Position numbers and translations under genes: made by a program | Origin: Paenibacillus castaneae | Lineage (GTDB): Bacteria; Bacillota; Bacilli; Paenibacillales; Paenibacillaceae | Length of the DNA stretch: 64,000 nt | NCBI RefSeq assembly: GCF_002884445.1 | Contig: NZ_KZ614144.1 | Span: forward strand, 4,570,094 to 4,634,093 | Direction of reading: 5' to 3' | Notes under the pieces: generated by a model | What the model saw: the letters and a program-made list of their open reading frames with translations, nothing else | Told to the model about the DNA's origin: nothing | Databases searched by the model: none | Part shown: piece by piece, positions 1 through 64,000 of the stretch | Position numbering within the stretch: the first letter of the stretch is position 1 | Layout of the letters: the number at the start of each line of letters is the position of its first letter

Positions 1-946
1 CCGCAAACGATACAACCAATGATCCGAGCATCCATGCCGCAAGTACAGCCAGCGAGAAGCCAAGCGTCATTCCCTCGATCGGAGGCGCTGTTCCGCTCAC
101 ATAATTCATAAGACCAAGATTAACCATAAATAAATATTTGGCTGATGTCCATGAAGAAACCATATTGCTTAGTATCGCCCCTGCGATTAAACAAGCCAGC
201 ATCGTTCCCATTCCTGCTGCGCTGCTTCTCATTAGAATAGACAGCATGAAGGATAAGGTTCCAACGACCAGCGATATAAACCACGCCAGACCAAACTGCT
301 GAATAATATATTGCCACTGCGACACGAGGCGAACCTCCGAGATGTTGAGCTCGCCACCCTCTACTTTAAACCCCGTCAGCACCGGCGCTGCCCAGCCCTG
401 ATTACCGAACATGAAAGCCGATATAATATACGACAGCAAACCGAATATGAATATAACTAACGAAACCGACAGAATGAGCGCTATATATTTGCTTAGCAAT
501 ATATGAAAGCGGCTCACTGGCCGAGTTAGCAGCAGCTTGATCGTTCCCATGCTTCGTTCTGAGGATACGAGATCGACAGCAATAATCATAATTAATAGCG
601 GCAAAAACAGCTCCGCTGAGTTTTCCACAAAACCTCTAATAAACGTTGGCGCCCCTGGCTCCGATGGATTGATATCATGATCCAAATAATATTGAGACTG
701 CTCAATTTGGATCTGAAGCTGCTCTCTCCACTGACCCGCACTGCTTAAGCGGTTTTGCCAGTCGACGATTTTCTGCTGCAGCTCTGTACGCCAATCAACC
801 GTGCCAAGCCGCTCTTTTATCGTCTCCGCCTGCCGCGCCTGTGCGTACGTAAACATGGAGAGAAGTACGAGAATAATGACCGATATAATGATAAAACGGC
901 GCTTTCCAAGCAGCTTTGTCATTTCGTTCTGTACGAGATTAATCAA
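1..946 (-). CDS. ABC-2 type transporter permease (C-terminus outside window)
   Basis: This is the membrane subunit of an ABC exporter whose ATPase lies immediately upstream. The start is TTG at 946, 7 nt after a GGAGG, and overlaps the end of the ATPase gene by 8 nt, which suggests translational coupling. The reading frame stays open to the window edge. The N-terminus has a short cytoplasmic piece (MINLVQNEMTKLLGKRRF) and a first membrane helix. A soluble extracytoplasmic stretch of about 90 residues rich in Gln and Trp follows, then several hydrophobic helices containing the SSERSMGTIKLLLTRPVSR segment. That segment is typical of ABC-2 permeases of the NatB/YhaP kind. The substrate cannot be told from the sequence. 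The last part of the protein is missing because the window ends. Confidence 0.85.
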   Translation of the reverse strand, partial: MINLVQNEMTKLLGKRRFIIISVIILVLLSMFTYAQARQAETIKERLGTVDWRTELQQKIVDWQNRLSSAGQWREQLQIQIEQSQYYLDHDINPSEPGAPTFIRGFVENSAELFLPLLIMIIAVDLVSSERSMGTIKLLLTRPVSRFHILLSKYIALILSVSLVIFIFGLLSYIISAFMFGNQGWAAPVLTGFKVEGGELNISEVRLVSQWQYIIQQFGLAWFISLVVGTLSFMLSILMRSSAAGMGTMLACLIAGAILSNMVSSWTSAKYLFMVNLGLMNYVSGTAPPIEGMTLGFSLAVLAAWMLGSLVVSFA

Positions 947-1850
947 TCGATTCGCCTCCAGTCAGCTCCAGGAATAAGTCTTCGAGCGCCGGCAGCTTCC
1001 GATTCATTTCGAGTACGCTTACGCCTGCTTCAACCAGCTTTCGGTTCCAGTCGCCACTCAGCTGCTCTGAATAAATAGTTGTTACGGTTTCTTCCTGTTC
1101 ATTCAGCAATTCGGTCAAGCTGCCCAGCACCGATTTGCCTAAAGCAAATGGTCTTAGCCGCCACTGAAGCCTCTCTTCGCTGGACAATAGATTGGTGACA
1201 GAATCTACACGAATAATTTCACCCTTGGTGATGATCGCCACACGATCGCACATTAACTGAATTTCATGCAGCAAATGACTGGAAACAAGAACAGTCAGCC
1301 CTTCCTCCTCTGCCAGAAAGCGAATAAATGCCCGCATTTCCCGAATGCCGGATGGATCTAGGCCGTTCGTAGGCTCATCCAGAATGAGCACATCCGGCTT
1401 GCCAAGCAAAGCTTGCGCAATGCCAAGCCGCTGCCGCATGCCCAAGGAGTAGGTGCTCACTTTATCATTCACTCTCTCCTGCATGCCCACTAATCGAACG
1501 ACCTCGTCAATTCGAGCTTGTGTGGTCCCTTTTAGCATAACGGCAAAGTGACGAAGATTTTCCATTCCGCTTAGGAATGGATACAGCTCCGGATTCTCAA
1601 CGATGCAGCCGAGATGACTCATCGCCTTCGTGAACTCTTTCGCGATATCTAATCCGCATATATGAATCGTTCCGGAAGTTGGCTTAATTAAGCCAACCAG
1701 CATTCGAATCGTCGTAGTTTTCCCTGCGCCGTTAGGCCCGAGAAAGCCAAATACCTCGCCTCGCTTGAGCTCGAAGCTTAAATCCTTTATGATGGTGCGT
1801 TTGCCGATTACTTTCCGCAAGCCTTGAACAGATAAAGTGATGCTGCTCAT
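939..1850 (-). CDS. ABC transporter ATP-binding protein
   Basis: Cytoplasmic ATPase of about 303 residues that should power the adjacent ABC-2 permease. Visible motifs are Walker A GPNGAGKTTT near residue 38, the signature YSLGMRQRLG, Walker B VLILDEPTNGLD and the switch histidine in SSHLLHE. The C-terminal 80 residues form the accessory domain seen in drug, antibiotic and Na+ exporters. The start ATG at 1850 is preceded by GGAGGTGG and overlaps the stop of the upstream SGNH hydrolase gene by 4 nt (ATGA). It therefore belongs to the same operon as that gene and the permease. The exporter's substrate is unknown. Confidence 0.93.
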   Translation of the reverse strand: MSSITLSVQGLRKVIGKRTIIKDLSFELKRGEVFGFLGPNGAGKTTTIRMLVGLIKPTSGTIHICGLDIAKEFTKAMSHLGCIVENPELYPFLSGMENLRHFAVMLKGTTQARIDEVVRLVGMQERVNDKVSTYSLGMRQRLGIAQALLGKPDVLILDEPTNGLDPSGIREMRAFIRFLAEEEGLTVLVSSHLLHEIQLMCDRVAIITKGEIIRVDSVTNLLSSEERLQWRLRPFALGKSVLGSLTELLNEQEETVTTIYSEQLSGDWNRKLVEAGVSVLEMNRKLPALEDLFLELTGGESID

Positions 1851-2635
1851 CGAGGTCCACCTCCGCTTGTGATCAACGCTGCCACTCGATCAGCCATCAG
1901 TCGATACCCTACTTCATTGGGATGAAAGTGATCAGTAAACAAATAGTCATTCACGTTCAGTTGAAACAAATCATAGGTTGGAACGAATACCGCCTTAGAA
2001 TCTTCCGCAAGCAGTTCCATCGTTTTAGAGTTCCAGCCTCTCACTGTTTTCGACGTCAATGCACCTTCAGGGAACTCGTTAAACGGATCATACAAGCCTA
2101 ATAAATAAATGGTTGCCTCCGTGTTGACTGCTCGAATATCCGCTAGTATCGCTTTCAGATGGGAGAGGTAAGCTTCCTCTAGCTTGGATATGCTATCGTC
2201 CGTTATATTGGTTAACGTCTGACCGCCTAGAAACAAATCATTACCGCCAATCGTCATCAGTATAATATCCCCTTGTCCGATCTGGCGCTTGATTTCCTTC
2301 TCCTTGATTTGCTCTGCCAATCGCTCTGAGGTGAGCCCCTTAATGCCCAAATTAATTAAGGAAACGTCCAACCCTTCCTTCTTTAATTGGTCGGTCACAT
2401 AGCCTACATATCCCTTCCCCTCAATATCTCCGGTGCCTCTTGTCAGGGAATCTCCTAGAGCTATGATTTTCAACTCATTTGTTTGTGCAGCTGATTCATC
2501 TGCAGCAGGCGGTGAATACGCCGAATGTGCTGCGCCAATTAAGTAATCCTTTACTGTCCAGCCCAGGCCAAATATCCATAGGAGACAGGTAAAAGCAGCA
2601 AAAACGGTAATGATGCGAACCTTCTTGCTATGCAA
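1847..2635 (-). CDS. Membrane-anchored SGNH/GDSL-family hydrolase
   Basis: Predicted extracytoplasmic esterase or lipase of about 262 residues. One hydrophobic helix (IITVFAAFTCLLWIFGLG) near the N-terminus serves as signal or anchor. Block I IALGDSLTRGTGD carries the nucleophile Ser, block III is IGGNDLF, and block V TDHFHPNEVGY carries the catalytic Asp and His, so the triad looks complete. I place the start at TTG 2635, because GGAG lies 8 nt upstream; a GTG at 2644 is in frame but touches the ribosome binding site. The gene overlaps the ABC ATPase gene by 4 nt. It resembles YhcR/YpmR-type GDSL proteins of Bacilli, but the substrate is unknown. Confidence 0.85.
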   Translation of the reverse strand: MHSKKVRIITVFAAFTCLLWIFGLGWTVKDYLIGAAHSAYSPPAADESAAQTNELKIIALGDSLTRGTGDIEGKGYVGYVTDQLKKEGLDVSLINLGIKGLTSERLAEQIKEKEIKRQIGQGDIILMTIGGNDLFLGGQTLTNITDDSISKLEEAYLSHLKAILADIRAVNTEATIYLLGLYDPFNEFPEGALTSKTVRGWNSKTMELLAEDSKAVFVPTYDLFQLNVNDYLFTDHFHPNEVGYRLMADRVAALITSGGGPR

Positions 2636-2662
2636 TGCGTCCACTCCTCTCTATTCGTTCTG

Positions 2663-3391
2663 TCAGCTCCGAAACCAAAATTCAACCTGCTGCTGCATTT
2701 TGGCTTTATTTAATTCAAACTGTTTTCTTCGATGACCGTTAGCACCGGAAGGATGAGGCATGTCGAACAAACATCTTTTCTCGTCCAACCAGCCTTTATC
2801 AACGAATGCTTGTACAACCTCCGACACTGCTTTTCCCAAAGGGATGATTAAAGCGTCCTTCACTGCTCTTAATTCAGCAAGAAGGATCGTCTCTGCATAG
2901 TGATAGAGCGTTTCAGATTTAAGAATTGCAGGGCTGTGGCCTGTATAGTTATGTCCATCCAAAAATACAGGATACCTGATGGCGGAAGTCGTATGCAGCA
3001 AATCCCTGCGCTCTTCAAACAAAGCTTCGCTGCTCTCAAGCCCAATAGGTTCAGGCAAGGCGATTTGATTGAGCATTTCGATTAAGTTTTTTCGCATCGA
3101 GCCTGCAAAGCTCGCAATTTTCTTAGCGTTTCGGTCAATTTGCGCAGCAGCTACACCTTTCCATAAATCGTCACGCGCGCTCCGAATGGCAAGCTCCATT
3201 TGGGTAAAGCCTGGTGTTATGCCAATAATCATTACTTTCGCTGCATCATTCACATATTCATATGGGACGTAATAAATAGACATATTCAGATGCTCATCAA
3301 TTAGCAGCTCTCTTACCAATAACTGCTCTTTGGATAAGCTGCCTGGCGGTAATGACATAATATAGTTTTTGTACTTTTCAATTTGGCTCAC
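2663..3391 (-). CDS. Uracil-DNA glycosylase superfamily-like protein
   Basis: Protein of 242 residues that starts at GTG 3391, 9 nt after AGGAG. The segment VMIIGITPGFTQMELA resembles the GxxPG-type motif 1 of the uracil-DNA glycosylase fold. A second segment near the C-terminus, MPHPSGANGHRRKQF, resembles the HPS motif 2 of the same fold. This suggests the UDG/MUG alpha-beta fold, but the canonical catalytic Asp/Asn after the first motif is not obvious, so activity on uracil is uncertain. It lies 27 nt downstream of the GDPD gene and 27 nt upstream of the SGNH hydrolase gene, in the same operon. Its presence among membrane and envelope genes is unexplained. Confidence 0.7.
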   Translation of the reverse strand: MSQIEKYKNYIMSLPPGSLSKEQLLVRELLIDEHLNMSIYYVPYEYVNDAAKVMIIGITPGFTQMELAIRSARDDLWKGVAAAQIDRNAKKIASFAGSMRKNLIEMLNQIALPEPIGLESSEALFEERRDLLHTTSAIRYPVFLDGHNYTGHSPAILKSETLYHYAETILLAELRAVKDALIIPLGKAVSEVVQAFVDKGWLDEKRCLFDMPHPSGANGHRRKQFELNKAKMQQQVEFWFRS

Positions 3392-3417
3392 GGCGTCTTT
3401 CTCCTAATCTGAATCAG

Positions 3418-5205
3418 CTATATATTAAGCTCAACCATGCTTTGCGCACGGACAGGATAGTCTGTAATGATGCCGTCAATTTCAAATTTCAGCACTTCTT
3501 TCAAATTACGTTCGCTGTTGACCGTCCACACCCATACCTCTCTGCCGTTTCTGTGGGCGCGATCTACAAGCTGCTTCGTCAGCATCACCTGCTCAATCGT
3601 ATAGAAGTCCACGTCCAGCAGCGATAAATCCCCTACCGCGAAATATAAGATTTGACCAATCTTAATGTCGGGATTCAGCTGTCTTATTTGGTGAAGGGTC
3701 AGACCGTCAAAGGATTGAATATAGCAATTCTGAATCATATCGAATTGTTCAATCAAATGAACGACCTCCTTAGCAAGCTCCTCACCGGAGCCGTAAGGCT
3801 TAAGATCAATAATAAGCCTTCCTTTCCCCTGCGCCGCGGCAAGCACCTCCGACAACATCGGAATCCGAACCACTTCCTCTGCTCCGCCATCTCGATTGCT
3901 GATGTTAAGCTCCTTGATCTCATCATAGCTCAGCTCATTTACCCGCTTCGCAATACCAGTCATCCGCCGAAGGTTATAGTCATGATGCAAGACGACCACA
4001 CCATCCTTCGTAAGCTGGACATCTATTTCAACGGCATCAATGCCTTGATCCAGAGAGCTCTGCACAGCCCTGAGCGAGTTCTCAGGTGCTGAGAGCGTAT
4101 CTCCGCGGTGTGCGGATAGTAGAACACTCCATTTGATATAAACGAGGTTATCATTAGCTGCGTAGCTTACAAATAGAGCCACAGCCAAATATATCGCGAT
4201 CGCAGATGCGTAAAGCGTCGTTTTGCGAGTTCTTCCTCGCAAGAAGGCCGACATACTCTTCTCCAAAAGCCCAATCCAATGATTCCGGTAAACGCGAAGC
4301 TCATCTTGCGGCATAACACCAAGCCTGCGGCTGAAATTATAAAATAATCGGGTCAATACGATCATATTAACCGGGACGAGCAGCAGCGTGAACATATAAG
4401 TAAGTACGGTCGTTAATGTTAAGGAATAATGATTGGAAATCAATTTGAGCACATTCATATTAAGCCATGACGGCAAATAAGCGACAGAAGAGATTACGAA
4501 AAAGCCGAGCGAGAGCACAGCAGCATTCAACAGAAACAAATAAATGAAAATCGATAATCGCTTTCCATTGGTTAAGACAAGACTGCCCTTAATCGCCATC
4601 CGTATGGATTTGCCTTCAATCATAATGAAGTGCAGGACAAATATCCATCGCAATATGGTATAAACCGATATTAATAATAGAATGCCCAATAAAACAACCA
4701 TCATAAAAGAAGAGCCCAATATACGGTTATTAATAAATATTGGAACGTTAAATAATTCATACAATGACGAAGATAACGGAGATTCAATAAACGGCATAAG
4801 AAATAGCAGGAAAAACAACAGCTGGATTGTACCAAAGCCAAATAGCTTTGGCGTCTTCCTTAGTGTCGTCAGCAGCGCATCTGTAATCAGTATGTTTTTA
4901 TTGAAATAATGCTGCTGGGCAATCGTAATAATGACGCCAAATTCAATAAACAGTACCAGCACTGCTACTAAACAAATCGCAATAAGTCCAATTATGCCTG
5001 TATAGCTCAGGCCAATCTTATACACTTCGCCATTCAGTAGAGAGCCCGTTCCAACCACACGAATAATTCGGTTGAATATAAATGAAATGATAGGGATGAT
5101 GACAAAGCTCGTAAGCAGCATAAATAAATACTCGAACACAAGGTGCTTCTTGTATGTCGCGCGGAAGTCGCGAATACTTCTGACAAAAAGTTGAAGCATA
5201 GACAT
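3418..5205 (-). CDS. Membrane glycerophosphodiester phosphodiesterase
   Basis: A 595-residue fusion of two parts. Residues 1 to about 345 carry roughly eight hydrophobic helices, matching the membrane domain found N-terminal to some bacterial GDPD enzymes. Residues about 360-590 form a GDPD TIM barrel: SAHRGDTLSAPENS supplies the first catalytic His and Glu, and AVEIDVQLTKDGVVVLHHD supplies the metal-binding Glu/Asp and second His. GDPD enzymes hydrolyse glycerophosphodiesters to glycerol 3-phosphate and an alcohol, and some act on lipoteichoic acid or lipid head groups. The catalytic domain follows the last helix, at VSYAANDNLVYIKW. It is the first gene of a minus-strand operon reaching to the window start. 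Confidence 0.92.
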   Translation of the reverse strand: MSMLQLFVRSIRDFRATYKKHLVFEYLFMLLTSFVIIPIISFIFNRIIRVVGTGSLLNGEVYKIGLSYTGIIGLIAICLVAVLVLFIEFGVIITIAQQHYFNKNILITDALLTTLRKTPKLFGFGTIQLLFFLLFLMPFIESPLSSSLYELFNVPIFINNRILGSSFMMVVLLGILLLISVYTILRWIFVLHFIMIEGKSIRMAIKGSLVLTNGKRLSIFIYLFLLNAAVLSLGFFVISSVAYLPSWLNMNVLKLISNHYSLTLTTVLTYMFTLLLVPVNMIVLTRLFYNFSRRLGVMPQDELRVYRNHWIGLLEKSMSAFLRGRTRKTTLYASAIAIYLAVALFVSYAANDNLVYIKWSVLLSAHRGDTLSAPENSLRAVQSSLDQGIDAVEIDVQLTKDGVVVLHHDYNLRRMTGIAKRVNELSYDEIKELNISNRDGGAEEVVRIPMLSEVLAAAQGKGRLIIDLKPYGSGEELAKEVVHLIEQFDMIQNCYIQSFDGLTLHQIRQLNPDIKIGQILYFAVGDLSLLDVDFYTIEQVMLTKQLVDRAHRNGREVWVWTVNSERNLKEVLKFEIDGIITDYPVRAQSMVELNI

Positions 5206-5341
5206 TCATCCTATCTTCCTGGTGTAGATGCTGCAAAATGCTTATTATTGTTATTTTTCACCTATATATTATTATACGCATGAGCCTGCCCCTGCGTCGA
5301 ATTCAAAAGATTGAAACAGTCGTTTATTTTTTATATTTCGC

Positions 5342-5371
5342 AAAAAAAGCTCTGACTATAAAAGTCAAAGC
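5342..5371 (-). terminator. Rho-independent terminator of the beta-helix gene
   Basis: Read on the minus strand, a 9-bp stem (GCTTTGACT / AGTCAGAGC, one mismatch) encloses a short loop and is followed by seven T. It lies 12 nt past the stop of the gene ending at 5384. Confidence 0.85.
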
Positions 5372-5383
5372 TTCATCAAGGCC

Positions 5384-7528
5384 TTATTTTAAAACATTAT
5401 TTTGATCTTTATCATTTTTCTTTAATGCCAATTTGGCTGTATACAGTGTATTATTCTCAATCAGATACACTGGAGCACTCGTTCCTGCATAGATCGTGGA
5501 AATTCCGATTGCAGCTAAATTCGTATTAAACGTATTGCCGCGAATAACAGCTTTCAATACGCGATGCTTCTCCTTCTGTTTCCAGTAATCGCCGATTCGG
5601 AGCAGTTCAACTGATGTGTTAGTCAACGCATTAGCGTTAATCGTATTATTTTCCACTAATGCGCTTTTCGCTGCTTGAATGCTGATTGCCTGCGTATTGC
5701 CCTGTATTTCGAAAGTTGAATTTTGCACTGTAAGCACCAAGTTCGGATGGTTACCTAATAGGCTAGCACCGCCCGAAGCGGGTGGTTTGAAGGTACAATG
5801 ATCGAACACATATTTACCCGATGCCGAGAGAGAAAGAACTCCGTTGTTTCCTCCCTCAGCACCTTCAAATTGACAGCCGTTATACGTTCCGGGAGGGAGC
5901 GATAAGTCATAAAACGTATTGAATCCGATTACTTTCAAATTATCAAATATGGAACCTTCGGCAACTCCGCCAACTATAGAGCGCAGCTTGGATTCACCGA
6001 TAATGGTGACATCCTTCAAATGGATCGGCTCTTTCCAAATGGATAGCCCTGAATCACTCTTTTTGTTGTTATACATCGTAACATTCGATACACTGATTCC
6101 GAATGGAACCTTTGAACTAATGCCTAGAACCGAATCTGTAAACTCCATGCCATCGATTTGAATGTTGGGTCCTTCCAGCGTCGTATACGAATCATTCATT
6201 TTATTGCCAATAAACGCAGCGTCATGCGCCGCAATCAATCTTGATCCATCGAAATGATTATTAGTAACGGTTGCTCCCTTGAAGGGTTGCGATATAGCAA
6301 GCCCAATGGCACCTTTCGATGCCAAATGATTATTATCCACTACGGCATCATGTCCATCGAATAAAACGACATCATAAGCCGCATTATTATAAAATTCATT
6401 ATCGCTAATGACCACATTGGTATTGAGATAGCCGTTCACTTCAAAGCCGCCTTCTACATCGATGCCCGCTTGCGGTGCCGTACCTTTCATATCATGAAGC
6501 GAATTATTCGAAATAAGCACTTGATCAGCACCGCCTACCGTAATGCCTTGTCTTCGATTAAAGGCAAATTCCGAATTTTTTACGGTCACATTTTGTGTTG
6601 CTTTCCGGTTCCAAACCTCCACATAAGCTTTATCTTTAGTCGCTTGGTTAAACACGAGATTGAATTGTGTCGCTCCTGCCGGGATGGTAAGCTTATCCCT
6701 CAGCTTTCGGTTAGCAAGCTTTGAAATAAATGTGCTATCTGCCTTATAGAAAAAAAGATCAAATGAGCTCGGAAGCTTCTGAGCGTTGGACAATTCAAAT
6801 TCTCTTTCTGTTTTGAAAATAACGTTATTTAATGGAATCGGATTTTTTGTTCTTATCTTCTTGGCATTGCTAATATTTTTCCCTTTATTATCAAATTCAC
6901 CTGATACGAAATGATTCTCATACAGATCTTGTATCATCGTGCCATAGCCACCCAGAATTAATCCGTCGCCTGTGAAGTTAACAGCCTTTACCCCATCAAT
7001 GGTCACGTCAGTGGCGCCGGCAGTCATGATGCCATAACCGCCTTCATGGGTGCCTGAGCTATATTTATTATCCTTTTTGGAATAATCATGCTTTTCTTTA
7101 TCACCATAATAGGTACCGCCTTTGAGCGTTACATGATGGATTCCATAGCCGATGTACATCAGCTGGTAGCTCTCTTTATCATTTGTTTCTTTTTTGAGCA
7201 CGGCATCCATCGGCAGCTCGAACAGCATATTGCTTACCATTTCAATTCGACTGTTTTTGTCGATCAAATACGTGCCTGAAGGCAGCGATGCTGAGGTTTT
7301 CCCGTTCTGGTTCGCCCATTTCAGCGCGTTATTTATTCCTTTTGTTGTTTCCACAGGATGTGTGCCATCCTTATAAATTCCCCATTTCGCTAAATCGATT
7401 TGTTCGGATTTCTGAGCTTCGCTATTACCTCCATTATCACTATCTTTATTTATTAATAAAGACTGTACCGGCATCAATGAAAGCTGAGCGGCCAGCAATA
7501 CCAACAATAGCAGCTTCATCATATTCAT
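5384..7528 (-). CDS. Secreted right-handed beta-helix (pectate-lyase-fold) protein
   Basis: A 714-residue exported protein. It starts with a signal peptide (MNMMKLLLLVLLAAQLSLMPVQS). Next comes the pectate-lyase-3-like opening LAKWGIYKDGTHPVETTKGINNALKWANQNG, which matches the sheath start of phage tailspike and polysaccharide-lyase-like beta helices. From about residue 150 to the end there are many short repeats of the form VTIDGV, VTVKNSEF, VLISNNSLHDM, VVISDNEFYNN, AVVDNNHL and ATVTNNHFDG, the parallel beta-helix ladder. An inserted non-repetitive segment lies at about residues 210-310. No catalytic residues can be assigned, so it may be a polysaccharide lyase, hydrolase or binding protein. 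The ribosome binding site is AGGAGGG. It is monocistronic, with its own terminator. Confidence 0.85.
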   Translation of the reverse strand: MNMMKLLLLVLLAAQLSLMPVQSLLINKDSDNGGNSEAQKSEQIDLAKWGIYKDGTHPVETTKGINNALKWANQNGKTSASLPSGTYLIDKNSRIEMVSNMLFELPMDAVLKKETNDKESYQLMYIGYGIHHVTLKGGTYYGDKEKHDYSKKDNKYSSGTHEGGYGIMTAGATDVTIDGVKAVNFTGDGLILGGYGTMIQDLYENHFVSGEFDNKGKNISNAKKIRTKNPIPLNNVIFKTEREFELSNAQKLPSSFDLFFYKADSTFISKLANRKLRDKLTIPAGATQFNLVFNQATKDKAYVEVWNRKATQNVTVKNSEFAFNRRQGITVGGADQVLISNNSLHDMKGTAPQAGIDVEGGFEVNGYLNTNVVISDNEFYNNAAYDVVLFDGHDAVVDNNHLASKGAIGLAISQPFKGATVTNNHFDGSRLIAAHDAAFIGNKMNDSYTTLEGPNIQIDGMEFTDSVLGISSKVPFGISVSNVTMYNNKKSDSGLSIWKEPIHLKDVTIIGESKLRSIVGGVAEGSIFDNLKVIGFNTFYDLSLPPGTYNGCQFEGAEGGNNGVLSLSASGKYVFDHCTFKPPASGGASLLGNHPNLVLTVQNSTFEIQGNTQAISIQAAKSALVENNTINANALTNTSVELLRIGDYWKQKEKHRVLKAVIRGNTFNTNLAAIGISTIYAGTSAPVYLIENNTLYTAKLALKKNDKDQNNVLK

Positions 7529-7696
7529 ATTTCGCCCTCCTATTCAGCAAATTTTAACAAACCTTCAAATGATTCCCTCTTTTTCAATCCCTTTAATATA
7601 CCATTGCGGTTATTCTTAATAAAGAACAATGCACGTCATTTTGTATGTATCCCAAGAAAATGGTTCCCTGTTCCTAACGATTTGGGTATCCCCCAA

Positions 7697-7745
7697 TAAA
7701 AAAAACTGCCCTAGGCGCTGCTAACATAGCATCTAACACAGTTGA
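7697..7745 (-). terminator. Possible terminator after the small membrane protein gene
   Basis: On the minus strand an AACTG...CAGTT outer pairing encloses a TGCTA/TAGCA hairpin and a GCGCCTAGGGC segment and is followed by eight T. The stem is irregular, so this is a weak call. The rest of 7557-7773 holds nothing I can assign. Confidence 0.4.
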
Positions 7746-7773
7746 ATCGGAGCTGATTATTCGATTTCTTTGC

Positions 7774-8262
7774 CTACGACGTTTTCCTTTTCCCCCAAGG
7801 TTTAAAAACCGATAAAATAAACATAGACACAACAGATATGATCTGGAGTACGATTCCAACCCAGAGCTGCTGATGGTTAACCATATAGACTGCATTGTGA
7901 AGAGCATCCAGGCCCTCCGCCGAGGTTACCTCAAATGCTTTCAGTGCCCAGTTATACATCCCGATAATTCCTAGGTAAATCGACAGCAGCGTCAATATTT
8001 GTTTGGCTATAATCCAATAATATTTGAACATCCCCCAATGGGTCAGCAAGGATAGTAGAACCCCGGACACCGCAGCGCCAATTGTGGAAACTCTTACGCT
8101 TGTCTTCGCCAAAAAGTTCATGGCAGCATAGCACATTTGCAGCTGGCTAGCATCATTGGCGGCACCGGCGTTTATACTTAGTAACAAAAAGGTCATAGCG
8201 CCCCCGAGCATAATAGAGGAAAAAAATAAATGAATGAACAATAACCATTTTTTTTGTGTCAT
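7774..8262 (-). CDS. Four-helix integral membrane protein, DUF2269-like
   Basis: About 162 residues with four predicted membrane helices: WLLFIHLFFSSIMLGGAMTFLLL, VRVSTIGAAVSGVLLSLL, YYWIIAKQILTLLSIYLGIIGMY and LWVGIVLQIISVVSMFILSVF. The opening KKWLLFIHLFFSSIMLGG resembles the HxxxxxxxxG pattern of DUF2269/CopD-like membrane proteins. I chose the ATG at 8262 because the longer frame (to 8352) runs polar residues into the regulatory region and has no ribosome binding site; no strong one precedes 8262 either. It is divergent from a two-component system with a short histidine kinase and may be a target or sensory partner of it, which is inference only. Confidence 0.65.
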   Translation of the reverse strand: MTQKKWLLFIHLFFSSIMLGGAMTFLLLSINAGAANDASQLQMCYAAMNFLAKTSVRVSTIGAAVSGVLLSLLTHWGMFKYYWIIAKQILTLLSIYLGIIGMYNWALKAFEVTSAEGLDALHNAVYMVNHQQLWVGIVLQIISVVSMFILSVFKPWGKRKTS

Positions 8263-8348
8263 CGTAATTTTAACAATAGGAGCTTCCACCCTTTCCGCGA
8301 TAAAATTGATTTTTCTTATGCATCTATTTTTATCATATCTGCCACTGA

Positions 8349-8433
8349 TCACAAAATTATACCTGAAACAATCACAAAACAGTCACAAACCGTTACAGTT
8401 CTCTCACAAGGATCAAAAAGCGATGATTAAAAT
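8349..8433 (+). promoter_or_regulatory. Four TCACAA(A/G) direct repeats plus -10 ahead of the response regulator
   Basis: TCACAAA occurs at 8349, 8372 and 8383 and TCACAAG at 8404. The start-to-start spacings are 23, 11 and 21 nt, close to one or two DNA turns. A -10-like TAAAAT lies at 8428-8433, and 17 nt upstream the -35 position is CACAAG, so the last repeat overlaps a poor -35. This arrangement is typical of PhoP/OmpR-family activator sites. The likely regulator is the adjacent response regulator acting on itself and perhaps on the divergent gene at 8262. Confidence 0.55.
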
Positions 8434-8487
8434 GTTATCCTTGAAAGGAAGAGAAGCCGGTTAGTTACACGTTGGAGGACAATTTCG

Positions 8488-9180
8488 ATGAACAATCAGA
8501 CAAAGGTGTTGCTAGTAGACGACGATCAATCGATCGTGGAGTTAATTAATGATTTTCTTGAGGACGAGGAATTCCAAGTGGAGCAAGCCTCCAATTCCCA
8601 AGAAGCTATAGAAATCCTGAATCGGATGGCCGTCGACTGCATCCTTCTCGACATCATGATGCCAGGCCAAAGCGGATTCGAGCTGTGTCGGCACATACGC
8701 CGAACGAGCGACATCCCGATCCTGTTTCTCAGTGCACGCGATTCGGATATAGACAAAATACGTGGATTCAGTCTAGGCGCTGACGATTATATCGTCAAAT
8801 CCGCGACGCCAGAGGAAGTCATAGCCCGGATCAAAGCCGTTCTTCGCCGATACGGCAAAAAAGAGATAATTGAAGAGCATACGCTCAACTACGGATCTCT
8901 GGTGCTAGACCTGAAAGCGCATGAAGCCCGAGTGGACGGCAAGCCTGTAGCTCTGACGCCGAAGGAGTTTGATGTTTTATCGATGTTCGCCGAACATCCA
9001 CGGCAAGTATTTACCTACGAGCAGCTTCTCGAGCGCTTTTGGGATGGAATTGGAGACAAGCATACGGTGACGGTTCACGTCGGACGAATCCGCGAGAAAT
9101 TAGAACCAGCCCCTTCTTCCCCAACTTATATGGTCAACGTTTGGGGAGTCGGATATCGATTCGAGGGAGTGAGGAAATGA
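8488..9180 (+). CDS. OmpR-family response regulator
   Basis: A 230-residue two-domain regulator. The receiver domain (about residues 1-120) has the acidic pocket VDDD at 10-13, phosphoacceptor D55 in LLDIMMP and the switch Ser in LFLSARD. The conserved Lys is K104, but it is followed by Ser (YIVKSATPEE) where most receivers have a cis-proline. The C-terminal winged helix contains VALTPKEFDVLSMFAEHP and the wing end MVNVWGVGYRFEG. The start ATG is preceded by TTGGAGGAC. The stop overlaps the start of the histidine kinase gene (ATGA), so the two form one transcription unit, probably autoregulated through the TCACAA repeats upstream. The signal is unknown. Confidence 0.92.
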   Translation: MNNQTKVLLVDDDQSIVELINDFLEDEEFQVEQASNSQEAIEILNRMAVDCILLDIMMPGQSGFELCRHIRRTSDIPILFLSARDSDIDKIRGFSLGADDYIVKSATPEEVIARIKAVLRRYGKKEIIEEHTLNYGSLVLDLKAHEARVDGKPVALTPKEFDVLSMFAEHPRQVFTYEQLLERFWDGIGDKHTVTVHVGRIREKLEPAPSSPTYMVNVWGVGYRFEGVRK

Positions 9181-10253
9181 ATGCCCCGAAATTAGTCCGT
9201 GGAGCGCTACGCATCCGACTTTTTATGCTGCTCGGAATGCTGCTCCTCCTTTTTCTGCCACGCATGCTGGAGCCCATCCCCAAATTATTGGATAGCGGGC
9301 CTCTCCTATCCTCTATCTTCTCCATTCTCATCCCCGTTGGGGTTGTCTTGTTTATATGGAGACAGATGGGCCGATACGTGGTAAAGCCTCTGGAAGCTAT
9401 GAGCGCGGCGGCTCGAAAAATGGCGGGGGGAGATCTGGATTTTGAGTTACCGAAGACATCCGTACGGGAAATCGCCGAAGTCCGAGAAGCACTACAGGCG
9501 CTTGGGGACGGGCTAAAGGAATTGGTGATCCGCCAGTCCGAGCTGGAGCAAGAACGCCAGTTCTATATAGGTGCGATCGCCCACGATCTGCGTACACCTT
9601 TATTTGCGCTGCGCGGGTACTTAATGAGGCTGGAGCGGGGGCTTGCGAGCAGTCCAGAGAAAGCTGCCAGGTACTTGTCCATATGCAGCGAGAAAGCCGA
9701 GCATCTGGAACGGCTTGTCTCCGATCTGTTCACTTATGTAAGAAGTGATGTTCTGGAGCAATCGACTCATAAAGAACATTTTGAATTCGGCCCTTTCATC
9801 CACAGAATAGTGGAAGGATACCGGACCCTAGCCCTCTCAAGAGAAATCTCTATTAAGGAAAATGGCCCCGAAGCCACTTGCCGTCTAGAAGCCGACAGAC
9901 ATTTGCTGGAGCGTACGATCGGCAATCTGATTGACAATTCGCTTAGACACACCTCATCTGGAGGCACAATCGAGATCAAGTGGCATCGTCAGCCAGATCG
10001 AATCGTATTCAGCGTCGCCGATACAGGGGCAGGTATTCCAGAGAAAGATCTTCCCCACATTTTCGAGCCCTTTTATAGAGCGGACGCTTCTCGAAATTCC
10101 GAGACGGGAGGGACCGGCCTTGGCCTGACGATCGCCAAACGTATTATTCAAGCTCACGGAGGCGATCTGACCGCCTGTAATCAGTCTACCGGGGGCACTG
10201 AAATTACAGGGTGGATCTCTACGCAGACACCTTCGGATGGAGTGAATTGTTGA
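9177..10253 (+). CDS. Sensor histidine kinase with very short extracytoplasmic loop
   Basis: A 358-residue membrane kinase. Two helices (about residues 14-28 and 43-62) are separated by only about 15 residues, so it lacks a real external sensor domain and probably senses within the membrane or through a partner. A HAMP region (about 62-115) follows. The H-box is IGAIAHDLRTPLFALRGY with H136, the N-box is NLIDNSLRHT, the G1 box DTGAGIP, the F-box IFEPFYR and the G2 box GGTGLGLTIAK. The start ATG at 9177 overlaps the response regulator stop by 4 nt and has GGGAGTGAGG upstream. Longer in-frame starts lie inside the regulator gene and are unlikely. Confidence 0.92.
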   Translation: MNAPKLVRGALRIRLFMLLGMLLLLFLPRMLEPIPKLLDSGPLLSSIFSILIPVGVVLFIWRQMGRYVVKPLEAMSAAARKMAGGDLDFELPKTSVREIAEVREALQALGDGLKELVIRQSELEQERQFYIGAIAHDLRTPLFALRGYLMRLERGLASSPEKAARYLSICSEKAEHLERLVSDLFTYVRSDVLEQSTHKEHFEFGPFIHRIVEGYRTLALSREISIKENGPEATCRLEADRHLLERTIGNLIDNSLRHTSSGGTIEIKWHRQPDRIVFSVADTGAGIPEKDLPHIFEPFYRADASRNSETGGTGLGLTIAKRIIQAHGGDLTACNQSTGGTEITGWISTQTPSDGVNC

Positions 10254-10308
10254 ACGTTCGTATTTGGCCGAACAAACTTCACGCTATAGGTCACAGCCTA
10301 TAAATAAA

Positions 10309-10346
10309 GCCTCCTCTAAATTAGCAAATAGCTAGTTAGAGGAGGC
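10309..10346. terminator. Bidirectional terminator between convergent genes
   Basis: A perfect 11-bp stem (GCCTCCTCTAA / TTAGAGGAGGC) has a 16-nt loop. A T-run follows on the plus strand (ACTTTTT) and a T-rich tract on the minus strand. It serves the histidine kinase gene ending at 10253 and the DUF445 gene ending at 10356. Confidence 0.85.
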
Positions 10347-10355
10347 ATCTACTTT

Positions 10356-11690
10356 TTAAAGCATGTTCAGGAGTGGCTCATATACACCATACAAAATAAT
10401 ATAGAACGCGGCACCTAGCGCTGCCCCGATATAAGCACCGTTTAAGCGAATCCGCTGCAGATCGGTCTCGACCTTGCTTTCGATAAATTCAACAAGCCGC
10501 TGCTCCGTAAAGCCTGCTAGCGTTTTTCGAACAATCATTCCGATGATCGCATGCTCAGTCTCAATGATTTTATGAACAAAGCTCTGGGCATATTGCTCCA
10601 GCCATTTCTTCGTGTCCTCATTTGATTTGAACCAATTCCAGTACGATTCAACGAATTTATTGATCAGCTCTTTTATATCCCCATGATTGACGGAGTGCTT
10701 ATCCGGCAAGGCGAGCTGCTGCTTCCCATCTGATAATAACAGCTCTTTGAAGCTGCCGAGCAGAGCCTCAATCGATGGAAGCAAGGAGACCTTCTCCAGC
10801 ATCTCATCCCGCCACTCATGCACAGCCGCTGCAACATCTTCACGATTCTGCATATTGTCAGCAAGCTGATAAACCATATTCTCCAGCAAAACACGAAGCT
10901 CATGCTGCGGATTGCGCAGATCGTTAATAAGCTTCTGCAAATCCTCATATAAAGCGTCCGTCGCATCGTTCAAATTAAGCGCATTGGTCGACTCCGCAAT
11001 TTCAACAGCCATCTTCTTGACCCACTGGGAAAAAATACTTCCCTTACTAACGAATTTCTCCTTCTCCTTCGCCAGCATCTCCCGAATAACGAGCTTGATC
11101 TCCTCTTCTGAGGCACGTGTGGCAGCATACTCCACAATCTGGCTGAGCCAGCTTTGAAAATCACCTTTATCCATAACCCATTTCAATGCTTTCCCGCCGT
11201 ATGATGACATATCAACCTTACTTAAGCCCTTTCGAGCTCCTTCGTCCAGTTTGATCGACAAACCATTCATATCAAGCTTGGCAAGCAAGCCCGCAATTAG
11301 CGTCCACACCTGCTCCATAACCGTGCCATGCGGACGCCGATCTACCCAGGCAATCGCGATTTCTACGATAGAAATCTCTTTTATTTTATCCGTCAGCATA
11401 CCTTTGCTCAGCAATTGCTCCTCCACCATAGTTGCAACACCATCGATCAGCTTATCACGATTTTTCGGGACGATTGCCGTATGAGGAATCCACTTCCACC
11501 CAAAAGGATGTCGAAATAATACGGTAACTGCAAATAGATCAGCCAATGCGCCTACAAGTCCAGCCTCCGTCGTATATAGCAGCATTCTCGCCCACCACAT
11601 ATTCGGAAAAGCGTATACACAGCAAGCAGCGATTACAAATAAGACAGCTAGCAGCAATAAACTACGATTAGCTTTTTTTCTCATCGCCAT
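10356..11690 (-). CDS. DUF445 family membrane protein (second of tandem pair)
   Basis: A 444-residue protein of the DUF445 (YheB-like) family. Two N-terminal helices (SLLLLAVLFVIAACCVYAF and ARMLLYTTEAGLVGALADLFAVTVLF) precede the family segment FRHPFGWKWIPHTAIVPKNRDKL. A long helical, charged middle follows, and one C-terminal hydrophobic segment (NGAYIGAALGAAFYIILYGVYEPLL) preceded by the family-typical DLQRIRLNGA closes the protein. Its function is unknown in general; the topology suggests a membrane-spanning coiled rod. It starts 6 nt after the stop of its paralogue at 11697, so the two are co-transcribed and arose by duplication. Confidence 0.88.
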   Translation of the reverse strand: MAMRKKANRSLLLLAVLFVIAACCVYAFPNMWWARMLLYTTEAGLVGALADLFAVTVLFRHPFGWKWIPHTAIVPKNRDKLIDGVATMVEEQLLSKGMLTDKIKEISIVEIAIAWVDRRPHGTVMEQVWTLIAGLLAKLDMNGLSIKLDEGARKGLSKVDMSSYGGKALKWVMDKGDFQSWLSQIVEYAATRASEEEIKLVIREMLAKEKEKFVSKGSIFSQWVKKMAVEIAESTNALNLNDATDALYEDLQKLINDLRNPQHELRVLLENMVYQLADNMQNREDVAAAVHEWRDEMLEKVSLLPSIEALLGSFKELLLSDGKQQLALPDKHSVNHGDIKELINKFVESYWNWFKSNEDTKKWLEQYAQSFVHKIIETEHAIIGMIVRKTLAGFTEQRLVEFIESKVETDLQRIRLNGAYIGAALGAAFYIILYGVYEPLLNML

Positions 11691-11696
11691 ATCGGT

Positions 11697-12971
11697 TTAA
11701 CCCCCTATCCAAAAGGTCGCCAGATGCAGCACAACACCGATAAGCGCGCCGACTCCGATTCCATTGATTCGTATATATTGCAAATCCCGTCCTGCTTTCT
11801 CTTTAACTAACGCGATTAGCTCCTCCTCAGAGAAGGTGTTCAGCTTCTCAGTCACTACTTTGCCGATGTAAGAATGCTTCTGCTCCATCCACTTCAGCAA
11901 GGTCGATTTCACATACTGGTCAAGACGTGCTAACAACTCCGAATGGTTCTCCATGTAAGTGATTCCTTGATGGATTCGATCCGAAATCCATGGATAACGC
12001 TCAATTTGCCCTTCCGCATTCGCTGCCGCAGCCTGCCTAATCGACTCCAAGCCTCTTTGTATGTACTCATCTAGTTTAATCTCGTCTTTTAACGTCTGCA
12101 GCAAGCTCATTTTCCCTGCCTCGATTCGCGAACGAAGCTGCTCATCCGTTTTCAATCTTACAATAAAATCTGCAATATACTGCTTAAGCTGTATCCGCTG
12201 CGGATGTGCTTCCGAATGGAATCTCAAGAGAAATGCGATAAGCCATTCTTGGATTTTCCCGCTTATATTCGCTGCTTCTAAACCTGCCGTGAAATCAATC
12301 AGCTTCCTGCGGAATTTGTCACCTTCGTATGACTCAATAGTGGAATGGACAATTTGATCAATAATAGAAAGAAAGGCCGGCGACCTAACAATCTTCACGA
12401 GCTCAGGAATCATAAACTCGATAATGCGGTCATCATACCCATTTCTAAGCGTCCAATCGCCGATATCAGCAGCAATATTGGACACTTGTATCGTATCGGC
12501 ATGCTCAAACACGAAGGTTTGCACCATTTTCGCTAAATCCTGCAAATCAATCGTTTGAATTACATCATCAGCCACTTGCTGCAAAATATCATTAATGCCC
12601 TCTTCGCCGCCATGCTGCTTTAAATAGGTCATGATAACATCTGCGATATTATACTCACCCAGCCGTTCTTTAATGTTGGCGATCGTTAACAGCTCATTTT
12701 GTACCATTTGGACGAGCTCGCCAATTAACCGCTCTCTGTTGCGTGAGATGATATTGGTTCCCATCCATGTCGGCCACTTGATGCGCAAAGGGTTGCCGAA
12801 CAGAGCGCTGACCGCAAAGGAATCAGCCAGACCGCCAATCGTCGCCGCACTGAATAGTGAAAATAGCAGCCCTCCAACAAAATTATGGTGAAAGGGAAAC
12901 GCTGCGAGTATTCCGATTGCAGAAAAGAGCAATGCCATATCCGCTTTTTTCTTAATACTAAATCTGTTCAT
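11697..12971 (-). CDS. DUF445 family membrane protein (first of tandem pair)
   Basis: A 424-residue paralogue of the next gene with the same architecture. It has an N-terminal hydrophobic pair (ADMALLFSAIGILAAFP and SAATIGGLADSFAVSALFG), the segment NPLRIKWPTWMGTNIISRNRERL aligning with FRHPFGWKWIPHTAIVPKNRDKL of the neighbour, a long helical region, and a C-terminal DLQYIRINGIGVGALIGVVLHLATFW. I chose ATG 12971 with GGAG 7 nt upstream; the in-frame TTG at 12977 is too close to the GGAG. It heads a two-gene unit. No ligand, enzyme motif or partner can be deduced. Confidence 0.88.
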   Translation of the reverse strand: MNRFSIKKKADMALLFSAIGILAAFPFHHNFVGGLLFSLFSAATIGGLADSFAVSALFGNPLRIKWPTWMGTNIISRNRERLIGELVQMVQNELLTIANIKERLGEYNIADVIMTYLKQHGGEEGINDILQQVADDVIQTIDLQDLAKMVQTFVFEHADTIQVSNIAADIGDWTLRNGYDDRIIEFMIPELVKIVRSPAFLSIIDQIVHSTIESYEGDKFRRKLIDFTAGLEAANISGKIQEWLIAFLLRFHSEAHPQRIQLKQYIADFIVRLKTDEQLRSRIEAGKMSLLQTLKDEIKLDEYIQRGLESIRQAAAANAEGQIERYPWISDRIHQGITYMENHSELLARLDQYVKSTLLKWMEQKHSYIGKVVTEKLNTFSEEELIALVKEKAGRDLQYIRINGIGVGALIGVVLHLATFWIGG

Positions 12972-13064
12972 AGGCAAACTCCGTTCCTCATAATCGTTAT
13001 CTTATCAATTATCCCATATGTATAGGGTATGAAACAATGGCATGCTTTCAACAAGGAGTGAACA

Positions 13065-13091
13065 AGAAAAAAGCCTCCCTTAGCAGGAGGC
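13065..13091 (-). terminator. Terminator after the Gfo/Idh/MocA gene
   Basis: The minus strand reads GCCTCC-TGCTAAG-GGAGGC followed by six T, giving a 6-bp GC-rich stem. It lies 12 nt past the stop at 13103. Confidence 0.85.
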
Positions 13092-13102
13092 TGGTGCAGC
13101 AA

Positions 13103-14008
13103 CTAAAGCATAACTGCAGCTGATATTGTTCGGCTTTCATTAGCGGCTTCTATAAATCGAATGATTTGCAAAGTCTCCTCCATATCCATTACCGGTTTCC
13201 CGCTTTGGAACATCGTTATCACACGTTCCATTAAGCTGGCGTAGTAAGGCTTGGAATGGGAGGATACATCAACGAAATCGCATTCCGTCTCTCGGTGAAT
13301 GGTTGCTCCGAATTTCATATTGCCGACACGATTTCCGCGAATGGTTCCTATTCTGCCATCACTCCATCTCCCTACAAGGACATCATAATCCTCATTAGAA
13401 AATGCCATAACGCTCTCGCACGCTTTCCCGAGAACGGTAAAAAGCATTTCCACCGTATGAATGCCATACCAGAAGTAACCCTTTTGGGTAGGCTCTATCG
13501 TCATTGGACCATAAATATCTGCGCCGATAATAGGTGATTTATTAGGTGCCTGCAGCGTTTGCACAAAGCCCTCTGCAAATCGAAGTGCGGATGTGCTCAT
13601 AATGGGAATGGCATACTGCTTCGCTAGTGCCACAATTTCTCTCGCTTCCTCTGAACAAACCGTAAGCGGCTTATCAATAAATACTGGTTTGCCATACGGA
13701 GCAATTAGCCGGAATTGTTCCAAATGAACGCGTCCATCCGCAGATTCCAGTAGTATCGCGTCACAAGCTTCCGCTACCGCTTGCGGACTATTTACGATAC
13801 GAACACCAAACTGCTCTCGCAGCTGATCTGTATAGCCTTCAACTCGCGAAATGCTCAATTCAAAATCAGGCGAACCGCCTGGAAACGCAGCTACAATTCG
13901 CCCGCCAGGTACATGGTATTCATGCTTTGGATCATTGATTAATTGTGTAAACGCAAGCACATGCGAAGTATCAAGCCCGATAATACCGATCTTTATTATG
14001 TTAGACAT
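13103..14008 (-). CDS. Gfo/Idh/MocA family oxidoreductase
   Basis: A 301-residue NAD(P)-dependent sugar or inositol dehydrogenase-like protein. The N-terminal Rossmann segment is IKIGIIGLDTSHVLAF, a variant in which the usual GxGxxG is replaced by GLDTSH. The family EKP-like motif appears as GKPVFIDKPLTVCSEEA. The C-terminal substrate domain contains YGIHTVEMLFTVLG. Because the dinucleotide loop is atypical, redox activity is not certain. ATG 14008 has GGGGTG 6 nt upstream; an in-frame GTG at 14017 overlaps that site. It lies 63 nt downstream of the GH95 gene, so it probably handles a sugar released by that enzyme. Confidence 0.82.
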   Translation of the reverse strand: MSNIIKIGIIGLDTSHVLAFTQLINDPKHEYHVPGGRIVAAFPGGSPDFELSISRVEGYTDQLREQFGVRIVNSPQAVAEACDAILLESADGRVHLEQFRLIAPYGKPVFIDKPLTVCSEEAREIVALAKQYAIPIMSTSALRFAEGFVQTLQAPNKSPIIGADIYGPMTIEPTQKGYFWYGIHTVEMLFTVLGKACESVMAFSNEDYDVLVGRWSDGRIGTIRGNRVGNMKFGATIHRETECDFVDVSSHSKPYYASLMERVITMFQSGKPVMDMEETLQIIRFIEAANESRTISAAVML

Positions 14009-14071
14009 GCTTTGCACCCCGATTAATATACTTTTGTGGGATCCTTCAGTGGATTAGCTCCTATCTATATC

Positions 14072-16381
14072 TCAAATCTCAGAAGACCGCACAACATATT
14101 CCCGCCCAGCTACTGCAGTCCATTCTGCTGTTCCAACACTAGATGTTTTGCAATGGAGCTGATCGCCATCGTCTGTTACTGAAACCTGACAGCTGGTTCT
14201 TAGTATACATGAAGTGTCCTTAACCACACGTATACGCGCTTCTTCCAGCCTGCCTCGCGACCAGCGGATATCAACCTCGAAGCCGCCTCTGGCGCGCACT
14301 CCTTTAACCTCACCTTCTGCCCATGCAGCGGGCAAAGCCGGCAGTAAATGAAGCTCGCCAGCATGACTTTGCAGCAGCATTTCCGACATGCCCGCAGCAC
14401 CACCGAAGTTTCCGTCAATTTGAAACGGCGGATGATTATCCAGCAAATTCGGAAGCGTCGAATGGCTAAGCAGCGCTTCTATGTTCTCGTAAGCTTTCTC
14501 GCCGTCTTCAAGCCTAGCCCAGAAGTTAATAATCCATGCCCTGCTCCAGCCAGTATGGCCACCGCCATTTGCAAGTCTCCTGTCCAGCGTAACCTTGGAG
14601 GCCTCTGCCCACTCTGGCGTCCCCCTTACTGTGAATCGTTTGCCTGGATGTAGCGCAAACAAATGTGAAATATGGCGATGGCCAGGCTCCGCTTCCTCGT
14701 AATCTTCCATCCATTCTTGTATTTGTCCGTGCTTCCCTATAGCTGGCTGCGGCAAACGGTCTCTTATTTGAGCCCATTGCAGCTGCTCCGCTTCGTCCAT
14801 TCCGAGCGCTTTCGCAGCTTCCGTGCATGCGGTGAACAATTCAAATAATATCTGGCTGTCCATCGATGCTCCGATACATAAAGTTCCTGATTCTCCGTTT
14901 GGCAGAATATATGTATTCTCTGGAGACACGGACGGGATACCGACAAGCAAGCCATCTTCAGTCTCAGTCAAATAATCCACAAAAAATAAAGCAGATTCCT
15001 TTAAGGTCGGATAAATTCGCCCAAGGAAAACAAGATCAAGACCATATTCATAATGCTCCCACATATGCAGGCAGAGCCATGCTGCTCCAAGTGTCCAATA
15101 AGAAGCTGGCAAATAAATGTCCTGTGGAGCCGTATCCCCCCATATATCCGTATTATGGTGTGCTACAAAGCCGCTGCAATCGTACATCGCTCTAGCCGTT
15201 GCTCTACCAGGCTCCCGCATCCGTTCGATCAGATCGAATAATGGTTCATGGCACTCGGCTAGATTGCCCGCTTCAGCAGGCCAATAGTTCATTTGCGCAT
15301 TGATATTAATCGTATATTTGCTGTCCCAAGGCGGGAGCATATGCTCATTCCAAATCCCTTGCAGATTAGCTGGCAATGAGCCCGGACGGCTGCTGGATAT
15401 CAATAGATATCTTCCGTATTGATAATAAAGCGCCATGAGCCCTAAATCTGTCTCACCGTTCTGAATAAGCTTAAGCCGTTCATCCGTGGACAATGCTGCC
15501 ACAGCGTCCTTTCCAGATGTGAGATGAAGCTGGACACGGTTAGCCAAAGCTGCAAAATCCCGAATATGACGCAGCTTCAGCGCTTCATATTCGGCTTTAG
15601 CTGCAATCGCACCGGCTTGAATGACATAGGCCTCCGGATCAGCATGCCGATATGTTGTTGCAGCCGTCAGCAGCAGCGTTACGCTGTCTGCACCTTCTAC
15701 GATAAGATGCTCACCGATTATCGATACTTTCCCGCCCTGTGCGACCGCACGCAATGCCGCTCTGAATTCCGAACCGCCTGCCCCTCCGCAGGTGCCGCGC
15801 ATGATGATCGTATCCTGGCCTTCTTTTGCAATATCATCGTAATAACGACTCCGACCCCGCATTAAACGGGCTGTGAAGCTGATGCTTCCTGGCTTGTCCG
15901 CCGTTAAACGGGTGATGAGGGCTTCATCTGGATAGCTAGCAAAGGTTTCTCGATTATAGACCATATCACCTAATCGATAGGAAACAGTCGCTACTCCGTT
16001 CATAATATCAAGCTCTCGGCGATAATCGCTTGGTTCATCGGCTCCTGAATAATGAAAGGCAAGCATTATATCACCTAGCGGCATATAATGGCGCTGTGTC
16101 TCCGGTATGCCGGACAGAGCCATCGCCGATAAATCCTGCGCTTCGCGCAATCTGCCCTCTTTCAGCAATTCGCGAATCTTCGCTAGATTGGCTAGAGCAT
16201 CGGGATTGTTTCGATCACGCGGCCCTCCATACCATACACTATCCTCATTTAGAGCAATACGCTCCTGTATAGGATCACCGAATACCATGCCGCCAAGTTT
16301 CCCATTCCCGATGGGCAGTGCTTCCTCCCATACTTTCGCTGGTTGTTTATACCATAATAGATTTTCCATCTGCTTTGCCAT
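14072..16381 (-). CDS. Glycoside hydrolase family 95 (alpha-L-fucosidase-like)
   Basis: A 769-residue enzyme without a signal peptide, so presumably cytoplasmic. The start [28 protein letters not shown] and the following [19 protein letters not shown] are hallmarks of the GH95 N-terminal beta domain. The (alpha/alpha)6 barrel carries [27 protein letters not shown] and, further on, [22 protein letters not shown] and [22 protein letters not shown], which include the family's catalytic Glu/Asn/Asp region. GH95 members hydrolyse alpha-L-fucosyl and also alpha-L-galactosyl linkages with inversion. The ribosome binding site is GGAG 8-9 nt before the ATG. It is likely co-transcribed with the downstream oxidoreductase. 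Confidence 0.92.
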
Positions 16382-16419
16382 CTTTACAACTCCATTTCAT
16401 CTTTTCTCTCGCTGCATCA

Positions 16420-16437
16420 ATTATAAAAGCGCATTCA
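16420..16437 (-). promoter_or_regulatory. Possible -10 box and weak cre-like site upstream of the GH95 gene
   Basis: The minus strand has TATAAT (16425-16420) about 40 nt before the start codon. A TGAATGCGCTTTTA overlaps it, matching the CcpA site consensus TGWAANCGNTNWCA with two mismatches. No good -35 is seen. The pairing is suggestive of catabolite repression of a glycosidase but is a weak match. Confidence 0.3.
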
Positions 16438-16508
16438 ATTTATAGCGATGGACGAAACTAAGGTTTCCATGTACAAAACTAATGTAATCCAGCTGCGTCT
16501 TTAGCTAA

Positions 16509-17078
16509 TCATTTCCACACTCTATCTATGCTTTGTAATTGATTATTCATAAAGGCCATCTTATAAATATCAGGTTTTGAAGTGCTATCCCAGAATTCGT
16601 ATCCCATACGATTATCGTAATAGTTCATGATGATCGTCATTATATTTCCATGTGTTCCTATGACTACATTTTTGCCTCGGTAATCCTCCAGCAGCTTGTC
16701 TATAATCGGTATGGCCCTGTTCTGGGCTTCCCTCGTAGATTCACCGCCCGCAAGAGCATAATCCAGATCTTCAAACGATCGTTTAATTGCTGCTAGCAGC
16801 TCTTCCCATGGCGCCTTATAATCTAAGCCCTTAATAGCCCTTTCTCTTAAATTCTCATACTCTATGATGTCTATATTTTTACTCTCGGATAAATATTGGA
16901 TGGTTTGCACTGCTCTAGCATAAGTACTGGAAGCCATGTAATGTACTTCTATGTCATCCAGCAATACCGCGACCTTTCTAGCTTCTGCAACACCTTCAGG
17001 GGTAAGTCCTCTGCTTCTTTCATTGCCAAATACAAATTCCGATTCAGCATGTCTCACCATATAAATATGTGTAAGCAT
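16509..17078 (-). CDS. Histidine phosphatase family protein (phosphoglycerate-mutase-like)
   Basis: A 189-residue branch 1 histidine phosphatase. The phosphoacceptor motif is YMVRHAESE (an RHA variant of RHG), the first helix holds GLTPEGVAEARKVA, the proton donor region ENLRERAIKG, and the second His lies in NVVIGTHGNIMTIIM. The family includes phosphoglycerate mutases and many small-metabolite or protein phosphatases; at this length a non-glycolytic phosphatase is more likely. The ATG is preceded by AAGGAGGAC. The gene stands alone between GH95 and a divergent two-component system, and I cannot assign a substrate. Confidence 0.88.
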   Translation of the reverse strand: MLTHIYMVRHAESEFVFGNERSRGLTPEGVAEARKVAVLLDDIEVHYMASSTYARAVQTIQYLSESKNIDIIEYENLRERAIKGLDYKAPWEELLAAIKRSFEDLDYALAGGESTREAQNRAIPIIDKLLEDYRGKNVVIGTHGNIMTIIMNYYDNRMGYEFWDSTSKPDIYKMAFMNNQLQSIDRVWK

Positions 17079-17228
17079 AAAGTCCTCCTTAAAAATGGAA
17101 TGGAATTGTTATTATTAAGCATACATAAGTCTTGGCTGAAAGTTTACTGAAATTCCATGCTGCTGCGTGCATCTTGTGCAGAAAAAGCTGATAATAGAGA
17201 AGAACTCATGCTACAGGAGGAATAGATT

Positions 17229-17915
17229 ATGGCATCTTTTAACGGGATTAAAATATTGCTGGTAGATGACGAGCCAAATATTGTACAGTTTTTGGAGCTT
17301 GGACTCATCAATGAAGGATTTGAAATACGAGTCGCGTATGATGGAGAAACCGCTCTTCAGGAAGCAGCTGCTTTCCAGCCCCATGTTGTTATATTGGACA
17401 TTATGATGCCCGGCATGAATGGCTTTGAAGTATGTCACGCGCTGCGTGCCACGGGAGACAACATTGCAGTTATTATGCTGACAGCCAAGGATGAAGTGGA
17501 CGATCGCGTGAAGGGGCTGACGCTCGGCGCTGACGATTACCTCGTTAAGCCGTTCAGCTTCAGCGAGCTTCTAGCACGCATCGGAGCCAGGCTGCGCAAT
17601 CAATTTCCATATTTGCTTGGAGAGGTTACCTATGGCCCGTTTCGCCTCGATGATCGCCGTAAGGAGCTTATTTACAAAGAAGAAATACTTGAATTATCCC
17701 CTACCGAATACGAGCTTCTACGCTTCATTATTATGAACAATGGTGTTGTTTTGAGCAAATCGCTTATTTTGGACAAGGTATGGGGCTATCAGTTCGGCGG
17801 CGAAGAGAACATTGTCGAGGTGTACATCCGCTCCCTCCGCGATAAATTAAATGATAAGGAGCATCGGTTGATTCGGACGCTTCGAGGTGCAGGCTATCGG
17901 ATGGACTTATTATGA
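17229..17915 (+). CDS. OmpR-family response regulator
   Basis: A 228-residue regulator. The receiver has VDDE at residues 12-15, phosphoacceptor D57 (VILDIMMPG), the switch Thr in IMLTAKDEV and K107 followed by Pro (YLVKPF), all canonical. The winged-helix domain holds LELSPTEYELLRFIIMN and ends IRTLRGAGYRMDLL, the GAGY wing of the MprA/PrrA-like group. The ribosome binding site is ACAGGAGG. The stop overlaps the kinase start (ATGA), so the pair is an operon. Its targets are unknown. Confidence 0.93.
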   Translation: MASFNGIKILLVDDEPNIVQFLELGLINEGFEIRVAYDGETALQEAAAFQPHVVILDIMMPGMNGFEVCHALRATGDNIAVIMLTAKDEVDDRVKGLTLGADDYLVKPFSFSELLARIGARLRNQFPYLLGEVTYGPFRLDDRRKELIYKEEILELSPTEYELLRFIIMNNGVVLSKSLILDKVWGYQFGGEENIVEVYIRSLRDKLNDKEHRLIRTLRGAGYRMDLL

Positions 17916-19453
17916 GCAAGCTGCAGTCTAACCGTTTGATTCGCCTCTTCTCGCCTCGTTCCCTTCGCTACCAGCTGTTAAGCCGATCCCTGCTCATCCT
18001 AGCCGTTTTATTTCTCCTAATCGGCGTTCTTCAATATGTATTAATGAAGGATTTTATTTATAAGAATAAAGCTGAAGCACTAAGTACGCAAATTATGGCG
18101 ATGCCGATTGATTGGTTCATCAACTCAAACAACAGCCATACTCCCGATAATCGGCATTCGCCTAATAATGATGAACATCCTTCAACAGATAATAATCCGC
18201 AAAGAGATCGTCCCGATCTGCCGATTTTGTATCAGCCGGGCCTTTCATTTGTTTTTGTTGATTTGAACGGCATGATTACCGATTTATCCAAAAATAGCGG
18301 GACAAGCGCGCCATTGCTATCAACCGAGCAATATGATCTTATTAAGCAGGACCTGCTGGATCGCAAACCCTTAAATTACAAGGTTGTTAGAAATGCCGAA
18401 GGTACGGAGCAGCTTGTCGTTTATCGGCTTGCCGGACCGCCAGGCAAAGCTGAAGGCATTATTCAGGTCAGCACCGAGACCGACTCCCTGCGGCAGCTCC
18501 TGTTAACCCAGCTTGCGATATTTACTGTACTTGCCATCCTCGCACTCGCAGCTGGACTAGCTCTTTATTTGCCGCTGCTTCGTCGAACGCTTCAGCCTTT
18601 GTTCAGGGTTGTGCAGGCGACTCAAGAAACGCATGCAGGCAATCTTACAGAACGATTGCCGATTGACCAAGGCCAAGAAGAAATCGACCGCTTGTCCGAG
18701 GCATTCAATGGCATGCTGCAGCGGCTCGATACCGCATTCGAGGAAGAGCGGAAATTGACCGAGCGGATGCGTAGATTTGTTGCTGATGCTTCGCATGAGC
18801 TTAGAACGCCTATGACATCGATTCATGGCTTTCTTGAAGTGCTCCTGCGCGGTGCCGCAACGAATCCCGAGCAGCTGAAGCGCGCTCTTATGAGCATACA
18901 GCTTGAATCAGGGCGCATGAATAAGCTGGTAGAAGATCTTCTCGCGTTGGCCAAGCTGGATCAAGATCAGCAGCTGCTGCTCACGGAGACTCAGCTCGAT
19001 AAGCTGCTGCTGGAAATGGAACCTCAGCTCGCTATTCTCGCCGGCAATCGCAACGTTCAAATTGTCATTGCTCAAAGAGTGAGCGGCTTCTACCATTCAG
19101 ATAAGCTCAAGCAAGTCATATTGAACATATTTCTTAACGCGGTGCAGCATACCGATTCCGACGCTGGCATGATTGCATTAACACTAAGCCATGAAGACAA
19201 CAATGCCAAACTAATTATCGAAGACAATGGAGTCGGCATTCAGGAAGAGCATCTTCCTCATTTGTTCGAGCGGTTCTATCGCAGTGAATCGTCACGAACC
19301 CGCAAAAACGGCGGCGCCGGCTTAGGCCTCGCCATTTCCAAATCCATTATCGATGCGCATGGAGGGACGATCGAGGTTGTCAGTCATCCCGGCGAAGGAA
19401 CGGCCTTTCGAATCTTGCTTCCATTAGGTCGATCTCCATTGGAACGGGAATGA
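17912..19453 (+). CDS. Sensor histidine kinase
   Basis: A 513-residue membrane kinase. TM1 lies at about residues 25-45 and TM2 at about 200-222. The extracytoplasmic domain between them contains an Asn/His/Pro/Asp-rich low-complexity stretch at residues 71-100 that could bind metal or be disordered. HAMP follows TM2 (about 222-275). The H-box is FVADASHELRTPMTSIHGF with H295, the N-box NIFLNAVQHTD, G1 EDNGVGI, F-box LFERFYR and G2 GGAGLGLAISK. It pairs with the response regulator that overlaps its start by 4 nt. Confidence 0.93.
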   Translation: MSKLQSNRLIRLFSPRSLRYQLLSRSLLILAVLFLLIGVLQYVLMKDFIYKNKAEALSTQIMAMPIDWFINSNNSHTPDNRHSPNNDEHPSTDNNPQRDRPDLPILYQPGLSFVFVDLNGMITDLSKNSGTSAPLLSTEQYDLIKQDLLDRKPLNYKVVRNAEGTEQLVVYRLAGPPGKAEGIIQVSTETDSLRQLLLTQLAIFTVLAILALAAGLALYLPLLRRTLQPLFRVVQATQETHAGNLTERLPIDQGQEEIDRLSEAFNGMLQRLDTAFEEERKLTERMRRFVADASHELRTPMTSIHGFLEVLLRGAATNPEQLKRALMSIQLESGRMNKLVEDLLALAKLDQDQQLLLTETQLDKLLLEMEPQLAILAGNRNVQIVIAQRVSGFYHSDKLKQVILNIFLNAVQHTDSDAGMIALTLSHEDNNAKLIIEDNGVGIQEEHLPHLFERFYRSESSRTRKNGGAGLGLAISKSIIDAHGGTIEVVSHPGEGTAFRILLPLGRSPLERE

Positions 19454-19493
19454 GAAAACGGCCTCCGTTTGCTCTATTGACGCATTATCACTT

Positions 19494-20675
19494 TCAGTTT
19501 TCCTCTGCAATCGCGCGCTGTGCCAAATTATTCAGTGCAATATCGTCCATCGGCGGATTATGCAGCCCGGCTCTAACATCACGATACATGCGTTCAAGCG
19601 GCAGCTTACGGGACAAGCTCGCCGCACCAACAATTCGCATTGCCTTATCGACGATATGAATCGCGCTATTCGTCGCCACATATTTGGCAAGGCCAAGCTC
19701 CTGCTTTAGAGCTGAGCGCTCCGATGGAACGTGGTCCCATCGGTCAGCGACGCTATACAAGAGCGTGCGGGCTGTGATCAGCTCGGCTTCCATTTCACCG
19801 ATTTGACGCTGAATATTAGGCAGCTCGGATATGGGGCCGGGCAGGCTGTTCGGTCGATAATTTTTGGCGAATTTAATCGCGAAATCACGGGCTGCATGTG
19901 CAATCCCTATATAACAAGCCGGAATGTGCAGAAGCGGAGCGCTGTCATAGGCGGTCCCCGCTTTTGATTTTATTTCGGCACCTTCCAACGTCTCGCCATG
20001 AGGCACGAACACATTATCGAGCACAAGGTCATGACTTCCTGTCGCCCGCATCCCTAGGGTATCCCATGTTTCCTCAATCGTGATGCCTGAGCCCATACGA
20101 ACCAAAAACTCTCCTATCCGATCCTCCCCTTCAATGGATGCGGACAATGTGAAATAAGTGACGTCCGGACTTAGCGTACTATACGTCTTGCGGCCGCTGA
20201 TCAACCATCCCGCTTCCGTGCGAACCGCTGACGTTTCCGGCTTGCCGCCTCTACTTGGACTGCCCGTCGCTCGTTCACTAGCAAAGCTGTTAATCGTCAC
20301 GCCTTTACCGACTATCTCCTCACATAAGCTGCGATACAGCTCATCTGGCCATGATTCGTTTATTCGAAGCTGCATCACCTGTCCAAGATGCCACCCGACA
20401 GCAAGCGCCGTCGAGCCGTCTCCCCTAGCCAAATGATCCTGTGCCAGCACCAGCTCATACAGCGATGCTTCATCCCCACCATAGGCTCTCGGGACGGTCA
20501 GCTTTAAATATCCGGCCTGCCGCAAATCTGCAACGTTCTCATGCGGAAAGGAGCCCTCCCTATCATGTTTTGTTGATCTTTCGGCAAATTTCTTCGCTAG
20601 CTCGTCTATTTCTGCGGCAATACGCGCTTCCCGCTCGTTACGTACAAACCGATCTATCTGTGCCTTTGGTGTCAT
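19494..20675 (-). CDS. Acyl-CoA dehydrogenase family flavoprotein
   Basis: A 393-residue protein with the acyl-CoA dehydrogenase fold. The N-terminal helical domain holds LRQAGYLKLTVPRAYGGDEAS. The middle beta domain has INSFASERATGSPSRGG and GWLISGRKTYSTLSPDVTYF, followed by ETWDTLGMRATGSHDLVLDNVFVP, the FAD-contact MRATGSxD signature. The C-terminal four-helix part follows. The usual catalytic Glu near the end is not recognisable, which resembles the DszC/SfnC-like monooxygenase and YdbM branch rather than fatty-acid oxidation enzymes. It is 24 nt downstream of the metallophosphoesterase gene and probably co-transcribed with it. Confidence 0.82.
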   Translation of the reverse strand: MTPKAQIDRFVRNEREARIAAEIDELAKKFAERSTKHDREGSFPHENVADLRQAGYLKLTVPRAYGGDEASLYELVLAQDHLARGDGSTALAVGWHLGQVMQLRINESWPDELYRSLCEEIVGKGVTINSFASERATGSPSRGGKPETSAVRTEAGWLISGRKTYSTLSPDVTYFTLSASIEGEDRIGEFLVRMGSGITIEETWDTLGMRATGSHDLVLDNVFVPHGETLEGAEIKSKAGTAYDSAPLLHIPACYIGIAHAARDFAIKFAKNYRPNSLPGPISELPNIQRQIGEMEAELITARTLLYSVADRWDHVPSERSALKQELGLAKYVATNSAIHIVDKAMRIVGAASLSRKLPLERMYRDVRAGLHNPPMDDIALNNLAQRAIAEEN

Positions 20676-20698
20676 CTGTACTCATCTCTCCAAACTTT

Positions 20699-21937
20699 TT
20701 ATATTGTTTCATGCTTCAGCATGAATTCATCCAGCTTGTTGCCATCCACATCATATGCCTGAAAGGTCAGCGTATCTCCGTTTATTCGAATACCCGCAAA
20801 CATCTGCTTATCATTTTGGAAATGAACCTTATGATAGAACTGGTCGTCCTTCTTCTCGTTAAATTTCTGTCCGGCTGCATTCGTTACAACGTATACCGTT
20901 CCTTCAAGGTTGAACACCGTATCCTCGCCGTTTCCAACAATTTCGCCGCCACGAAGCGGATAGGATCTTGAGTATTCATGATTATGTCCTTGAAGCACCA
21001 AATCAACGCCGAATTCGTCGAACAGCTCCGTCCAGCCCTTCACCTTCTTATAGGTATTGCCTCCATACGGACCTTGATGAACTGCAACGATTGTCCAAGG
21101 CTTATCCGTGCTCTCAAGGTCTTGCTTCAGCCATTTCGTCTGCTCCTTAATATTCGATTCCGAGTTCAGCATCGTGAAATGAACGGATCCGTAATCATAG
21201 GAATAGGTCGTTCCCGCAATAGAGCCATCGGCTCCGTTATCCGGCACATTGAAATGTGAGATGAAGGGCTCCGCTCCGCCGTCCACTTCATCATGATTGC
21301 CGGTGACCGGCATGAGCGGCACCTGCATTACCCATTTCTTAGCTTTGGCGAATAAATAAGTCCACCCCTGCTCATCCTTCGGATTCTCGGTAAAATCACC
21401 ATTATGAACGATGAATGCCGCTTCTGGAAAGATTGCGAATGCTTTATTTAATGTTGCACCCCACAGCTCGAAATCCTGCTCCGTTACTCCTTGCGAATCC
21501 GCAACATTAATGAAGGTGAAATCATTTTGGTCTATCGAAGCAGTCTGAAATACAGCCGCATCACTCCAACTCTTATCCTCTCCGCTTCCTACCCGGTATG
21601 TATAAGCAGTACCTGGCTTCAGCCCCGTTGCTTCTACCTTATGAACAAATCGTTTTGTTCCATTCGCAGTTGTTGTCGTACCAGTAAACGTTATTACCTT
21701 ATCTGTATTCCAGCTATCCGCCGTTTTTCCTTCCATTAGCTGAATGATTGCTTCATCCTGTGCATGGTTGCTATACCAAGTAAATGCGCGGCTCCTCTGC
21801 GGATCGCCTTTGAATGTCGTCACGATCGCATAGGGCTTTATCGATTTCTCTGCTTTGAACCATTCCAGGCCTATTAAGCCAAGAACCAGTACGAAGCAGC
21901 AAGCTGCCAGTGCCATGACGTCTTTCCGTTTCCTCAA
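20699..21937 (-). CDS. Exported metallophosphoesterase, purple-acid-phosphatase-like
   Basis: A 412-residue protein. It starts at TTG 21937, 7 nt after GGAGG. An N-terminal membrane or signal helix (VMALAACCFVLVLGLIGLEWF) is followed by a fibronectin-III-like domain (residues about 35-130, ending TGLKPGTAYTYRVGSGEDKSWS) as in purple acid phosphatases. The calcineurin-type metal site then appears as NVADSQG (variant of DxH), HNGDFTE, VTGNHDEVD, VAVHQGPYG and LQGHNHEYSRS. It should hydrolyse phosphomonoesters or phosphodiesters outside the cell. It is divergent, with a 168-nt gap, from the VTC-DUF4956-CotH operon. Confidence 0.9.
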   Translation of the reverse strand: MRKRKDVMALAACCFVLVLGLIGLEWFKAEKSIKPYAIVTTFKGDPQRSRAFTWYSNHAQDEAIIQLMEGKTADSWNTDKVITFTGTTTTANGTKRFVHKVEATGLKPGTAYTYRVGSGEDKSWSDAAVFQTASIDQNDFTFINVADSQGVTEQDFELWGATLNKAFAIFPEAAFIVHNGDFTENPKDEQGWTYLFAKAKKWVMQVPLMPVTGNHDEVDGGAEPFISHFNVPDNGADGSIAGTTYSYDYGSVHFTMLNSESNIKEQTKWLKQDLESTDKPWTIVAVHQGPYGGNTYKKVKGWTELFDEFGVDLVLQGHNHEYSRSYPLRGGEIVGNGEDTVFNLEGTVYVVTNAAGQKFNEKKDDQFYHKVHFQNDKQMFAGIRINGDTLTFQAYDVDGNKLDEFMLKHETI

Positions 21938-22105
21938 CCTAACGCCTCCTTAATAGCCTTCAATCTTTATTCTATTCTATCAATAAATCCACGATCAGCG
22001 CATTCAGCAATCTTTCAGCCGACCTTAAGTTAAGAATAAGTAAAGACAAGTACAATTGCATTTGTAAGAGAGATGAACGGCGCTGAACTAGAAAAGAGGT
22101 GTGAA

Positions 22106-22819
22106 ATGAATACAAATCTCAACTATCGCAATGAACTTAAATTTTTTATTAATCATCATCAGTATTTCATTATTCGTCAAAGGCTGAAAGACCTCATGCA
22201 GCCAGACAAGCATGTTGGACCATCAGGCGAATACCATATACGCAGCCTGTACTTTGATGATATTAACAACAAAGCCCTGCATGAGAAGCAAGGCGGAATA
22301 AGAGATCGCTCCAAATACCGCATACGTATTTATAACGGAAACGATAATATCATTCATTTTGAGAAAAAAATCAAATTCAAAGACTACATTGCTAAAGTGA
22401 AGGAGCCGCTTACGAGAGCTATGTATGATCAGCTTATCGCCGGCCAATTTGATGTATTAAAAGAAGGCAACAAGCCTCTGCTTAACGAGATTCATAATGA
22501 GATGAAGCATAATCTCTTAAGGCCCAAAGTAATTGTTGATTACGTTCGCGAGCCTTATGTGTACGATAACGGCAACGTTCGAATAACCTTTGACAAAAAT
22601 CTCCGAACCGGTCTGCATGCTATCGATATTTTCGATCAAACCTTAGACCCTATTCAAGCCATTGACAATGAAATGATTATTCTTGAAGTGAAATTTGATG
22701 GATATATTCCTGCTTTTATCAAAATCGCTTTGCAGCTTGAAGGACTGAACCGACAGTCAGCTTCAAAATACGTCATTTGCCGTAAATTTCTGAAATACAA
22801 CACTTGGGAGGATCAGTAA
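22106..22819 (+). CDS. Polyphosphate polymerase (VTC) domain protein
   Basis: A 237-residue cytoplasmic protein of the bacterial VTC-domain family, part of the triphosphate tunnel fold. Charged strands expected to line the tunnel are visible: YRNELKFFI, YHIRSLYFDD, SKYRIRIY, IHFEKKIKFKDYIAKVKEPL, LRPKVIVDYVREPYV, VRITFDKNLRTG and MIILEVKFDGYIP. In yeast, the VTC4 domain makes polyphosphate from ATP; activity of the bacterial versions is mostly inferred. ATG 22106 has AGAGGTG upstream, better than the ATG at 22073. It starts a three-gene operon: 1 nt separates it from the DUF4956 gene. Confidence 0.88.
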   Translation: MNTNLNYRNELKFFINHHQYFIIRQRLKDLMQPDKHVGPSGEYHIRSLYFDDINNKALHEKQGGIRDRSKYRIRIYNGNDNIIHFEKKIKFKDYIAKVKEPLTRAMYDQLIAGQFDVLKEGNKPLLNEIHNEMKHNLLRPKVIVDYVREPYVYDNGNVRITFDKNLRTGLHAIDIFDQTLDPIQAIDNEMIILEVKFDGYIPAFIKIALQLEGLNRQSASKYVICRKFLKYNTWEDQ

Positions 22820-22820
22820 A

Positions 22821-23543
22821 ATGGAAACCACGACGACAACAGCTATTGCTGCCGAAACAACAAACAAAACAAGCTTTGCCAACCTATTTAAAAGCTCGGT
22901 GGTTGATAACTTCACTTCAGATATTAGCCTTTCCAAAATATTAATTACACTTGCTGTCGCATTTGTGCTAGGATTTTTCATTTACTTGCTTTACAAAAGA
23001 ATATTTAGCGGAGTGCTTTATTCCAAGAGCTTTAACGTCTCCTTAATCGGCATGACGATGATTACAGCTACCGTAATTATTGCAATCAACTCTAACCTCG
23101 TTCTATCGCTCGGTATGGTGGGCGCGCTGTCTATTGTTCGTTTTAGAACGCCTATCAAAGATCCAACTGATCTTATTTTCCTATTCTGGGCAGCAGTTGC
23201 TGGTATCGTTACAGGAGCAGGCTTCTACACGCTTGCGGTTATCGGTTCAATCGTAATCGGCCTCATCCTATTCTTCTTCGTTAAAGGCGGTTCCGTTGAA
23301 ACCCCTTATCTGCTTGTCGTCAACTGTGATACGGATGCTACGGAGCAGCTTGTTCATAGACAAGTCGGCACACTAGTCAAACGTTATAACGTGAAGCAAA
23401 AAACCGTTACTAAAGGCAATATTGAAATGACGCTTGAGGTACGTCTTTGTGATGAGACTGGCCGTTTCGTTAATCAATTGACGGACATGGCAGGCGTGCG
23501 CAATGCTGTGCTTATAAGCTATAGCGGCGACTATGTATCCTAA
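22821..23543 (+). CDS. DUF4956 integral membrane protein
   Basis: A 240-residue protein. A polar Thr-rich N-terminus (about 40 residues) is followed by four hydrophobic helices: LITLAVAFVLGFFIYLLY, SLIGMTMITATVIIAI, LIFLFWAAVAGIVTGAGFY and LAVIGSIVIGLILFFF. Between the second and third lies the conserved cytoplasmic-type motif GALSIVRFRTPIKDPTDL typical of DUF4956. The C-terminal 75 residues are a small soluble alpha-beta domain. It is tightly coupled to the VTC gene (1-nt gap) and 18 nt upstream of the CotH gene. This co-occurrence suggests a membrane channel or scaffold for a VTC product, which is inference. Confidence 0.88.
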   Translation: METTTTTAIAAETTNKTSFANLFKSSVVDNFTSDISLSKILITLAVAFVLGFFIYLLYKRIFSGVLYSKSFNVSLIGMTMITATVIIAINSNLVLSLGMVGALSIVRFRTPIKDPTDLIFLFWAAVAGIVTGAGFYTLAVIGSIVIGLILFFFVKGGSVETPYLLVVNCDTDATEQLVHRQVGTLVKRYNVKQKTVTKGNIEMTLEVRLCDETGRFVNQLTDMAGVRNAVLISYSGDYVS

Positions 23544-23561
23544 TAATCAGGAGGTGTTCAA

Positions 23562-25382
23562 ATGAAGGCGAAAGCTAATGCTTGGTTTATATGCTTTTGC
23601 TCCATTCTCCTGATCATTGGACTCTCGGGATGTGCAGCAGGCAGCGCATCCTCAGATCCCGGGACGTCAGTAACCGAGAAATCAGCGGATGAGCAAAAGC
23701 TCGATGAGATCTATTTTCCGAAGGACAAGATTGTAGATGTTAAAATTACGATTGATCCAGATGATTTTCAGGATATGATGGACAATGCGAGCGCGGAAGA
23801 GTACAAAACAGCTTCGGTGGAATATAACGGACAAAAATTTGATAACGTTGCTATTCGGACAAAAGGCAATCTAAGCTTGAGCAGCGTTGTTAATATGGCC
23901 GACTCCGACCGGTACAGCTTAAAAATTTCTTTCGATGAATATGTGAATCAGACGATGCAGGGCATAAGCAAAGTCAATTTAAACAATAATTTCAGTGATG
24001 CCTCGTATATGAGAGAGTTCCTCTCCTACGAGCTGGCGGAGCAAATGGGGCTCCCTACACCTAAGTTTTCATATGTGAACGTCTATGTGAATAACGAGCT
24101 TTGGGGCTTTTACTTAGCGATAGAGCAAATTGGGGATGCTTATCTCAAGCGTAATTTCGGCAATTCCTACGGCGCTCTCTATAAAGCAAATGGCGGTACA
24201 GGCAGTGAGCTTAACTGGCTTGGGAACATGAAATCGTATACGGGACTTGATTTGAAATCGGATAAGTCCAATAATGACATTCTGCTCGATATACTGGATG
24301 AGCTGAATAACGGCAGTGACTATGAGAGCGTTCTCGATGTCGAGGAAGTATTGAAATTTATTGCGTTGAACGCAGTAGCCGGCAACTTTGACAGCTACTT
24401 ATCCGAGAAAAAGCATAACTATTATTTGTATGAGGACGAGGGCAAATTCAATATTTTGCCGTGGGACTACAATATGTCATTCGGTGTATTTGGCGGGACT
24501 GGCGTTCTTATTGACGAGCCTACAACAGTCACTTTGACAGACCGTCCTCTCATCGATAAGTTGCTTAAAGTAGATGCATACAAGGAAAAATATCATGAGA
24601 TTATTAAAGAAATGATAGAGGGCTATTTAGCCGAAGATACTTTCCAGGCAAGAACGGAAGAGATTAAAAATATGATTTCATCTTATGTTAAAGCGGACCC
24701 TTCCGCGTTCTACACCTATGAGCAATTTGAGCAAGGTGTAACGCAGGTTGTTTCGTTTAACAAAACACAAACAAGCTCTATTAAGCAGCAGCTTGACGGC
24801 ACGATCGCTTCTTCCGGTGATGGTTCCGGCTCAGCAAGCGGCGGTATGGGCGGTGGATTTGGCGGCGGAGGCGGCCGCGGTATGGGCGGCGGAAATCGCA
24901 GCATGGGCAACACTCCACAGAATACGCAGAAAGGTGCCGGCCAAGCTGGAGGAGCAGACACTACTGCTGCATCCTTTCAAAGCAGCAGCAAATCAGCCAT
25001 GACGACCAACATTCAAACGGCTGAAATGGAAACCGGAGCATCTGCAGTAATCCGCCAAGTCGCAGAAGGCGACACTGGCACTGCGGCTCCTAACGGGCAG
25101 GGTGCTCCCGGCGAAATGGTACCTCCTGATGGAAATGCTCTCCCAGAGGGCATGGTGCCGCCGGACGGCCAAATGCCTGACGGCATGCAGGGCGGTTTCG
25201 GGGGCGGCAGACCGAACATGCAGGGCGGCATGGGCGGTGGTGGCATGGGCGGCTTCCCAGGAGGACAAACCGCCGCTCAGCCTCAGGGCAGCGCCAAAGA
25301 GGCGGCTACTGCCGGAATCGCAATTATTGTTCTGCTGCTTTCCTGTGCTTTCGTCGTATTTTACAAGCGTAAACGAATATAA
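23562..25382 (+). CDS. CotH-kinase family lipoprotein
   Basis: A 606-residue protein with a lipobox (IGLSGCAAG, Cys near residue 24), so it is anchored outside the membrane. The CotH domain spans about residues 45-410 and includes VAIRTKGNLSLSS, YLAIEQIGDAYLKRNFG, NAVAGNFDSYLSEKKHNYYLY and ILPWDYNMSFG, the last two holding the Asp/Asn residues of the atypical kinase site. CotH of B. subtilis is a protein kinase of spore coat proteins. Residues about 420-580 are low complexity, rich in Gly and Met (GGMGGGFGGGGGRGMGGG). A C-terminal hydrophobic helix and KRKRI form a second anchor. It ends the VTC-DUF4956-CotH operon and is followed by a terminator. Confidence 0.9.
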   Translation: MKAKANAWFICFCSILLIIGLSGCAAGSASSDPGTSVTEKSADEQKLDEIYFPKDKIVDVKITIDPDDFQDMMDNASAEEYKTASVEYNGQKFDNVAIRTKGNLSLSSVVNMADSDRYSLKISFDEYVNQTMQGISKVNLNNNFSDASYMREFLSYELAEQMGLPTPKFSYVNVYVNNELWGFYLAIEQIGDAYLKRNFGNSYGALYKANGGTGSELNWLGNMKSYTGLDLKSDKSNNDILLDILDELNNGSDYESVLDVEEVLKFIALNAVAGNFDSYLSEKKHNYYLYEDEGKFNILPWDYNMSFGVFGGTGVLIDEPTTVTLTDRPLIDKLLKVDAYKEKYHEIIKEMIEGYLAEDTFQARTEEIKNMISSYVKADPSAFYTYEQFEQGVTQVVSFNKTQTSSIKQQLDGTIASSGDGSGSASGGMGGGFGGGGGRGMGGGNRSMGNTPQNTQKGAGQAGGADTTAASFQSSSKSAMTTNIQTAEMETGASAVIRQVAEGDTGTAAPNGQGAPGEMVPPDGNALPEGMVPPDGQMPDGMQGGFGGGRPNMQGGMGGGGMGGFPGGQTAAQPQGSAKEAATAGIAIIVLLLSCAFVVFYKRKRI

Positions 25383-25389
25383 CATAACC

Positions 25390-25440
25390 AAAAAGATCGC
25401 TCCATTCTGCAAAAATAGCAGGATGGATTGCGATCTTTTT
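25390..25440. terminator. Bidirectional terminator after the CotH-kinase gene
   Basis: AAAAAGATCGC...TGCGATCTTTTT forms a long imperfect stem (arms about 21 nt, loop AAAAATA). T-runs flank both sides, serving the plus-strand operon and the minus-strand gene ending at 25459. Confidence 0.85.
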
Positions 25441-25458
25441 ATATCTAATATATGTACG

Positions 25459-25932
25459 TTATATGGATGTAGATTTGTAATTCTCTTTTAGAATCTGCTT
25501 TGCAATATAAAATATTTGACCCATGTGTTCCGAGTAATGTGCCGCACACTGATGCAGCATATCCAGATTTGATCTTTCCCTATTTCTCACCACTTGTTTT
25601 TGTTCCAAATGTTCATCGGTAATTTGATTAACCGTATTAATGACCAGCTGCAGACTGTGTTGAATAACACTCTCCAACTCTGACTTCTTGATATAAGTTG
25701 GTTTTAGTTCATCCTCACGATTTCTATTTACATCTTGATGGAGGATTCCTTTCATGATTCTTTCTTGAATGTTTCCATCTATATGCTTTACTAGAGTCGA
25801 TATGCTATGGCTCGTATGATCCGGTCTCCAATTCACTTGCTCATCATCAAGCTGCTGCAGCGCTTTAAGGATTCGCCTCTGGATTTCTTCGAACTTTTTG
25901 GATAACCAGTCCCTGTTAAAATCATAGCTCAT
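25459..25932 (-). CDS. DinB superfamily protein (DUF1572-like)
   Basis: A 157-residue, probably four-helix protein of the DinB/YfiT-like superfamily. It has the opening RDWLSKKFEEIQRRILKALQQLDDEQVNWRPD, a first metal-ligand His in STLVKHIDGNIQERI, and HQCAAHYSEHMGQIFYIAKQIL near the C-terminus supplying the other two His. Such proteins bind a divalent metal, and several act as thiol-dependent S-transferases. ATG 25932 follows AAGGAGG; a longer frame reaching into the MFS gene has no such signal. It lies 70 nt downstream of the MFS gene and may be co-transcribed with it. Confidence 0.85.
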   Translation of the reverse strand: MSYDFNRDWLSKKFEEIQRRILKALQQLDDEQVNWRPDHTSHSISTLVKHIDGNIQERIMKGILHQDVNRNREDELKPTYIKKSELESVIQHSLQLVINTVNQITDEHLEQKQVVRNRERSNLDMLHQCAAHYSEHMGQIFYIAKQILKENYKSTSI

Positions 25933-26002
25933 CGTAATATCCTCCTTAAGTTGATTAGCAGCCTGAAGGTTAAACAAGTAGGCAGTAGCTACTATTTTAT
26001 CC

Positions 26003-27265
26003 TTATTCGACGCTGTTCTCCGCATTCTGTTTCTCCTGAATAAGAAATACACATACATACTGCATGACAGCCATGCCAAACAACACGATTGGCAGCCAGA
26101 TTGATGCCATGTCATGGGCCAGCACTAGAAGCAGCGTGATCGACACAACCCTTCCTACGTTCAGAAACAGCTCACGCATAACGACTGACTCCACGCGCAG
26201 CTGGCCTTTAAGCGGCAGCGTACCTATTAGTCTGTAATAGTAAGATGTCAGTGTATTTACGGCAAGCGGGTTGCATATCGAGAACAGAATCATAAACATC
26301 GCCACGGACCAGAATTCAACTTGTATGAGAAGCAATGATGCGCCGAGTGCGACGCCTGTTGTCGATAGCAATACGTATTTCCTCACATGCTCCTTCTGTG
26401 CCTTTCGTGAGATGACATAGCCAGTCGCAACAGTTAAGGCTGAGAAGAATACACCCAAATAACCGACCCAGTCCTCGCGGCCAACTGTCCGGAACAGCAT
26501 AATATTAGGCAAAAAAAGCATAATGCCTTGAAATAGCCCAAGTATAAAAAAGCTATAAAGTGCCTTTAGCCAGCGCTTGTTCTTGTGCATGACCAGCCCC
26601 ATAAACCGCAAGTAATAAGCTTTATGATGGGATTGGATCTTCGGTATGCGGAAGCTCACTAGCGCAGCAATAAGAAACATAATAAAGGCCAATGTAAAAA
26701 TAATAATATATCCCTGCAATCCTTCACTCCGCTGAATAATGAAACCCGCAAGCGCAGGTCCGGCAAGGCCGGCGGTATTGAATACAATCATATTAACAGC
26801 CAGAAACCGAATCCGGTTCGCTTCTGTCGATACATCGTATTGAATAACTAAATAACCAGTCCAATAAAATCCCGCAGCGAATCCGTTAAATATAGCAAAC
26901 CAAATATAATAATGAGCTACCTGCTCCTGAGCAATGACAACCATGAAATAGAAGATTGCAATCATAACAATACCTAGGCGATAAGTGACCATTCGATCTC
27001 GTTTTTTGGCAATCCATCCGCCGAGTGCGAACGCAAATGGCGTAACTAAAAACACTGTAATATTATACACGCCGTTCACGACTAGATTTTGCGTCAGCCG
27101 CCATAAATACAAATTAAGAAACAAGCCTGACATGGAAGCGCCAAATTGAAAACAGCAGTGAATCCACAACGCGGTAATTGCATCCTTCCCCAGCTTACTT
27201 TCAGGTGGTAGCGGAGCTCCCTTCAACATGCCTAATCTTGACCATAAACCCGATCCCATCCGCAT
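26003..27265 (-). CDS. MFS transporter
   Basis: A 420-residue membrane protein with about 12 hydrophobic helices. A short cytoplasmic N-terminus is followed by ALWIHCCFQFGASMSGLFLNLYLW. The inter-helix motif between TM2 and TM3 is GGWIAKKRDRM, the major facilitator signature. The central loop is polar (RIPKIQSHHKAYYLRF). It resembles the YoaB/YttB-like MFS group found in Bacilli, with no substrate assignable. The ribosome binding site is GGGAGAGG before the ATG at 27265. A cre-like sequence lies about 90 nt upstream. Confidence 0.87.
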   Translation of the reverse strand: MRMGSGLWSRLGMLKGAPLPPESKLGKDAITALWIHCCFQFGASMSGLFLNLYLWRLTQNLVVNGVYNITVFLVTPFAFALGGWIAKKRDRMVTYRLGIVMIAIFYFMVVIAQEQVAHYYIWFAIFNGFAAGFYWTGYLVIQYDVSTEANRIRFLAVNMIVFNTAGLAGPALAGFIIQRSEGLQGYIIIFTLAFIMFLIAALVSFRIPKIQSHHKAYYLRFMGLVMHKNKRWLKALYSFFILGLFQGIMLFLPNIMLFRTVGREDWVGYLGVFFSALTVATGYVISRKAQKEHVRKYVLLSTTGVALGASLLLIQVEFWSVAMFMILFSICNPLAVNTLTSYYYRLIGTLPLKGQLRVESVVMRELFLNVGRVVSITLLLVLAHDMASIWLPIVLFGMAVMQYVCVFLIQEKQNAENSVE

Positions 27266-27350
27266 TTGCAGCCTCTCCCGTTGCTCGCCAATTGGTTAAC
27301 GTTGTCTTTTTTGTTTATTTTATCACATACGTACGTTATCCTCTGTTCAA

Positions 27351-27364
27351 AGAAAGCGCTCTCT
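27351..27364 (-). promoter_or_regulatory. cre-like palindrome upstream of the MFS gene
   Basis: AGAAAGCGCTCTCT matches TGWAANCGNTNWCA at the core (GAAAGCGCT) but not at its first and last bases. It shares the half AGAAAGCG with the better site before the GH4 gene at 29852. A -10-like TAAAAT for the MFS gene lies downstream of it, without a good -35. Confidence 0.35.
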
Positions 27365-27516
27365 GCTTCAAAATTGTCTGTCTCCTTGCGTGTAGGCAGT
27401 ATAAAGAATGCTAATCACTGTTTTAATCCGTTGTTCGCATGATTCGACCTACATCTCCAACTTGAAAGAAAGGTGGAAAACGGCTTGCCCCGTCAAAACC
27501 TATTATTCAACAATTA

Positions 27517-27562
27517 AAAAACCCTTCTTCTCCTGTTGATTAACGGGAGCAATAAGGGTTTA
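27517..27562. terminator. Terminator-like hairpin in the 27.27-27.67 kb gap
   Basis: AAACCCTT...CTCCTGTT-GATT-AACGGGAG...AAGGGTTT forms an interrupted stem of about 15 bp. It is flanked by A-rich and T-rich tracts, so it could act on either strand. It lies 100 nt before the exonuclease gene, with no obvious gene ending into it from either side. Nothing else in this 405-nt gap is recognisable beyond the cre-like site and a 10-codon TTG-initiated frame near 27485. Confidence 0.5.
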
Positions 27563-27670
27563 TTTATTAAATAGAATGATTATATCTAGCACTTCTAAAG
27601 GGTTTACAGCTCTTTTTGTAGAATATTTAAGAGTCTACAATCTATTACTAGAAAAAGTGGTGAAACAACT

Positions 27671-28285
27671 ATGACAAAGCATTCCTATACCGTTATTGAT
27701 TTCGAAACGAGCGGGCTTGATCCTAAGAAGGATCGAGTCATCGAGATGGCGGCGATCCGCTGCGTCGATGGAGAGATCGCTAGTGAGTTCAGTACGCTCG
27801 TCCGCTATGATGGCAAGCTGTCTGCCAAAATTACAGAGCTAACCGGCATAACGGATGAGATGACCGCAACAGGCATGGATGAGGATACAGCATTTCGTAT
27901 ATTGAATCGCATGCTTGGCGATAACGTAATCATTGCTCATAATGCAGCCTTTGACCTCGGATTCTTACATCATTCCTTGCTTCGAATTGCAGGAAGGTCT
28001 TTTCATAACAGCTTTATTGATACATTAACACTAAGCCGAGCTAGACATGTATATCCTCATACACTATCGGATATGTGCAGCAGATATGGCATTCCATTAG
28101 TCGGCGGACATCGAGCGCTCAATGATGTCATCGCTTGCTGGGAGCTTTTCCGTAAGCTTGACGAGGAGCAGGCCGTTTCCGAGCAGCTTAATACGCTCGC
28201 TTATTTGAAGAAATTCGGTCCGCCGGCTTGGAGCCCGCCAGGGGCGAAGCTTCAAGCCATCGAACTGAAATACGCGGCTCGTTAG
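27671..28285 (+). CDS. DnaQ-like 3'-5' exonuclease
   Basis: A 204-residue DEDDh exonuclease. ExoI is TVIDFETSGLDPKKDRVIEMAAIR (Asp and Glu ligands), ExoII is VIIAHNAAFDLGFLHHSL (Asp), and ExoIII is VGGHRALNDVIACWELF (His and Asp), so all four metal/catalytic acids and the His are present. It resembles the proofreading domain of PolC or DNA polymerase III epsilon as a stand-alone protein. The Shine-Dalgarno (AAGTGGTGAAA) is weak. Its stop overlaps the stop of the convergent GH4 gene on the other strand. Confidence 0.9.
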   Translation: MTKHSYTVIDFETSGLDPKKDRVIEMAAIRCVDGEIASEFSTLVRYDGKLSAKITELTGITDEMTATGMDEDTAFRILNRMLGDNVIIAHNAAFDLGFLHHSLLRIAGRSFHNSFIDTLTLSRARHVYPHTLSDMCSRYGIPLVGGHRALNDVIACWELFRKLDEEQAVSEQLNTLAYLKKFGPPAWSPPGAKLQAIELKYAAR

Positions 28286-29778
28286 ACGCGCTCTTTCCCT
28301 TTATCTGATTCTCCCGCATTCTTGTTAGCGGCATCACGGTCCTGCTGCATCTCTTCCACTGTTTTCACTTTAAGGCGTGCTGCGCCTTGATAATCGCGTG
28401 TTGGGAGCAGCGGGCCCTCAATCAGGCGCTTCTTAGCTGCAGCGATCGAATCTGAATACTGCGGCAGCCACTTCTCCTGCGCTACCAGCATTTCATCGAC
28501 AAGCTGCCATATTTCATTTGGATTACATACAGCCCCCACTAGAGGATCCATCATGAACGCTTGCCGCAGCAGCTTATCATCGCCGTGAATAGCTGCTTCA
28601 ACTGCGAGGCGCTGTACCGAAATGCTTACATTGCATACGGCAGCAGCACCAAGCGGCAGGTCGCCGACTGTCGGCATTGATACGCCATTGCGGTCAACAT
28701 AACCTGGCGCTTCAATGATTGCGTCCGATGGCAGGTTGGCAATAACACCTTTATTCTCGACGTTAAAGTGACCTCGGTATACTCGTCCCGTCTCGAGCCC
28801 CTCAATAATGTACGAGCCATGCTCATGACTGCGCAGCTCACTCTTAAATTCATTCGCAGGGTCCTTCATCCAGTTCGGGAAATCCGTTTCGAACCAATTC
28901 CGGCCCTCTGTACAAATACGCAAGTAGCCGCCTGTTTCTCCGTTAATCCAAGAGCTAAGATCAATCCAATCATTGATTTCCTCCGGCCGCTTACGATACC
29001 AAGGCACATATTCGCTCAAATGACCGTTCGACTCGGTGCTGTAATAACCGAAGCGGCGCAGCATATCGATCCGAACCTTCTCCGTGCGGCTGAAATCCGG
29101 ATGCTTCTCGAATGCCTCAAGCAGCTTTCCCGTCAAATCCTCACCGTTATGCTTAATTTGGATATACCAGGTCTGATGGTTGATTCCTGCGCAAATAATA
29201 TCAACTTCCTCCTGCTTCAATCCAAACGCTTCAGCAATTTGCCAATGTCCGCCCTGTACACCATGACAAAGTCCAATCGTTCGCACTCCGCCGTACTTAT
29301 TGCATGCCCAAGTCATCATCGCCATAGGATTGGCATAGTTCAGCAGCAGCACATCTTCCGCAGCCACCTCGCGAATATCACGGCAAATGTTCATCATTTC
29401 GGCAATGCCCCGCTGCCCATACATGATCCCGCCGGCACAAAGCGTATCTCCGACGCATTGGTCAATACCGTATTTAAGCGGAATATCCACATCTGTTGCG
29501 AAAGCTTCCAACCCGCCAACTCGGATCGTACAAATAACGTACTTCGCATTCGCAAGCGCCTCACGACGATCTGTTGTCGATTGGATCTTTATCGATAAGC
29601 CATTTTCTTCAATATCTCTTTGGCAAAGAGCCGTAACCATCTCCAGATTATGTGCATTAATATCTGTAAATGCGATTTCGATGTTCTGAAACTCAGAAAC
29701 AGCAAGCAAATCACGCATCAATCCGCGCGTGAACCCGATTGATCCAGCACCGATAAACGCAATTTTGAATGTAGACAT
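28282..29778 (-). CDS. GH4 family glycosidase (alpha-galactosidase/glucosidase type)
   Basis: A 498-residue NAD- and metal-dependent glycosidase of family GH4. The Rossmann motif is IAFIGAGSIGFTRGLMRDLL. The family sequence RVGGLEAFATDVDIPLKYGIDQCVGDTLCAGGI follows. Substrate and metal loops are NYANPMAMMTWA, GLCHGVQGG (Cys and His near residues 174-175, binding Mn2+) and CAGINHQTWY. The CHGVQ form points to the alpha-galactosidase (MelA) or related branch over phospho-beta-glucosidases. The ATG follows TTGGAGG. The upstream AraC gene and a cre-like site suggest sugar-specific activation with catabolite repression. The 3' end overlaps the exonuclease gene by 4 nt. Confidence 0.92.
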   Translation of the reverse strand: MSTFKIAFIGAGSIGFTRGLMRDLLAVSEFQNIEIAFTDINAHNLEMVTALCQRDIEENGLSIKIQSTTDRREALANAKYVICTIRVGGLEAFATDVDIPLKYGIDQCVGDTLCAGGIMYGQRGIAEMMNICRDIREVAAEDVLLLNYANPMAMMTWACNKYGGVRTIGLCHGVQGGHWQIAEAFGLKQEEVDIICAGINHQTWYIQIKHNGEDLTGKLLEAFEKHPDFSRTEKVRIDMLRRFGYYSTESNGHLSEYVPWYRKRPEEINDWIDLSSWINGETGGYLRICTEGRNWFETDFPNWMKDPANEFKSELRSHEHGSYIIEGLETGRVYRGHFNVENKGVIANLPSDAIIEAPGYVDRNGVSMPTVGDLPLGAAAVCNVSISVQRLAVEAAIHGDDKLLRQAFMMDPLVGAVCNPNEIWQLVDEMLVAQEKWLPQYSDSIAAAKKRLIEGPLLPTRDYQGAARLKVKTVEEMQQDRDAANKNAGESDKGKERV

Positions 29779-29833
29779 GCCAATCAGCCTCCAAATATCG
29801 TTTAATAGAGTTATTAGTTTAAATCTCCTCTAC

Positions 29834-29865
29834 ATTGTAGCAACGATTATTAGAAAGCGTTATCA
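29834..29865 (-). promoter_or_regulatory. Promoter -10 and cre-like site before the GH4 gene
   Basis: The minus strand carries TGATAACGCTTTCT at 29865-29852, a near match to the CcpA cre consensus TGWAANCGNTNWCA. Downstream lies TACAAT at 29839-29834 as a -10 box. The -35 position overlaps the cre-like site and fits TTGACA poorly, as expected for an activator-dependent promoter (the AraC regulator) repressed by CcpA. Confidence 0.55.
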
Positions 29866-29913
29866 ATATTGTGACTATCTGCTTGCTTAAGTGTCAGAAA
29901 TCGTCACTTTTTC

Positions 29914-30828
29914 TTACTCTTCAATCCGTCCCCGACTGTCCAAATGCTGCGTATTGACCGAGTACCTATAAGCAATCGGCGTTTGATTCGAATATTTTTT
30001 GAACATGGCATGGAAATATTGACGGCTCCCTACACCTACATAATCACAAATATCAGTGATGGCTATATCGGTCTCACGGAGCAGCATTTTGGCCTTCTCC
30101 ATTCGCAGCTCCGTTAAATAACCAGTTAATGATTGGCCCTGCTGCGTGCGGAAAAGACGATGCAAATAACCCGGATGCAAGCTGACAGCCGCAGCTATAT
30201 CCTTAACTCTAATATCGCGGTCATAGTTATGATGCATATATTCAATGGCTTGCTTCATATAAAGATTAGCCGGATTAATGCCCTTCGCTTTCGCCTCATG
30301 ATGAATACGTGCAATTGTCACAATAAGCTGGGCGAACAATAGCTCCGTTCTCACATTCACACTTTTGCCGCGGCTATCAAGCTCCAGCACAAGACTCTTC
30401 AGTACGGGGTACAGATCGCTTTGGTCGCGTAAAAACAAATAAGAGGACGGCTCAGTGATCAAGCTGGCCACTAATTCATCCTCTAAAGCAAGCTGGCGCA
30501 TAGAAGGAAACGCCGTTTGACGTTCCCTGAAATCGAATTCTACGTTTAGCATTCGACAAGGTCCGCGCTCATCAACTGTAAGCCGATGAGGAATATTCGC
30601 GTCGAGAACAATAAATTCACCCTTCCCCAGTGTCATTTCACACGCCGGGGCTGCCTTGGTAGCCTCTACCTCGATTCCGCATTGACCAGAAATGACATAC
30701 ATGATTTCAATGGCATCATGGGTATGAAAGCTCATCGAATAATCCGCCCACTGCTTAAAATAATAAGCAAATACATGCGGATAGGAATCACCTGCCATCC
30801 ATTCCGGTTTAAAGAGCGTCTCGCTCAC
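29914..30828 (-). CDS. AraC-family transcriptional regulator with cupin sensor domain
   Basis: A 304-residue regulator. The N-terminal half is a cupin-like ligand domain (SFHTHDAIEIMYVISGQCGIEVEA, FIVLDANIPHRLTVDERGPCRML). The C-terminal 100 residues hold two helix-turn-helix units: RDIRVKDIAAAVSLHPGYLHRLFRTQQG and the AraC signature TDIAITDICDYVGVGSRQYFHAMFKKYSNQTPIAYR. I prefer the GTG at 30828 because GGAGG lies 8 nt before it; the ATG at 30834 is only 2 nt from that site. It is upstream of and co-directional with the GH4 gene, its probable target, and 33 nt downstream of the nucleoside phosphorylase gene. Confidence 0.9.
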   Translation of the reverse strand: MSETLFKPEWMAGDSYPHVFAYYFKQWADYSMSFHTHDAIEIMYVISGQCGIEVEATKAAPACEMTLGKGEFIVLDANIPHRLTVDERGPCRMLNVEFDFRERQTAFPSMRQLALEDELVASLITEPSSYLFLRDQSDLYPVLKSLVLELDSRGKSVNVRTELLFAQLIVTIARIHHEAKAKGINPANLYMKQAIEYMHHNYDRDIRVKDIAAAVSLHPGYLHRLFRTQQGQSLTGYLTELRMEKAKMLLRETDIAITDICDYVGVGSRQYFHAMFKKYSNQTPIAYRYSVNTQHLDSRGRIEE

Positions 30829-30861
30829 GAACATTCCCTCCTAGACCTACCGGCATTTTCT

Positions 30862-31584
30862 TTATTTGGCTGCTAGCTTAGCCATAGCGCGCAGCGCTGT
30901 TTCAATCTCTCTTTCAATCGCTTTCGCCACTGCATCTGTATGTGGATCATATTCGCCCGCCAGATCAGAATCCGCATAGCCGTCAAGCGCTAGGATCGCT
31001 CCTGCACGAGCGCCGCGCAGCGAAGCAATGACGTACAAAGCGGCAATCTCCATCTCAACGGCAATAGCACCCGCCTGCTTATATTGACGATGCGGAAATT
31101 CTACAACGCCAGAGAAAAACACATCAAGTGTTACAGTAATCCCTTTCTTCACAATACCTTCACTCTCAAGTGCTGATTCGTAAAGTGCCTCTGTAACTGC
31201 GCTGTCGGCAATAGCCGGAAAACCCGCAGGAACAAGCTGGTGTGTAAGCCCCTCTGCTCGAACGGCCGCCGTACTTACGACAAGGCTGCCTGCTGGGTGA
31301 TCTGCGGAATAGGACCCAGCGGTACCAACACGAATAAGAGTTGTCACACCGCCGCGAATAAGCTCCTCGAAGCATACGGCTGCGCCCGGCGAGCCTACGC
31401 CATGGCTCACTACTGCTAGTTGAACGCCTTCATAATCACCAACAAACGTCCGGTATTCACGGGCGTAAGCCAGCTCGCGAACATTGGTCAGCCTTTGTGC
31501 GATAACCTCCGCACGTCTCGGATCACCGCATACGATTGCATATGGCGGCAAATCAGCTGGATTTACTTCTAAAATCGGCAGCAT
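30862..31584 (-). CDS. Nucleoside phosphorylase (uridine/purine PNP_UDP family)
   Basis: A 240-residue trimeric or hexameric type nucleoside phosphorylase. Phosphate and ribose site motifs are AIVCGDPRRAEVIA, VVSHGVGSPGAAVCFEELI and TTLIRVGTAGSY. The segment AIAVEMEIAALYVIASLRGARAGAIL holds the Glu-Met-Glu ribose contact, and LDGYADSD follows. The GTAGSY and EME pattern points to the uridine phosphorylase/PNP group; base preference cannot be set by eye. It sits at the end of a nucleoside ABC transporter gene set, so it should cleave imported nucleosides to base and ribose 1-phosphate. It starts 3 nt after the stop of the molybdoenzyme-like gene. Confidence 0.9.
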   Translation of the reverse strand: MLPILEVNPADLPPYAIVCGDPRRAEVIAQRLTNVRELAYAREYRTFVGDYEGVQLAVVSHGVGSPGAAVCFEELIRGGVTTLIRVGTAGSYSADHPAGSLVVSTAAVRAEGLTHQLVPAGFPAIADSAVTEALYESALESEGIVKKGITVTLDVFFSGVVEFPHRQYKQAGAIAVEMEIAALYVIASLRGARAGAILALDGYADSDLAGEYDPHTDAVAKAIEREIETALRAMAKLAAK

Positions 31585-31587
31585 TGA

Positions 31588-32262
31588 TTAATCAAACTCC
31601 TTTTTGATCCATTCATCCTCGGGCATCATATTCTCATCGCTTGAGAAACGCTGCTCCTTGAAGGGATCTGCATAATTATGAAAGCCATTGCGCTCCCAGA
31701 AGCCTTCACGGTCTTCCTTCATGAACTCAATGCCAGTAATCCACTTTGCACTTTTCCAAAAGTATAAATGCGGCACAAGCAGCCGCAGCGGCCAGCCATG
31801 CTTGTCCGTCAGCGGCTCACCATCGAAGCGATGAGCAAGCAGCACATCCTCATGCAGCAAATCCTCCAGCGGTACATTCGTATCATAATCCTCATCCGCA
31901 TGAATCATCACGTAACGAGCATCCGGTTTAACGCCAAGATGCTTCAATAGCTCTGAGAAACGTACACCTTCCCACTCTGTATCGAGCTTGGACCAGCGTG
32001 TAACGCAGTGAATATCGCACTTGATCTTCGTCTGCGGCAGCGCCAGCAGCTCTTCGAAGCGGAATGAGCGCTCCTGCTCTACTTCTCCGAATACTCGAAG
32101 CGACCAGGTATTTATATCGTAGCGCGGAACTTCACCTTCATGCAGAATGGGGAAACGCTCCGTTACGGTCTGGCCTGGCGGCACGCGATGTGCAAGCTCA
32201 GGCGGAAGCTCTGTTTTTTTAACGGCAGTCACTTTTTTTAAACGCTCTGCTTTTTTATGCAT
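31588..32262 (-). CDS. Sulfite-oxidase-like molybdopterin oxidoreductase (YuiH-like)
   Basis: A 224-residue protein with the oxidoreductase molybdopterin-binding fold of sulfite oxidases, without the haem or dimerisation domains and without a signal peptide. Visible parts are WSLRVFGEVEQERSFRFEELLALP, the molybdenum Cys in IKCDIHCVTRWSKLDTEWEGVRFSELL, LTDKHGWPLRLLVPHLYFWKSAKWITGIEF and EDREGFWERNGFHNYADPF, all typical of B. subtilis YuiH. The substrate is unknown. The gene lies tightly inside the nucleoside set: 15 nt after the permease gene and 3 nt before the phosphorylase gene. The ribosome binding site is GAGGAGG. Confidence 0.9.
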   Translation of the reverse strand: MHKKAERLKKVTAVKKTELPPELAHRVPPGQTVTERFPILHEGEVPRYDINTWSLRVFGEVEQERSFRFEELLALPQTKIKCDIHCVTRWSKLDTEWEGVRFSELLKHLGVKPDARYVMIHADEDYDTNVPLEDLLHEDVLLAHRFDGEPLTDKHGWPLRLLVPHLYFWKSAKWITGIEFMKEDREGFWERNGFHNYADPFKEQRFSSDENMMPEDEWIKKEFD

Positions 32263-32276
32263 CCTGAGAACCTCCT

Positions 32277-33200
32277 CTACCTTGAGCTTTCATTCGATTT
32301 ACGCGCTTCCTGCATATAACCTTTGTCTTTGAAGAAAAGCATAGCCGCAATCGTAACGATATAAGGCAGCATCATAGTGAAATGAGTTGGCAGCGCGAAG
32401 CCCTGCAGCCTAATGCTCAGTGCATCCATAAAGCCAAATAACAAGCTGGAAGCAGCTACGCCAAGCGGATTGGACTGGCCCAGCATCGTTGCAACGAGCG
32501 CAATAAATCCTCTGCCAGAGGTCATGCCCTCTGTGAACATCGTTACATTGCCGAGCGAAAGCTGAGCGCCTGCAAGTCCGCATAATACGCCGCACATGAG
32601 CACTGCGCCATATTGAATTCGAGTTACTTTAATGCCAAGGCTCTTAGCGGCAGTTGGATTCTCACCAGCAGCCAGCAGGCGGAAGCCTGTAACCGTCTTA
32701 AAAAGAAACAGCTGCAATAATACAACAAGCACCAGAGACAAATAAACAAGTGGAGAATGCCCGGATAATACATCTCCCAGCCAAGGTATATCCTTGAGCA
32801 CAGGAATATCCCATTTGGGCAGGCCAACCATATCCTTGTTGTAGTATGCGCCTTTCACATTAAAGACCGCACGCAGTGAGAATGTCGTTAAGCCAAGCGC
32901 GAGGAAGTTAAGCGCGATCCCCACAACAATGACATTCGCCTTGAGTTGTATACTCATATAACCGAATAGAATAGAAAACAATAATGAGCAAAATACAGCA
33001 AATAGAACGGCTAGGAATACATTTCCGGTGAAATGATTGCCCACGATTGCAGAGAATGCTCCAATGAGAACAAGTCCTTCCAAGCCTACATTAAACAACC
33101 CTACACGAGCGCAAATTGCACCGCCAAGCGCAGCTAGCAATATAGGAGTAATCATTCGCAGCGTTGAAGCAAACAGCGAGACATCAAATATTTGATCCAT
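32277..33200 (-). CDS. Nucleoside ABC transporter permease (NupQ-like)
   Basis: A 307-residue permease of the BPD_transp_2 family with 8-9 hydrophobic helices (ITPILLAALGGAICARVGLFNVGLEGLVLIGAF at the start). The conserved VGLFNVGLEG and the cytoplasmic loop GENPTAAKSLGIKVTRIQYGAVLMCGVLCGLAGA are typical of the YufQ/NupQ and BmpA-linked permeases. ATG 33200 has GAGG 7 nt upstream and begins 1 nt after the stop of the partner permease; the longer frame to 33365 has no such signal. With its partner it should form the membrane channel for nucleosides captured by the BMP lipoprotein. Confidence 0.92.
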   Translation of the reverse strand: MDQIFDVSLFASTLRMITPILLAALGGAICARVGLFNVGLEGLVLIGAFSAIVGNHFTGNVFLAVLFAVFCSLLFSILFGYMSIQLKANVIVVGIALNFLALGLTTFSLRAVFNVKGAYYNKDMVGLPKWDIPVLKDIPWLGDVLSGHSPLVYLSLVLVVLLQLFLFKTVTGFRLLAAGENPTAAKSLGIKVTRIQYGAVLMCGVLCGLAGAQLSLGNVTMFTEGMTSGRGFIALVATMLGQSNPLGVAASSLLFGFMDALSIRLQGFALPTHFTMMLPYIVTIAAMLFFKDKGYMQEARKSNESSR

Positions 33201-33201
33201 A

Positions 33202-34251
33202 CTATGACCTCGCTTTCTTGCGCTTAAGGAATGAATAAGACAGCTTTGCCGATACGAATAAAATAAGTACAGCTTGAATAATGCTGGAAACCTCCAGAGG
33301 TACGTCAGTGTTGCGCTCCATGCCCATGCCGCCGGTTTGCAGCGCTGCCAGCAATATGGCAGCAACAGCAGTGCCGAGCGGGTGAGAGCCTGCTAGCAGC
33401 GTAGCCATAATACCGGACCAAGCATAACCAGGCGAGGTTAATGCGCTGTCTATATAACGATATTGGGTGCCGAGCACCTCTACAGAACCTGCAAGTCCTG
33501 CGAAGCCACCACTTACGAACATGCTGAGCAGCATCATTTTGCCGCGCTGTACGCCGCCGTAGCTCGCGAACAAAGGGTTGCCGCCCAGCATTCGAATCTC
33601 ATAGCCTTTAACAGTAAATTTCATAAAGAAGAAGAGCAGCACTGCTGAGACAGCAGCAATAATAAATCCGCCATGAACGCTCATCCCGTGGAACAGCTTA
33701 GGCAGCCATACGCTTTTGTCAATCATAACTGTTTGCGCCATCGCGGCAGAACCCGACCGATCCTTAAGCGGGTAGGATACGATATAACCTGCAAAAAGAG
33801 TAGCAATATAATTAAGCAATAAGGTCGTAATGAGCAAATTCATCTTATACTTGGCATCCAGCCAACCAGCAAAAGCAGACCATATTCCCCCGGAAATAAT
33901 TCCCGCCATAATGGCTGCTACAAGCTTAAACCAGCCTGGTCCCGGCAAATAAATAGCCGTCAGCGCAGCGCTCAGCGCACCGAGTACCATTTGTCCTTCC
34001 GAGCCCATATTAAAAAAACCAGCACGAAAAGCAAGCGCGACGCCAAGACCAATCAATATAATCGGCGTAGCTCTGCTAAGCGTATTCGTAAAAAAATAAA
34101 AGCTTCCAAAGGCGCCCTTCCACATTTCTGCGTAGGTGTCCATGACGGAGCCCCCGACGATGACGATAGCGATTGCGCCTGCCGCTAAGCCAACCAAGAT
34201 AGCTAGCAGCGGCTGCAGCATTGAACGTCCGAATTGTAACAGCTTATCCAA
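33202..34251 (-). CDS. Nucleoside ABC transporter permease (NupP-like)
   Basis: A 349-residue BPD_transp_2 permease. Helices include LLAILVGLAAGAIAIVIVGGSV, the conserved ATPIILIGLGVALAFRAGFFNMGSEGQMVLGAL, and the loop GGNPLFASYGGVQRGKMMLLSMFVSGGFAGLAGSVEVLGTQYRY. The start is TTG 34251, 8 nt after AGGAGG, and overlaps the ATPase gene by 8 nt, so translation is likely coupled. It pairs with the permease that follows 1 nt later. Confidence 0.93.
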   Translation of the reverse strand: MDKLLQFGRSMLQPLLAILVGLAAGAIAIVIVGGSVMDTYAEMWKGAFGSFYFFTNTLSRATPIILIGLGVALAFRAGFFNMGSEGQMVLGALSAALTAIYLPGPGWFKLVAAIMAGIISGGIWSAFAGWLDAKYKMNLLITTLLLNYIATLFAGYIVSYPLKDRSGSAAMAQTVMIDKSVWLPKLFHGMSVHGGFIIAAVSAVLLFFFMKFTVKGYEIRMLGGNPLFASYGGVQRGKMMLLSMFVSGGFAGLAGSVEVLGTQYRYIDSALTSPGYAWSGIMATLLAGSHPLGTAVAAILLAALQTGGMGMERNTDVPLEVSSIIQAVLILFVSAKLSYSFLKRKKARS

Positions 34252-35743
34252 CCGCTCTTCCTCCTGCCATTAACAAACTAATATGCTCCTCTGTAGCCTC
34301 AGCCGCATTCAGCTCGCCTACGATCATCCCCTCGAACATGACCAAAATACGGTCTGACAGCTTCAATATTTCCGTCAGCTCAGATGAAATGAGCAAAATG
34401 GCTCCACCTTCATCCCGTTTCTTCAGCAGCTCTCCATGAATAATTTCCATAGCGCCAACATCCACCCCTCGCGTAGGCTCCGCTGCTATAAGAAACGGGG
34501 TTTTCTGAGCCAACTCGCGGGCTACGATAAGCTTCTGTAAATTACCTCCAGACAGGTACTGTGCCTTCGTCGATAATGAGCCAGTTTTTATACCGAATCG
34601 CTCTACCCATTCGCTTACCATCTGACGAATGCCCTGCCCGCCTAATACGCCATATTTCTGATGCTTGCCTGTATGACCCATGAGACCGTTCTCCGTTACA
34701 GTTGCATCCTTAGCTACGCCCCATTGATAGCGATCCTCAGGTATATGAGCAAGCCCGATTTGCCGAATCGCGCCAACCGGCGCCCCCGTTACATCTTGCC
34801 CAAGCAGCTTAATCATGCCTTCATCTGGTTTCAGCAGTCCAGAAATCGCTTGAATAAGCTCTGACTGTCCGTTGCCAGATATGCCTGCGATGCCTACGAT
34901 TTCACCTTCATTTACATGAAGATTAACATCGCTGAGCAGCGGCTTTGTTTTGCTGCCTCGAACACTTATGCCTTCAAGGTCAAGCACAGCTTGGCCGACT
35001 TCCGTTGCGTTTCGGGATATATGAATTAAATCCCGGCCTACCATAAGCCGTGATAATTGTTCGGCATTAGTGTCCTTCGAAAAAACCGTTCCAGTTACTT
35101 TTCCGTCGCGCAATACTGTAATGCGATCGGCTACATCCATAATTTCTTGCAGCTTATGACTAATCAGAATAAAGCTTTTTCCTTGTGAAGCCAATGTTTT
35201 GATCGCAATAAGCAGCTCTTTCACTTCAAGCGGAGTCAAAACACCTGTCGGTTCGTCCAAAATAATAATTTCTGCTCCTTGATGAAGCACCTTCAAAATT
35301 TCAACTCGCTGCTGCATGCCTAAGGAGCAATCCGCTACCTTCTTCCATGGATCAATCGGCATGCCAAATTGCTTGCCGAGCTGTTCAGTTTCCATTGCCG
35401 CTGTCTTCCGATCGAAGCCAATCCCTTTGGACGGCTCGCGTCCAATCACAATATTCTCGGAAATGGTGAAAGTAGGGAAAAGCATGAAATGCTGATGCAC
35501 CATTCCGATTTGATGCCGAATAGCATCGGTTGGATTCTCGAACGTTACCGGCTTCCCATTAAGCACAATTTCGCCGCTTGTTGGGCTTTCCATTCCATAT
35601 AAAATACGCATGAGCGTCGTTTTGCCCGCTCCATTCTCACCAACCAGCGCGTGAATCTCTCCTTTTTGCAGAGTGAAATTCACATTGCTATTAGCGGTTA
35701 CATTCCCATACGACTTCGTGATGCTATTCATTTGCAGCAGCAT
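34244..35743 (-). CDS. Nucleoside ABC transporter ATPase, two ATP-binding domains (NupO-like)
   Basis: A 499-residue fused double ATPase. The first domain has Walker A GENGAGKTTLMR, signature CSLGMQQRVEILK, Walker B IIILDEPTGVLTP and SHKLQEIMDVADRITVLRDG. The second has a degenerate Walker A (GISGNGQSELIQAIS), signature YLSGGNLQKLIVARE and Walker B FLIAAEPTRGVDV (Ala-Glu replaces Asp-Glu), usual for sugar and nucleoside ABC proteins of the RbsA type. ATG 35743 follows GGGAGGG by 7 nt; the frame open to 35827 lacks a site. It is separated from the BMP gene by 474 nt of repeats, which is unusual for this operon. Confidence 0.92.
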   Translation of the reverse strand: MLLQMNSITKSYGNVTANSNVNFTLQKGEIHALVGENGAGKTTLMRILYGMESPTSGEIVLNGKPVTFENPTDAIRHQIGMVHQHFMLFPTFTISENIVIGREPSKGIGFDRKTAAMETEQLGKQFGMPIDPWKKVADCSLGMQQRVEILKVLHQGAEIIILDEPTGVLTPLEVKELLIAIKTLASQGKSFILISHKLQEIMDVADRITVLRDGKVTGTVFSKDTNAEQLSRLMVGRDLIHISRNATEVGQAVLDLEGISVRGSKTKPLLSDVNLHVNEGEIVGIAGISGNGQSELIQAISGLLKPDEGMIKLLGQDVTGAPVGAIRQIGLAHIPEDRYQWGVAKDATVTENGLMGHTGKHQKYGVLGGQGIRQMVSEWVERFGIKTGSLSTKAQYLSGGNLQKLIVARELAQKTPFLIAAEPTRGVDVGAMEIIHGELLKKRDEGGAILLISSELTEILKLSDRILVMFEGMIVGELNAAEATEEHISLLMAGGRAVG

Positions 35744-35897
35744 GCACACGCCCTCCCCTTCCATAAGCCGATCATGCGTAAACAGCTGTTGCTGTACTCT
35801 GGCGGCAAAGATTCGTTTCCCAATCATAAAAACAAAAAAGCCGGGGCTGTTCCATAAGTCAAATACCTGAGAGATATGCTTTATAAAATTACAATAT

Positions 35898-36133
35898 AAT
35901 TTGGTGGAATAGAGCTAGAAACTAGCTCTATTCCACCAAATTCGTATACTTTTGAAGAAATAGAGCTAATTATTAGCTCTATTTCCTAAAAAACGATCAG
36001 ATATGAGCCCATATGATGATAAATGAGCGAAATAGAGCTAGAAACTAGCTCTATTCTACCAAATTCACTTATTCTTGAAGAAATAGAGCTAAATATTAGC
36101 TCTATTTCCAAAAAAACGATCAGATATGAGCCC
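35898..36133. repeat. Tandem 123-bp repeat with four hairpins
   Basis: Two copies in direct order start at 35908 and 36031, identical over most of about 103 nt each and offset by exactly 123 nt. Each copy holds two palindromes built on AATAGAGCTA/TAGCTCTATT: 35898-35942 (perfect 21-bp stem, AAA loop), 35957-35985 (14-bp stem), 36031-36055 (11-bp stem) and 36080-36108 (13-bp stem). Each copy ends with ACGATCAGATATGAGCCC. GGGGCTGTTCC near 35843 and AGGGCTGTCCT near 36157 flank the block in direct order. No gene is supported here, though open frames run through the repeat because its period of 123 is divisible by three. Confidence 0.9.
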
Positions 36134-36186
36134 GTACGCAGAAGATCGTATAGAAAGGGCTGTCCTAGAAGTAACAAGCAAACAAA

Positions 36187-36210
36187 CCGGCTGCATGGCA
36201 GCAGCCGGTA
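36187..36210. terminator. Terminator after the BMP lipoprotein gene
   Basis: A perfect 9-bp stem ACCGGCTGC / GCAGCCGGT has a 6-nt loop. A T-rich tract (TTTGTTTGC) follows on the minus strand, and ATTTTT on the plus strand. It lies 7 nt past the stop at 36217 and so would separate the BMP gene from the downstream ATPase gene. Confidence 0.8.
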
Positions 36211-36216
36211 TTTTTA

Positions 36217-37245
36217 CTATTTAACTAACGGATTTACTACTTTTATTTTACCAGAAATAATATCATCCGCTATAGCTTTTACTTTGTCTACATTCTCTTG
36301 TCCAATAAATGCGCTTAGCGGTGAAGTACTGTCATGCGTTACGAATGTAAGACCTACGCCGCCTTCCTTCAAGCCGTAATCAGCAACGCCGTATGTGAAG
36401 TTACCTTCAACAAAGCTTTTTACTGTTTCATAAGCTACTGCATCTGTACCTTTCAATTGCGATAGAACAATATGCTCAGCATCTTCTTCGGTACGATCCG
36501 TATCTTGACCAGCAGTGTAGAAGCCTTTCTCTTTCGCAGCTTCAAAAACGCCGTTATCGCCAACTGCCGCCATACCTGCAACAAAGTCAGCGCCCTTCGT
36601 GTTTTGAAGCAAAGCAAGCTCTTTACCTTTTACTGGATCTGTGAAGCCTCCAACATAGTTAATAAGGAACTGCGCTTCTGGATTTGTGCTTTTCAGACCT
36701 TGCTCAAAGCCGGAAGTGTATTTGCTAAGCAGCGGTACATCCATAGCAACTACTGCGCCAACAATATTGGTTTTGGTTGCAAGACCAGCCATTGCACCCA
36801 TCAAATAAGAAGCTTCTTGCTCACGGAAATTTACGCTGCGAACGTTCGGCAGATCAACTACAGTATCAATGACTGCAAAGGATTTGTCCGGGTTTTCGGT
36901 AGCTACTTTAGTTAATGCATCTTCCGCTTGGAAGGTTGCTGTAATAATAAGATCATAGTTTTCTGCTACTGTCGCGCGAAGGTTTTGTTCGAAGCCAGCG
37001 GGATCAGTAGATTCAATTGTTTTTACATCAGCGCCAAATTCTGCGCCTGCTTTCTTAAAGCCTTCATCCATCAGAACAAAAAATTTATTAACACCGATTT
37101 TTTCAGGCAGAACAAGTGCGATTTTTTTCTTTGCCGCTTTGTCGCCGCCCGATTTGTTGCCCTCTTCGTTTTTACTAGCTCCGCAGGCCGCAACGACCGC
37201 TACCATCAAAAACAAAGATACCGCTAAAGCAATAGCCTTCTTCAT
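36217..37245 (-). CDS. BMP-family nucleoside-binding lipoprotein (NupN-like)
   Basis: A 342-residue lipoprotein. The signal peptide ends in a lipobox (VAVVAAC, Cys about residue 21), followed by a Lys/Gly/Glu-rich linker. The BMP fold begins at KKIALVLPEKIGVNKFFVLMDEGFKKA and includes DLIITATFQAEDALTKVA, FREQEASYLMGAMAGLATKTN (the family's conserved ligand segment) and KGFYTAGQDTDRTEEDAEHIVLSQLKG. It should capture nucleosides for the NupO/P/Q-like transporter encoded downstream. The ribosome binding site is GGGGAGAT. A strong sigma-A promoter lies about 41 nt upstream. A terminator directly after it means the abundant binding protein may be made in excess of the transporter. Confidence 0.92.
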   Translation of the reverse strand: MKKAIALAVSLFLMVAVVAACGASKNEEGNKSGGDKAAKKKIALVLPEKIGVNKFFVLMDEGFKKAGAEFGADVKTIESTDPAGFEQNLRATVAENYDLIITATFQAEDALTKVATENPDKSFAVIDTVVDLPNVRSVNFREQEASYLMGAMAGLATKTNIVGAVVAMDVPLLSKYTSGFEQGLKSTNPEAQFLINYVGGFTDPVKGKELALLQNTKGADFVAGMAAVGDNGVFEAAKEKGFYTAGQDTDRTEEDAEHIVLSQLKGTDAVAYETVKSFVEGNFTYGVADYGLKEGGVGLTFVTHDSTSPLSAFIGQENVDKVKAIADDIISGKIKVVNPLVK

Positions 37246-37285
37246 CGTAATCTCCCCTAAACCATTGTATATTTAATTCCTTTTA

Positions 37286-37333
37286 ATCCTAGTTGTATTA
37301 TCGGGATTTGTCAATAGTATATAATCGACAAAT
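37286..37333 (-). promoter_or_regulatory. Sigma-A promoter with overlapping dyad before the BMP gene
   Basis: The minus strand shows TTGACA (37314-37309), a 17-nt spacer and TAGGAT (37291-37286). An inverted repeat ATTTGTC-N14-GACAAAT occupies 37306-37333 and overlaps the -35 box, so a dimeric repressor could block the promoter. The MarR-family gene next upstream is a candidate regulator, but this is inference from position. Confidence 0.75.
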
Positions 37334-37391
37334 TTCTTGTTTATTCTACAATAAATTAGGTCTCCTGGGATATGTATTGATTAATTATTCA

Positions 37392-37847
37392 TCATTTCGT
37401 AACATCTTCTTCCATATTTCGACTCATTCGCTCAAATATAGACAGACCTTTCTCCATTTCGGCTGCAGACATCCCTCGGAATAGCTTTAGCATTAGCTCT
37501 TTCCGGACCGTTTCTATGAGCTCCACATTTTTCATTCCTTCTTCTGTAATATCCAGCATCACGACACGACGATCCTTATCGCCCCGCTCCCGCTTAATAT
37601 AACCAAGCTCGATCAACCGATCTGCTATACCCGTAACGCCTCCACTCGTAATGAGAAGCTGTTCCGCCAATGCTGATGCCTTCTGCGGCCCTGTATTCGC
37701 CAATATAGTAAGCATCCTGCCATGCGTCATACCTAGGCCATGGACGTTATGAGTATTCCATTCCGAATTGATTAATCTGCGCACCTGACGAAAGGATTCA
37801 TCCAGTCGTTTCATTAATCGCATTTTTTCCTCGGTTAATTCATACAC
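37392..37847 (-). CDS. MarR-family transcriptional regulator
   Basis: A 151-residue winged-helix regulator. It starts at GTG 37847, 6 nt after GGAGGT. The DNA-binding region is KASALAEQLLITSGGVTGIADRLIELGYIKRERGDKDRRVVMLDITEEG, containing the MarR signature DxRxxxLxLT-like DKDRRVVMLDITEEG. The remaining helices should form the dimer interface. It precedes the BMP gene in the same direction (147-nt gap with a promoter between), so it may be transcribed separately. The ligand is unknown. Confidence 0.92.
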   Translation of the reverse strand: MYELTEEKMRLMKRLDESFRQVRRLINSEWNTHNVHGLGMTHGRMLTILANTGPQKASALAEQLLITSGGVTGIADRLIELGYIKRERGDKDRRVVMLDITEEGMKNVELIETVRKELMLKLFRGMSAAEMEKGLSIFERMSRNMEEDVTK

Positions 37848-37991
37848 TTTATTACCTCCTCATTCTATTCCACCCGGATTTCGTTTCATTAATAATGCAA
37901 TAAATACTTCACTTTCATATGAATCATACCTTATGTTGACCGCACCAGCTACAGTTAAAATAGATGTGTATATGATTTCCAATTATTCGTC

Positions 37992-38024
37992 AAAAAAAAG
38001 GCCAGCCTGGCAATCCAGCTGACC
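37992..38024 (-). terminator. Terminator after the D,D-carboxypeptidase gene
   Basis: The minus strand reads GGTCAG-CTGG-ATTG-CCAG-G-CTGGCC, a stem with one bulge, followed by eight T. It is 47 nt past the stop at 38071. Confidence 0.8.
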
Positions 38025-38070
38025 TGTTCCTATCCTTCCATTCTCATGCATCCACTTATTTCTTCTTCTA

Positions 38071-39042
38071 TTAACTCACTTGTATACCTAATTTGCTCTG
38101 AATACGGCCAATCCAGCTTTCAAGCCTGCTTTCTTGAAACCCATACTGAAACAGTTTCCCCGTCTCTTCAAAACGCTGCTCTGGTGTGCTGGCTCCCATT
38201 ACAACAGAGACAAGCCGTCTTCCTTCCTGCTTTGCGGTTCCCGTGAAGCAATAGCCCGCCTGCACGGTATAACCTGTTTTCAAACCATCGTTGCCGGGAT
38301 AAGCAAAAGTCATTCCACTTAGCATCAAATTCGTCGAGGGCAGCTTCTTCATCGTGCTTGCCAGCTTAACGCTGCTCTGTTTCGACACTTCTAATATTTC
38401 AGGATATTTCTTCAGCAGATGCCCGGCGAGCACAGCTGTATCCTTAGCTGATATCATCGTATCACGCTGAGCTGACGCCTCTGGGAAAGCTAACAAATCT
38501 TCATGGGTTAATCCCGTTGCATTACCAAACTGAGCGCTTTCTGATAAACCGATTCTAGCGGCTCGTGCATTCATCAGCATGACGAATGCCGTTTCATTAC
38601 CGCTTATATGCTCTGCCAGCGCAACGGCAGCATCGTTAGCAGAATGAACCGCCATCGCCTCGAACAGCTCTCTAACCGTGTAGCGTTCACCCGCATCAAA
38701 GCCTATTTGCGAGCCTGGCACCTCCGCTGCATAATGACTTGTCAACACAAGCTCATTCCATGCGAGCTTGCCTTCGTTCGCCAGATCGAGCACAATCAGC
38801 TCTGTCATCATCTTAGACATGCTGGCAGGTGGCAGTGCCTCATAGGCATTTTTTTCGTAAAGCACTTTGCCTGTATCCAAATCCATCAGTACGGCAGCGC
38901 TTGCGCCGAGTGCCAGCTCCGATTCTTTCGGGCTATCTTTCATTGAAACAAGATAGGGCATGCATATGATAACAGCAGCTGCTATCAGCATAAATATAAA
39001 TGAATGATTACTCTTATGAGCGCCCCTTCTACTTTCCATCAT
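38071..39042 (-). CDS. D-alanyl-D-alanine carboxypeptidase (S11 family)
   Basis: A 323-residue exported low-molecular-weight penicillin-binding protein. An N-terminal membrane segment (FIFMLIAAAVIICMPYLVSM) precedes the domain. Active-site motifs are PPASMSKMMTEL (SxxK nucleophile Ser and Lys), HSANDAAVALAEH (SxN) and NDGLKTGYTVQAGYCFTG (KTG). It trims the terminal D-Ala of peptidoglycan pentapeptides. ATG 39042 follows GAGAGGGGAA; a frame open to 39114 lacks a site. It lies 94 nt downstream of a VanS-like kinase gene, so regulation with the VanRS-like pair is plausible. The membrane-binding C-terminal amphipathic domain is short (RLESWIGRIQSKLGIQV). Confidence 0.92.
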   Translation of the reverse strand: MMESRRGAHKSNHSFIFMLIAAAVIICMPYLVSMKDSPKESELALGASAAVLMDLDTGKVLYEKNAYEALPPASMSKMMTELIVLDLANEGKLAWNELVLTSHYAAEVPGSQIGFDAGERYTVRELFEAMAVHSANDAAVALAEHISGNETAFVMLMNARAARIGLSESAQFGNATGLTHEDLLAFPEASAQRDTMISAKDTAVLAGHLLKKYPEILEVSKQSSVKLASTMKKLPSTNLMLSGMTFAYPGNDGLKTGYTVQAGYCFTGTAKQEGRRLVSVVMGASTPEQRFEETGKLFQYGFQESRLESWIGRIQSKLGIQVS

Positions 39043-39135
39043 GCTCGTTCCCCTCTCGCCTTTCCTTCTATAAAACCAAGTATAGAAGCAGCAGCTTAAG
39101 AAGATTGTAACCAAATCATAAGAATACCTTAATTA

Positions 39136-40239
39136 TCAGTTAACAATAGGTAACGATACACGGAATGAGGTTTCATTCTGATCACTTGATACTGAGATCG
39201 TACCACCGTGCATTTCCACGATGCTTTTTGAAATCGCTAGACCAAGGCCAGAGCCGCCTGTCCACTGCGTTCGCGATCTGTCGACTCGGTAGAATCGATC
39301 AAAAATATGCGGTAAATCGATAGCTGGGATCGGCTCGCCGTAATTGATAACCTCGACAACAACTTCATTCCCTTCCTTATTTACAGCAAGCACCACACGC
39401 TTGCCTTCTCTTCCATATGCCATCGCATTTGCAATCAGGTTTTCGAAAACACGCACAAGTTTTGCCGCATCACCTTGTACCGTAATAAGCGTTTCACGAG
39501 CCACCAGCTTACTTTGCATGCCGGCATCTTGAAGCGGCAAATGATATTGCACAAGAAGCTGTCCCAGCATTTCAACAATATTGAAATTCGTCTGTTTGAG
39601 AGCGTTCGTATCATTTCGCATTTTCGTATATTCGAAGAGATCGTTAATGAGAACGTTCAGCCTTTGCGACTTATCATACGCAATTTGCACATAATGTCGC
39701 AGCTCGACCTCATCACGATATCGATCCTGCTCAATCAGGCCTAAATAACCGAGCACCGAAGTAAGCGGTGTCCTTAAGTCATGGGACACATTTGTAATCA
39801 ATTCGTTCTTGGTCTGCTCTGCTCGCCGTTCCTCTTCCAAGGCAAGATGTAATCTACCTGCTAAACGGTTTACATTACCAGCCATATCTCCAAAAGGATT
39901 GCTGCTGCGCACTTCCATTTTATGATCTAAGTGTAATCTTCCTTCGGCCATATCTTTAACCGTCTTGTTCATTTTGTTGAAATAACCGAATAATCTCCAC
40001 TGCATCCAAGAGAAGAACAGAATAAACAAAACAATGCTTATTCCATAAATGACGTAGCTTTCCCCGAATCCTCTAACCATGTTCCTTACTGCTGTACGAA
40101 TTCCCAGCACTCCTAACACACTCAAAAAAAATTCACTGAACAAAATTAATGCTCCAACAACAATAATAACCAATGCAATACTGACGATTAAGTGTAATAA
40201 TGAACGGCCGAATAAGCGGAGAGCGATGTTATCCTTCAA
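39136..40239 (-). CDS. Sensor histidine kinase, VanS-like
   Basis: A membrane kinase of about 367 residues. Two helices (LLHLIVSIALVIIVVGALILFSEFFL and YGISIVLFILFFSWMQWRLF) flank a loop of about 30 residues, then HAMP. The H-box is ELITNVSHDLRTPLTSVLGYLGL, the N-box NLIANAMAYG, G1 is NYGEPIP (Asn replaces the usual Asp, as in VanS relatives), F-box IFDRFYRVD and G2 GGSGLGLAISKSIVEMHGG. The start is uncertain: no ATG is available. The candidates are TTG 40239 (12 nt after a run of six G), TTG 40251 or TTG 40269; I list the first. It overlaps the response regulator gene. Confidence 0.85.
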   Translation of the reverse strand: MKDNIALRLFGRSLLHLIVSIALVIIVVGALILFSEFFLSVLGVLGIRTAVRNMVRGFGESYVIYGISIVLFILFFSWMQWRLFGYFNKMNKTVKDMAEGRLHLDHKMEVRSSNPFGDMAGNVNRLAGRLHLALEEERRAEQTKNELITNVSHDLRTPLTSVLGYLGLIEQDRYRDEVELRHYVQIAYDKSQRLNVLINDLFEYTKMRNDTNALKQTNFNIVEMLGQLLVQYHLPLQDAGMQSKLVARETLITVQGDAAKLVRVFENLIANAMAYGREGKRVVLAVNKEGNEVVVEVINYGEPIPAIDLPHIFDRFYRVDRSRTQWTGGSGLGLAISKSIVEMHGGTISVSSDQNETSFRVSLPIVN

Positions 40240-40933
40240 TTTTGTAGCCAACCCCCCATACGGTGACAATCATCTTATCGCCAAGCTCCTTGTCGAGCTT
40301 ATCCCTCAGCTTGCTGATATGCACCATAACTGTATTATTTGAGTCAAAATATTTCTCTTTCCAAACCTGCTGGAAAATGTCCTCCGCGCTGAATACTCTA
40401 CCCGGATGGCTGGCTAGCAGATGCAGAATACCAAACTCCGTTGAAGTCAATTGCAGCGGTTTCCCGTCCGCCTCAGCGGAATGGCTAAGCTTATCGATCC
40501 GGAGCGGTCCTAGGCGCAGCTCCTTATCTGAGCGTGCTGTGCTTCCGTTCTCCCCCTGCGAGCTGTACTGATAAGAGCGACGAAGTAACGAACGAACCCG
40601 TGCAATAAGCTCTAAAGGATTAAACGGCTTGATCATATAATCATCAGCCCCGGTCATCAGTCCCATAATTTTATCCATATCCTCAGCCTTCGCGCTCAGC
40701 ATCAGAATCGGCACAGATTGATCTTGCCTTAATTTTCGGCATACTTCTAAACCGTCGATCTTGGGCATCATAATATCTAATATGACTAGATCGAATGGCT
40801 CCCGTCCATAGCTGAGCAGCGCTTGTTCGCCATCATATGCCTTTTCCGTTATAAAGCCTTCATTCTTCAAATAAATTTCTATAAGATCTGCGATTTCCCG
40901 CTCATCATCTACAATTAATACCCGTCTATCCAT
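40229..40933 (-). CDS. OmpR-family response regulator, VanR-like
   Basis: A 234-residue regulator with acidic pocket IVDDE, phosphoacceptor D53 (VILDIMMPKIDG), switch Ser (LMLSAKAED) and Lys-Pro-Phe (YMIKPFNP). The winged-helix domain contains LQLTSTEFGILHLLASHPGRVFS and ends IVTVWGVGYKIEG. ATG 40933 follows AAGGAGG by 10 nt; a TTG at 40939 is in frame but closer. It forms an operon with the kinase and probably the D,D-carboxypeptidase, reminiscent of VanRS controlling peptidoglycan D,D-peptidases. No vanHAX-like genes are present, so this should not be read as glycopeptide resistance. Confidence 0.92.
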   Translation of the reverse strand: MDRRVLIVDDEREIADLIEIYLKNEGFITEKAYDGEQALLSYGREPFDLVILDIMMPKIDGLEVCRKLRQDQSVPILMLSAKAEDMDKIMGLMTGADDYMIKPFNPLELIARVRSLLRRSYQYSSQGENGSTARSDKELRLGPLRIDKLSHSAEADGKPLQLTSTEFGILHLLASHPGRVFSAEDIFQQVWKEKYFDSNNTVMVHISKLRDKLDKELGDKMIVTVWGVGYKIEG

Positions 40934-41161
40934 CAGCAATCTGCCTCCTTGTTACCCTCATAATGTCCAATGAGCATACTATACATGAATTGCAAAGATC
41001 ATGTCTTCACATTGCGCGTAAAATCACAATGTTTAAGTATTTCTTAATCTTTTTTTAACGTTTGAGGTTTGTTATTCGGATTTTACGCAATATAGCCAAC
41101 ACTTGTCCATTGTGATAAAATGGAGAGTATTGATAATTTATTAATTATAGGGGGCACTTAC

Positions 41162-42847
41162 ATGGCGACCAAAAGAATGCGTTCCGACATGATCAAAAAA
41201 GGTTTCGACCGTGCACCACATCGCAGCTTGCTGCGTGCCGCAGGCGTTAAAGAGGAAGACTTTGACAAGCCGTTTATCGCGGTTTGCAACTCTTATATTG
41301 ATATTATTCCTGGTCACGTGCATTTGCAGGAGTTCGGTAAGCTTGTTAAAGAAGCAATCCGCGAGGCAGGCGGCGTTCCTTTCGAATTTAATACAATCGG
41401 TGTAGATGACGGTATTGCAATGGGTCACATTGGTATGCGCTATTCACTCGCTAGCCGTGAAATCATTGCCGATTCCATCGAAACAGTCGTTAATGCGCAC
41501 TGGTTTGACGGAATGGTATGTATTCCGAACTGCGACAAAATTACACCGGGCATGATTATGGGCGCGCTTCGCGTCAACATTCCAACGATGCTCGTAAGCG
41601 GCGGACCTATGAAAGCCGGTAAAACATCCGATGGCCGTTCCATTTCCCTTTCCAGTGTATTTGAAGGCGTAGGCGCTCACCAAGCTGGTAAAATCAATGA
41701 CGATCAACTGATGGAGCTCGAGCAATTTGGTTGTCCTACATGTGGTTCATGCTCCGGTATGTTCACAGCCAATTCGATGAACTGCTTGGCAGAAGGCCTT
41801 GGACTTGCGCTGCCTGGCAACGGTACGATTCTTGCTGTTGCTCCAGAACGCAAAGAGTTCGTTAAGCAAGCTGCACGTCAGCTTATGAAAATCATTGATC
41901 TCGGTATTAAACCGCGTGATATTGTTACTAAAGATACGATCGATAACGCATTTGCGCTAGACATGGCAATGGGCGGATCGACAAACACCGTTCTTCATAC
42001 GCTTGCTATTGCGCATGAAGCAGGCATCGAATACCCAATCGAGCGCATTAACGAAGTTGCAGAGCGCGTGCCGCATCTTGCGAAGATCGCTCCCGCTTCT
42101 GATTACCACATTGAAGATGTGCATAATGCAGGCGGCGTGAGCGCAGTTCTTAACGAGCTGTTTAAGAAAGAAGGCGCATTGCATGGCGACTGCATGACAG
42201 TTACCGGCAAAACGCTGCGTGAAAACGTAATGGGCTGCGAAATCCAAGATACAGACGTTATTCGTACCATTGACAACCCGCATACTGAACGCGGCGGCTT
42301 GGCTGTCCTATTCGGCAACCTTGCCCCTAACGGCGCTATTATCAAAACAGGCGCAGTTGATAAATCGGTTGGCGGCTATCACAAAGGGCCTGCTATTTGC
42401 TTCGACTCGCAGGATGAAGCTCTTCATGCTATTGCGAACGGAAAAGTAAAAGAAGGCCATGTAGTCATCATCCGTTATGAAGGACCTCGCGGCGGTCCGG
42501 GTATGCCGGAAATGCTTGCTCCAACATCGCAGATCGTTGGTATGGGCCTAGGAGCGAAGGTAGCGCTTGTTACTGACGGACGTTTCTCTGGCGCATCACG
42601 CGGCATCAGCATCGGTCATGCATCACCAGAAGCAGCTGAGGGCGGTCCGATTGCATTCGTTCATGACGATGATATTGTCGAGATTGACATGAATAACCGC
42701 ACGATGGATCTTCTTATCAGCGACGAGGAGTTCGAGAAGCGCCGTTCAGAATGGAAAGGCTTCGAGCTAAAGATCAAACGCGGCTATCTTGCCCGTTATG
42801 CTCACCTTGTTACTTCCGCAAGCACTGGCGGCGTAATGAAAATGTAA
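41162..42847 (+). CDS. ilvD: Dihydroxy-acid dehydratase
   Basis: A 561-residue iron-sulfur enzyme that dehydrates 2,3-dihydroxy-isovalerate and -methylvalerate in valine, isoleucine and leucine synthesis. Cluster cysteines lie in [23 protein letters not shown] and [16 protein letters not shown]. The C-terminal IlvD signature is [21 protein letters not shown]. Length and start ([25 protein letters not shown]) are typical. ATG 41162 follows AGGGGGC; the ATG at 41120 lacks a site. It stands alone rather than in an ilv-leu cluster, and no T-box leader precedes it. Confidence 0.98.
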
Positions 42848-42860
42848 TTGTTAAATATTA

Positions 42861-42904
42861 AAATGGCGTACAAGCAGCAATATCCGCTTGTACGCCATTT
42901 TTTT
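42861..42904 (+). terminator. Terminator after ilvD
   Basis: A perfect 15-bp stem AAATGGCGTACAAGC / GCTTGTACGCCATTT with a 10-nt loop is followed by TTTT. It lies 13 nt past the ilvD stop. Confidence 0.93.
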
Positions 42905-42967
42905 AATGAAGCAGCTCAGGTTCATAGCCCCTAAGCTGCAGGATTAGCATTATCATTAGTTGTTTTA

Positions 42968-44380
42968 TTAAATAGCTGTTGTTTTCGTACCTAGCTGCGC
43001 AGCTTCGTCGGTCGCTGCGTTTATTGTCCGCTCTACAGCATCGGTGATCCGTTCTGCTTCTTCATGAATCTTACTCAGCTTCACCGCAGCATAACGACTA
43101 ATGGTCGCTGCAGGCATGAGCAGCATTCGCGGCGAGATTACTTCTTTCTTCTTCTTAGATGAATGGTTCTTAGTTGTTTTGTGCTTGGTCGTGAGTACTC
43201 TAATAAGTATGCGCAGATAGACACGCGTGGACTTAGCAAACCAGCCCTCCGGCAGTTGGAATATTTCGAAGCCAAGTCGATCAGCCCCTCGGTGAATCAT
43301 CGTGACGCCGTAAACAGCTTTTATATTCTTCGCCTCTGCGTCGTCAGCCAGTTGGTTAGCCAAAAGCGGAAGCGCCTGTTCCACCTCGCGAAGCATACGG
43401 ATACCCGTTGCTACCGGCGATTTGGAGGTGGCTGCTATTGTAGACAGCATTTTGTTGTCGAAATGCAATTCAGCAACAAGATCACCCTTCGCTACACCGC
43501 CGCCCTCTGCAAATGTAATCGGTACGCCATTGTATGTGGTTACCCGATAATGAAAAGCCGGATCCTTCGTGTCACCAACTGTTTTTAAACGAAACGCGAT
43601 ATGGAAGGCTTTCTCCCAGAGCAGCCAAAGCCAAATCATCGCACGCTTCCATATAGGCGAATGCGCAGCTCTTGCGGCATCGGTCAGCTTGATCATTTCA
43701 TCAATGCCGACAAAACGATAGCCTTTCTTCGTTCCTTCTTTCAGATACGCTTCTAATGCAATCAGCATATTTCTAGGTGCATCCTTGTCAGCGCCGAATG
43801 TCCTGCCGCAGTCATGCAGCAGTAGAACCTCGCCCGGCTTAAGCTTCTTCATCATACGCTTAGTCAGACGCTTCTCCCCTACACGAATCCGCCAATCATT
43901 AAACATCGCAGACCATAAAATAATTTGCAAATGGCCTAAATTCGCATAATCGAATACGTTTACGATACCCCAAGGCGGACGATAATAAGTCGAGCGCTGA
44001 CCCGTAGCGTTCTCGATAATATCAGCAGTACGCTCGATTTGACGCTTAACCGTCCGAGGCCTCATAAGCCAATTCGATTTGTGAACGTAATTATGAATAC
44101 CAATAATGTGACCTTCTGCCTTCATTCGCTGCAGCAGCTCCGTATTTGCTTCAGCATGTACACCAACGACAAAAAAGGTCGCCTTCGCGCTATAGCGAGC
44201 GAGTAGATCAAGCAGCTGCGGCGTATAAGTCGGATCCGGTCCGTCATCAAAGGTAAGACATATCTCCTTGTCTACGCTGCCTTTCTTAAATACTCGAAAA
44301 CCAAAGGTGCGGCTAATGAGACCTGGGAGAAAGGCATAAAATGTAAATACATAAAATCCCCATAGCAGCAAATTTTCCAT
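42968..44380 (-). CDS. Polysaccharide deacetylase family protein with C-terminal extension
   Basis: A 470-residue protein. One N-terminal helix (LLLWGFYVFTFYAFLPGLI) anchors a NodB-type carbohydrate esterase 4 domain, residues about 35-250. Its motifs are 1 CLTFDDGPDPTYTPQLL (catalytic Asp pair), 2 GIHNYVHKSNW (His-x3-His metal ligands), 3 YYRPPWG, 4 LWSAMFNDWR and 5 VLLLHDCG. It should remove N-acetyl or similar acyl groups from a cell-wall or exopolysaccharide. Residues about 265-430 are a second domain (DPAFHYRVTTYNGVPITFAEGGGVAKGDLVAELHFDN), resembling the YkoP-like domain of Bacilli, followed by a Lys-rich stretch (KKKKE) and a helical tail. ATG 44380 follows GGTGGGG. Confidence 0.9.
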   Translation of the reverse strand: MENLLLWGFYVFTFYAFLPGLISRTFGFRVFKKGSVDKEICLTFDDGPDPTYTPQLLDLLARYSAKATFFVVGVHAEANTELLQRMKAEGHIIGIHNYVHKSNWLMRPRTVKRQIERTADIIENATGQRSTYYRPPWGIVNVFDYANLGHLQIILWSAMFNDWRIRVGEKRLTKRMMKKLKPGEVLLLHDCGRTFGADKDAPRNMLIALEAYLKEGTKKGYRFVGIDEMIKLTDAARAAHSPIWKRAMIWLWLLWEKAFHIAFRLKTVGDTKDPAFHYRVTTYNGVPITFAEGGGVAKGDLVAELHFDNKMLSTIAATSKSPVATGIRMLREVEQALPLLANQLADDAEAKNIKAVYGVTMIHRGADRLGFEIFQLPEGWFAKSTRVYLRILIRVLTTKHKTTKNHSSKKKKEVISPRMLLMPAATISRYAAVKLSKIHEEAERITDAVERTINAATDEAAQLGTKTTAI

Positions 44381-44545
44381 TTTGTTTTCCCCACCGTTAT
44401 ATGATTTATTCGACGAATAGATAGCGGTACAAAACAACAACGATAACTCTAATTGTAGCATAACACAATTAAAATAGGCATCTTTTTAAAAACTATAGTA
44501 CAATCTTTATGGAAATATGATTATCGAAATAGAAGGAGTATAACC

Positions 44546-45661
44546 ATGCTGCCATTTTACAAAAAGTATTGGAAAACCGCTTTTGACATCGCACTTATCG
44601 CACTCACTGTATATTTAATTATGTATTCCTTCAGCTATTTGTACCGAATTGCAACTCCTATATTTTTATCATTTCTTATATTTTTATGTATTGAGCCTCT
44701 GGCAAGATGGCTGAACAAGCTGGGCATGAAGAAATCAATCGCATCCGGCATTTCTGTACTGCTTTTCACGCTCCTTATACTGGGCGCATTCTCAGGAGCC
44801 GCTTACCTCATTACAAAGCAAGGAACGGCCCTTATAACCAATTTCCCGAAATATCAAGAAATGCTTGCGTTACAAATTGCCAATATAACCGAACAATTCC
44901 AACAGCGTTTTAATGCGCTTCCTCCTGATCTGGATTTGGTCGAACGCTCTAAGGACTTAATTGAAGGCTCAGCCGCGACGCTGCAAAACTTCGCAAAAGC
45001 GCTGCTGATGGGTATCGTCGGTTATGTTTCATCCGTATCTAGCTTCATCATCAATTTTGTAATTGGGATTATATTAGCTTATTTCTTAAGCATTGAAATT
45101 ACGACCTGGAAACAAACAGCTGAGAACAAAACACCAAAAACATTTAAAACAGCTTTCTTTTTCCTGCGCAATAATGTTTTAAAAGGAATCGCACTCTACA
45201 TAAAGGCTCAAGCCAAAATGATCAGCATTACATTTATCGTTATATTAATTTCGCTCATTCTGCTTCGTGTGGAAAATGCATTCGTGATTGCTGTCGTAAC
45301 AGCGATATTCGATATATTGCCGCTGCTAGGCGTAGGAACTGTATTTATCCCTTGGATTATCTATTTAATAATCGTCGGAAAAATTTCGCTTGCGATTTGG
45401 TTATCCGCGTTATTTCTAGTCGTCGTGCTGACGCGCCAAATACTCGAGCCCAAAATAACTGGTGATTCCTTAGGCGTATCCGCCTTCACCATGCTCGCCT
45501 TCATGATCATTTCTCTATCGCTGTTCGGAGTCGCGGGCGTTATTTTATCACCCATCTTAATCATTCTGATCAAGGCTCTGTACGACCACGGCTACTTCCA
45601 CCGCTGGATTCGTTCACCGCAGGGTGAGTTCGACGGACCTCCAAATAACCCACCTCAGTAA
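44546..45661 (+). CDS. AI-2E family transporter
   Basis: A 371-residue membrane protein with about 8 helices. It has an N-terminal YKKYWKTAFDIALIALTVYLIMYSF, the conserved FLIFLCIEPLARWLNKLGMKKSIASGISVLL and a large soluble loop (about residues 95-150). The C-terminal part holds VTAIFDILPLLGVGTVFIPWIIYLI, ILEPKITGDSLGVSAFTMLAFMIISLSLFGVAGVILSPILIIL, the DxxP...GDSLG family signature region. Family members include AI-2 exporters (TqsA), Na+/H+ antiporters and proteins of unknown substrate. It most resembles the sporulation-linked YtvI type in length, which is a tentative guess. The ribosome binding site is AGAAGGAG. It is divergent from the deacetylase gene. Confidence 0.88.
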   Translation: MLPFYKKYWKTAFDIALIALTVYLIMYSFSYLYRIATPIFLSFLIFLCIEPLARWLNKLGMKKSIASGISVLLFTLLILGAFSGAAYLITKQGTALITNFPKYQEMLALQIANITEQFQQRFNALPPDLDLVERSKDLIEGSAATLQNFAKALLMGIVGYVSSVSSFIINFVIGIILAYFLSIEITTWKQTAENKTPKTFKTAFFFLRNNVLKGIALYIKAQAKMISITFIVILISLILLRVENAFVIAVVTAIFDILPLLGVGTVFIPWIIYLIIVGKISLAIWLSALFLVVVLTRQILEPKITGDSLGVSAFTMLAFMIISLSLFGVAGVILSPILIILIKALYDHGYFHRWIRSPQGEFDGPPNNPPQ

Positions 45662-45704
45662 ATTGAGTTAGGGCACTGGATTCCAGCGCTTTAAGACCTT
45701 GGTA

Positions 45705-45747
45705 AGGGCTTCTACATTGGTATTATCCTTTGTAGAAGCCCTCTTTT
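45705..45747 (+). terminator. Terminator after the AI-2E transporter gene
   Basis: A perfect 12-bp stem AGGGCTTCTACA / TGTAGAAGCCCT with a 14-nt loop is followed by CTTTTG. It lies about 45 nt past the stop. Confidence 0.88.
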
Positions 45748-46021
45748 GTGTGCACTGGCTTTCTATACTCGTATCGTATAATAGCTTTATTGAAGTGTGT
45801 TTTCAGAGCCTGCATTTGGTCAGTATTGGGGAGACAGCGCGGTTTAAGTGTTATGTACATACAAAGTGGCCGATAAAATCTGTTATATCTACTATATGGG
45901 TTCTGAATTGCCATTCGTTTAACTAACATCTGCACTTATTTGGCTCAACCTCGAAATTTTGCATTCTTACGACATAACTTCGACTATAGGTAACTAGAAT
46001 CAGTTGAATCAGATCATCTAC

Positions 46022-46226
46022 GCCGCTAACGGACACAGGAGACGTTATTGGGTTGGTTTTGCCGCATTTGAAGTGTTTACGGACATCAGATACGCTATTC
46101 CCTCACAAATGAGTCATATTTAATGTCAAGCACATAAATAACGGCCTTGGTGTCAGTAAACTTCCCAAAACGAGCTCATTTCAGTATTTAGCGTCTCCTA
46201 TGTCCGTTAGCTTCAGCATATGCGGC
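46022..46226. repeat. Cluster of three related about 50-nt intergenic repeats
   Basis: Unit 2 (plus, 46061-46113) and unit 3 (minus, 46226-46175) both read GCCGCAT-N-TG...TNACGGACAT-NN-GA-N-ACGCTA...AAATGAG. Unit 1 (plus, 46022-46049) has the core GCTAACGGACACAGGAGACG. That core forms a 20-nt inverted repeat with 46192-46211 with one mismatch. The flanking gap from 45748 to 46283 holds no supported gene. Confidence 0.8.
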
Positions 46227-46283
46227 ATTCGTTTCACTTGAGCGATCAGTGAAAAGGTGGGTTTATGAAAGCTATGCCAAACT

Positions 46284-46325
46284 AAAAAAGGCTTGTCCCG
46301 TTTACCTAATGGGACAAGCTTTTTT
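46284..46325 (-). terminator. Terminator overlapping the 3' end of the PBP gene
   Basis: AAAAAAGGCTTGTCCC...GGGACAAGCTTTTTT forms a perfect stem of at least 13 bp with an 11-nt loop and T-runs on both sides. The stop codon of the PBP gene (46306-46308) lies in the loop, and its last codons lie in one stem arm. Confidence 0.88.
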
Positions 46326-48393
46326 GGTCCATGCTAGCGGCGATATCCATTACGCCGCGGAACAGCTTTGTTGCCTGGCTCGCACTGCCAGGCGGCTGGT
46401 TTTCCACGAGCACAGCGATAGCGTAGCGAGGCTGCTTAATCGGGCCGTAGCCCGCAAACCACTGGTGGTTGCGGGCAATTCCGGCCCGCGTTGTTTCGGC
46501 CGTGCCGGATTTCCCGGCAACCGGCCACAGCCCTTGGCGGATCGATCGACCAGTTCCATGGTCGACGACCGCCTCCATGCCGCGCTGCAGCGCACGAGCA
46601 GTGGCCGGCATGATCCGGCCACTGCTGCCCTGCGCACGCTGCGCGGGCAGCTCTGCCATCCGCTGGCCATTGGCATAGCGGATCTCACTGACTAGGCGCG
46701 GCTCCATTACGCGCCCGTCATTCAGCAGCGTTACAATCAGATTTGCCGCTTGAAGCGGCGACATCCTTACATCACGCTGCCCAATTCCGCTTTGCGCGAG
46801 CACGCCGCCATCGACGGCTGCAAGAGCCGCCGCTCGCTCGCGCAGCTGACGCTGCTGCTCTTGCTTCCTGCTCCGCTTCTCGCTCCCTCCTCGCTCCGCT
46901 CCGCTCTCCGCTGCTCCAGCTCCATCGCTTGCTCCACGACGCTCCACACTCCCTCCGCTCTCCGCTGCTCCAGCTCCATCGCTTGCTCCACGACGCTCCA
47001 CACTCGCTCGATTCCCCGCTGTCCCAGCTCCATCGCTCTCCACACTCCCGCCATGCCCCGCGCCGCTCGCCGCTGTTCCAGCAGGCGCAAAGAGCGCTCC
47101 GGCCTCTTCTTCCTCCAGCAGCCGCAGCGGAGCGGTGAAAGGACCGAAGGCACGCTCGCGGTGCCAGCCGGCCTGCTTGCCTATGCCGAGCGCGTCTGCG
47201 GTACGTTGGAGCTGCGAGGGCTTCAGCCGCTCTGCTATAGTTGCAAAAACAATGTTGCACGACTGTGCTAGTCCCTCCTGCAAGGTCAACAGGCCATGAC
47301 CGCCTTCCTTCCAGCAGGATAAGCCGTACTTGCCATATTCACCATCACAAAAAAAAGTTTCACGCTTATTTGTTACTCCCGCTTCCAAAGCAGCAGCCTC
47401 CGTAACAAGTTTAAAAATGGAGCCGGGAGCTGCAGCCTTCAGCGCATGATTTGCCCATTCTGAACCGTCGGCAGCTTGAAATTTGCCCGGTTTCAGCTTC
47501 GGACGGGAGACCATTGCGACTACGTCTGCATTATGGGCATCGAGCACCACGATCGCTCCCTCCTGCAAACCCATTTTATCCGCATAAGCCTCGATCCTAT
47601 TTTGCAGCTCCATATCGAGTGTCGTCATAACCTGCAGTGGATAATATCGGTTGTTAGGCTGCGTGATCCTCATATCCAGTCCATGCAAAGGGCCATTGCG
47701 ACCATCAATGAAATACGAAACGGAAGTGGCTCCTACGCCATGCAGCAGCTTGTCAAGCGACTTTTCCAGCCCTGAGCCTCCTACCTGATCCGTCAGCTTG
47801 CGCTTGCCGCTTACAAGCTCCTTCGAATGGTTCGCCTGCAGCCATTCCGGATGCTGGCTCGTAATTCCGATAACCTGTCTAGCCCCTGAATGCTGCAAAT
47901 AACGGTTTCGGTACGGGAGCACACGAATTCCGTTCAGCTTAAGCGCCTCTATACGTTTCTTTTGCTCTTCAGTCAGCCTCATAGGCAGCAAATCCTCATT
48001 CACTTTCCAAAAGATAGGTTCCTTTACATGATTCCAAGTTTGGACAAGCTTGTCCTCAGACACTCCTAGAAGCTTACTGAGCTCAGATATAGCCTTCTCA
48101 CTTCCGCGAGCATCAGGCCTGACTGGAAAAAAAGCGACTGCCGAATAGGTTTCGCCGGTTATGGGGCGCCCATTGCGATCATAGAAATCTCCTCTTCCCG
48201 TATCCAGCACTAAATTACGCTGACGCTGGGCGACAGAAAGCTTCTGCCAGCTTCCCCTGCCTGGCGTACTGGAATAAATAGAAGCAGAGGTGCTGTTTGG
48301 CATGAGCTGAAGCCAAGCCAATCGCAGGATGTAGACGGTCATGATTAAACTAATAAATATCGCAGCGATCCAAATGCGTCTAAACATACCCAT
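46306..48393 (-). CDS. Class B penicillin-binding protein (transpeptidase) with repetitive insert
   Basis: A 695-residue membrane-anchored transpeptidase that cross-links peptidoglycan. One N-terminal helix (IWIAAIFISLIMTVYILRLAWLQL) is followed by a PBP-dimerisation-like domain (LDTGRGDFYDRNGRPITGE) and the transpeptidase domain. Active-site motifs are AAAPGSIFKLVTEAAAL (SxxK, Ser near residue 325), GLAQSCNIVFATIAERL (SxN, near 374) and AGKSGTAETTRAG (KSG, near 628). Between the last two, residues about 425-525 are a low-complexity Gly/Ala/Ser/Glu/Arg insert containing two copies of an 18-residue repeat (SVERRGASDGAGAAESGG). It is GC-rich compared with its surroundings. The start is ATG 48393 with GGGAG. 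The C-terminus is encoded inside a terminator hairpin. Confidence 0.92.
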   Translation of the reverse strand: MGMFRRIWIAAIFISLIMTVYILRLAWLQLMPNSTSASIYSSTPGRGSWQKLSVAQRQRNLVLDTGRGDFYDRNGRPITGETYSAVAFFPVRPDARGSEKAISELSKLLGVSEDKLVQTWNHVKEPIFWKVNEDLLPMRLTEEQKKRIEALKLNGIRVLPYRNRYLQHSGARQVIGITSQHPEWLQANHSKELVSGKRKLTDQVGGSGLEKSLDKLLHGVGATSVSYFIDGRNGPLHGLDMRITQPNNRYYPLQVMTTLDMELQNRIEAYADKMGLQEGAIVVLDAHNADVVAMVSRPKLKPGKFQAADGSEWANHALKAAAPGSIFKLVTEAAALEAGVTNKRETFFCDGEYGKYGLSCWKEGGHGLLTLQEGLAQSCNIVFATIAERLKPSQLQRTADALGIGKQAGWHRERAFGPFTAPLRLLEEEEAGALFAPAGTAASGAGHGGSVESDGAGTAGNRASVERRGASDGAGAAESGGSVERRGASDGAGAAESGAERGGSEKRSRKQEQQRQLRERAAALAAVDGGVLAQSGIGQRDVRMSPLQAANLIVTLLNDGRVMEPRLVSEIRYANGQRMAELPAQRAQGSSGRIMPATARALQRGMEAVVDHGTGRSIRQGLWPVAGKSGTAETTRAGIARNHQWFAGYGPIKQPRYAIAVLVENQPPGSASQATKLFRGVMDIAASMDQKSLSH
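46903..47010. repeat. 54-bp tandem repeat inside the PBP gene
   Basis: Two near-identical 54-bp units (46903-46956 and 46957-47010) encode the 18-residue repeat of the PBP insert. Degenerate copies continue on both sides (to about 47060). The length is a multiple of three, so gain or loss of a unit keeps the frame. Confidence 0.92.
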
Positions 48394-48532
48394 GATGTCA
48401 CTCCCGTTATTTGTCAGCTTGCTCTTAATCGTTCAAAGTTCATCATATAATCATTATTTCCTTCTCCTCCATCGGTTCAAACATCACTATTCAACTCACC
48501 CGAACATAAACGGATGTCGACATCCTAGTAAC

Positions 48533-48574
48533 AAAAAAAGAGCCATTCAGCAATAAATGCCTGAACAGCTCTTT
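48533..48574 (-). terminator. Terminator after the chemoreceptor gene
   Basis: The minus strand reads GAGCTGTTCAG-gcatttattg-CTGAATGGCTC followed by seven T, an 11-bp stem with a mismatch. It lies 20 nt past the stop at 48595. Confidence 0.88.
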
Positions 48575-48594
48575 CCCTGATTGCCCTATAAGGG

Positions 48595-50790
48595 CTAATT
48601 CATCTTAAACTTCGATAATGACTCTTGAAGCTCACGAGATACCGTATCCAGCTTCTCAGATAGAAGGACCATGCTGCCGCTTATGCTAAGCTGCTCGGAG
48701 CTGAGAGATGCTACTTCCTCAGATGTCGCTGATGATTCCTCGGCAACCGCGCTCACATTCGTCATCGCTACCGCCAATATGGATTGAGACTCGTCAAGCT
48801 GACCGATTGATTCTGTTACAATATCCAATCTCTCGACAAACTGTCCCATTTGGCCTTGTACAGTCAAGAAAATTTGATTGGCTTCTTTAACGGAACCGAT
48901 TTGCTCTTGGAACAGTGGATATGCATCAGACAATACGAGTACCGTCTCATCAATTTCTCCCCTGATTTTTTCCGTAATCTGTCCAACCACATCGATAGAT
49001 TGACGAGACTGGTCCGCAAGCTTCCTAATCTCGTCAGCTACGACCATAAAGCCTTTGCCGGCTGCGCCAGCGCGAGCTGCCTCGATTGCTGCATTCAGAG
49101 ATAAAATATTCGTTTGCTTCGTTAAGTTGTTCAGCACGTCCAAAATTTTGACGATTGACACTGTGCTTTCCTTCAACGCATCTACTTTCTCGACCATCGT
49201 ACGCGTCATTTCTTCCGTCATGCCTGTTTTCTCAATCAGAATGCCCATGTATGAGGTTCCTTGCTCACTAGCCTTCTCAACCTCGTTCGCCGAATGGACC
49301 ATCTGTTGATTCGCATCAATTACTTTTTTCATTTGCACATTGATGTTCGAAGTTAAATCGGTGCCTCTTTCTGCTTCCATCGCAAGGCTTGTTGCGCCGC
49401 CTGCAATTTCTTCAGTAGCAACTGCTATTTCCTTCGCAGATAATGCCGTTTTCTTAGAAGCTTCACTCAGATCAGACGCTGTTAGAAGCACATCCTCTGC
49501 TGAGCGAGTCGTCTGAACAGCAAGAGCTGTTATTTGCGTCATCATCATATTGAAGCTTTCACTAAGCTGACCTATTTCATCAGACCGCTTCTTCAGCTTT
49601 GAACGAACGGTCAGGTTTCCGCTAGCACCGTCTGTCATAAGGCTGCTTAGCTTCACAAGCGGTCTTGCAATTTGTAAAATAACCATTATTCCGATACCAA
49701 TTGCAATTAATGCAGCTACAAACACGGTAATCCATGTCATGTTACGAATAGCTGTGGCATCCTTTACAAGCTCATTTACCGGCACAGCGCCAACCAGCTT
49801 CCAATCCATTGTTTCAAAGGTTTTGAATGCTGCGAGAACATTCCCACCGTCTTTTATGGAAACTTTTTCAGTCCCGTGCTCACCTTTTTCACCTTCAGCA
49901 GATATATTAACTACGGTCGGTGTACCTATTAAAGCTGCATCGTTATTTGTTATGTAATTGCCATTTTCGTCAATAATCGTTATTTCGCTGCCCTCGCCCA
50001 GATTAACTTCACTGTAGCGACTAGCGATGGAATCAAGCTTAATTTCCAGAAGCAGTACATAAGAGGCTTCATTCGTTACGCTGTCTTTAATCACTCGGCT
50101 TATGCCGACTGTAGGCGTATTGTTCGATCCTGCGAAACCGTCCTTCTGTGGTGCAATCCACATGGCTTTGCCGTTAAGTTCAATGACTTGCTTATACCAA
50201 TCTGTGGCAGCAAGCTTCTCTACACTTGTTGTGCTTGCAGTGCCAGCTGTAACAACTGCGAGATTTGGTTTGAGAGGCAATAGAATAAGCCCTGTAATCG
50301 AGTTATTGCCTAATACATAAGTTTGCATTTTATCGCCTAAGAGGCGTGTTGACTCAAATCTGCTAAAGTCATCTGGGCTATCGATTATCTTCCGAACCGT
50401 TTCGTGGAAGCTTTTATCAATTAGTATTTGAAACGTCATATCCTCATACGTTTTAAAAATGATGTCTAAATTATTGGCCACTTGAGTGATCGTTTGCAAG
50501 CTTGCATTCGAAACCTTATTCTCGATAATATCTTTTGATTTGGAATATGCCATAAGACCTACGGTTAGTACACATGCAATTATGCTGCAAAAAATGATCA
50601 AAAAGAGCTGGAGTCCTACTGATTTCAGCGGATTCGATATTCTTGCAGCTTTCACATTGCCAGCTGCTGATTTAGCCGCTTTTGAGAGCGCCTTCATTTT
50701 CGTATGCTCCTTCGCTGCACCATCGGTACTCACGTCACCTAGCTCAACTTCCTTTTGCTGCTTTGTTTTTTTCATTTTTTCCTTTTTCAT
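48595..50790 (-). CDS. Methyl-accepting chemotaxis protein
   Basis: A 731-residue transmembrane chemoreceptor. An unusually long Lys/Glu-rich cytoplasmic N-terminus of about 65 residues precedes TM1 ([23 protein letters not shown]). A double-Cache-like sensor domain spans about residues 90-350 ([35 protein letters not shown]). TM2 is [22 protein letters not shown], then HAMP, then the MA signalling domain with the hairpin tip [35 protein letters not shown], highly conserved in the family. ATG 50790 follows GGAGG by 7 nt. It is monocistronic. The ligand is unknown; dCache receptors often bind amino acids or organic acids. Confidence 0.93.
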
Positions 50791-50921
50791 GGAAAGACCT
50801 CCGCCTTTAATTTTAAGTGTCATTTATAGTTCATAGGGTGCTAGCGAATCTTGCCGAAATATGTATTTTGAGTCTATTATTTTATATCGGCAGATGGATG
50901 TCAATTCATAATAAGAAAAAT

Positions 50922-50960
50922 AAAAAAGAGTCCTATTTTTATAAATAAAAATAAGACTCT
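50922..50960 (-). terminator. Terminator after the second U32 peptidase gene
   Basis: On the minus strand AGAGTCTTATTTTTAT / ATAAAAATAGGACTCT pair (one mismatch) and are followed by six T. It lies 14 nt past the stop at 50975. Confidence 0.88.
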
Positions 50961-50974
50961 AGTCGCATATCACT

Positions 50975-52237
50975 TTATTTCTTGCCTATTTTTTTTCGCA
51001 TCATATCCATTGGTCTTACGGGCTTAAGTGTCCGAATTCGAATATGCTGCAGCGGATGCCGCGCCGTATCAAGTAATTGGCCTTCCGCATCTGTCATTTC
51101 CGTAATGGTCTGCTTAAAGAAAGTTCCTTGCGGACCAACAAATTCTACTTCCTGGCCCAGCTTAATGTGATTGCGCTGCTGTATCGTAGCAAATCCCGTT
51201 TTCGCATCGTAATCCATAACAATTCCCGCAAAATCATAGGGCGCAGCTTTCTCCTCCGGCTCGTAAATGTGGTCCTCGGCTCCCGGCGTATCAAGGAAAA
51301 AGCCTGTATTAAGCGGTCGATTAGCCGCCTTATTAATCTCCTCGATCCATTCACGCTTCAGCTCGAAATGCTCCGGATCGTCGAAATAGGCATCTATCGC
51401 CTGACGATATACATTGACAACCGTAGCCACATAATGAATGCTCTTCATTCTGCCTTCGATTTTGAAGCTGTCTACACCGACCTCAATCAGCTCTGGCAAA
51501 TACTCGATCATGCACAGATCCTTGGAGCCCATTGTAAACTTATCCTCATCCTCTGGGTACAGTGGCATATCGTCGACAAAGAGATCATACTTCCACCGGC
51601 AAGACTGACAGCAGCCGCCGCGATTGGAGTCCCTATCCGTGAAATGGTTTGAAAGCACGCATCGCCCTGAGAAGGACGAGCACATAGCGCCATGAATGAA
51701 AGCTTCTATTTCAATATCTACATGCTTCTTAATTTCAGCAATATCCTTGAAGCTTGTTTCCCGGGCCAGCACGACACGCGGCAAACCCTCATCCTTCCAA
51801 AACTGTACAGCCTGCCAGTTAAGCGTGGATTGCTGCGTACTCAAATGCACCTCAAGCTTCGGCGCTACACGCTGAGCTGTCTCGATAATAACGGGGTCCG
51901 CAGCAATTATCGCAGAAATCCCGGCATTTTCCAGCTCGCGCAAATAATCCTCAAGGCCATCCATATCCTCGTTATGCGCATATATATTAGTTGCTACAAA
52001 CACTTTCGCTCCGTAACGCTCAGCGAACTGCACGCCTTCCTTCATCTCTTCAAAGCTGAAGTTATCCGCATTGGATCGCAAGCCGTATTTTTGCCCGCCA
52101 ATATAGACTGCATCCGCACCGTAATGGACCGCAAATTTCAGCTTCTCTAAATTACCTGCCGGAGCAAGCAGCTCTGGCTTGTCAAGCCGATGCCTTTTTC
52201 CTTGGAAACGAGGAGCTGTTTTCATTGTTGTTGTCAT
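50975..52237 (-). CDS. trhP2: U32 peptidase-family tRNA hydroxylation protein (YrrO/TrhP2-like)
   Basis: A 420-residue protein of the U32 'collagenase' family. In B. subtilis the yrrN-yrrO pair (TrhP1/TrhP2) is known to be needed for prephenate-dependent 5-hydroxyuridine formation at tRNA position 34. Conserved blocks seen are KPELLAPAGNLEKLKFAVHYGADAVYIGG, VEAFIHGAMCSSFSGRCVLSNHFTDRDSNRGGCCQSCRWKY (the cysteine cluster expected to bind an Fe-S centre) and DSFKIEGRMKSIHYVATVVNVYR. The ATG follows GGGAGG by 11 nt. It lies 24 nt downstream of its smaller paralogue. Confidence 0.9.
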   Translation of the reverse strand: MTTTMKTAPRFQGKRHRLDKPELLAPAGNLEKLKFAVHYGADAVYIGGQKYGLRSNADNFSFEEMKEGVQFAERYGAKVFVATNIYAHNEDMDGLEDYLRELENAGISAIIAADPVIIETAQRVAPKLEVHLSTQQSTLNWQAVQFWKDEGLPRVVLARETSFKDIAEIKKHVDIEIEAFIHGAMCSSFSGRCVLSNHFTDRDSNRGGCCQSCRWKYDLFVDDMPLYPEDEDKFTMGSKDLCMIEYLPELIEVGVDSFKIEGRMKSIHYVATVVNVYRQAIDAYFDDPEHFELKREWIEEINKAANRPLNTGFFLDTPGAEDHIYEPEEKAAPYDFAGIVMDYDAKTGFATIQQRNHIKLGQEVEFVGPQGTFFKQTITEMTDAEGQLLDTARHPLQHIRIRTLKPVRPMDMMRKKIGKK

Positions 52238-52261
52238 TCGTTATTCAACCTCCCACACTTC

Positions 52262-53194
52262 TCAGTACACTTGCTCTTTATAAAAGAATCCATAGCTCAG
52301 CTCTCGATTGGAATCCTGCACCGCTTGAATTGATTCCAGCCACTCTTCTTGAAAAACATAGCTTGCAGGATCTGCAACGTATGCATCAATCGCTTGACGA
52401 TAAGCTCGAATGACGGTTTCATTGTATGCCATCGACTTCATAATTCCCTCTATCTTCAAGCTGTGAATGCCTGCTTCCATCAGCTCATGAAGGTTTTCTA
52501 TCATGCAAATATCATCAGAGCTCATAATATGAGTGCCATTCGCATCCTCGTAGATCGGATAACGCTCGTCCTGCCGTTCCGTCTCAATCACATAAAGACC
52601 GCGCTCTTTATCCTTCACAGGCAATCTCTCAGAATCCGATTGATGCTCCATATAGCTATCTACCAGCGAACGCTTGGAATGATAAATATTGGTCATGCCG
52701 TGAACCTGTACCTGCAGCTCCAGCTCTGTACCTGCAGTCGTGTCCACAACCTGCTCCATATTAAGCTCCCTGGCTAGCACGTATCTTGTCGCTCCTCTGC
52801 GGCCCCAATAATTTGCGGTGACATAGTTGGTTGATGTCATTTCTGCGTTCCAGTGCAATGCCATACCTGGCGCATGTACTTTGGCTGCCATAAGCACGGC
52901 CGGATCACCAAATACAATCGCATCGACCCCGATATGATGGAGCGAAGCGATATATGGGCCAAGTGAATCTGCCGTATCATTATCCATCAAATTATTAAGA
53001 GCTGCATATATACGGACACCTTTGGGCTTCGCCAGCTTTACCGCTTCGGCAATTAATTCAACATTAAATTCTCCAGCTAACCGCATACCGTAACGTGCTT
53101 CACCGATGACAAAAGCGTCTGCGCCTGCAGCCATGAGCTTCTCTAGCTCCTCTAACGATGCGGCCGTAGCTAACAATTCCGGCTTGTACGCCAT
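52262..53194 (-). CDS. trhP1: U32 peptidase-family protein (YrrN/TrhP1-like)
   Basis: A 310-residue U32-family paralogue of the following gene and probable partner in tRNA wobble uridine hydroxylation, as for B. subtilis YrrN. It has KPELLATAASLEELEKLMAAGADAFVIG, VHGMTNIYHSKRSLVDSYMEH and HSLKIEGIMKSMAYNETVIRAYRQAI. It lacks the cysteine cluster of the larger protein, as does the TrhP1 type, which suggests that it works as a non-redox partner. It lies 43 nt downstream of mltG. The ribosome binding site is GAGGGGG. The O-methyltransferase gene yrrM, found between these genes in B. subtilis, is absent here. Confidence 0.87.
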   Translation of the reverse strand: MAYKPELLATAASLEELEKLMAAGADAFVIGEARYGMRLAGEFNVELIAEAVKLAKPKGVRIYAALNNLMDNDTADSLGPYIASLHHIGVDAIVFGDPAVLMAAKVHAPGMALHWNAEMTSTNYVTANYWGRRGATRYVLARELNMEQVVDTTAGTELELQVQVHGMTNIYHSKRSLVDSYMEHQSDSERLPVKDKERGLYVIETERQDERYPIYEDANGTHIMSSDDICMIENLHELMEAGIHSLKIEGIMKSMAYNETVIRAYRQAIDAYVADPASYVFQEEWLESIQAVQDSNRELSYGFFYKEQVY

Positions 53195-53237
53195 TTCAAA
53201 TCCCCCTCAAAAAACATCCTGCTTATTTCGTATTAGA

Positions 53238-54353
53238 CTATCCTGCTGCTGCGTTACTTTTATCAATATTTTTTAAATGCTCTTTATACGTTTTTGCGAA
53301 TAAATGAGTCTGACTTCCATCCTTTTTGGTCACATAAAAGAAGTACTCGGTTTCCTCAGGATAGATCGCTGCAATAATGGAATCGATACTTGGGTTAGCG
53401 ATTGGCCCAGGCGGCAAGCCTGATACTTTGTACGTATTATAAGGACTATCGATCAATAAATCCTTTTCATACAATCTTTCTTTAGGCTTGTCTAACGAAT
53501 ATTGAACAGTAGCATCAATTTGCAGCGGCATGCCGTCGTTAATCCGGTTATAAATAACACCTGCTACTAGAGCCCGTTCTGCGTCAACAACAACCTCACG
53601 CTCCACTAGCGATGCAATGGTTAGCACTTCATGAACCGTCAAGCCTTTCTCTTCAAGCACATCCTGCCAACCTTCTGGCAGTGATGCAAGCTTAAGATCC
53701 AACTGAGTAACCATTCGTTTAATAATATCCTCTTCCGTGCTGCCTTTTTTCATTTCATAGGTTTCTGGAAACATATAGCCTTCCAGTCTTTGATGCAGCG
53801 TATCTATATCTGGAATAGAGAGAACAGCCTCGGCACCGCCCCATGTTTTTTTAGTCGCAGCAAGCTCAAGAAATTTTTGTTTATCAATCAGCTTATCAGC
53901 CGCAAGCTTGTCCGCAATTTGTAATACAGTAAAGCCTTCCGGTATCGTAAATCGGATCGTTTCGGCTGCTACCGTATCGCCGGCGTTCAGCTTGGCGATA
54001 ATCGCATCTTTGTCCATGCCAGGGTTAAGCTCGTATAATCCAGCTTGAAAGTGAGCGCCTTGATTGTTGAACCTCAAGTAATATTTAAAAATAAAAGCAT
54101 TTTTTATAATCCCTTGCTCTTCAAGCAAATCTGCAACCTTGTTTGCTGACGTACCTCTCGGAATTTCCACCCTTTGCACATCGCCGCTTGAAGCTGGCTG
54201 CAAGCTGCTCCAAACATAAAGGAAAGCTCCCCCTGCTCCTGCGATCATAATACCTAATAAGCTTAAAATAACCCATAGTGTAATGCGGCTTCGCTTCGGA
54301 CCAGATGGTGAATGCTGGTCACGCTGCTCTAGCTGCTGAGATGAATGATCCAA
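53238..54353 (-). CDS. mltG: Endolytic murein transglycosylase MltG
   Basis: A 371-residue membrane enzyme that cleaves nascent glycan strands. The N-terminus is cytoplasmic (about 25 residues). One helix (LWVILSLLGIMIAGAGGAFLYVW) is followed by a LysM-like region (IPRGTSANKVADLLEEQGII, FTIPEGFTVLQIADKLA). The YceG catalytic domain has LEGYMFPETYEM (catalytic Glu in LEGY-FPxTY), VLTIASLVEREV and PSPYNTYKVSGLPPGPIANPSIDSI-like DSPYNTYKVSGLPPGPIANP. The start is TTG 54353, 7 nt after GGAGG. It stands between the alaS operon terminator and the U32 genes. Confidence 0.96.
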   Translation of the reverse strand: MDHSSQQLEQRDQHSPSGPKRSRITLWVILSLLGIMIAGAGGAFLYVWSSLQPASSGDVQRVEIPRGTSANKVADLLEEQGIIKNAFIFKYYLRFNNQGAHFQAGLYELNPGMDKDAIIAKLNAGDTVAAETIRFTIPEGFTVLQIADKLAADKLIDKQKFLELAATKKTWGGAEAVLSIPDIDTLHQRLEGYMFPETYEMKKGSTEEDIIKRMVTQLDLKLASLPEGWQDVLEEKGLTVHEVLTIASLVEREVVVDAERALVAGVIYNRINDGMPLQIDATVQYSLDKPKERLYEKDLLIDSPYNTYKVSGLPPGPIANPSIDSIIAAIYPEETEYFFYVTKKDGSQTHLFAKTYKEHLKNIDKSNAAAG

Positions 54354-54457
54354 CCTTAGACCTCCTCTTTCAGGTTTGTCGATTTAAGCAGGCGAAAATG
54401 CTGAGACCATCCTATGGCGACTCAGCTTAGCTTTACAGTCTTATTTCTCATACTTGA

Positions 54458-54488
54458 ACAAAAGAGCGGCTATAAGCCGCCCTTTTGT
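54458..54488 (-). terminator. Terminator at the end of the alaS-ireB-ruvX-DUF1292 operon
   Basis: ACAAAAGAGCGGCT / AGCCGCCCTTTTGT form a 14-bp stem with one mismatch and a 3-nt loop, with T-rich flanks on both strands. It lies 15 nt past the stop at 54504. Confidence 0.88.
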
Positions 54489-54503
54489 TTGTAGCTTCAT
54501 TTC

Positions 54504-54815
54504 TTAAGGCTGCTCCGTGTTCGCAAACAATAGATCATCATATGCTTCTGAAGCTGCTTCCCATTCTTCGTCGTCTTCAATCGTTTCAAGTTGAGGCTCA
54601 CCGTTTGTTTCCGTAACACGGAATAATTCTACCTCATCCTCACTGCGCATGGAATCTGATTGCAGAGCTGCATATATACGATCACCCAGCTGAAATTCCG
54701 CTTTGATATCATATACTTCAACACTTCCGTCATCCGCTTCCAACTCTACCTCGTTACCGAAAGCTGTTTTCAAGCTGTTCAGCATTTTTGGCGATTGCTG
54801 TTCGTTGCCTGACAT
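54504..54815 (-). CDS. DUF1292 family protein (second copy)
   Basis: A 103-residue, very acidic protein of the DUF1292 (YrzB-like) family. It has the pattern VELEADDGSVEVYDIKAEFQLGDRIYAALQSDS followed by FRVTETNGEPQLETIEDDEEWEAASEAYDDLL, the family's typical ending. The function is not known. The ATG overlaps the stop of the preceding DUF1292 gene by 1 nt (TAATG), so the two are translationally coupled. The pair looks like an old duplication, because only the general pattern is shared. Confidence 0.87.
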   Translation of the reverse strand: MSGNEQQSPKMLNSLKTAFGNEVELEADDGSVEVYDIKAEFQLGDRIYAALQSDSMRSEDEVELFRVTETNGEPQLETIEDDEEWEAASEAYDDLLFANTEQP

Positions 54816-55111
54816 TAGTCCTGTTCCTCCATCTCGCCGAGAAGCGTATTAAACGTTTCTTCGACCATGTTCCATTCTTCTTCATCTTCAATCGTGTATA
54901 GCTTAAGGTCGTCTCCATCTTCTTCGTAACGGAAAGCGTAAACTTCATCTTCCTCTTCATTATCGCTTGTTAGAGGAACAACCATCATATATTTCTGATC
55001 GGAACCATCTACTTCGAACTTCATGATAACTTCGAATTCCTCTTCGTTACCTTCTTCATCGGGGATATAGATAATTTCCGGTTCTTCATATTCCAGTTCT
55101 TCGTTTGTCAT
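54815..55111 (-). CDS. DUF1292 family protein (first copy, YrzB-like)
   Basis: A 98-residue acidic protein. It has EPEIIYIPDEEGNEEEFEVIMKFEVDGSDQKYMMVVPL and VYAFRYEEDGDDLKLYTIEDEEEWNMVEETFNTLL, the DUF1292 pattern of B. subtilis YrzB, which is encoded next to yrrK there too. ATG 55111 has GGTGAGG 6 nt upstream; a GTG at 55123 overlaps the ruvX stop. Its function is unknown, though conserved linkage to RuvX, IreB and AlaS is old. Confidence 0.9.
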   Translation of the reverse strand: MTNEELEYEEPEIIYIPDEEGNEEEFEVIMKFEVDGSDQKYMMVVPLTSDNEEEDEVYAFRYEEDGDDLKLYTIEDEEEWNMVEETFNTLLGEMEEQD

Positions 55112-55119
55112 TTTTACCC

Positions 55120-55536
55120 TCACCTTTTCGTTTTAGAATCGAGATAATTTTGCAAAATCAGCGTCGCCGCCATTTTGTCTATTACAAGTTTTCGCTTCTT
55201 CCGGCTGACGTCCGCTTCGATAAGCGTCCGTTCGGCAGCAACTGTCGTCAGCCTTTCGTCCCAAAGGTGAACAGGTATGTTTAGTTTCTGCTGAAGTTCT
55301 TCTGCAAATACTTTAGAAATATCGCCTCGCGGACCGATAGTACCGTTCATGTTTTTCGGCAGGCCAACCACTATTTCACTGACTTCATGCTCTTTCACAA
55401 GATCAGCAATTCGGTCAACTTCACCGCCGTCACGTCTGCGTTCAATCACTTCGGTTCCTTGCGCGGTCCAGCGAAACGCATCACTAACGGCCACGCCAAT
55501 TCTGCGGTCGCCATAATCCAATCCCATAACTCTCAT
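55120..55536 (-). CDS. ruvX: RuvX/YqgF-family Holliday junction resolvase-like protein
   Basis: A 138-residue RNase-H-fold nuclease. It has [16 protein letters not shown] (first catalytic Asp), [21 protein letters not shown] (second motif, GLP) and [17 protein letters not shown] (the DERLTT motif) followed by [20 protein letters not shown] (last Asp). It is B. subtilis YrrK; members take part in 16S rRNA 5' end processing or DNA junction metabolism. It lies 24 nt after ireB. Confidence 0.96.
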
Positions 55537-55559
55537 GTCTTGTCCGGCTCCTGCCTCAT

Positions 55560-55823
55560 TTATTGTTGTTTCTTGTGATTTAAATAAAACCGGACAAGCT
55601 CTTCAATCAATTCGTCTCGTTCTTTCTTCCGAATGAGACTTCTGGCGTTGTTATGCCGCGGAATATACGCGGGATCTCCGGACAGCAAATACCCAACGAT
55701 CTGGTTAATCGGATTATACTCTTTCTCTAGAAGTGCTTCATACACTGACAGCAAAATGTCCTGAGAAGATTCAACCCCTTCCGCCTTCACGTTAAATTTC
55801 ATCGTATTGTCCATAGAACTCAT
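55560..55823 (-). CDS. ireB: IreB family regulatory phosphoprotein
   Basis: An 87-residue protein of the DUF965 family (YrzL in B. subtilis). In Enterococcus, IreB is phosphorylated by the PASTA kinase IreK and modulates cephalosporin resistance. The body includes [50 protein letters not shown], which is nearly invariant in the family. ATG 55823 follows GAGGTG by 6 nt; the frame open to 55865 has no site. It lies 38 nt downstream of alaS. Confidence 0.95.
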
Positions 55824-55861
55824 CGCCAGCACCTCACTTTCCAAACCACTATTCTTTCTTA

Positions 55862-58495
55862 TCATACCACATTTGATTGGTCCAGAACTAGTTTTTCCGC
55901 AAGTTTCAACGCTTCATCAAGCTTGGACGTATCTTTGCCGCCCGCTTGTGCCATGTCAGGTCGACCGCCGCCGCTGCCGCCGCAATGAACAGCAGCTTCT
56001 TTTACAATTTTACCAGCATGGAAGCCTTTTTTAACCAAATCCGCTGATACGGCTGCCGCAAGATTTACCTTATCATCAGCTACGGCGCCAAGCACGATAA
56101 TGCTGGACTCAAGCTTTAGCTTCAACTCATCGACAATGCCACGGAGTGCATCCATCGAAGGAGCGTTCACTTTCGCACATAATATAGTCACGCCGTTCAC
56201 GGTTTTCGCGCTTTCCTCTAAGGAGCCCGCTTCAATTCGGCTAAGCTTCGCTTGGAGAGATTCATTATCGCGGGAAAGCTCCTTCACTTGTCCGAACAAG
56301 GCTTCAATTCGTTTAGGAACGTCATTCGTATTCGATTTCAATAAAGAAGCCGACAGCTTAAGCAGATCAAGCTGGCTTTCTAGGTAGTTATACGCATGTT
56401 TGCCCGTTACAGCTTCAATTCTTCGTACGCCGGATCCGATTCCACTCTCGCTCAGCAGCTTAAATAGTCCAATTTGCGACGTATTGCCGACATGACAGCC
56501 TCCGCATAGCTCCAAGCTATAAGCTCCAACCTGAACTACACGTACCACGTCGCCGTATTTTTCGCCGAACAATGCCATAGCGCCCATTGCTTTTGCCTCA
56601 TTCAACGATTTTATACTGATCGAAACCGGAGTGCTAAGCCAAATTTGCTCATTTACCCGGCGCTCGATCTCCACAAGCTCCTCAGCTGTAATGCTGCCGA
56701 AATGCGAAAAGTCGAAACGCAGACGGTCTGCTTCTACAAGCGATCCCGCTTGATTAACGTGATCGCCCAGCACCTCTTTCAATGCCTTATGAAGCAAATG
56801 GGTAGCCGTATGATTCTTAATTACATCATCGCGCACTGCTCTATCAACAACAGCCTTAACTGCTTGTCCCGTGCGAACAGTACCTTCTATTACAACGACA
56901 TGATGAACGCTTTGACCGTGCGGTGCTTTCGTTACATCCTCCACTTGCAGTGTGAAGCTATCGCCAGAAATTAGCCCCTTGTCACCGACCTGGCCGCCGC
57001 TTTCCGCATAGAATGGCGTATGATCAAGAATAACGAGAACCTTGCTGCCTACTTCAGCGGATTCCACCAATATATCGTTATGAACGACAGCCATTATTTG
57101 AGCTTGTGTTACCAGTTCATTATAGCCAATAAACTCACTTTTAACCGTAAAATCACCGAGTGGACCGCCCTGTACCTTCATGCTTCCTGTATCTTGACGC
57201 GCTGCACGCGCACGTTCACGCTGCGCTTCCATCGCGGCATCAAAGCCTTGCCGATCAACCGTCATCCCATTCTCGGAAGCGAAATCTTCCGTTAAATCAA
57301 ATGGGAAGCCATACGTATCGTATAACCGGAATGCATCATCGCCGTTAATTTCTTTGCTTCCTGCTTTACCAGCAGCAGCAACGAGCTCAGAGAGCATTGC
57401 AAGGCCATCGGACAGCGTCTCGTGGAAGCGCTCCTCTTCCGTACGGATAACTCTTTCAATAAATTCACGCTTCTCAACTACCTCTGGGTAGTACACACCC
57501 ATGACTTCGCCAACGACAGCAGTCAATTGATGCAAGAATGGACGGTCAATACCGATCGTTTTTCCGTAGCGTACCGCCCTGCGAAGCAATCGACGAATAA
57601 TGTAGCCTCGGCCTTCATTTGAAGGCATAACGCCGTCTCCTACTGCAAAAGCAACAGTACGAATATGGTCCGCAATTACTTTAAGCGCAACATCATATTC
57701 TGCATTCGTTTTGTAGCTTACTTTCGCAATTTGGCAGGTTTTCTCAATAATAGGCATAAACAGGTCGGTATCGAAGTTTGAGTCAACATCCTGCAAAATA
57801 GAAGTAAATCGCTCAAGGCCCGCGCCTGTATCAATGTTTTTATTAGGAAGCGGCGTATAGCTGCCGTCTTTATTGTGGTTGAATTCCGAGAATACAATAT
57901 TCCATACCTCTAGAAAGCGCTCATTCTCTCCGCCTGGCCAGCACTCTGGATCAGACAAGTCGCCATATTTGTCGCCGCGGTCATAAAAAATTTCTGTACA
58001 AGGTCCGCAAGGGCCCTCGCCGATATCCCAGAAATTTTCCTCCAGCTTATAAATACGCTCCGCAGGAAGACCGATTTTCTCATTCCATAATTTAAATGCT
58101 TCTTCATCCTCCGGATATACCGTAACGGACAAACGGTTCGGATCAAATCCAATCCACTGCTTATCTGTTAGAAACTCCCAGCCCCATGTGATCGCATCTT
58201 CTTTAAAATAATCACCGATTGAGAAATTGCCCAACATCTCAAAAAAAGTATGGTGACGTCTTGTCTTGCCTACGTTTTCAATATCATTTGTACGGATACA
58301 TTTCTGTGAATTCGTAATGCGTGGATTTTCTGGAATGATGCGTCCGTCGAAGTAAGGCTTCAATGGCGCCATACCTGCGTTAATCCAAAGCAAAGATGGA
58401 TCATTATGCGGTACGAGTGATGCACTTGGTTCAATTTTGTGGCCTTTGCTTTCGAAAAAAGCAAGCCATTTGGCACGGATTTCACTAGCTTTCAT
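55862..58495 (-). CDS. alaS: Alanyl-tRNA synthetase
   Basis: An 877-residue class II synthetase charging tRNA-Ala. The aminoacylation domain starts [15 protein letters not shown] and has [14 protein letters not shown] and [23 protein letters not shown]. The editing domain carries the zinc motif [11 protein letters not shown] and [17 protein letters not shown] (His, His, Cys, His ligands). A DHHA1 C-terminal domain ([18 protein letters not shown]) closes the protein. ATG 58495 follows a run of GGGGGG. A T-box leader with an alanine specifier codon precedes it, so expression responds to uncharged tRNA-Ala. It is the first gene of the alaS-ireB-ruvX-DUF1292 operon. Confidence 0.99.
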
Positions 58496-58527
58496 TAGTA
58501 GGAGCCCCCCTTTAGCTTATAAAACAC

Positions 58528-58792
58528 AAAAAACGCCCCTGTCATAGACAGGGACGAATGATTTCGCGGTACCACCCTGGTTATTGCGCTTACTGCCAAT
58601 AGGCATGCGCAATCGCCTTCATTAGACGATAACGGGTCCACCCGGTGAAGTTCATTCACACTCCGAAAAGAGCTTTCGGCCACTCTTCGTTATAAAAGCT
58701 TTCTCAACCGACGCTAATAGCACTCATAATTGAGCGATAGCGAAGAAGCTTTCTCTCTGGCTAACGGGCAATGGCTTACTTCAATTCGTCAA
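58528..58792 (-). promoter_or_regulatory. Alanine T-box riboswitch leader of alaS
   Basis: On the minus strand the leader starts with stem I closing bases TTGACG (58792-58787), paired with CGTCGG. It has a specifier loop with GCT (58721-58719, alanine codon) in GAGTGCTATTAG. The T-box core AGGGTGGTACCGCG occupies 58578-58565, and its TGGT pairs with the tRNA acceptor end. The terminator is CGTCCCTGTC / GACAGGGGCG (58556-58534) followed by six T; the antiterminator uses the T-box and the terminator's first arm. It matches known alaS T-boxes in layout and specifier. Confidence 0.96.
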
Positions 58793-58826
58793 CGTTTTCA
58801 TTAGATGTAAACACTACTATTCCAAA

Positions 58827-58855
58827 AGTATAGCTAGAGCCTCGGCACCTGTCAA
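58827..58855 (-). promoter_or_regulatory. Sigma-A promoter of the alaS T-box operon
   Basis: TTGACA (58855-58850), a 17-nt spacer and TATACT (58832-58827) lie on the minus strand, an almost consensus promoter. The -35 box overlaps the last codon and stop of the upstream AI-2E gene (ending at 58852). Transcription should begin near 58820, just ahead of the T-box stem I. Confidence 0.85.
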
Positions 58856-59922
58856 ATAATCTTTCTCCTTACATAATAAGCGAACATATGCTGAACAATG
58901 ACCTTGCCTACCGCAAAGATTGGCACAGCCAGAATCATCCCGATAATGCCTGCAATTTCCCCGCCGACAAGCAAAGCGAATATAATGGATAAAGGATGCA
59001 TATGCAGCGTTCGTCCCACAACCTGAGGCGATATCACATTCCCTTCAAGGATTTGGCACAGCGTATTGATTATGGCGACCAGTATAACCATTTTGAGAGA
59101 AACAGTCGATGCCATCAGTATTGCGGGAGCTGCACCGAAGAACGGTCCCATATAGGGAATTACATTCGTAATGGCAACAATGCCTGCAAGCAATAAAGCA
59201 TAAGGCATCCCAATAATCAAATAGCCGCAATACGCAAGAATGCCAACAATGACGCAAACGAGAAACTGTCCTCGGATGTAGCTTCCCAGTGCGGAATCAA
59301 TATCTTTCAGCAGCCGGACCGTATTTTTTCGATGCGTTTTCGGTACATAGGTAATGACCGTACGCTCAAACACTTCGAAATCCTTTAATATATAGAAGGC
59401 AAGAAAAGGAATGATGAACGCGATGAACACTGCGTTCAGCATAGATCCGATATTATTCACAAAATCTAACAAGCTCTCCGAGAGCATTTTTTCAATATGA
59501 ACCAGCGTTTTATTCATACCGCCTCGAATGCTTTCCGGCAAAAAGGAAGTATTGTTTATATCGGTTACGATATCCTGTGCACGCATCGACAGCTCCGGCA
59601 CATGCCGGTTAAGCTCCTGCACCTGCTCGATGAACATTGGAATTAAATTAATTAACAGCACGGTTATTACCGCACAAAATACAGCATAAATAAGCAGCAC
59701 CGCAATCGTTCTCGGCATCTTTCTCTCATGCAGCAGCGTAACGACAGGATTAAGCACATAAGAGATAATCATGGCAATAATAAAAGGCGCGAGCACAGCT
59801 CGCAAGAAAACATACACATTAAGGATAAGAGGCTTGATAAGCAGCAATAAATAGATAGCGAGCAAGCTTAGTATGAAATAAATGAGCCAAACGAACAGAC
59901 GGTTCTTCGTAAACCGTTCCAC
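58852..59922 (-). CDS. AI-2E family transporter (YrrI-like)
   Basis: A 356-residue membrane protein with about 8 helices, the equivalent of B. subtilis yrrI, which also precedes alaS. It has LFVWLIYFILSLLAIYLLLLIKPL, the large soluble domain with VQELNRHVPELSMRAQDIVTDI, VGILAYCGYLIIGMPYALLLAGIVAITNVIPYMGPFFGAAPAILMA and VVGRTLHMHPLSIIFALLVGGEIAGIIGMILAVPIFAVGKVI. I chose GTG 59922, 8 nt after GGAGG. A longer TTG-started frame to 59967 includes the ribosome binding site in its coding region. The substrate is unknown. Confidence 0.9.
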   Translation of the reverse strand: MERFTKNRLFVWLIYFILSLLAIYLLLLIKPLILNVYVFLRAVLAPFIIAMIISYVLNPVVTLLHERKMPRTIAVLLIYAVFCAVITVLLINLIPMFIEQVQELNRHVPELSMRAQDIVTDINNTSFLPESIRGGMNKTLVHIEKMLSESLLDFVNNIGSMLNAVFIAFIIPFLAFYILKDFEVFERTVITYVPKTHRKNTVRLLKDIDSALGSYIRGQFLVCVIVGILAYCGYLIIGMPYALLLAGIVAITNVIPYMGPFFGAAPAILMASTVSLKMVILVAIINTLCQILEGNVISPQVVGRTLHMHPLSIIFALLVGGEIAGIIGMILAVPIFAVGKVIVQHMFAYYVRRKII

Positions 59923-60018
59923 CGTCCTCACCTCCGAACTAGCTTTTTCCAATTTTGCCACAGGCAAACTAGAACTAATTCAGTATATGTACAAGCAATG
60001 AAATTCATCCGTAACCAC

Positions 60019-60046
60019 AAAAAAAAGACGGCCAAGGACCGTCTTT
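60019..60046 (-). terminator. Terminator after the small zinc-ribbon gene
   Basis: On the minus strand AAAGACGG-TCCTTGG-CCGTCTTT is followed by more T, an 8-bp stem. It lies 29 nt past the stop at 60075. Confidence 0.85.
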
Positions 60047-60074
60047 CGATTATCATATTTATGGATAAAGCTCG

Positions 60075-60281
60075 TTAATTCACATGCACTTCATGCACAT
60101 CTGATAATTCTTCTTCAAAGAACAAATCGTCAAGCGAGCTTAACGTACCGTCCTCTTCCACTTGGTAAACCGACATTTTCTCGCCGTTGACTGTCAGTTC
60201 AATGAAACAGCCCCAGCAATAAAACTGATGGGAACCAATTTTTCCGATATCTTTGGAATTACAGTTCGGACATCTCATCAT
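60075..60281 (-). CDS. Small zinc-ribbon protein
   Basis: A 68-residue protein beginning MMRCPNCNSKDIGKIGSHQFYCWGCFIEL. The CPNC and CWGC pairs make a four-cysteine zinc ribbon, followed by an acidic tail (about 15 Asp/Glu). I chose ATG 60281 with GGGAG 9 nt upstream; a longer frame overlaps the PRC-barrel gene. It starts 13 nt after that gene. The function is unknown; it may bind a nucleic acid or protein partner. Confidence 0.8.
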   Translation of the reverse strand: MMRCPNCNSKDIGKIGSHQFYCWGCFIELTVNGEKMSVYQVEEDGTLSSLDDLFFEEELSDVHEVHVN

Positions 60282-60294
60282 ATTTAATTTCTCC

Positions 60295-60831
60295 CTATCC
60301 TTTGAAATTGGAAGCTGCGACAGGCTCCAATTCCGCTTCACTGACAGCAGGAACAATAATCGCGTCTTCCCCGAGTAACACGGCATCCGGATCACTCGGC
60401 GCTCTCAGCCATTTACGCCCTTCCATCACATCCGAAACAAAACCGTCCGTAAGCTCGTAGCCTATTATTTGTGTACCCTGATTTGGGTAAAAATAAACAT
60501 CCGATACGCGTCCAAGTTGCAAACCCTGAACCGTGACTACGGGTAAATCCTTTAATTTCACTAATCCTGTGTAAAAAGAACGCAGCAATTGCTTCGACTT
60601 CATCCGAATGATCGCTTCTTCACTTGCTATGATAACGGTGTCCTCTCCGCAGGATAACACGTCGGTCCACGCGACTATTTTCACAGATGAAGCAAACCAT
60701 TTCGCACACTCCAGTATGAGACCATTCAACTGCCAATGCTCATCAAACCAAGCATCCTTAACGGTTCCGACCTGCTTGCCGGAATGAATTACGATAACGG
60801 GAAGCCCAATAAGCTGTTGAAGTTTAATCAC
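60295..60831 (-). CDS. PRC-barrel domain protein (YrrD-like)
   Basis: A 178-residue protein with two PRC-barrel domains. The first is LQQLIGLPVIVIHSGKQVGTVKDAWFDEHWQLNGLIL; the second is LKDLPVVTVQGLQLGRVSDVYFYPNQGTQIIGYELTDGFVSDVMEGRKWLRAP. It resembles YrrD, which in B. subtilis lies near yrvO and alaS. PRC barrels in ribosome maturation (RimM) and photosynthetic proteins mediate protein-protein or protein-RNA contact; the role here is unknown. It starts 17 nt downstream of the cysteine desulfurase gene. Confidence 0.88.
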   Translation of the reverse strand: MIKLQQLIGLPVIVIHSGKQVGTVKDAWFDEHWQLNGLILECAKWFASSVKIVAWTDVLSCGEDTVIIASEEAIIRMKSKQLLRSFYTGLVKLKDLPVVTVQGLQLGRVSDVYFYPNQGTQIIGYELTDGFVSDVMEGRKWLRAPSDPDAVLLGEDAIIVPAVSEAELEPVAASNFKG

Positions 60832-60848
60832 GCTTAGCCGGAGTCCTC

Positions 60849-62003
60849 CTAGTAGTTATTACGAATACGCCTCACGATCGTTCCAATTTTCAGTGCGGCT
60901 TCTTCTAATTCCTCTAAAGTATTCCCCAAACCAAAGCTAAATCTTACAGCCGATTGTATTCGCTCTTCCGATACATGCATGGCACGCAGAACGTGTGACC
61001 GCTCCAGCGCACCCGATGTGCAAGCTGATCCGCTTGCTGCGGCAATGCCTTCCATATCCAGATTCATCAGCATCGTTTCTGTGTCAACGCCAATAAAGCT
61101 GACATTCACGATATGCGGCAAATACTGACTCTCATGACCATTAACGACAACGGGAACCGGGACATGCTCTTGCAATAACTCTACCCATCTTTTACGAAGC
61201 TCGTCCATAAAAGGTTGCTTCTTTTCACGTTCTTTCACAGAAATTTCAACAGCCTCGGCGAAACCGACGATGCCTGCAATATTTTCTGTGCCTGCACGCC
61301 GCTTTCGTTCCTGTGACCCGCCGTGCTGAATGGCTTCCAGCAGCGTTCCATTCGTCACATAAAGCGCGCCTACGCCTTGTGGTCCGTTAATCTTGTGAGC
61401 AGAAAAGCTCATCAAGTCAACAGGAAGCTCATTCAGCCGAGATGTGCTCCATCCTAGTGTTTGTACTCCATCCACATGATAAAGCGCTCCGCCTGCTCTT
61501 GCAATTGCGCCTATTTCCTCTATATGCTGCAAGGTTCCAACTTCGTTATTTCCGTGCATAATGCTAATTAATGCCGTTTCCGGCGTCATCGCATCCTTGA
61601 CTAGCTGAGGCGCTGTTTGTCCAGCGCTGTCAATTGGAAGCACTGTAAGGCTGAAGCCTTCTTCCCTGCTCAGCCACTCGCATGTATGAAGAACAGCGTG
61701 ATGCTCACCCGCTGATGTAATGATATGGGTCTTGCCTTGCTTGCGCTGCGCTCTAGCGGCGCCGATTATAGCAGCATTATCGCTTTCTGTTCCGCCTGAG
61801 GTGAACATCAGCTCTGCAGGCTTGCAGCCAATGGCAGCCGCTATACGGTCCCGCGAGCGATTGAGCTGCTGCTTCGCTGCTCTTCCGAACGCATGCATAC
61901 TCGACGAATTGCCGCCAGGCCCCTGCATGACCTCCAGCATTGCTTTCGCAACATCTGGATGCATGGGGGTCGTGGCTGCATGATCAAAATAATATGTTTT
62001 CAT
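60849..62003 (-). CDS. Cysteine desulfurase (YrvO-like)
   Basis: A 384-residue PLP-dependent enzyme that takes sulfur from cysteine to form a persulfide. The N-terminus is YYFDHAATTPMHPDVAKAML, PLP contacts are FTSGGTESDNAAI, and the Schiff-base Lys is in MSFSAHKINGPQGVGALYV. The active Cys lies in ASGSACTSGALERSHVLRAM. It resembles B. subtilis YrvO, which supplies sulfur to MnmA for 2-thiouridine in tRNA; the mnmA gene is nearby in divergent orientation. It lies 12 nt downstream of cymR in the same direction, the order seen in Bacillus. Confidence 0.95.
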   Translation of the reverse strand: MKTYYFDHAATTPMHPDVAKAMLEVMQGPGGNSSSMHAFGRAAKQQLNRSRDRIAAAIGCKPAELMFTSGGTESDNAAIIGAARAQRKQGKTHIITSAGEHHAVLHTCEWLSREEGFSLTVLPIDSAGQTAPQLVKDAMTPETALISIMHGNNEVGTLQHIEEIGAIARAGGALYHVDGVQTLGWSTSRLNELPVDLMSFSAHKINGPQGVGALYVTNGTLLEAIQHGGSQERKRRAGTENIAGIVGFAEAVEISVKEREKKQPFMDELRKRWVELLQEHVPVPVVVNGHESQYLPHIVNVSFIGVDTETMLMNLDMEGIAAASGSACTSGALERSHVLRAMHVSEERIQSAVRFSFGLGNTLEELEEAALKIGTIVRRIRNNY

Positions 62004-62015
62004 CGGTCAGCTTCC

Positions 62016-62435
62016 TTAAATGTAGAACATATAGCTGTCTGGTTTTCCTTCGTCCTCGAAAGAGATAAGATCAGCAAGTGTTGTCGAATCAAGTACATCT
62101 GCAATGCTGTCACGAATTCTGAGCCATAAATGACGCTTTGCAGGATCATCCTCTTCCGTGAAGTCCACTGGCGAAATAGGACCCTCGAGAATACGAATAA
62201 TATCGCCTGATGTAATGCTTTCAGGGTCTTTAGACAAAATATAACCGCCATAGGCGCCTCGAATGCTTTTGACTAGCCCTGCATTGCGAAGCGGCGCAAC
62301 CAATTGCTCTAAATAGTGTTCGGATAGGTTATTGCGTTCTGCGATACTTTTAAGCGAAGTTGGACCTTCGCCAAATTTAGCCGCTAGCTCCATCATAATC
62401 GTTAAGCCATAGCGGCCTTTCGTTGATATCTTCAA
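62016..62435 (-). CDS. cymR: Rrf2-family regulator CymR
   Basis: A 139-residue repressor of cysteine metabolism genes. The protein begins KISTKGRYGLTIMMELAAKFGEGPTSLKSIAERNNLSEHYLEQLVAPLRNAGLVKSIRGAYGGYIL, close to B. subtilis CymR, which works with CysK to sense O-acetylserine. It lacks the three-cysteine cluster of IscR-like Rrf2 proteins, as CymR does. The start is TTG 62435, 5 nt after GAGGTG; longer in-frame starts toward 62516 have no site. It is co-directional with and 12 nt before the cysteine desulfurase gene. Confidence 0.95.
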   Translation of the reverse strand: MKISTKGRYGLTIMMELAAKFGEGPTSLKSIAERNNLSEHYLEQLVAPLRNAGLVKSIRGAYGGYILSKDPESITSGDIIRILEGPISPVDFTEEDDPAKRHLWLRIRDSIADVLDSTTLADLISFEDEGKPDSYMFYI

Positions 62436-62475
62436 ATTGGCACCTCTTTTATTTATTATTTGAGTCATTTCATGA

Positions 62476-63765
<1,290 letters not shown>

Positions 63766-63806
63766 CAATAAATTTCGTTATCTTTAACAGCTTTCGATCA
63801 TAATAA

Positions 63807-63846
63807 AACAGTCGAGCAGGATGAATCCGGCTCGACTGTTTTTTAT
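63807..63846. terminator. Bidirectional terminator after mnmA
   Basis: AAAACAGTCGAGC / GCTCGACTGTTTT form a stem of 13 bp with a 13-nt loop and T-runs on both strands. It lies between mnmA (plus) and the convergent gene ending at 63868. Confidence 0.9.
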
Positions 63847-63867
63847 TATAGTTCTCTTTTTCCTTTT

Positions 63868-64000
63868 TCAATTACTCCATTTGCTCTTCTGACTACCGTC
63901 CTTGCTGCTCTGCTCATTCTTCCGTTCTCGACTTCTGCAAACAATCAGGCGAGTAATGCGCAAATGTTCCGTTTCCTCGATTCTAAATTCATATCCGCTG
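63868..64000 (-). CDS. C-terminus of a CorC/hemolysin-family protein (5' end outside window)
   Basis: About 43 codons remain before the TGA at 63870-63868. The visible peptide, including GYEFRIEETEHLRITRLIV followed by a Lys/Ser-rich tail, fits the end of the CorC_HlyC transporter-associated domain that closes hemolysin-like, CBS-containing membrane proteins (YrkA/YugS type). These are linked to divalent cation transport. The call rests on this short segment and on its convergent position with a shared terminator. Confidence 0.6.
   Translation of the reverse strand, partial: SGYEFRIEETEHLRITRLIVCRSRERKNEQSSKDGSQKSKWSN

Follow-up and report, generated by a model that had tools for sequence, protein, structure and literature searches.

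A VTC-DUF4956 gene pair with exchangeable surface partners as a possible polyphosphate export machine in Paenibacillus castaneae

In a 64,000-nt stretch of the Paenibacillus castaneae genome (hereafter the window), genes for a VTC-type polymerase, a DUF4956 membrane protein and a CotH kinase-like lipoprotein lie in tandem beside a divergent gene for an exported phosphatase. VTC and DUF4956 accompany each other almost without exception in the sampled phylum, while the surface protein encoded next to them varies. We propose, at a little under even odds (a probability of roughly 0.45), that the pair is a synthesis-coupled polyphosphate export machine that works with a surface partner and a phosphatase under two-component control.

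Results

The genes and signals of the locus are listed in Table 1. A sequence-only reading had placed the three cassette genes 1 nt (VTC to DUF4956) and 18 nt (DUF4956 to CotH) apart, and its coordinates, strands and gaps proved correct on the window sequence. It also described a TTG-started, divergent, exported phosphatase gene at a distance of 168 nt. The TTG lies 7 nt after AAGGAGG, the N-terminal hydrophobic segment spans residues 5-29, and the distance follows from a VTC start at the in-frame ATG at 22106, which is preceded by AGAGGTG and is a better start than 22073. The genes that it listed are all present, but its cassette included neither the two-component genes nor the tandem repeat in the promoter. 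The unit is very likely larger, with the two-component system at 17229-19453 belonging to it. The hairpin at the cassette end is followed by T residues and folds at -29.2 kcal/mol (z -8.5), a stability that none of 200 shuffles reached, although a simple scan for consensus terminators did not list it. No sigma-70-like site was found in front of VTC, the tRNA scan returned none, and the Rfam search gave no match at gathering thresholds.

Table 1. Features of the cassette and its surroundings, in window coordinates
Feature	Position	Strand	Evidence
Weaker tandem-repeat copy, tentative	17125..17151	-	3 mismatches to pattern
OmpR-class response regulator, probable cassette regulator	17229..17915	+	PF00072 and PF00486
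Sensor histidine kinase, partner of the response regulator	17912..19453	+	PF00512, PF02518, PF00672
Purple-acid-phosphatase-like metallophosphoesterase, exported, divergent	20699..21937	-	PF16656, PF00149
Tandem direct repeat, likely response-regulator site	22003..22029	+	score in relatives' VTC upstreams
VTC-type polyphosphate polymerase, soluble TTM domain	22073..22819	+	PF09359, E 2.6e-41
DUF4956 membrane protein with C-terminal soluble domain, distant MgtC relative by profile	22821..23543	+	PF16316
CotH kinase-like lipoprotein, Gly/Met/Pro-rich linker, C-terminal membrane anchor	23562..25382	+	PF08757, E 1.1e-68
Hairpin, probable terminator ending the cassette	25390..25440	+	folding energy against shuffles

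The VTC-type domain named in the sequence-only reading scores 142.1 bits against PF09359, above the curated cut-off of 23, and the family profile matches the Vtc4 structure 3g3q (E 3e-18) with the key residues kept. Joint substitution of R264, R266 and E426 in Vtc4 yields a catalytically impaired complex, as described in passages of PMC9911596. In an alignment of 30 VTC sequences these three map to invariant or nearly invariant residues. The same holds for the active-site residues K200, K281, K294, R361, R373, K428, S457 and K458; K455 of Vtc4 aligns to a non-basic position. The alignment thus supports the presence of polyphosphate-polymerase residues in the window VTC. With a separate PP_kinase gene (PF02503), the genome encodes a candidate polyphosphate enzyme besides VTC. 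In the 248-aa window protein the Pfam scan found only PF09359 and the hydropathy profile no hydrophobic segment, so that export would need a membrane partner.

The most constant neighbor is DUF4956. Of 249 sampled genomes from the phylum, 35 encode both VTC and DUF4956 and none encodes just one of them; each family has 42 copies, and in 40 of 42 cases the two lie within 1 kb on one strand. They are same-strand neighbors in 58/60 family loci (taken from 126 VTC matches, mostly low-scoring and window-like), in 35 of the 38 phylum loci that held a match out of 40, and in 78/80 GTDB loci (the best 80 of 516 relatives). Their distance matrices correlate with r 0.93 over 172 pairs, a value raised by shared history, compared with at most 0.17 in 300 permutations. 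The two family loci with VTC and without DUF4956 are L087 (150-aa frame) and L088 (241-aa frame). Five of seven hits in a plasmid collection were examined, and VTC, DUF4956 and CotH are found together in the records of Nonomuraea, Pseudobutyrivibrio and Planococcus and in an Enterococcus record. DUF4956 also occurs where no VTC gene adjoins it: the fifth record, from Hymenobacter, has no VTC over about 6 kb to each side of DUF4956, and the Evansella locus L174 has DUF4956 and CotH but no VTC. The co-occurrence of the three families is therefore far beyond chance, but the near-obligate part within the phylum is VTC with DUF4956, as CotH lies within 5 kb of only 26 of the 42 VTC copies. That VTC and DUF4956 act jointly is well supported.

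The scores of DUF4956 itself fall on either side of the Pfam cut-off for PF16316 (30.6 bits): the protein scan gave 29.2 bits, the genome search 31.2. Its description as a four-helix protein is approximate, as hydropathy suggests four to five hydrophobic segments, and the conservation claimed for its RFRTPIKDP loop applies to RFR, invariant in 21/21 aligned sequences, but not to the variable PIKDP part. Aligned by hhalign, the DUF4956 and MgtC profiles match with a probability of 97.6 and a score of 86.0 over 199 columns that cover the membrane part and the C-terminal soluble domain; the reversed profile scored 18.1 and 60 shuffles at most 29.5. By profile comparison, DUF4956 is a distant MgtC relative. 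It remains below the MgtC/SapB Pfam cut-off (22.4 against 31.4 bits), and the DUF4956 alignment lacks residues that are invariant in the MgtC one, for instance those of GLTTAA, and has RFR as its own invariant. A PDB search with the DUF4956 profile gave a single hit, at E 1.2, which we attribute to chance. Some MgtC relatives act as regulators, and we know of no polymer channels among them. Polyphosphate made by VTC could stay in the cytoplasm, with DUF4956 anchoring VTC or serving as an MgtC-like sensor or regulator and the surface partner co-regulated without ever touching the polymer. The kinship to MgtC over both parts of the protein fits this explanation, as does the strict pairing, which would also be expected of an enzyme and its regulator. 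We nevertheless consider it somewhat unlikely because of the genes that surround the pair.

Among 172 loci with adjacent VTC and DUF4956, a partner is found within 3.5 kb in 155, namely CotH, PelG with CotH, or Cthe_2159 (L060 and L066, in which PelG lies beyond 3.5 kb, were labelled CotH). Such varied exported or membrane partners of one core are easier to understand if its product goes outside. CotH or Cthe_2159 is encoded somewhere in 35/35 VTC genomes against 9/214 others, tallied at E 0.001, where 32/33 (CotH) and 23/25 (Cthe_2159) also pass the curated cut-off. CotH is exchanged for other surface proteins at the VTC-DUF4956 cores of other loci. The Cthe_2159-type cassettes (27/172) have no CotH within 3.5 kb, and phosphorylation of the CotH type therefore cannot be the general role. 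The fewest partner-label changes on the FastTree tree number 12; many of its branches are weak, and the starred branches alone force only 4 changes for Cthe_2159 and 2 for PelG. In the Gly count, the other partners include one response regulator.

The window CotH scores 232.5 bits against PF08757 and matches the solved CotH 5jd9 (E 8e-18). A lipobox, LSGC, at residues 21-24 and a hydrophobic segment at 577-604 agree with the earlier description of a lipoprotein with a second, C-terminal anchor. Its D277 and D302 correspond to CotH D228 and D251, mutants of which are described in passages of PMC7821199, and are kept in 96% and 95% of the cassette CotH domains (104 aligned out of 126 proteins collected). 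Elsewhere the genome has another CotH match, which falls in a 356-aa frame.

In one architecture, located inside pel operons, PelG is fused to CotH, and 19 loci of relatives have a PelG match. Cassettes in Pseudobutyrivibrio and Planococcus adjoin glycosyltransferase genes. Both arrangements would suit a VTC that is another kind of phosphotransferase and loads a lipid, glycan or protein intermediate, which DUF4956 would flip or present and CotH would use to modify an exopolysaccharide or wall polymer. We regard this as distinctly improbable, as the tunnel and metal residues match those of the polymerase Vtc4, and neither the window, where the cassette is not beside PelG, nor the rest of its genome has a PelG match.

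The phosphatase is a lineage-restricted neighbor. The VTC cassette adjoins 24 of 28 phosphatase orthologues in 118 family genomes, the window's own counted, and the phosphatase gene lies at most three genes from the cassette in 20/60 family loci, 0/38 phylum loci and 5/80 GTDB loci (the best 80 of 516 relatives). Its conservation beside the cassette thus holds for part of the family. The 24/28 linkage would be expected of a unit for phosphate storage or phosphate starvation, with the exported phosphatase collecting phosphate for storage by VTC and with CotH incidental. This is very unlikely in our view, since linkage to CotH or Cthe_2159 is far wider than that to the phosphatase and since Pho-box-like TTNACA arrays, sought as a sign of the Pho regulon by an ad hoc scan of 26 PAP-VTC intergenic rows, among which L001 duplicates the window, were mostly ordinary. 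The exceptions, L160, L163 and L043, were reached by at most 1/100 shuffles and the window's own array by 19/100.

Linkage of the two-component genes is likewise read from related loci. Close homologues of the response regulator, whose orthology was judged by score and place only, directly adjoin the cassette in L048 (431 bits), L052 and L059, all loci from the same genus; in L050 and L037 they neighbor the phosphatase gene. The histidine kinase, which has two membrane segments (hydrophobic 20-49 and 193-224), has a homologue adjoining the cassette in L048 (411 bits). Upstream of VTC lies the repeat TTCAG-N6-TTCAG-N6-TTAAG with an 11-bp period. A score of at least 13/15 was reached upstream of VTC in 33/41 window-type loci (window included), a count that is not independent of discovery because the scoring set includes the 26 intergenic rows in which the repeat was first noticed, against 1/313 control upstreams of the same loci, which is independent of it. 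The site in front of VTC is the genome's only mismatch-free match to the pattern, which was written from that very site; with up to 2 mismatches the genome has 17 matches against 11 for the reversed control, which is unremarkable. The weaker copy is flanked by the response regulator gene and a gene for a histidine phosphatase, and the five 3-mismatch hits in the window are not unusual, as 12/100 shuffles have as many. A similar TTCAG pair is present upstream of the regulator in L048 and absent in L052, L059, L050 and L037.

Discussion

In the export machine that we favor, VTC, a soluble triphosphate-tunnel polymerase, would take phosphate from ATP and pass the polymer, as it lengthens, to the MgtC-like DUF4956. 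This protein would form an oligomeric conduit, with the invariant RFR loop probably placed at its cytoplasmic entrance. On the outer side, the polymer would be used or bound by a tethered surface partner. In the window this partner would be the CotH lipoprotein, whose proposed target is a surface protein or glycan and whose phosphate donor would be the exported high-energy phosphate, either as such or once converted; the divergent phosphatase may recover phosphate or remove the mark. The unit would be activated by the OmpR-class two-component system, acting at the tandem TTCAG repeats. Gene content, the VTC-DUF4956 pairing in the sampled phylum, the polymerase residues, the MgtC kinship, the partner exchange and the linkage of phosphatase and two-component genes are the sequence-derived part of this scheme; from them we infer the polymer made, its passage through DUF4956, the activity and donor of CotH, the phosphatase substrate and the binding of the regulator. 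The literature searches found no report of activity, transport or localization for any cassette member.

In passages of PMC7821199, CotH was assayed with ATP, and the source of ATP for spore-coat phosphorylation is called unanswered. A more specific form of the proposal, which we find doubtful and rather unlikely when taken as a whole, is that DUF4956 is a polyphosphate conduit of a new class, the MgtC-fold counterpart of the eukaryotic VTC channel, that CotH uses polyphosphate and not ATP as donor, and that the pair supplies energy and phosphate for extracytoplasmic phosphorylation by exchangeable surface partners.

The sequence-only reading is partly supported as a whole. Its expectation that the families co-occur elsewhere is borne out in print, as the set of CotH, polyphosphate polymerase and DUF4956 is already known from Pel loci (passages of PMC7112168). 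The probable combination of polymer synthesis, membrane passage and kinase-like use at the surface has received very little study. If our proposal is true, bacteria would possess a polyphosphate machine of the VTC type whose membrane subunit is of another kind; DUF4956, a family of unknown function, would gain a testable role; and the phosphate supply of kinases outside the cytoplasm would be addressed. As the pair is widespread (35/249 phylum genomes) and occurs in the pel operons of relatives, the answer would bear on surface and biofilm chemistry.

The eukaryotic VTC complex (Vtc1/Vtc3/Vtc4) combines a polymerase with a translocase. The window VTC belongs to the same polymerase family, keeps the key residues and probably also acts together with a membrane protein bearing basic residues; the yeast channel is lined by basic TM1 residues, according to passages of PMC9911596. 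Unlike a eukaryotic subunit, the window VTC has neither SPX domain nor fused membrane helices, since only PF09359 and no hydrophobic segment were found, and its partner is the MgtC-like DUF4956, not a Vtc1-type membrane subunit. Control by inositol pyrophosphates is not expected. DUF4956 resembles MgtC/SapB in the profile of its membrane and C-terminal soluble parts over the 199 columns, but differs in the missing GLTTAA-type invariants and in its own invariant RFR.

In Gram-positive pelDEADAFG operons, cotH, the polyphosphate polymerase gene and DUF4956 are accessory genes; the passages of PMC7112168 on them suggest a possible regulation of Pel synthesis through phosphorylation by CotH and contain no functional proposal for DUF4956. 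The same three families are clustered in the window, and relatives also have them beside PelG, but the window order is VTC-DUF4956-CotH, and its CotH stands as a separate lipoprotein that carries a C-terminal anchor of its own. In Clostridium perfringens, the locus NELoc-2 contains a CotH gene together with VTC genes, and the genes after VTC are annotated as "tubulin/FtsZ" (passages of PMC2879425 and PMC11677781). By size, order and predicted place in the membrane, these look like DUF4956 genes. Genes for a 685-aa protein, a HEAT-repeat protein and a glycosyltransferase follow in NELoc-2, and the Planococcus locus L284 shows the same order. The CotH spore-coat kinases of Bacillus belong to the same family as the window CotH, which keeps the catalytic aspartates; unlike them, it is an exported lipoprotein with a Gly-rich linker and a C-terminal anchor, linked to VTC and DUF4956.

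Conservation of the cassette and its divergent phosphatase

The sequence-only reading had placed a cassette of three genes, encoding VTC, DUF4956 and CotH proteins, beside a divergent phosphatase gene, and inspection of the sequence bore out both the places and the gaps. The VTC, CotH and phosphatase domains gave clear Pfam matches, and DUF4956 lay close to the cut-off (29.2 vs 30.6 bits in the protein scan; 31.2 bits in the genome search). Among named organisms, Paenibacillus luteus has the closest relative of the DUF4956 gene (91% identity). The CotH gene is followed at its 3′ side by a stable hairpin.

Positions of features in the window and in other loci (L-numbers)
Feature	Location	Position	Strand
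VTC	window	22073-22819	+
DUF4956	window	22821-23543	+
CotH lipoprotein	window	23562-25382	+
CotH lipobox	window CotH protein	residues 21-24	
CotH hydrophobic C-terminal end	window CotH protein	residues 577-604	
Exported purple-acid-phosphatase-like metallophosphoesterase	window	20699-21937	-
Tandem repeat TTCAG-N6, 11-bp period	window, in front of VTC	22003-22029	
OmpR-class response regulator	window	17229-17915	+
Sensor histidine kinase	window	17912-19453	+
Histidine phosphatase family (PF00300)	window	16509-17078	
PelG-CotH fusion	L073	10195-13305	
Gene behind second-best repeat match	L270	538-1443	
Hymenobacter plasmid DUF4956	L281	5974-6642	
VTC to glycosyltransferase	L284	4292-10624	

Co-occurrence was analyzed in 249 genomes of the phylum Bacillota with one search per family. 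VTC was found in 42 copies in 35 genomes, DUF4956 likewise in 42 copies in the same 35, and CotH in 33 genomes, 29 of which also carry VTC. The associations of VTC with DUF4956 (Fisher 1.7e-43) and with CotH (9e-28) come from a test that ignores relatedness. A same-strand DUF4956 gene was located <1 kb from 40 of the 42 VTC copies; one exception is at a contig end (G178), and in the other (G250) CotH sits between the two genes. CotH lay within 5 kb of 26/42 copies. Among 14 named control genomes, VTC and DUF4956 were both present in the same three.

In the fetched loci, the two genes were same-strand neighbours in 58/60 of the family, 35/38 of the phylum and 78/80 of the GTDB set (the best 80 of 516 relatives). 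Adjacency was lacking in L087, L088, L139, L147, L148, L172 and L174; L147 and L148 come from one genome and are both contig ends, and another gene separates the pair in L139 and L172. We consider it very likely that VTC and DUF4956 act together in this phylum (about 0.9; this figure and the gradings of the mechanistic steps below are approximate judgements, not computed values).

Phosphatase orthologues, defined as matches of 288 bits and above with a clear gap to the next score of 264, were detected in 28/118 family genomes including the window's own. VTC is no more than 1 kb away from 23 of them and 2.6 kb away from one that follows CotH. Of the four unlinked ones, two sit on a different contig (G059, G085), one is distant (G075), and one belongs to a genome lacking any window-type VTC (G029). 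The phosphatase is linked to the cassette yet lineage-restricted.

Apparent exchange of surface partners

Genes within 3.5 kb of 172 VTC-DUF4956 pairs were labeled by partner family: CotH in 110, Cthe_2159 in 27, PelG together with CotH in 17, both CotH and Cthe_2159 in one, and none of the three in 17. Cthe_2159 was present in 25/249 genomes, 20 of them VTC genomes. Because the six VTC genomes devoid of CotH all match Cthe_2159, one or the other occurs in 35/35 VTC genomes vs 9/214 others, counted as presence anywhere in the genome rather than adjacency. Pfam confirmed Cthe_2159 in 7/7 Gly-tailed non-CotH partners tested and found a lamin-tail domain in two other partners. In L073, Pfam showed PelG and CotH fused into a single 1036-aa protein, whose pel operon ends in VTC and DUF4956. 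Frames of 1033-1170 aa matching PelG and CotH adjoin VTC in ten further family loci.

On the VTC tree, with 'none' set aside, the partner label changes at least 12 times, far below shuffled labels and above a single origin per label. Many branches of this tree are weak, and the well-supported ones alone force four changes for Cthe_2159 and two for PelG. Given these repeated changes, the VTC-DUF4956 core appears to exchange its partners.

A Gly-rich segment (40 aa with at least 35% Gly near the C-terminus) was found in 51/129 CotH partners, the window CotH among them, and in 18/32 other downstream proteins, vs 5/1382 other proteins of at least 200 aa (0/39 predicted lipoproteins among these controls). 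One such control is encoded between DUF4956 and VTC (L172) and two are divergent from adjoining regulator genes (L175, L236); from this placement, they may be cassette partners as well. A hydrophobic C-terminal segment occurs in 88/161 partners.

A two-component system and a tandem repeat upstream of VTC

In the window, genes for an acyl-CoA dehydrogenase and the phosphatase separate the two-component system from the cassette. Close homologues of its regulator and kinase adjoin the cassette in three same-genus loci (L048, L052, L059); in L050 and L037 their neighbour is the phosphatase gene. A regulator-kinase pair lies at most three genes away in 10/60 family, 16/38 phylum and 35/80 GTDB loci (best 80 of 516). 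The tandem repeat was present upstream of VTC in 33/41 loci whose VTC is at least 55% identical vs 1/313 control upstream regions, and the pattern discriminates poorly genome-wide. We infer that the regulator binds this putative tandem TTCAG site.

The histidine phosphatase family gene and the response regulator gene are divergent, and a weak TTCAG pair lies in the space that separates them. Genome-wide, the repeat has its second-best match, with one mismatch, upstream of a gene in L270 for a 301-aa protein, exported by appearance; the regulator might also target this gene.

Predicted activities

The VTC profile matched yeast Vtc4 (3g3q; E 3e-18). R83, R85 and E205, invariant in 30/30 VTC sequences, are the counterparts of Vtc4 R264, R266 and E426, whose joint substitution impairs Vtc4 (PMC9911596). 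Synthesis of polyphosphate is the probable activity predicted for VTC.

The DUF4956 and MgtC profiles aligned over 199 columns (probability 97.6) with a score of 86.0. For comparison, VTC-MgtC scored 13.6, the reversed control gave 18.1, and none of 60 block shuffles exceeded 29.5. By the positive-inside rule, the loop of DUF4956 that carries RFR would be cytoplasmic. The polymer would be exported through DUF4956 as a putative conduit, a predicted step to which we give even odds. A DUF4956 gene on a Hymenobacter plasmid (L281) is followed by a TolC-family gene, and no VTC gene was found around it within the 12.6-kb stretch; in Bacteroidota, DUF4956 may serve a different function.

CotH retains two aspartates that in B. 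subtilis CotH are numbered D228 and D251 (PMC7821199); the match to these numbers is based on an interval of 23 residues that is the same in the solved CotH chain. That CotH might use the exported phosphate is a putative step that we regard as rather unlikely.

Relation to known loci

Titles and abstract openings in the open-licence literature yielded no joint function for CotH with VTC or polyphosphate, nor for the terms 'polyphosphate polymerase domain-containing', 'VTC domain-containing protein' and Cthe_2159. According to published reports, genes for CotH, polyphosphate polymerase and DUF4956 adjoin pel operons (PMC7112168), and a C. perfringens locus contains VTC or polyphosphate polymerase genes together with CotH genes (PMC2879425, PMC11677781).

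A further architecture was observed in L284, where the genes after VTC, DUF4956 and CotH encode a protein of 689 aa, one with HEAT repeats and a glycosyltransferase; frames of similar size follow CotH in L119. In PMC2879425, two genes placed after VTC genes, CP4_0461 and CP4_0464, encode membrane proteins (226 and 222 aa) under the annotation tubulin/FtsZ; by order and size, these look like DUF4956. The gene order of L284 resembles that of NELoc-2 in C. perfringens.
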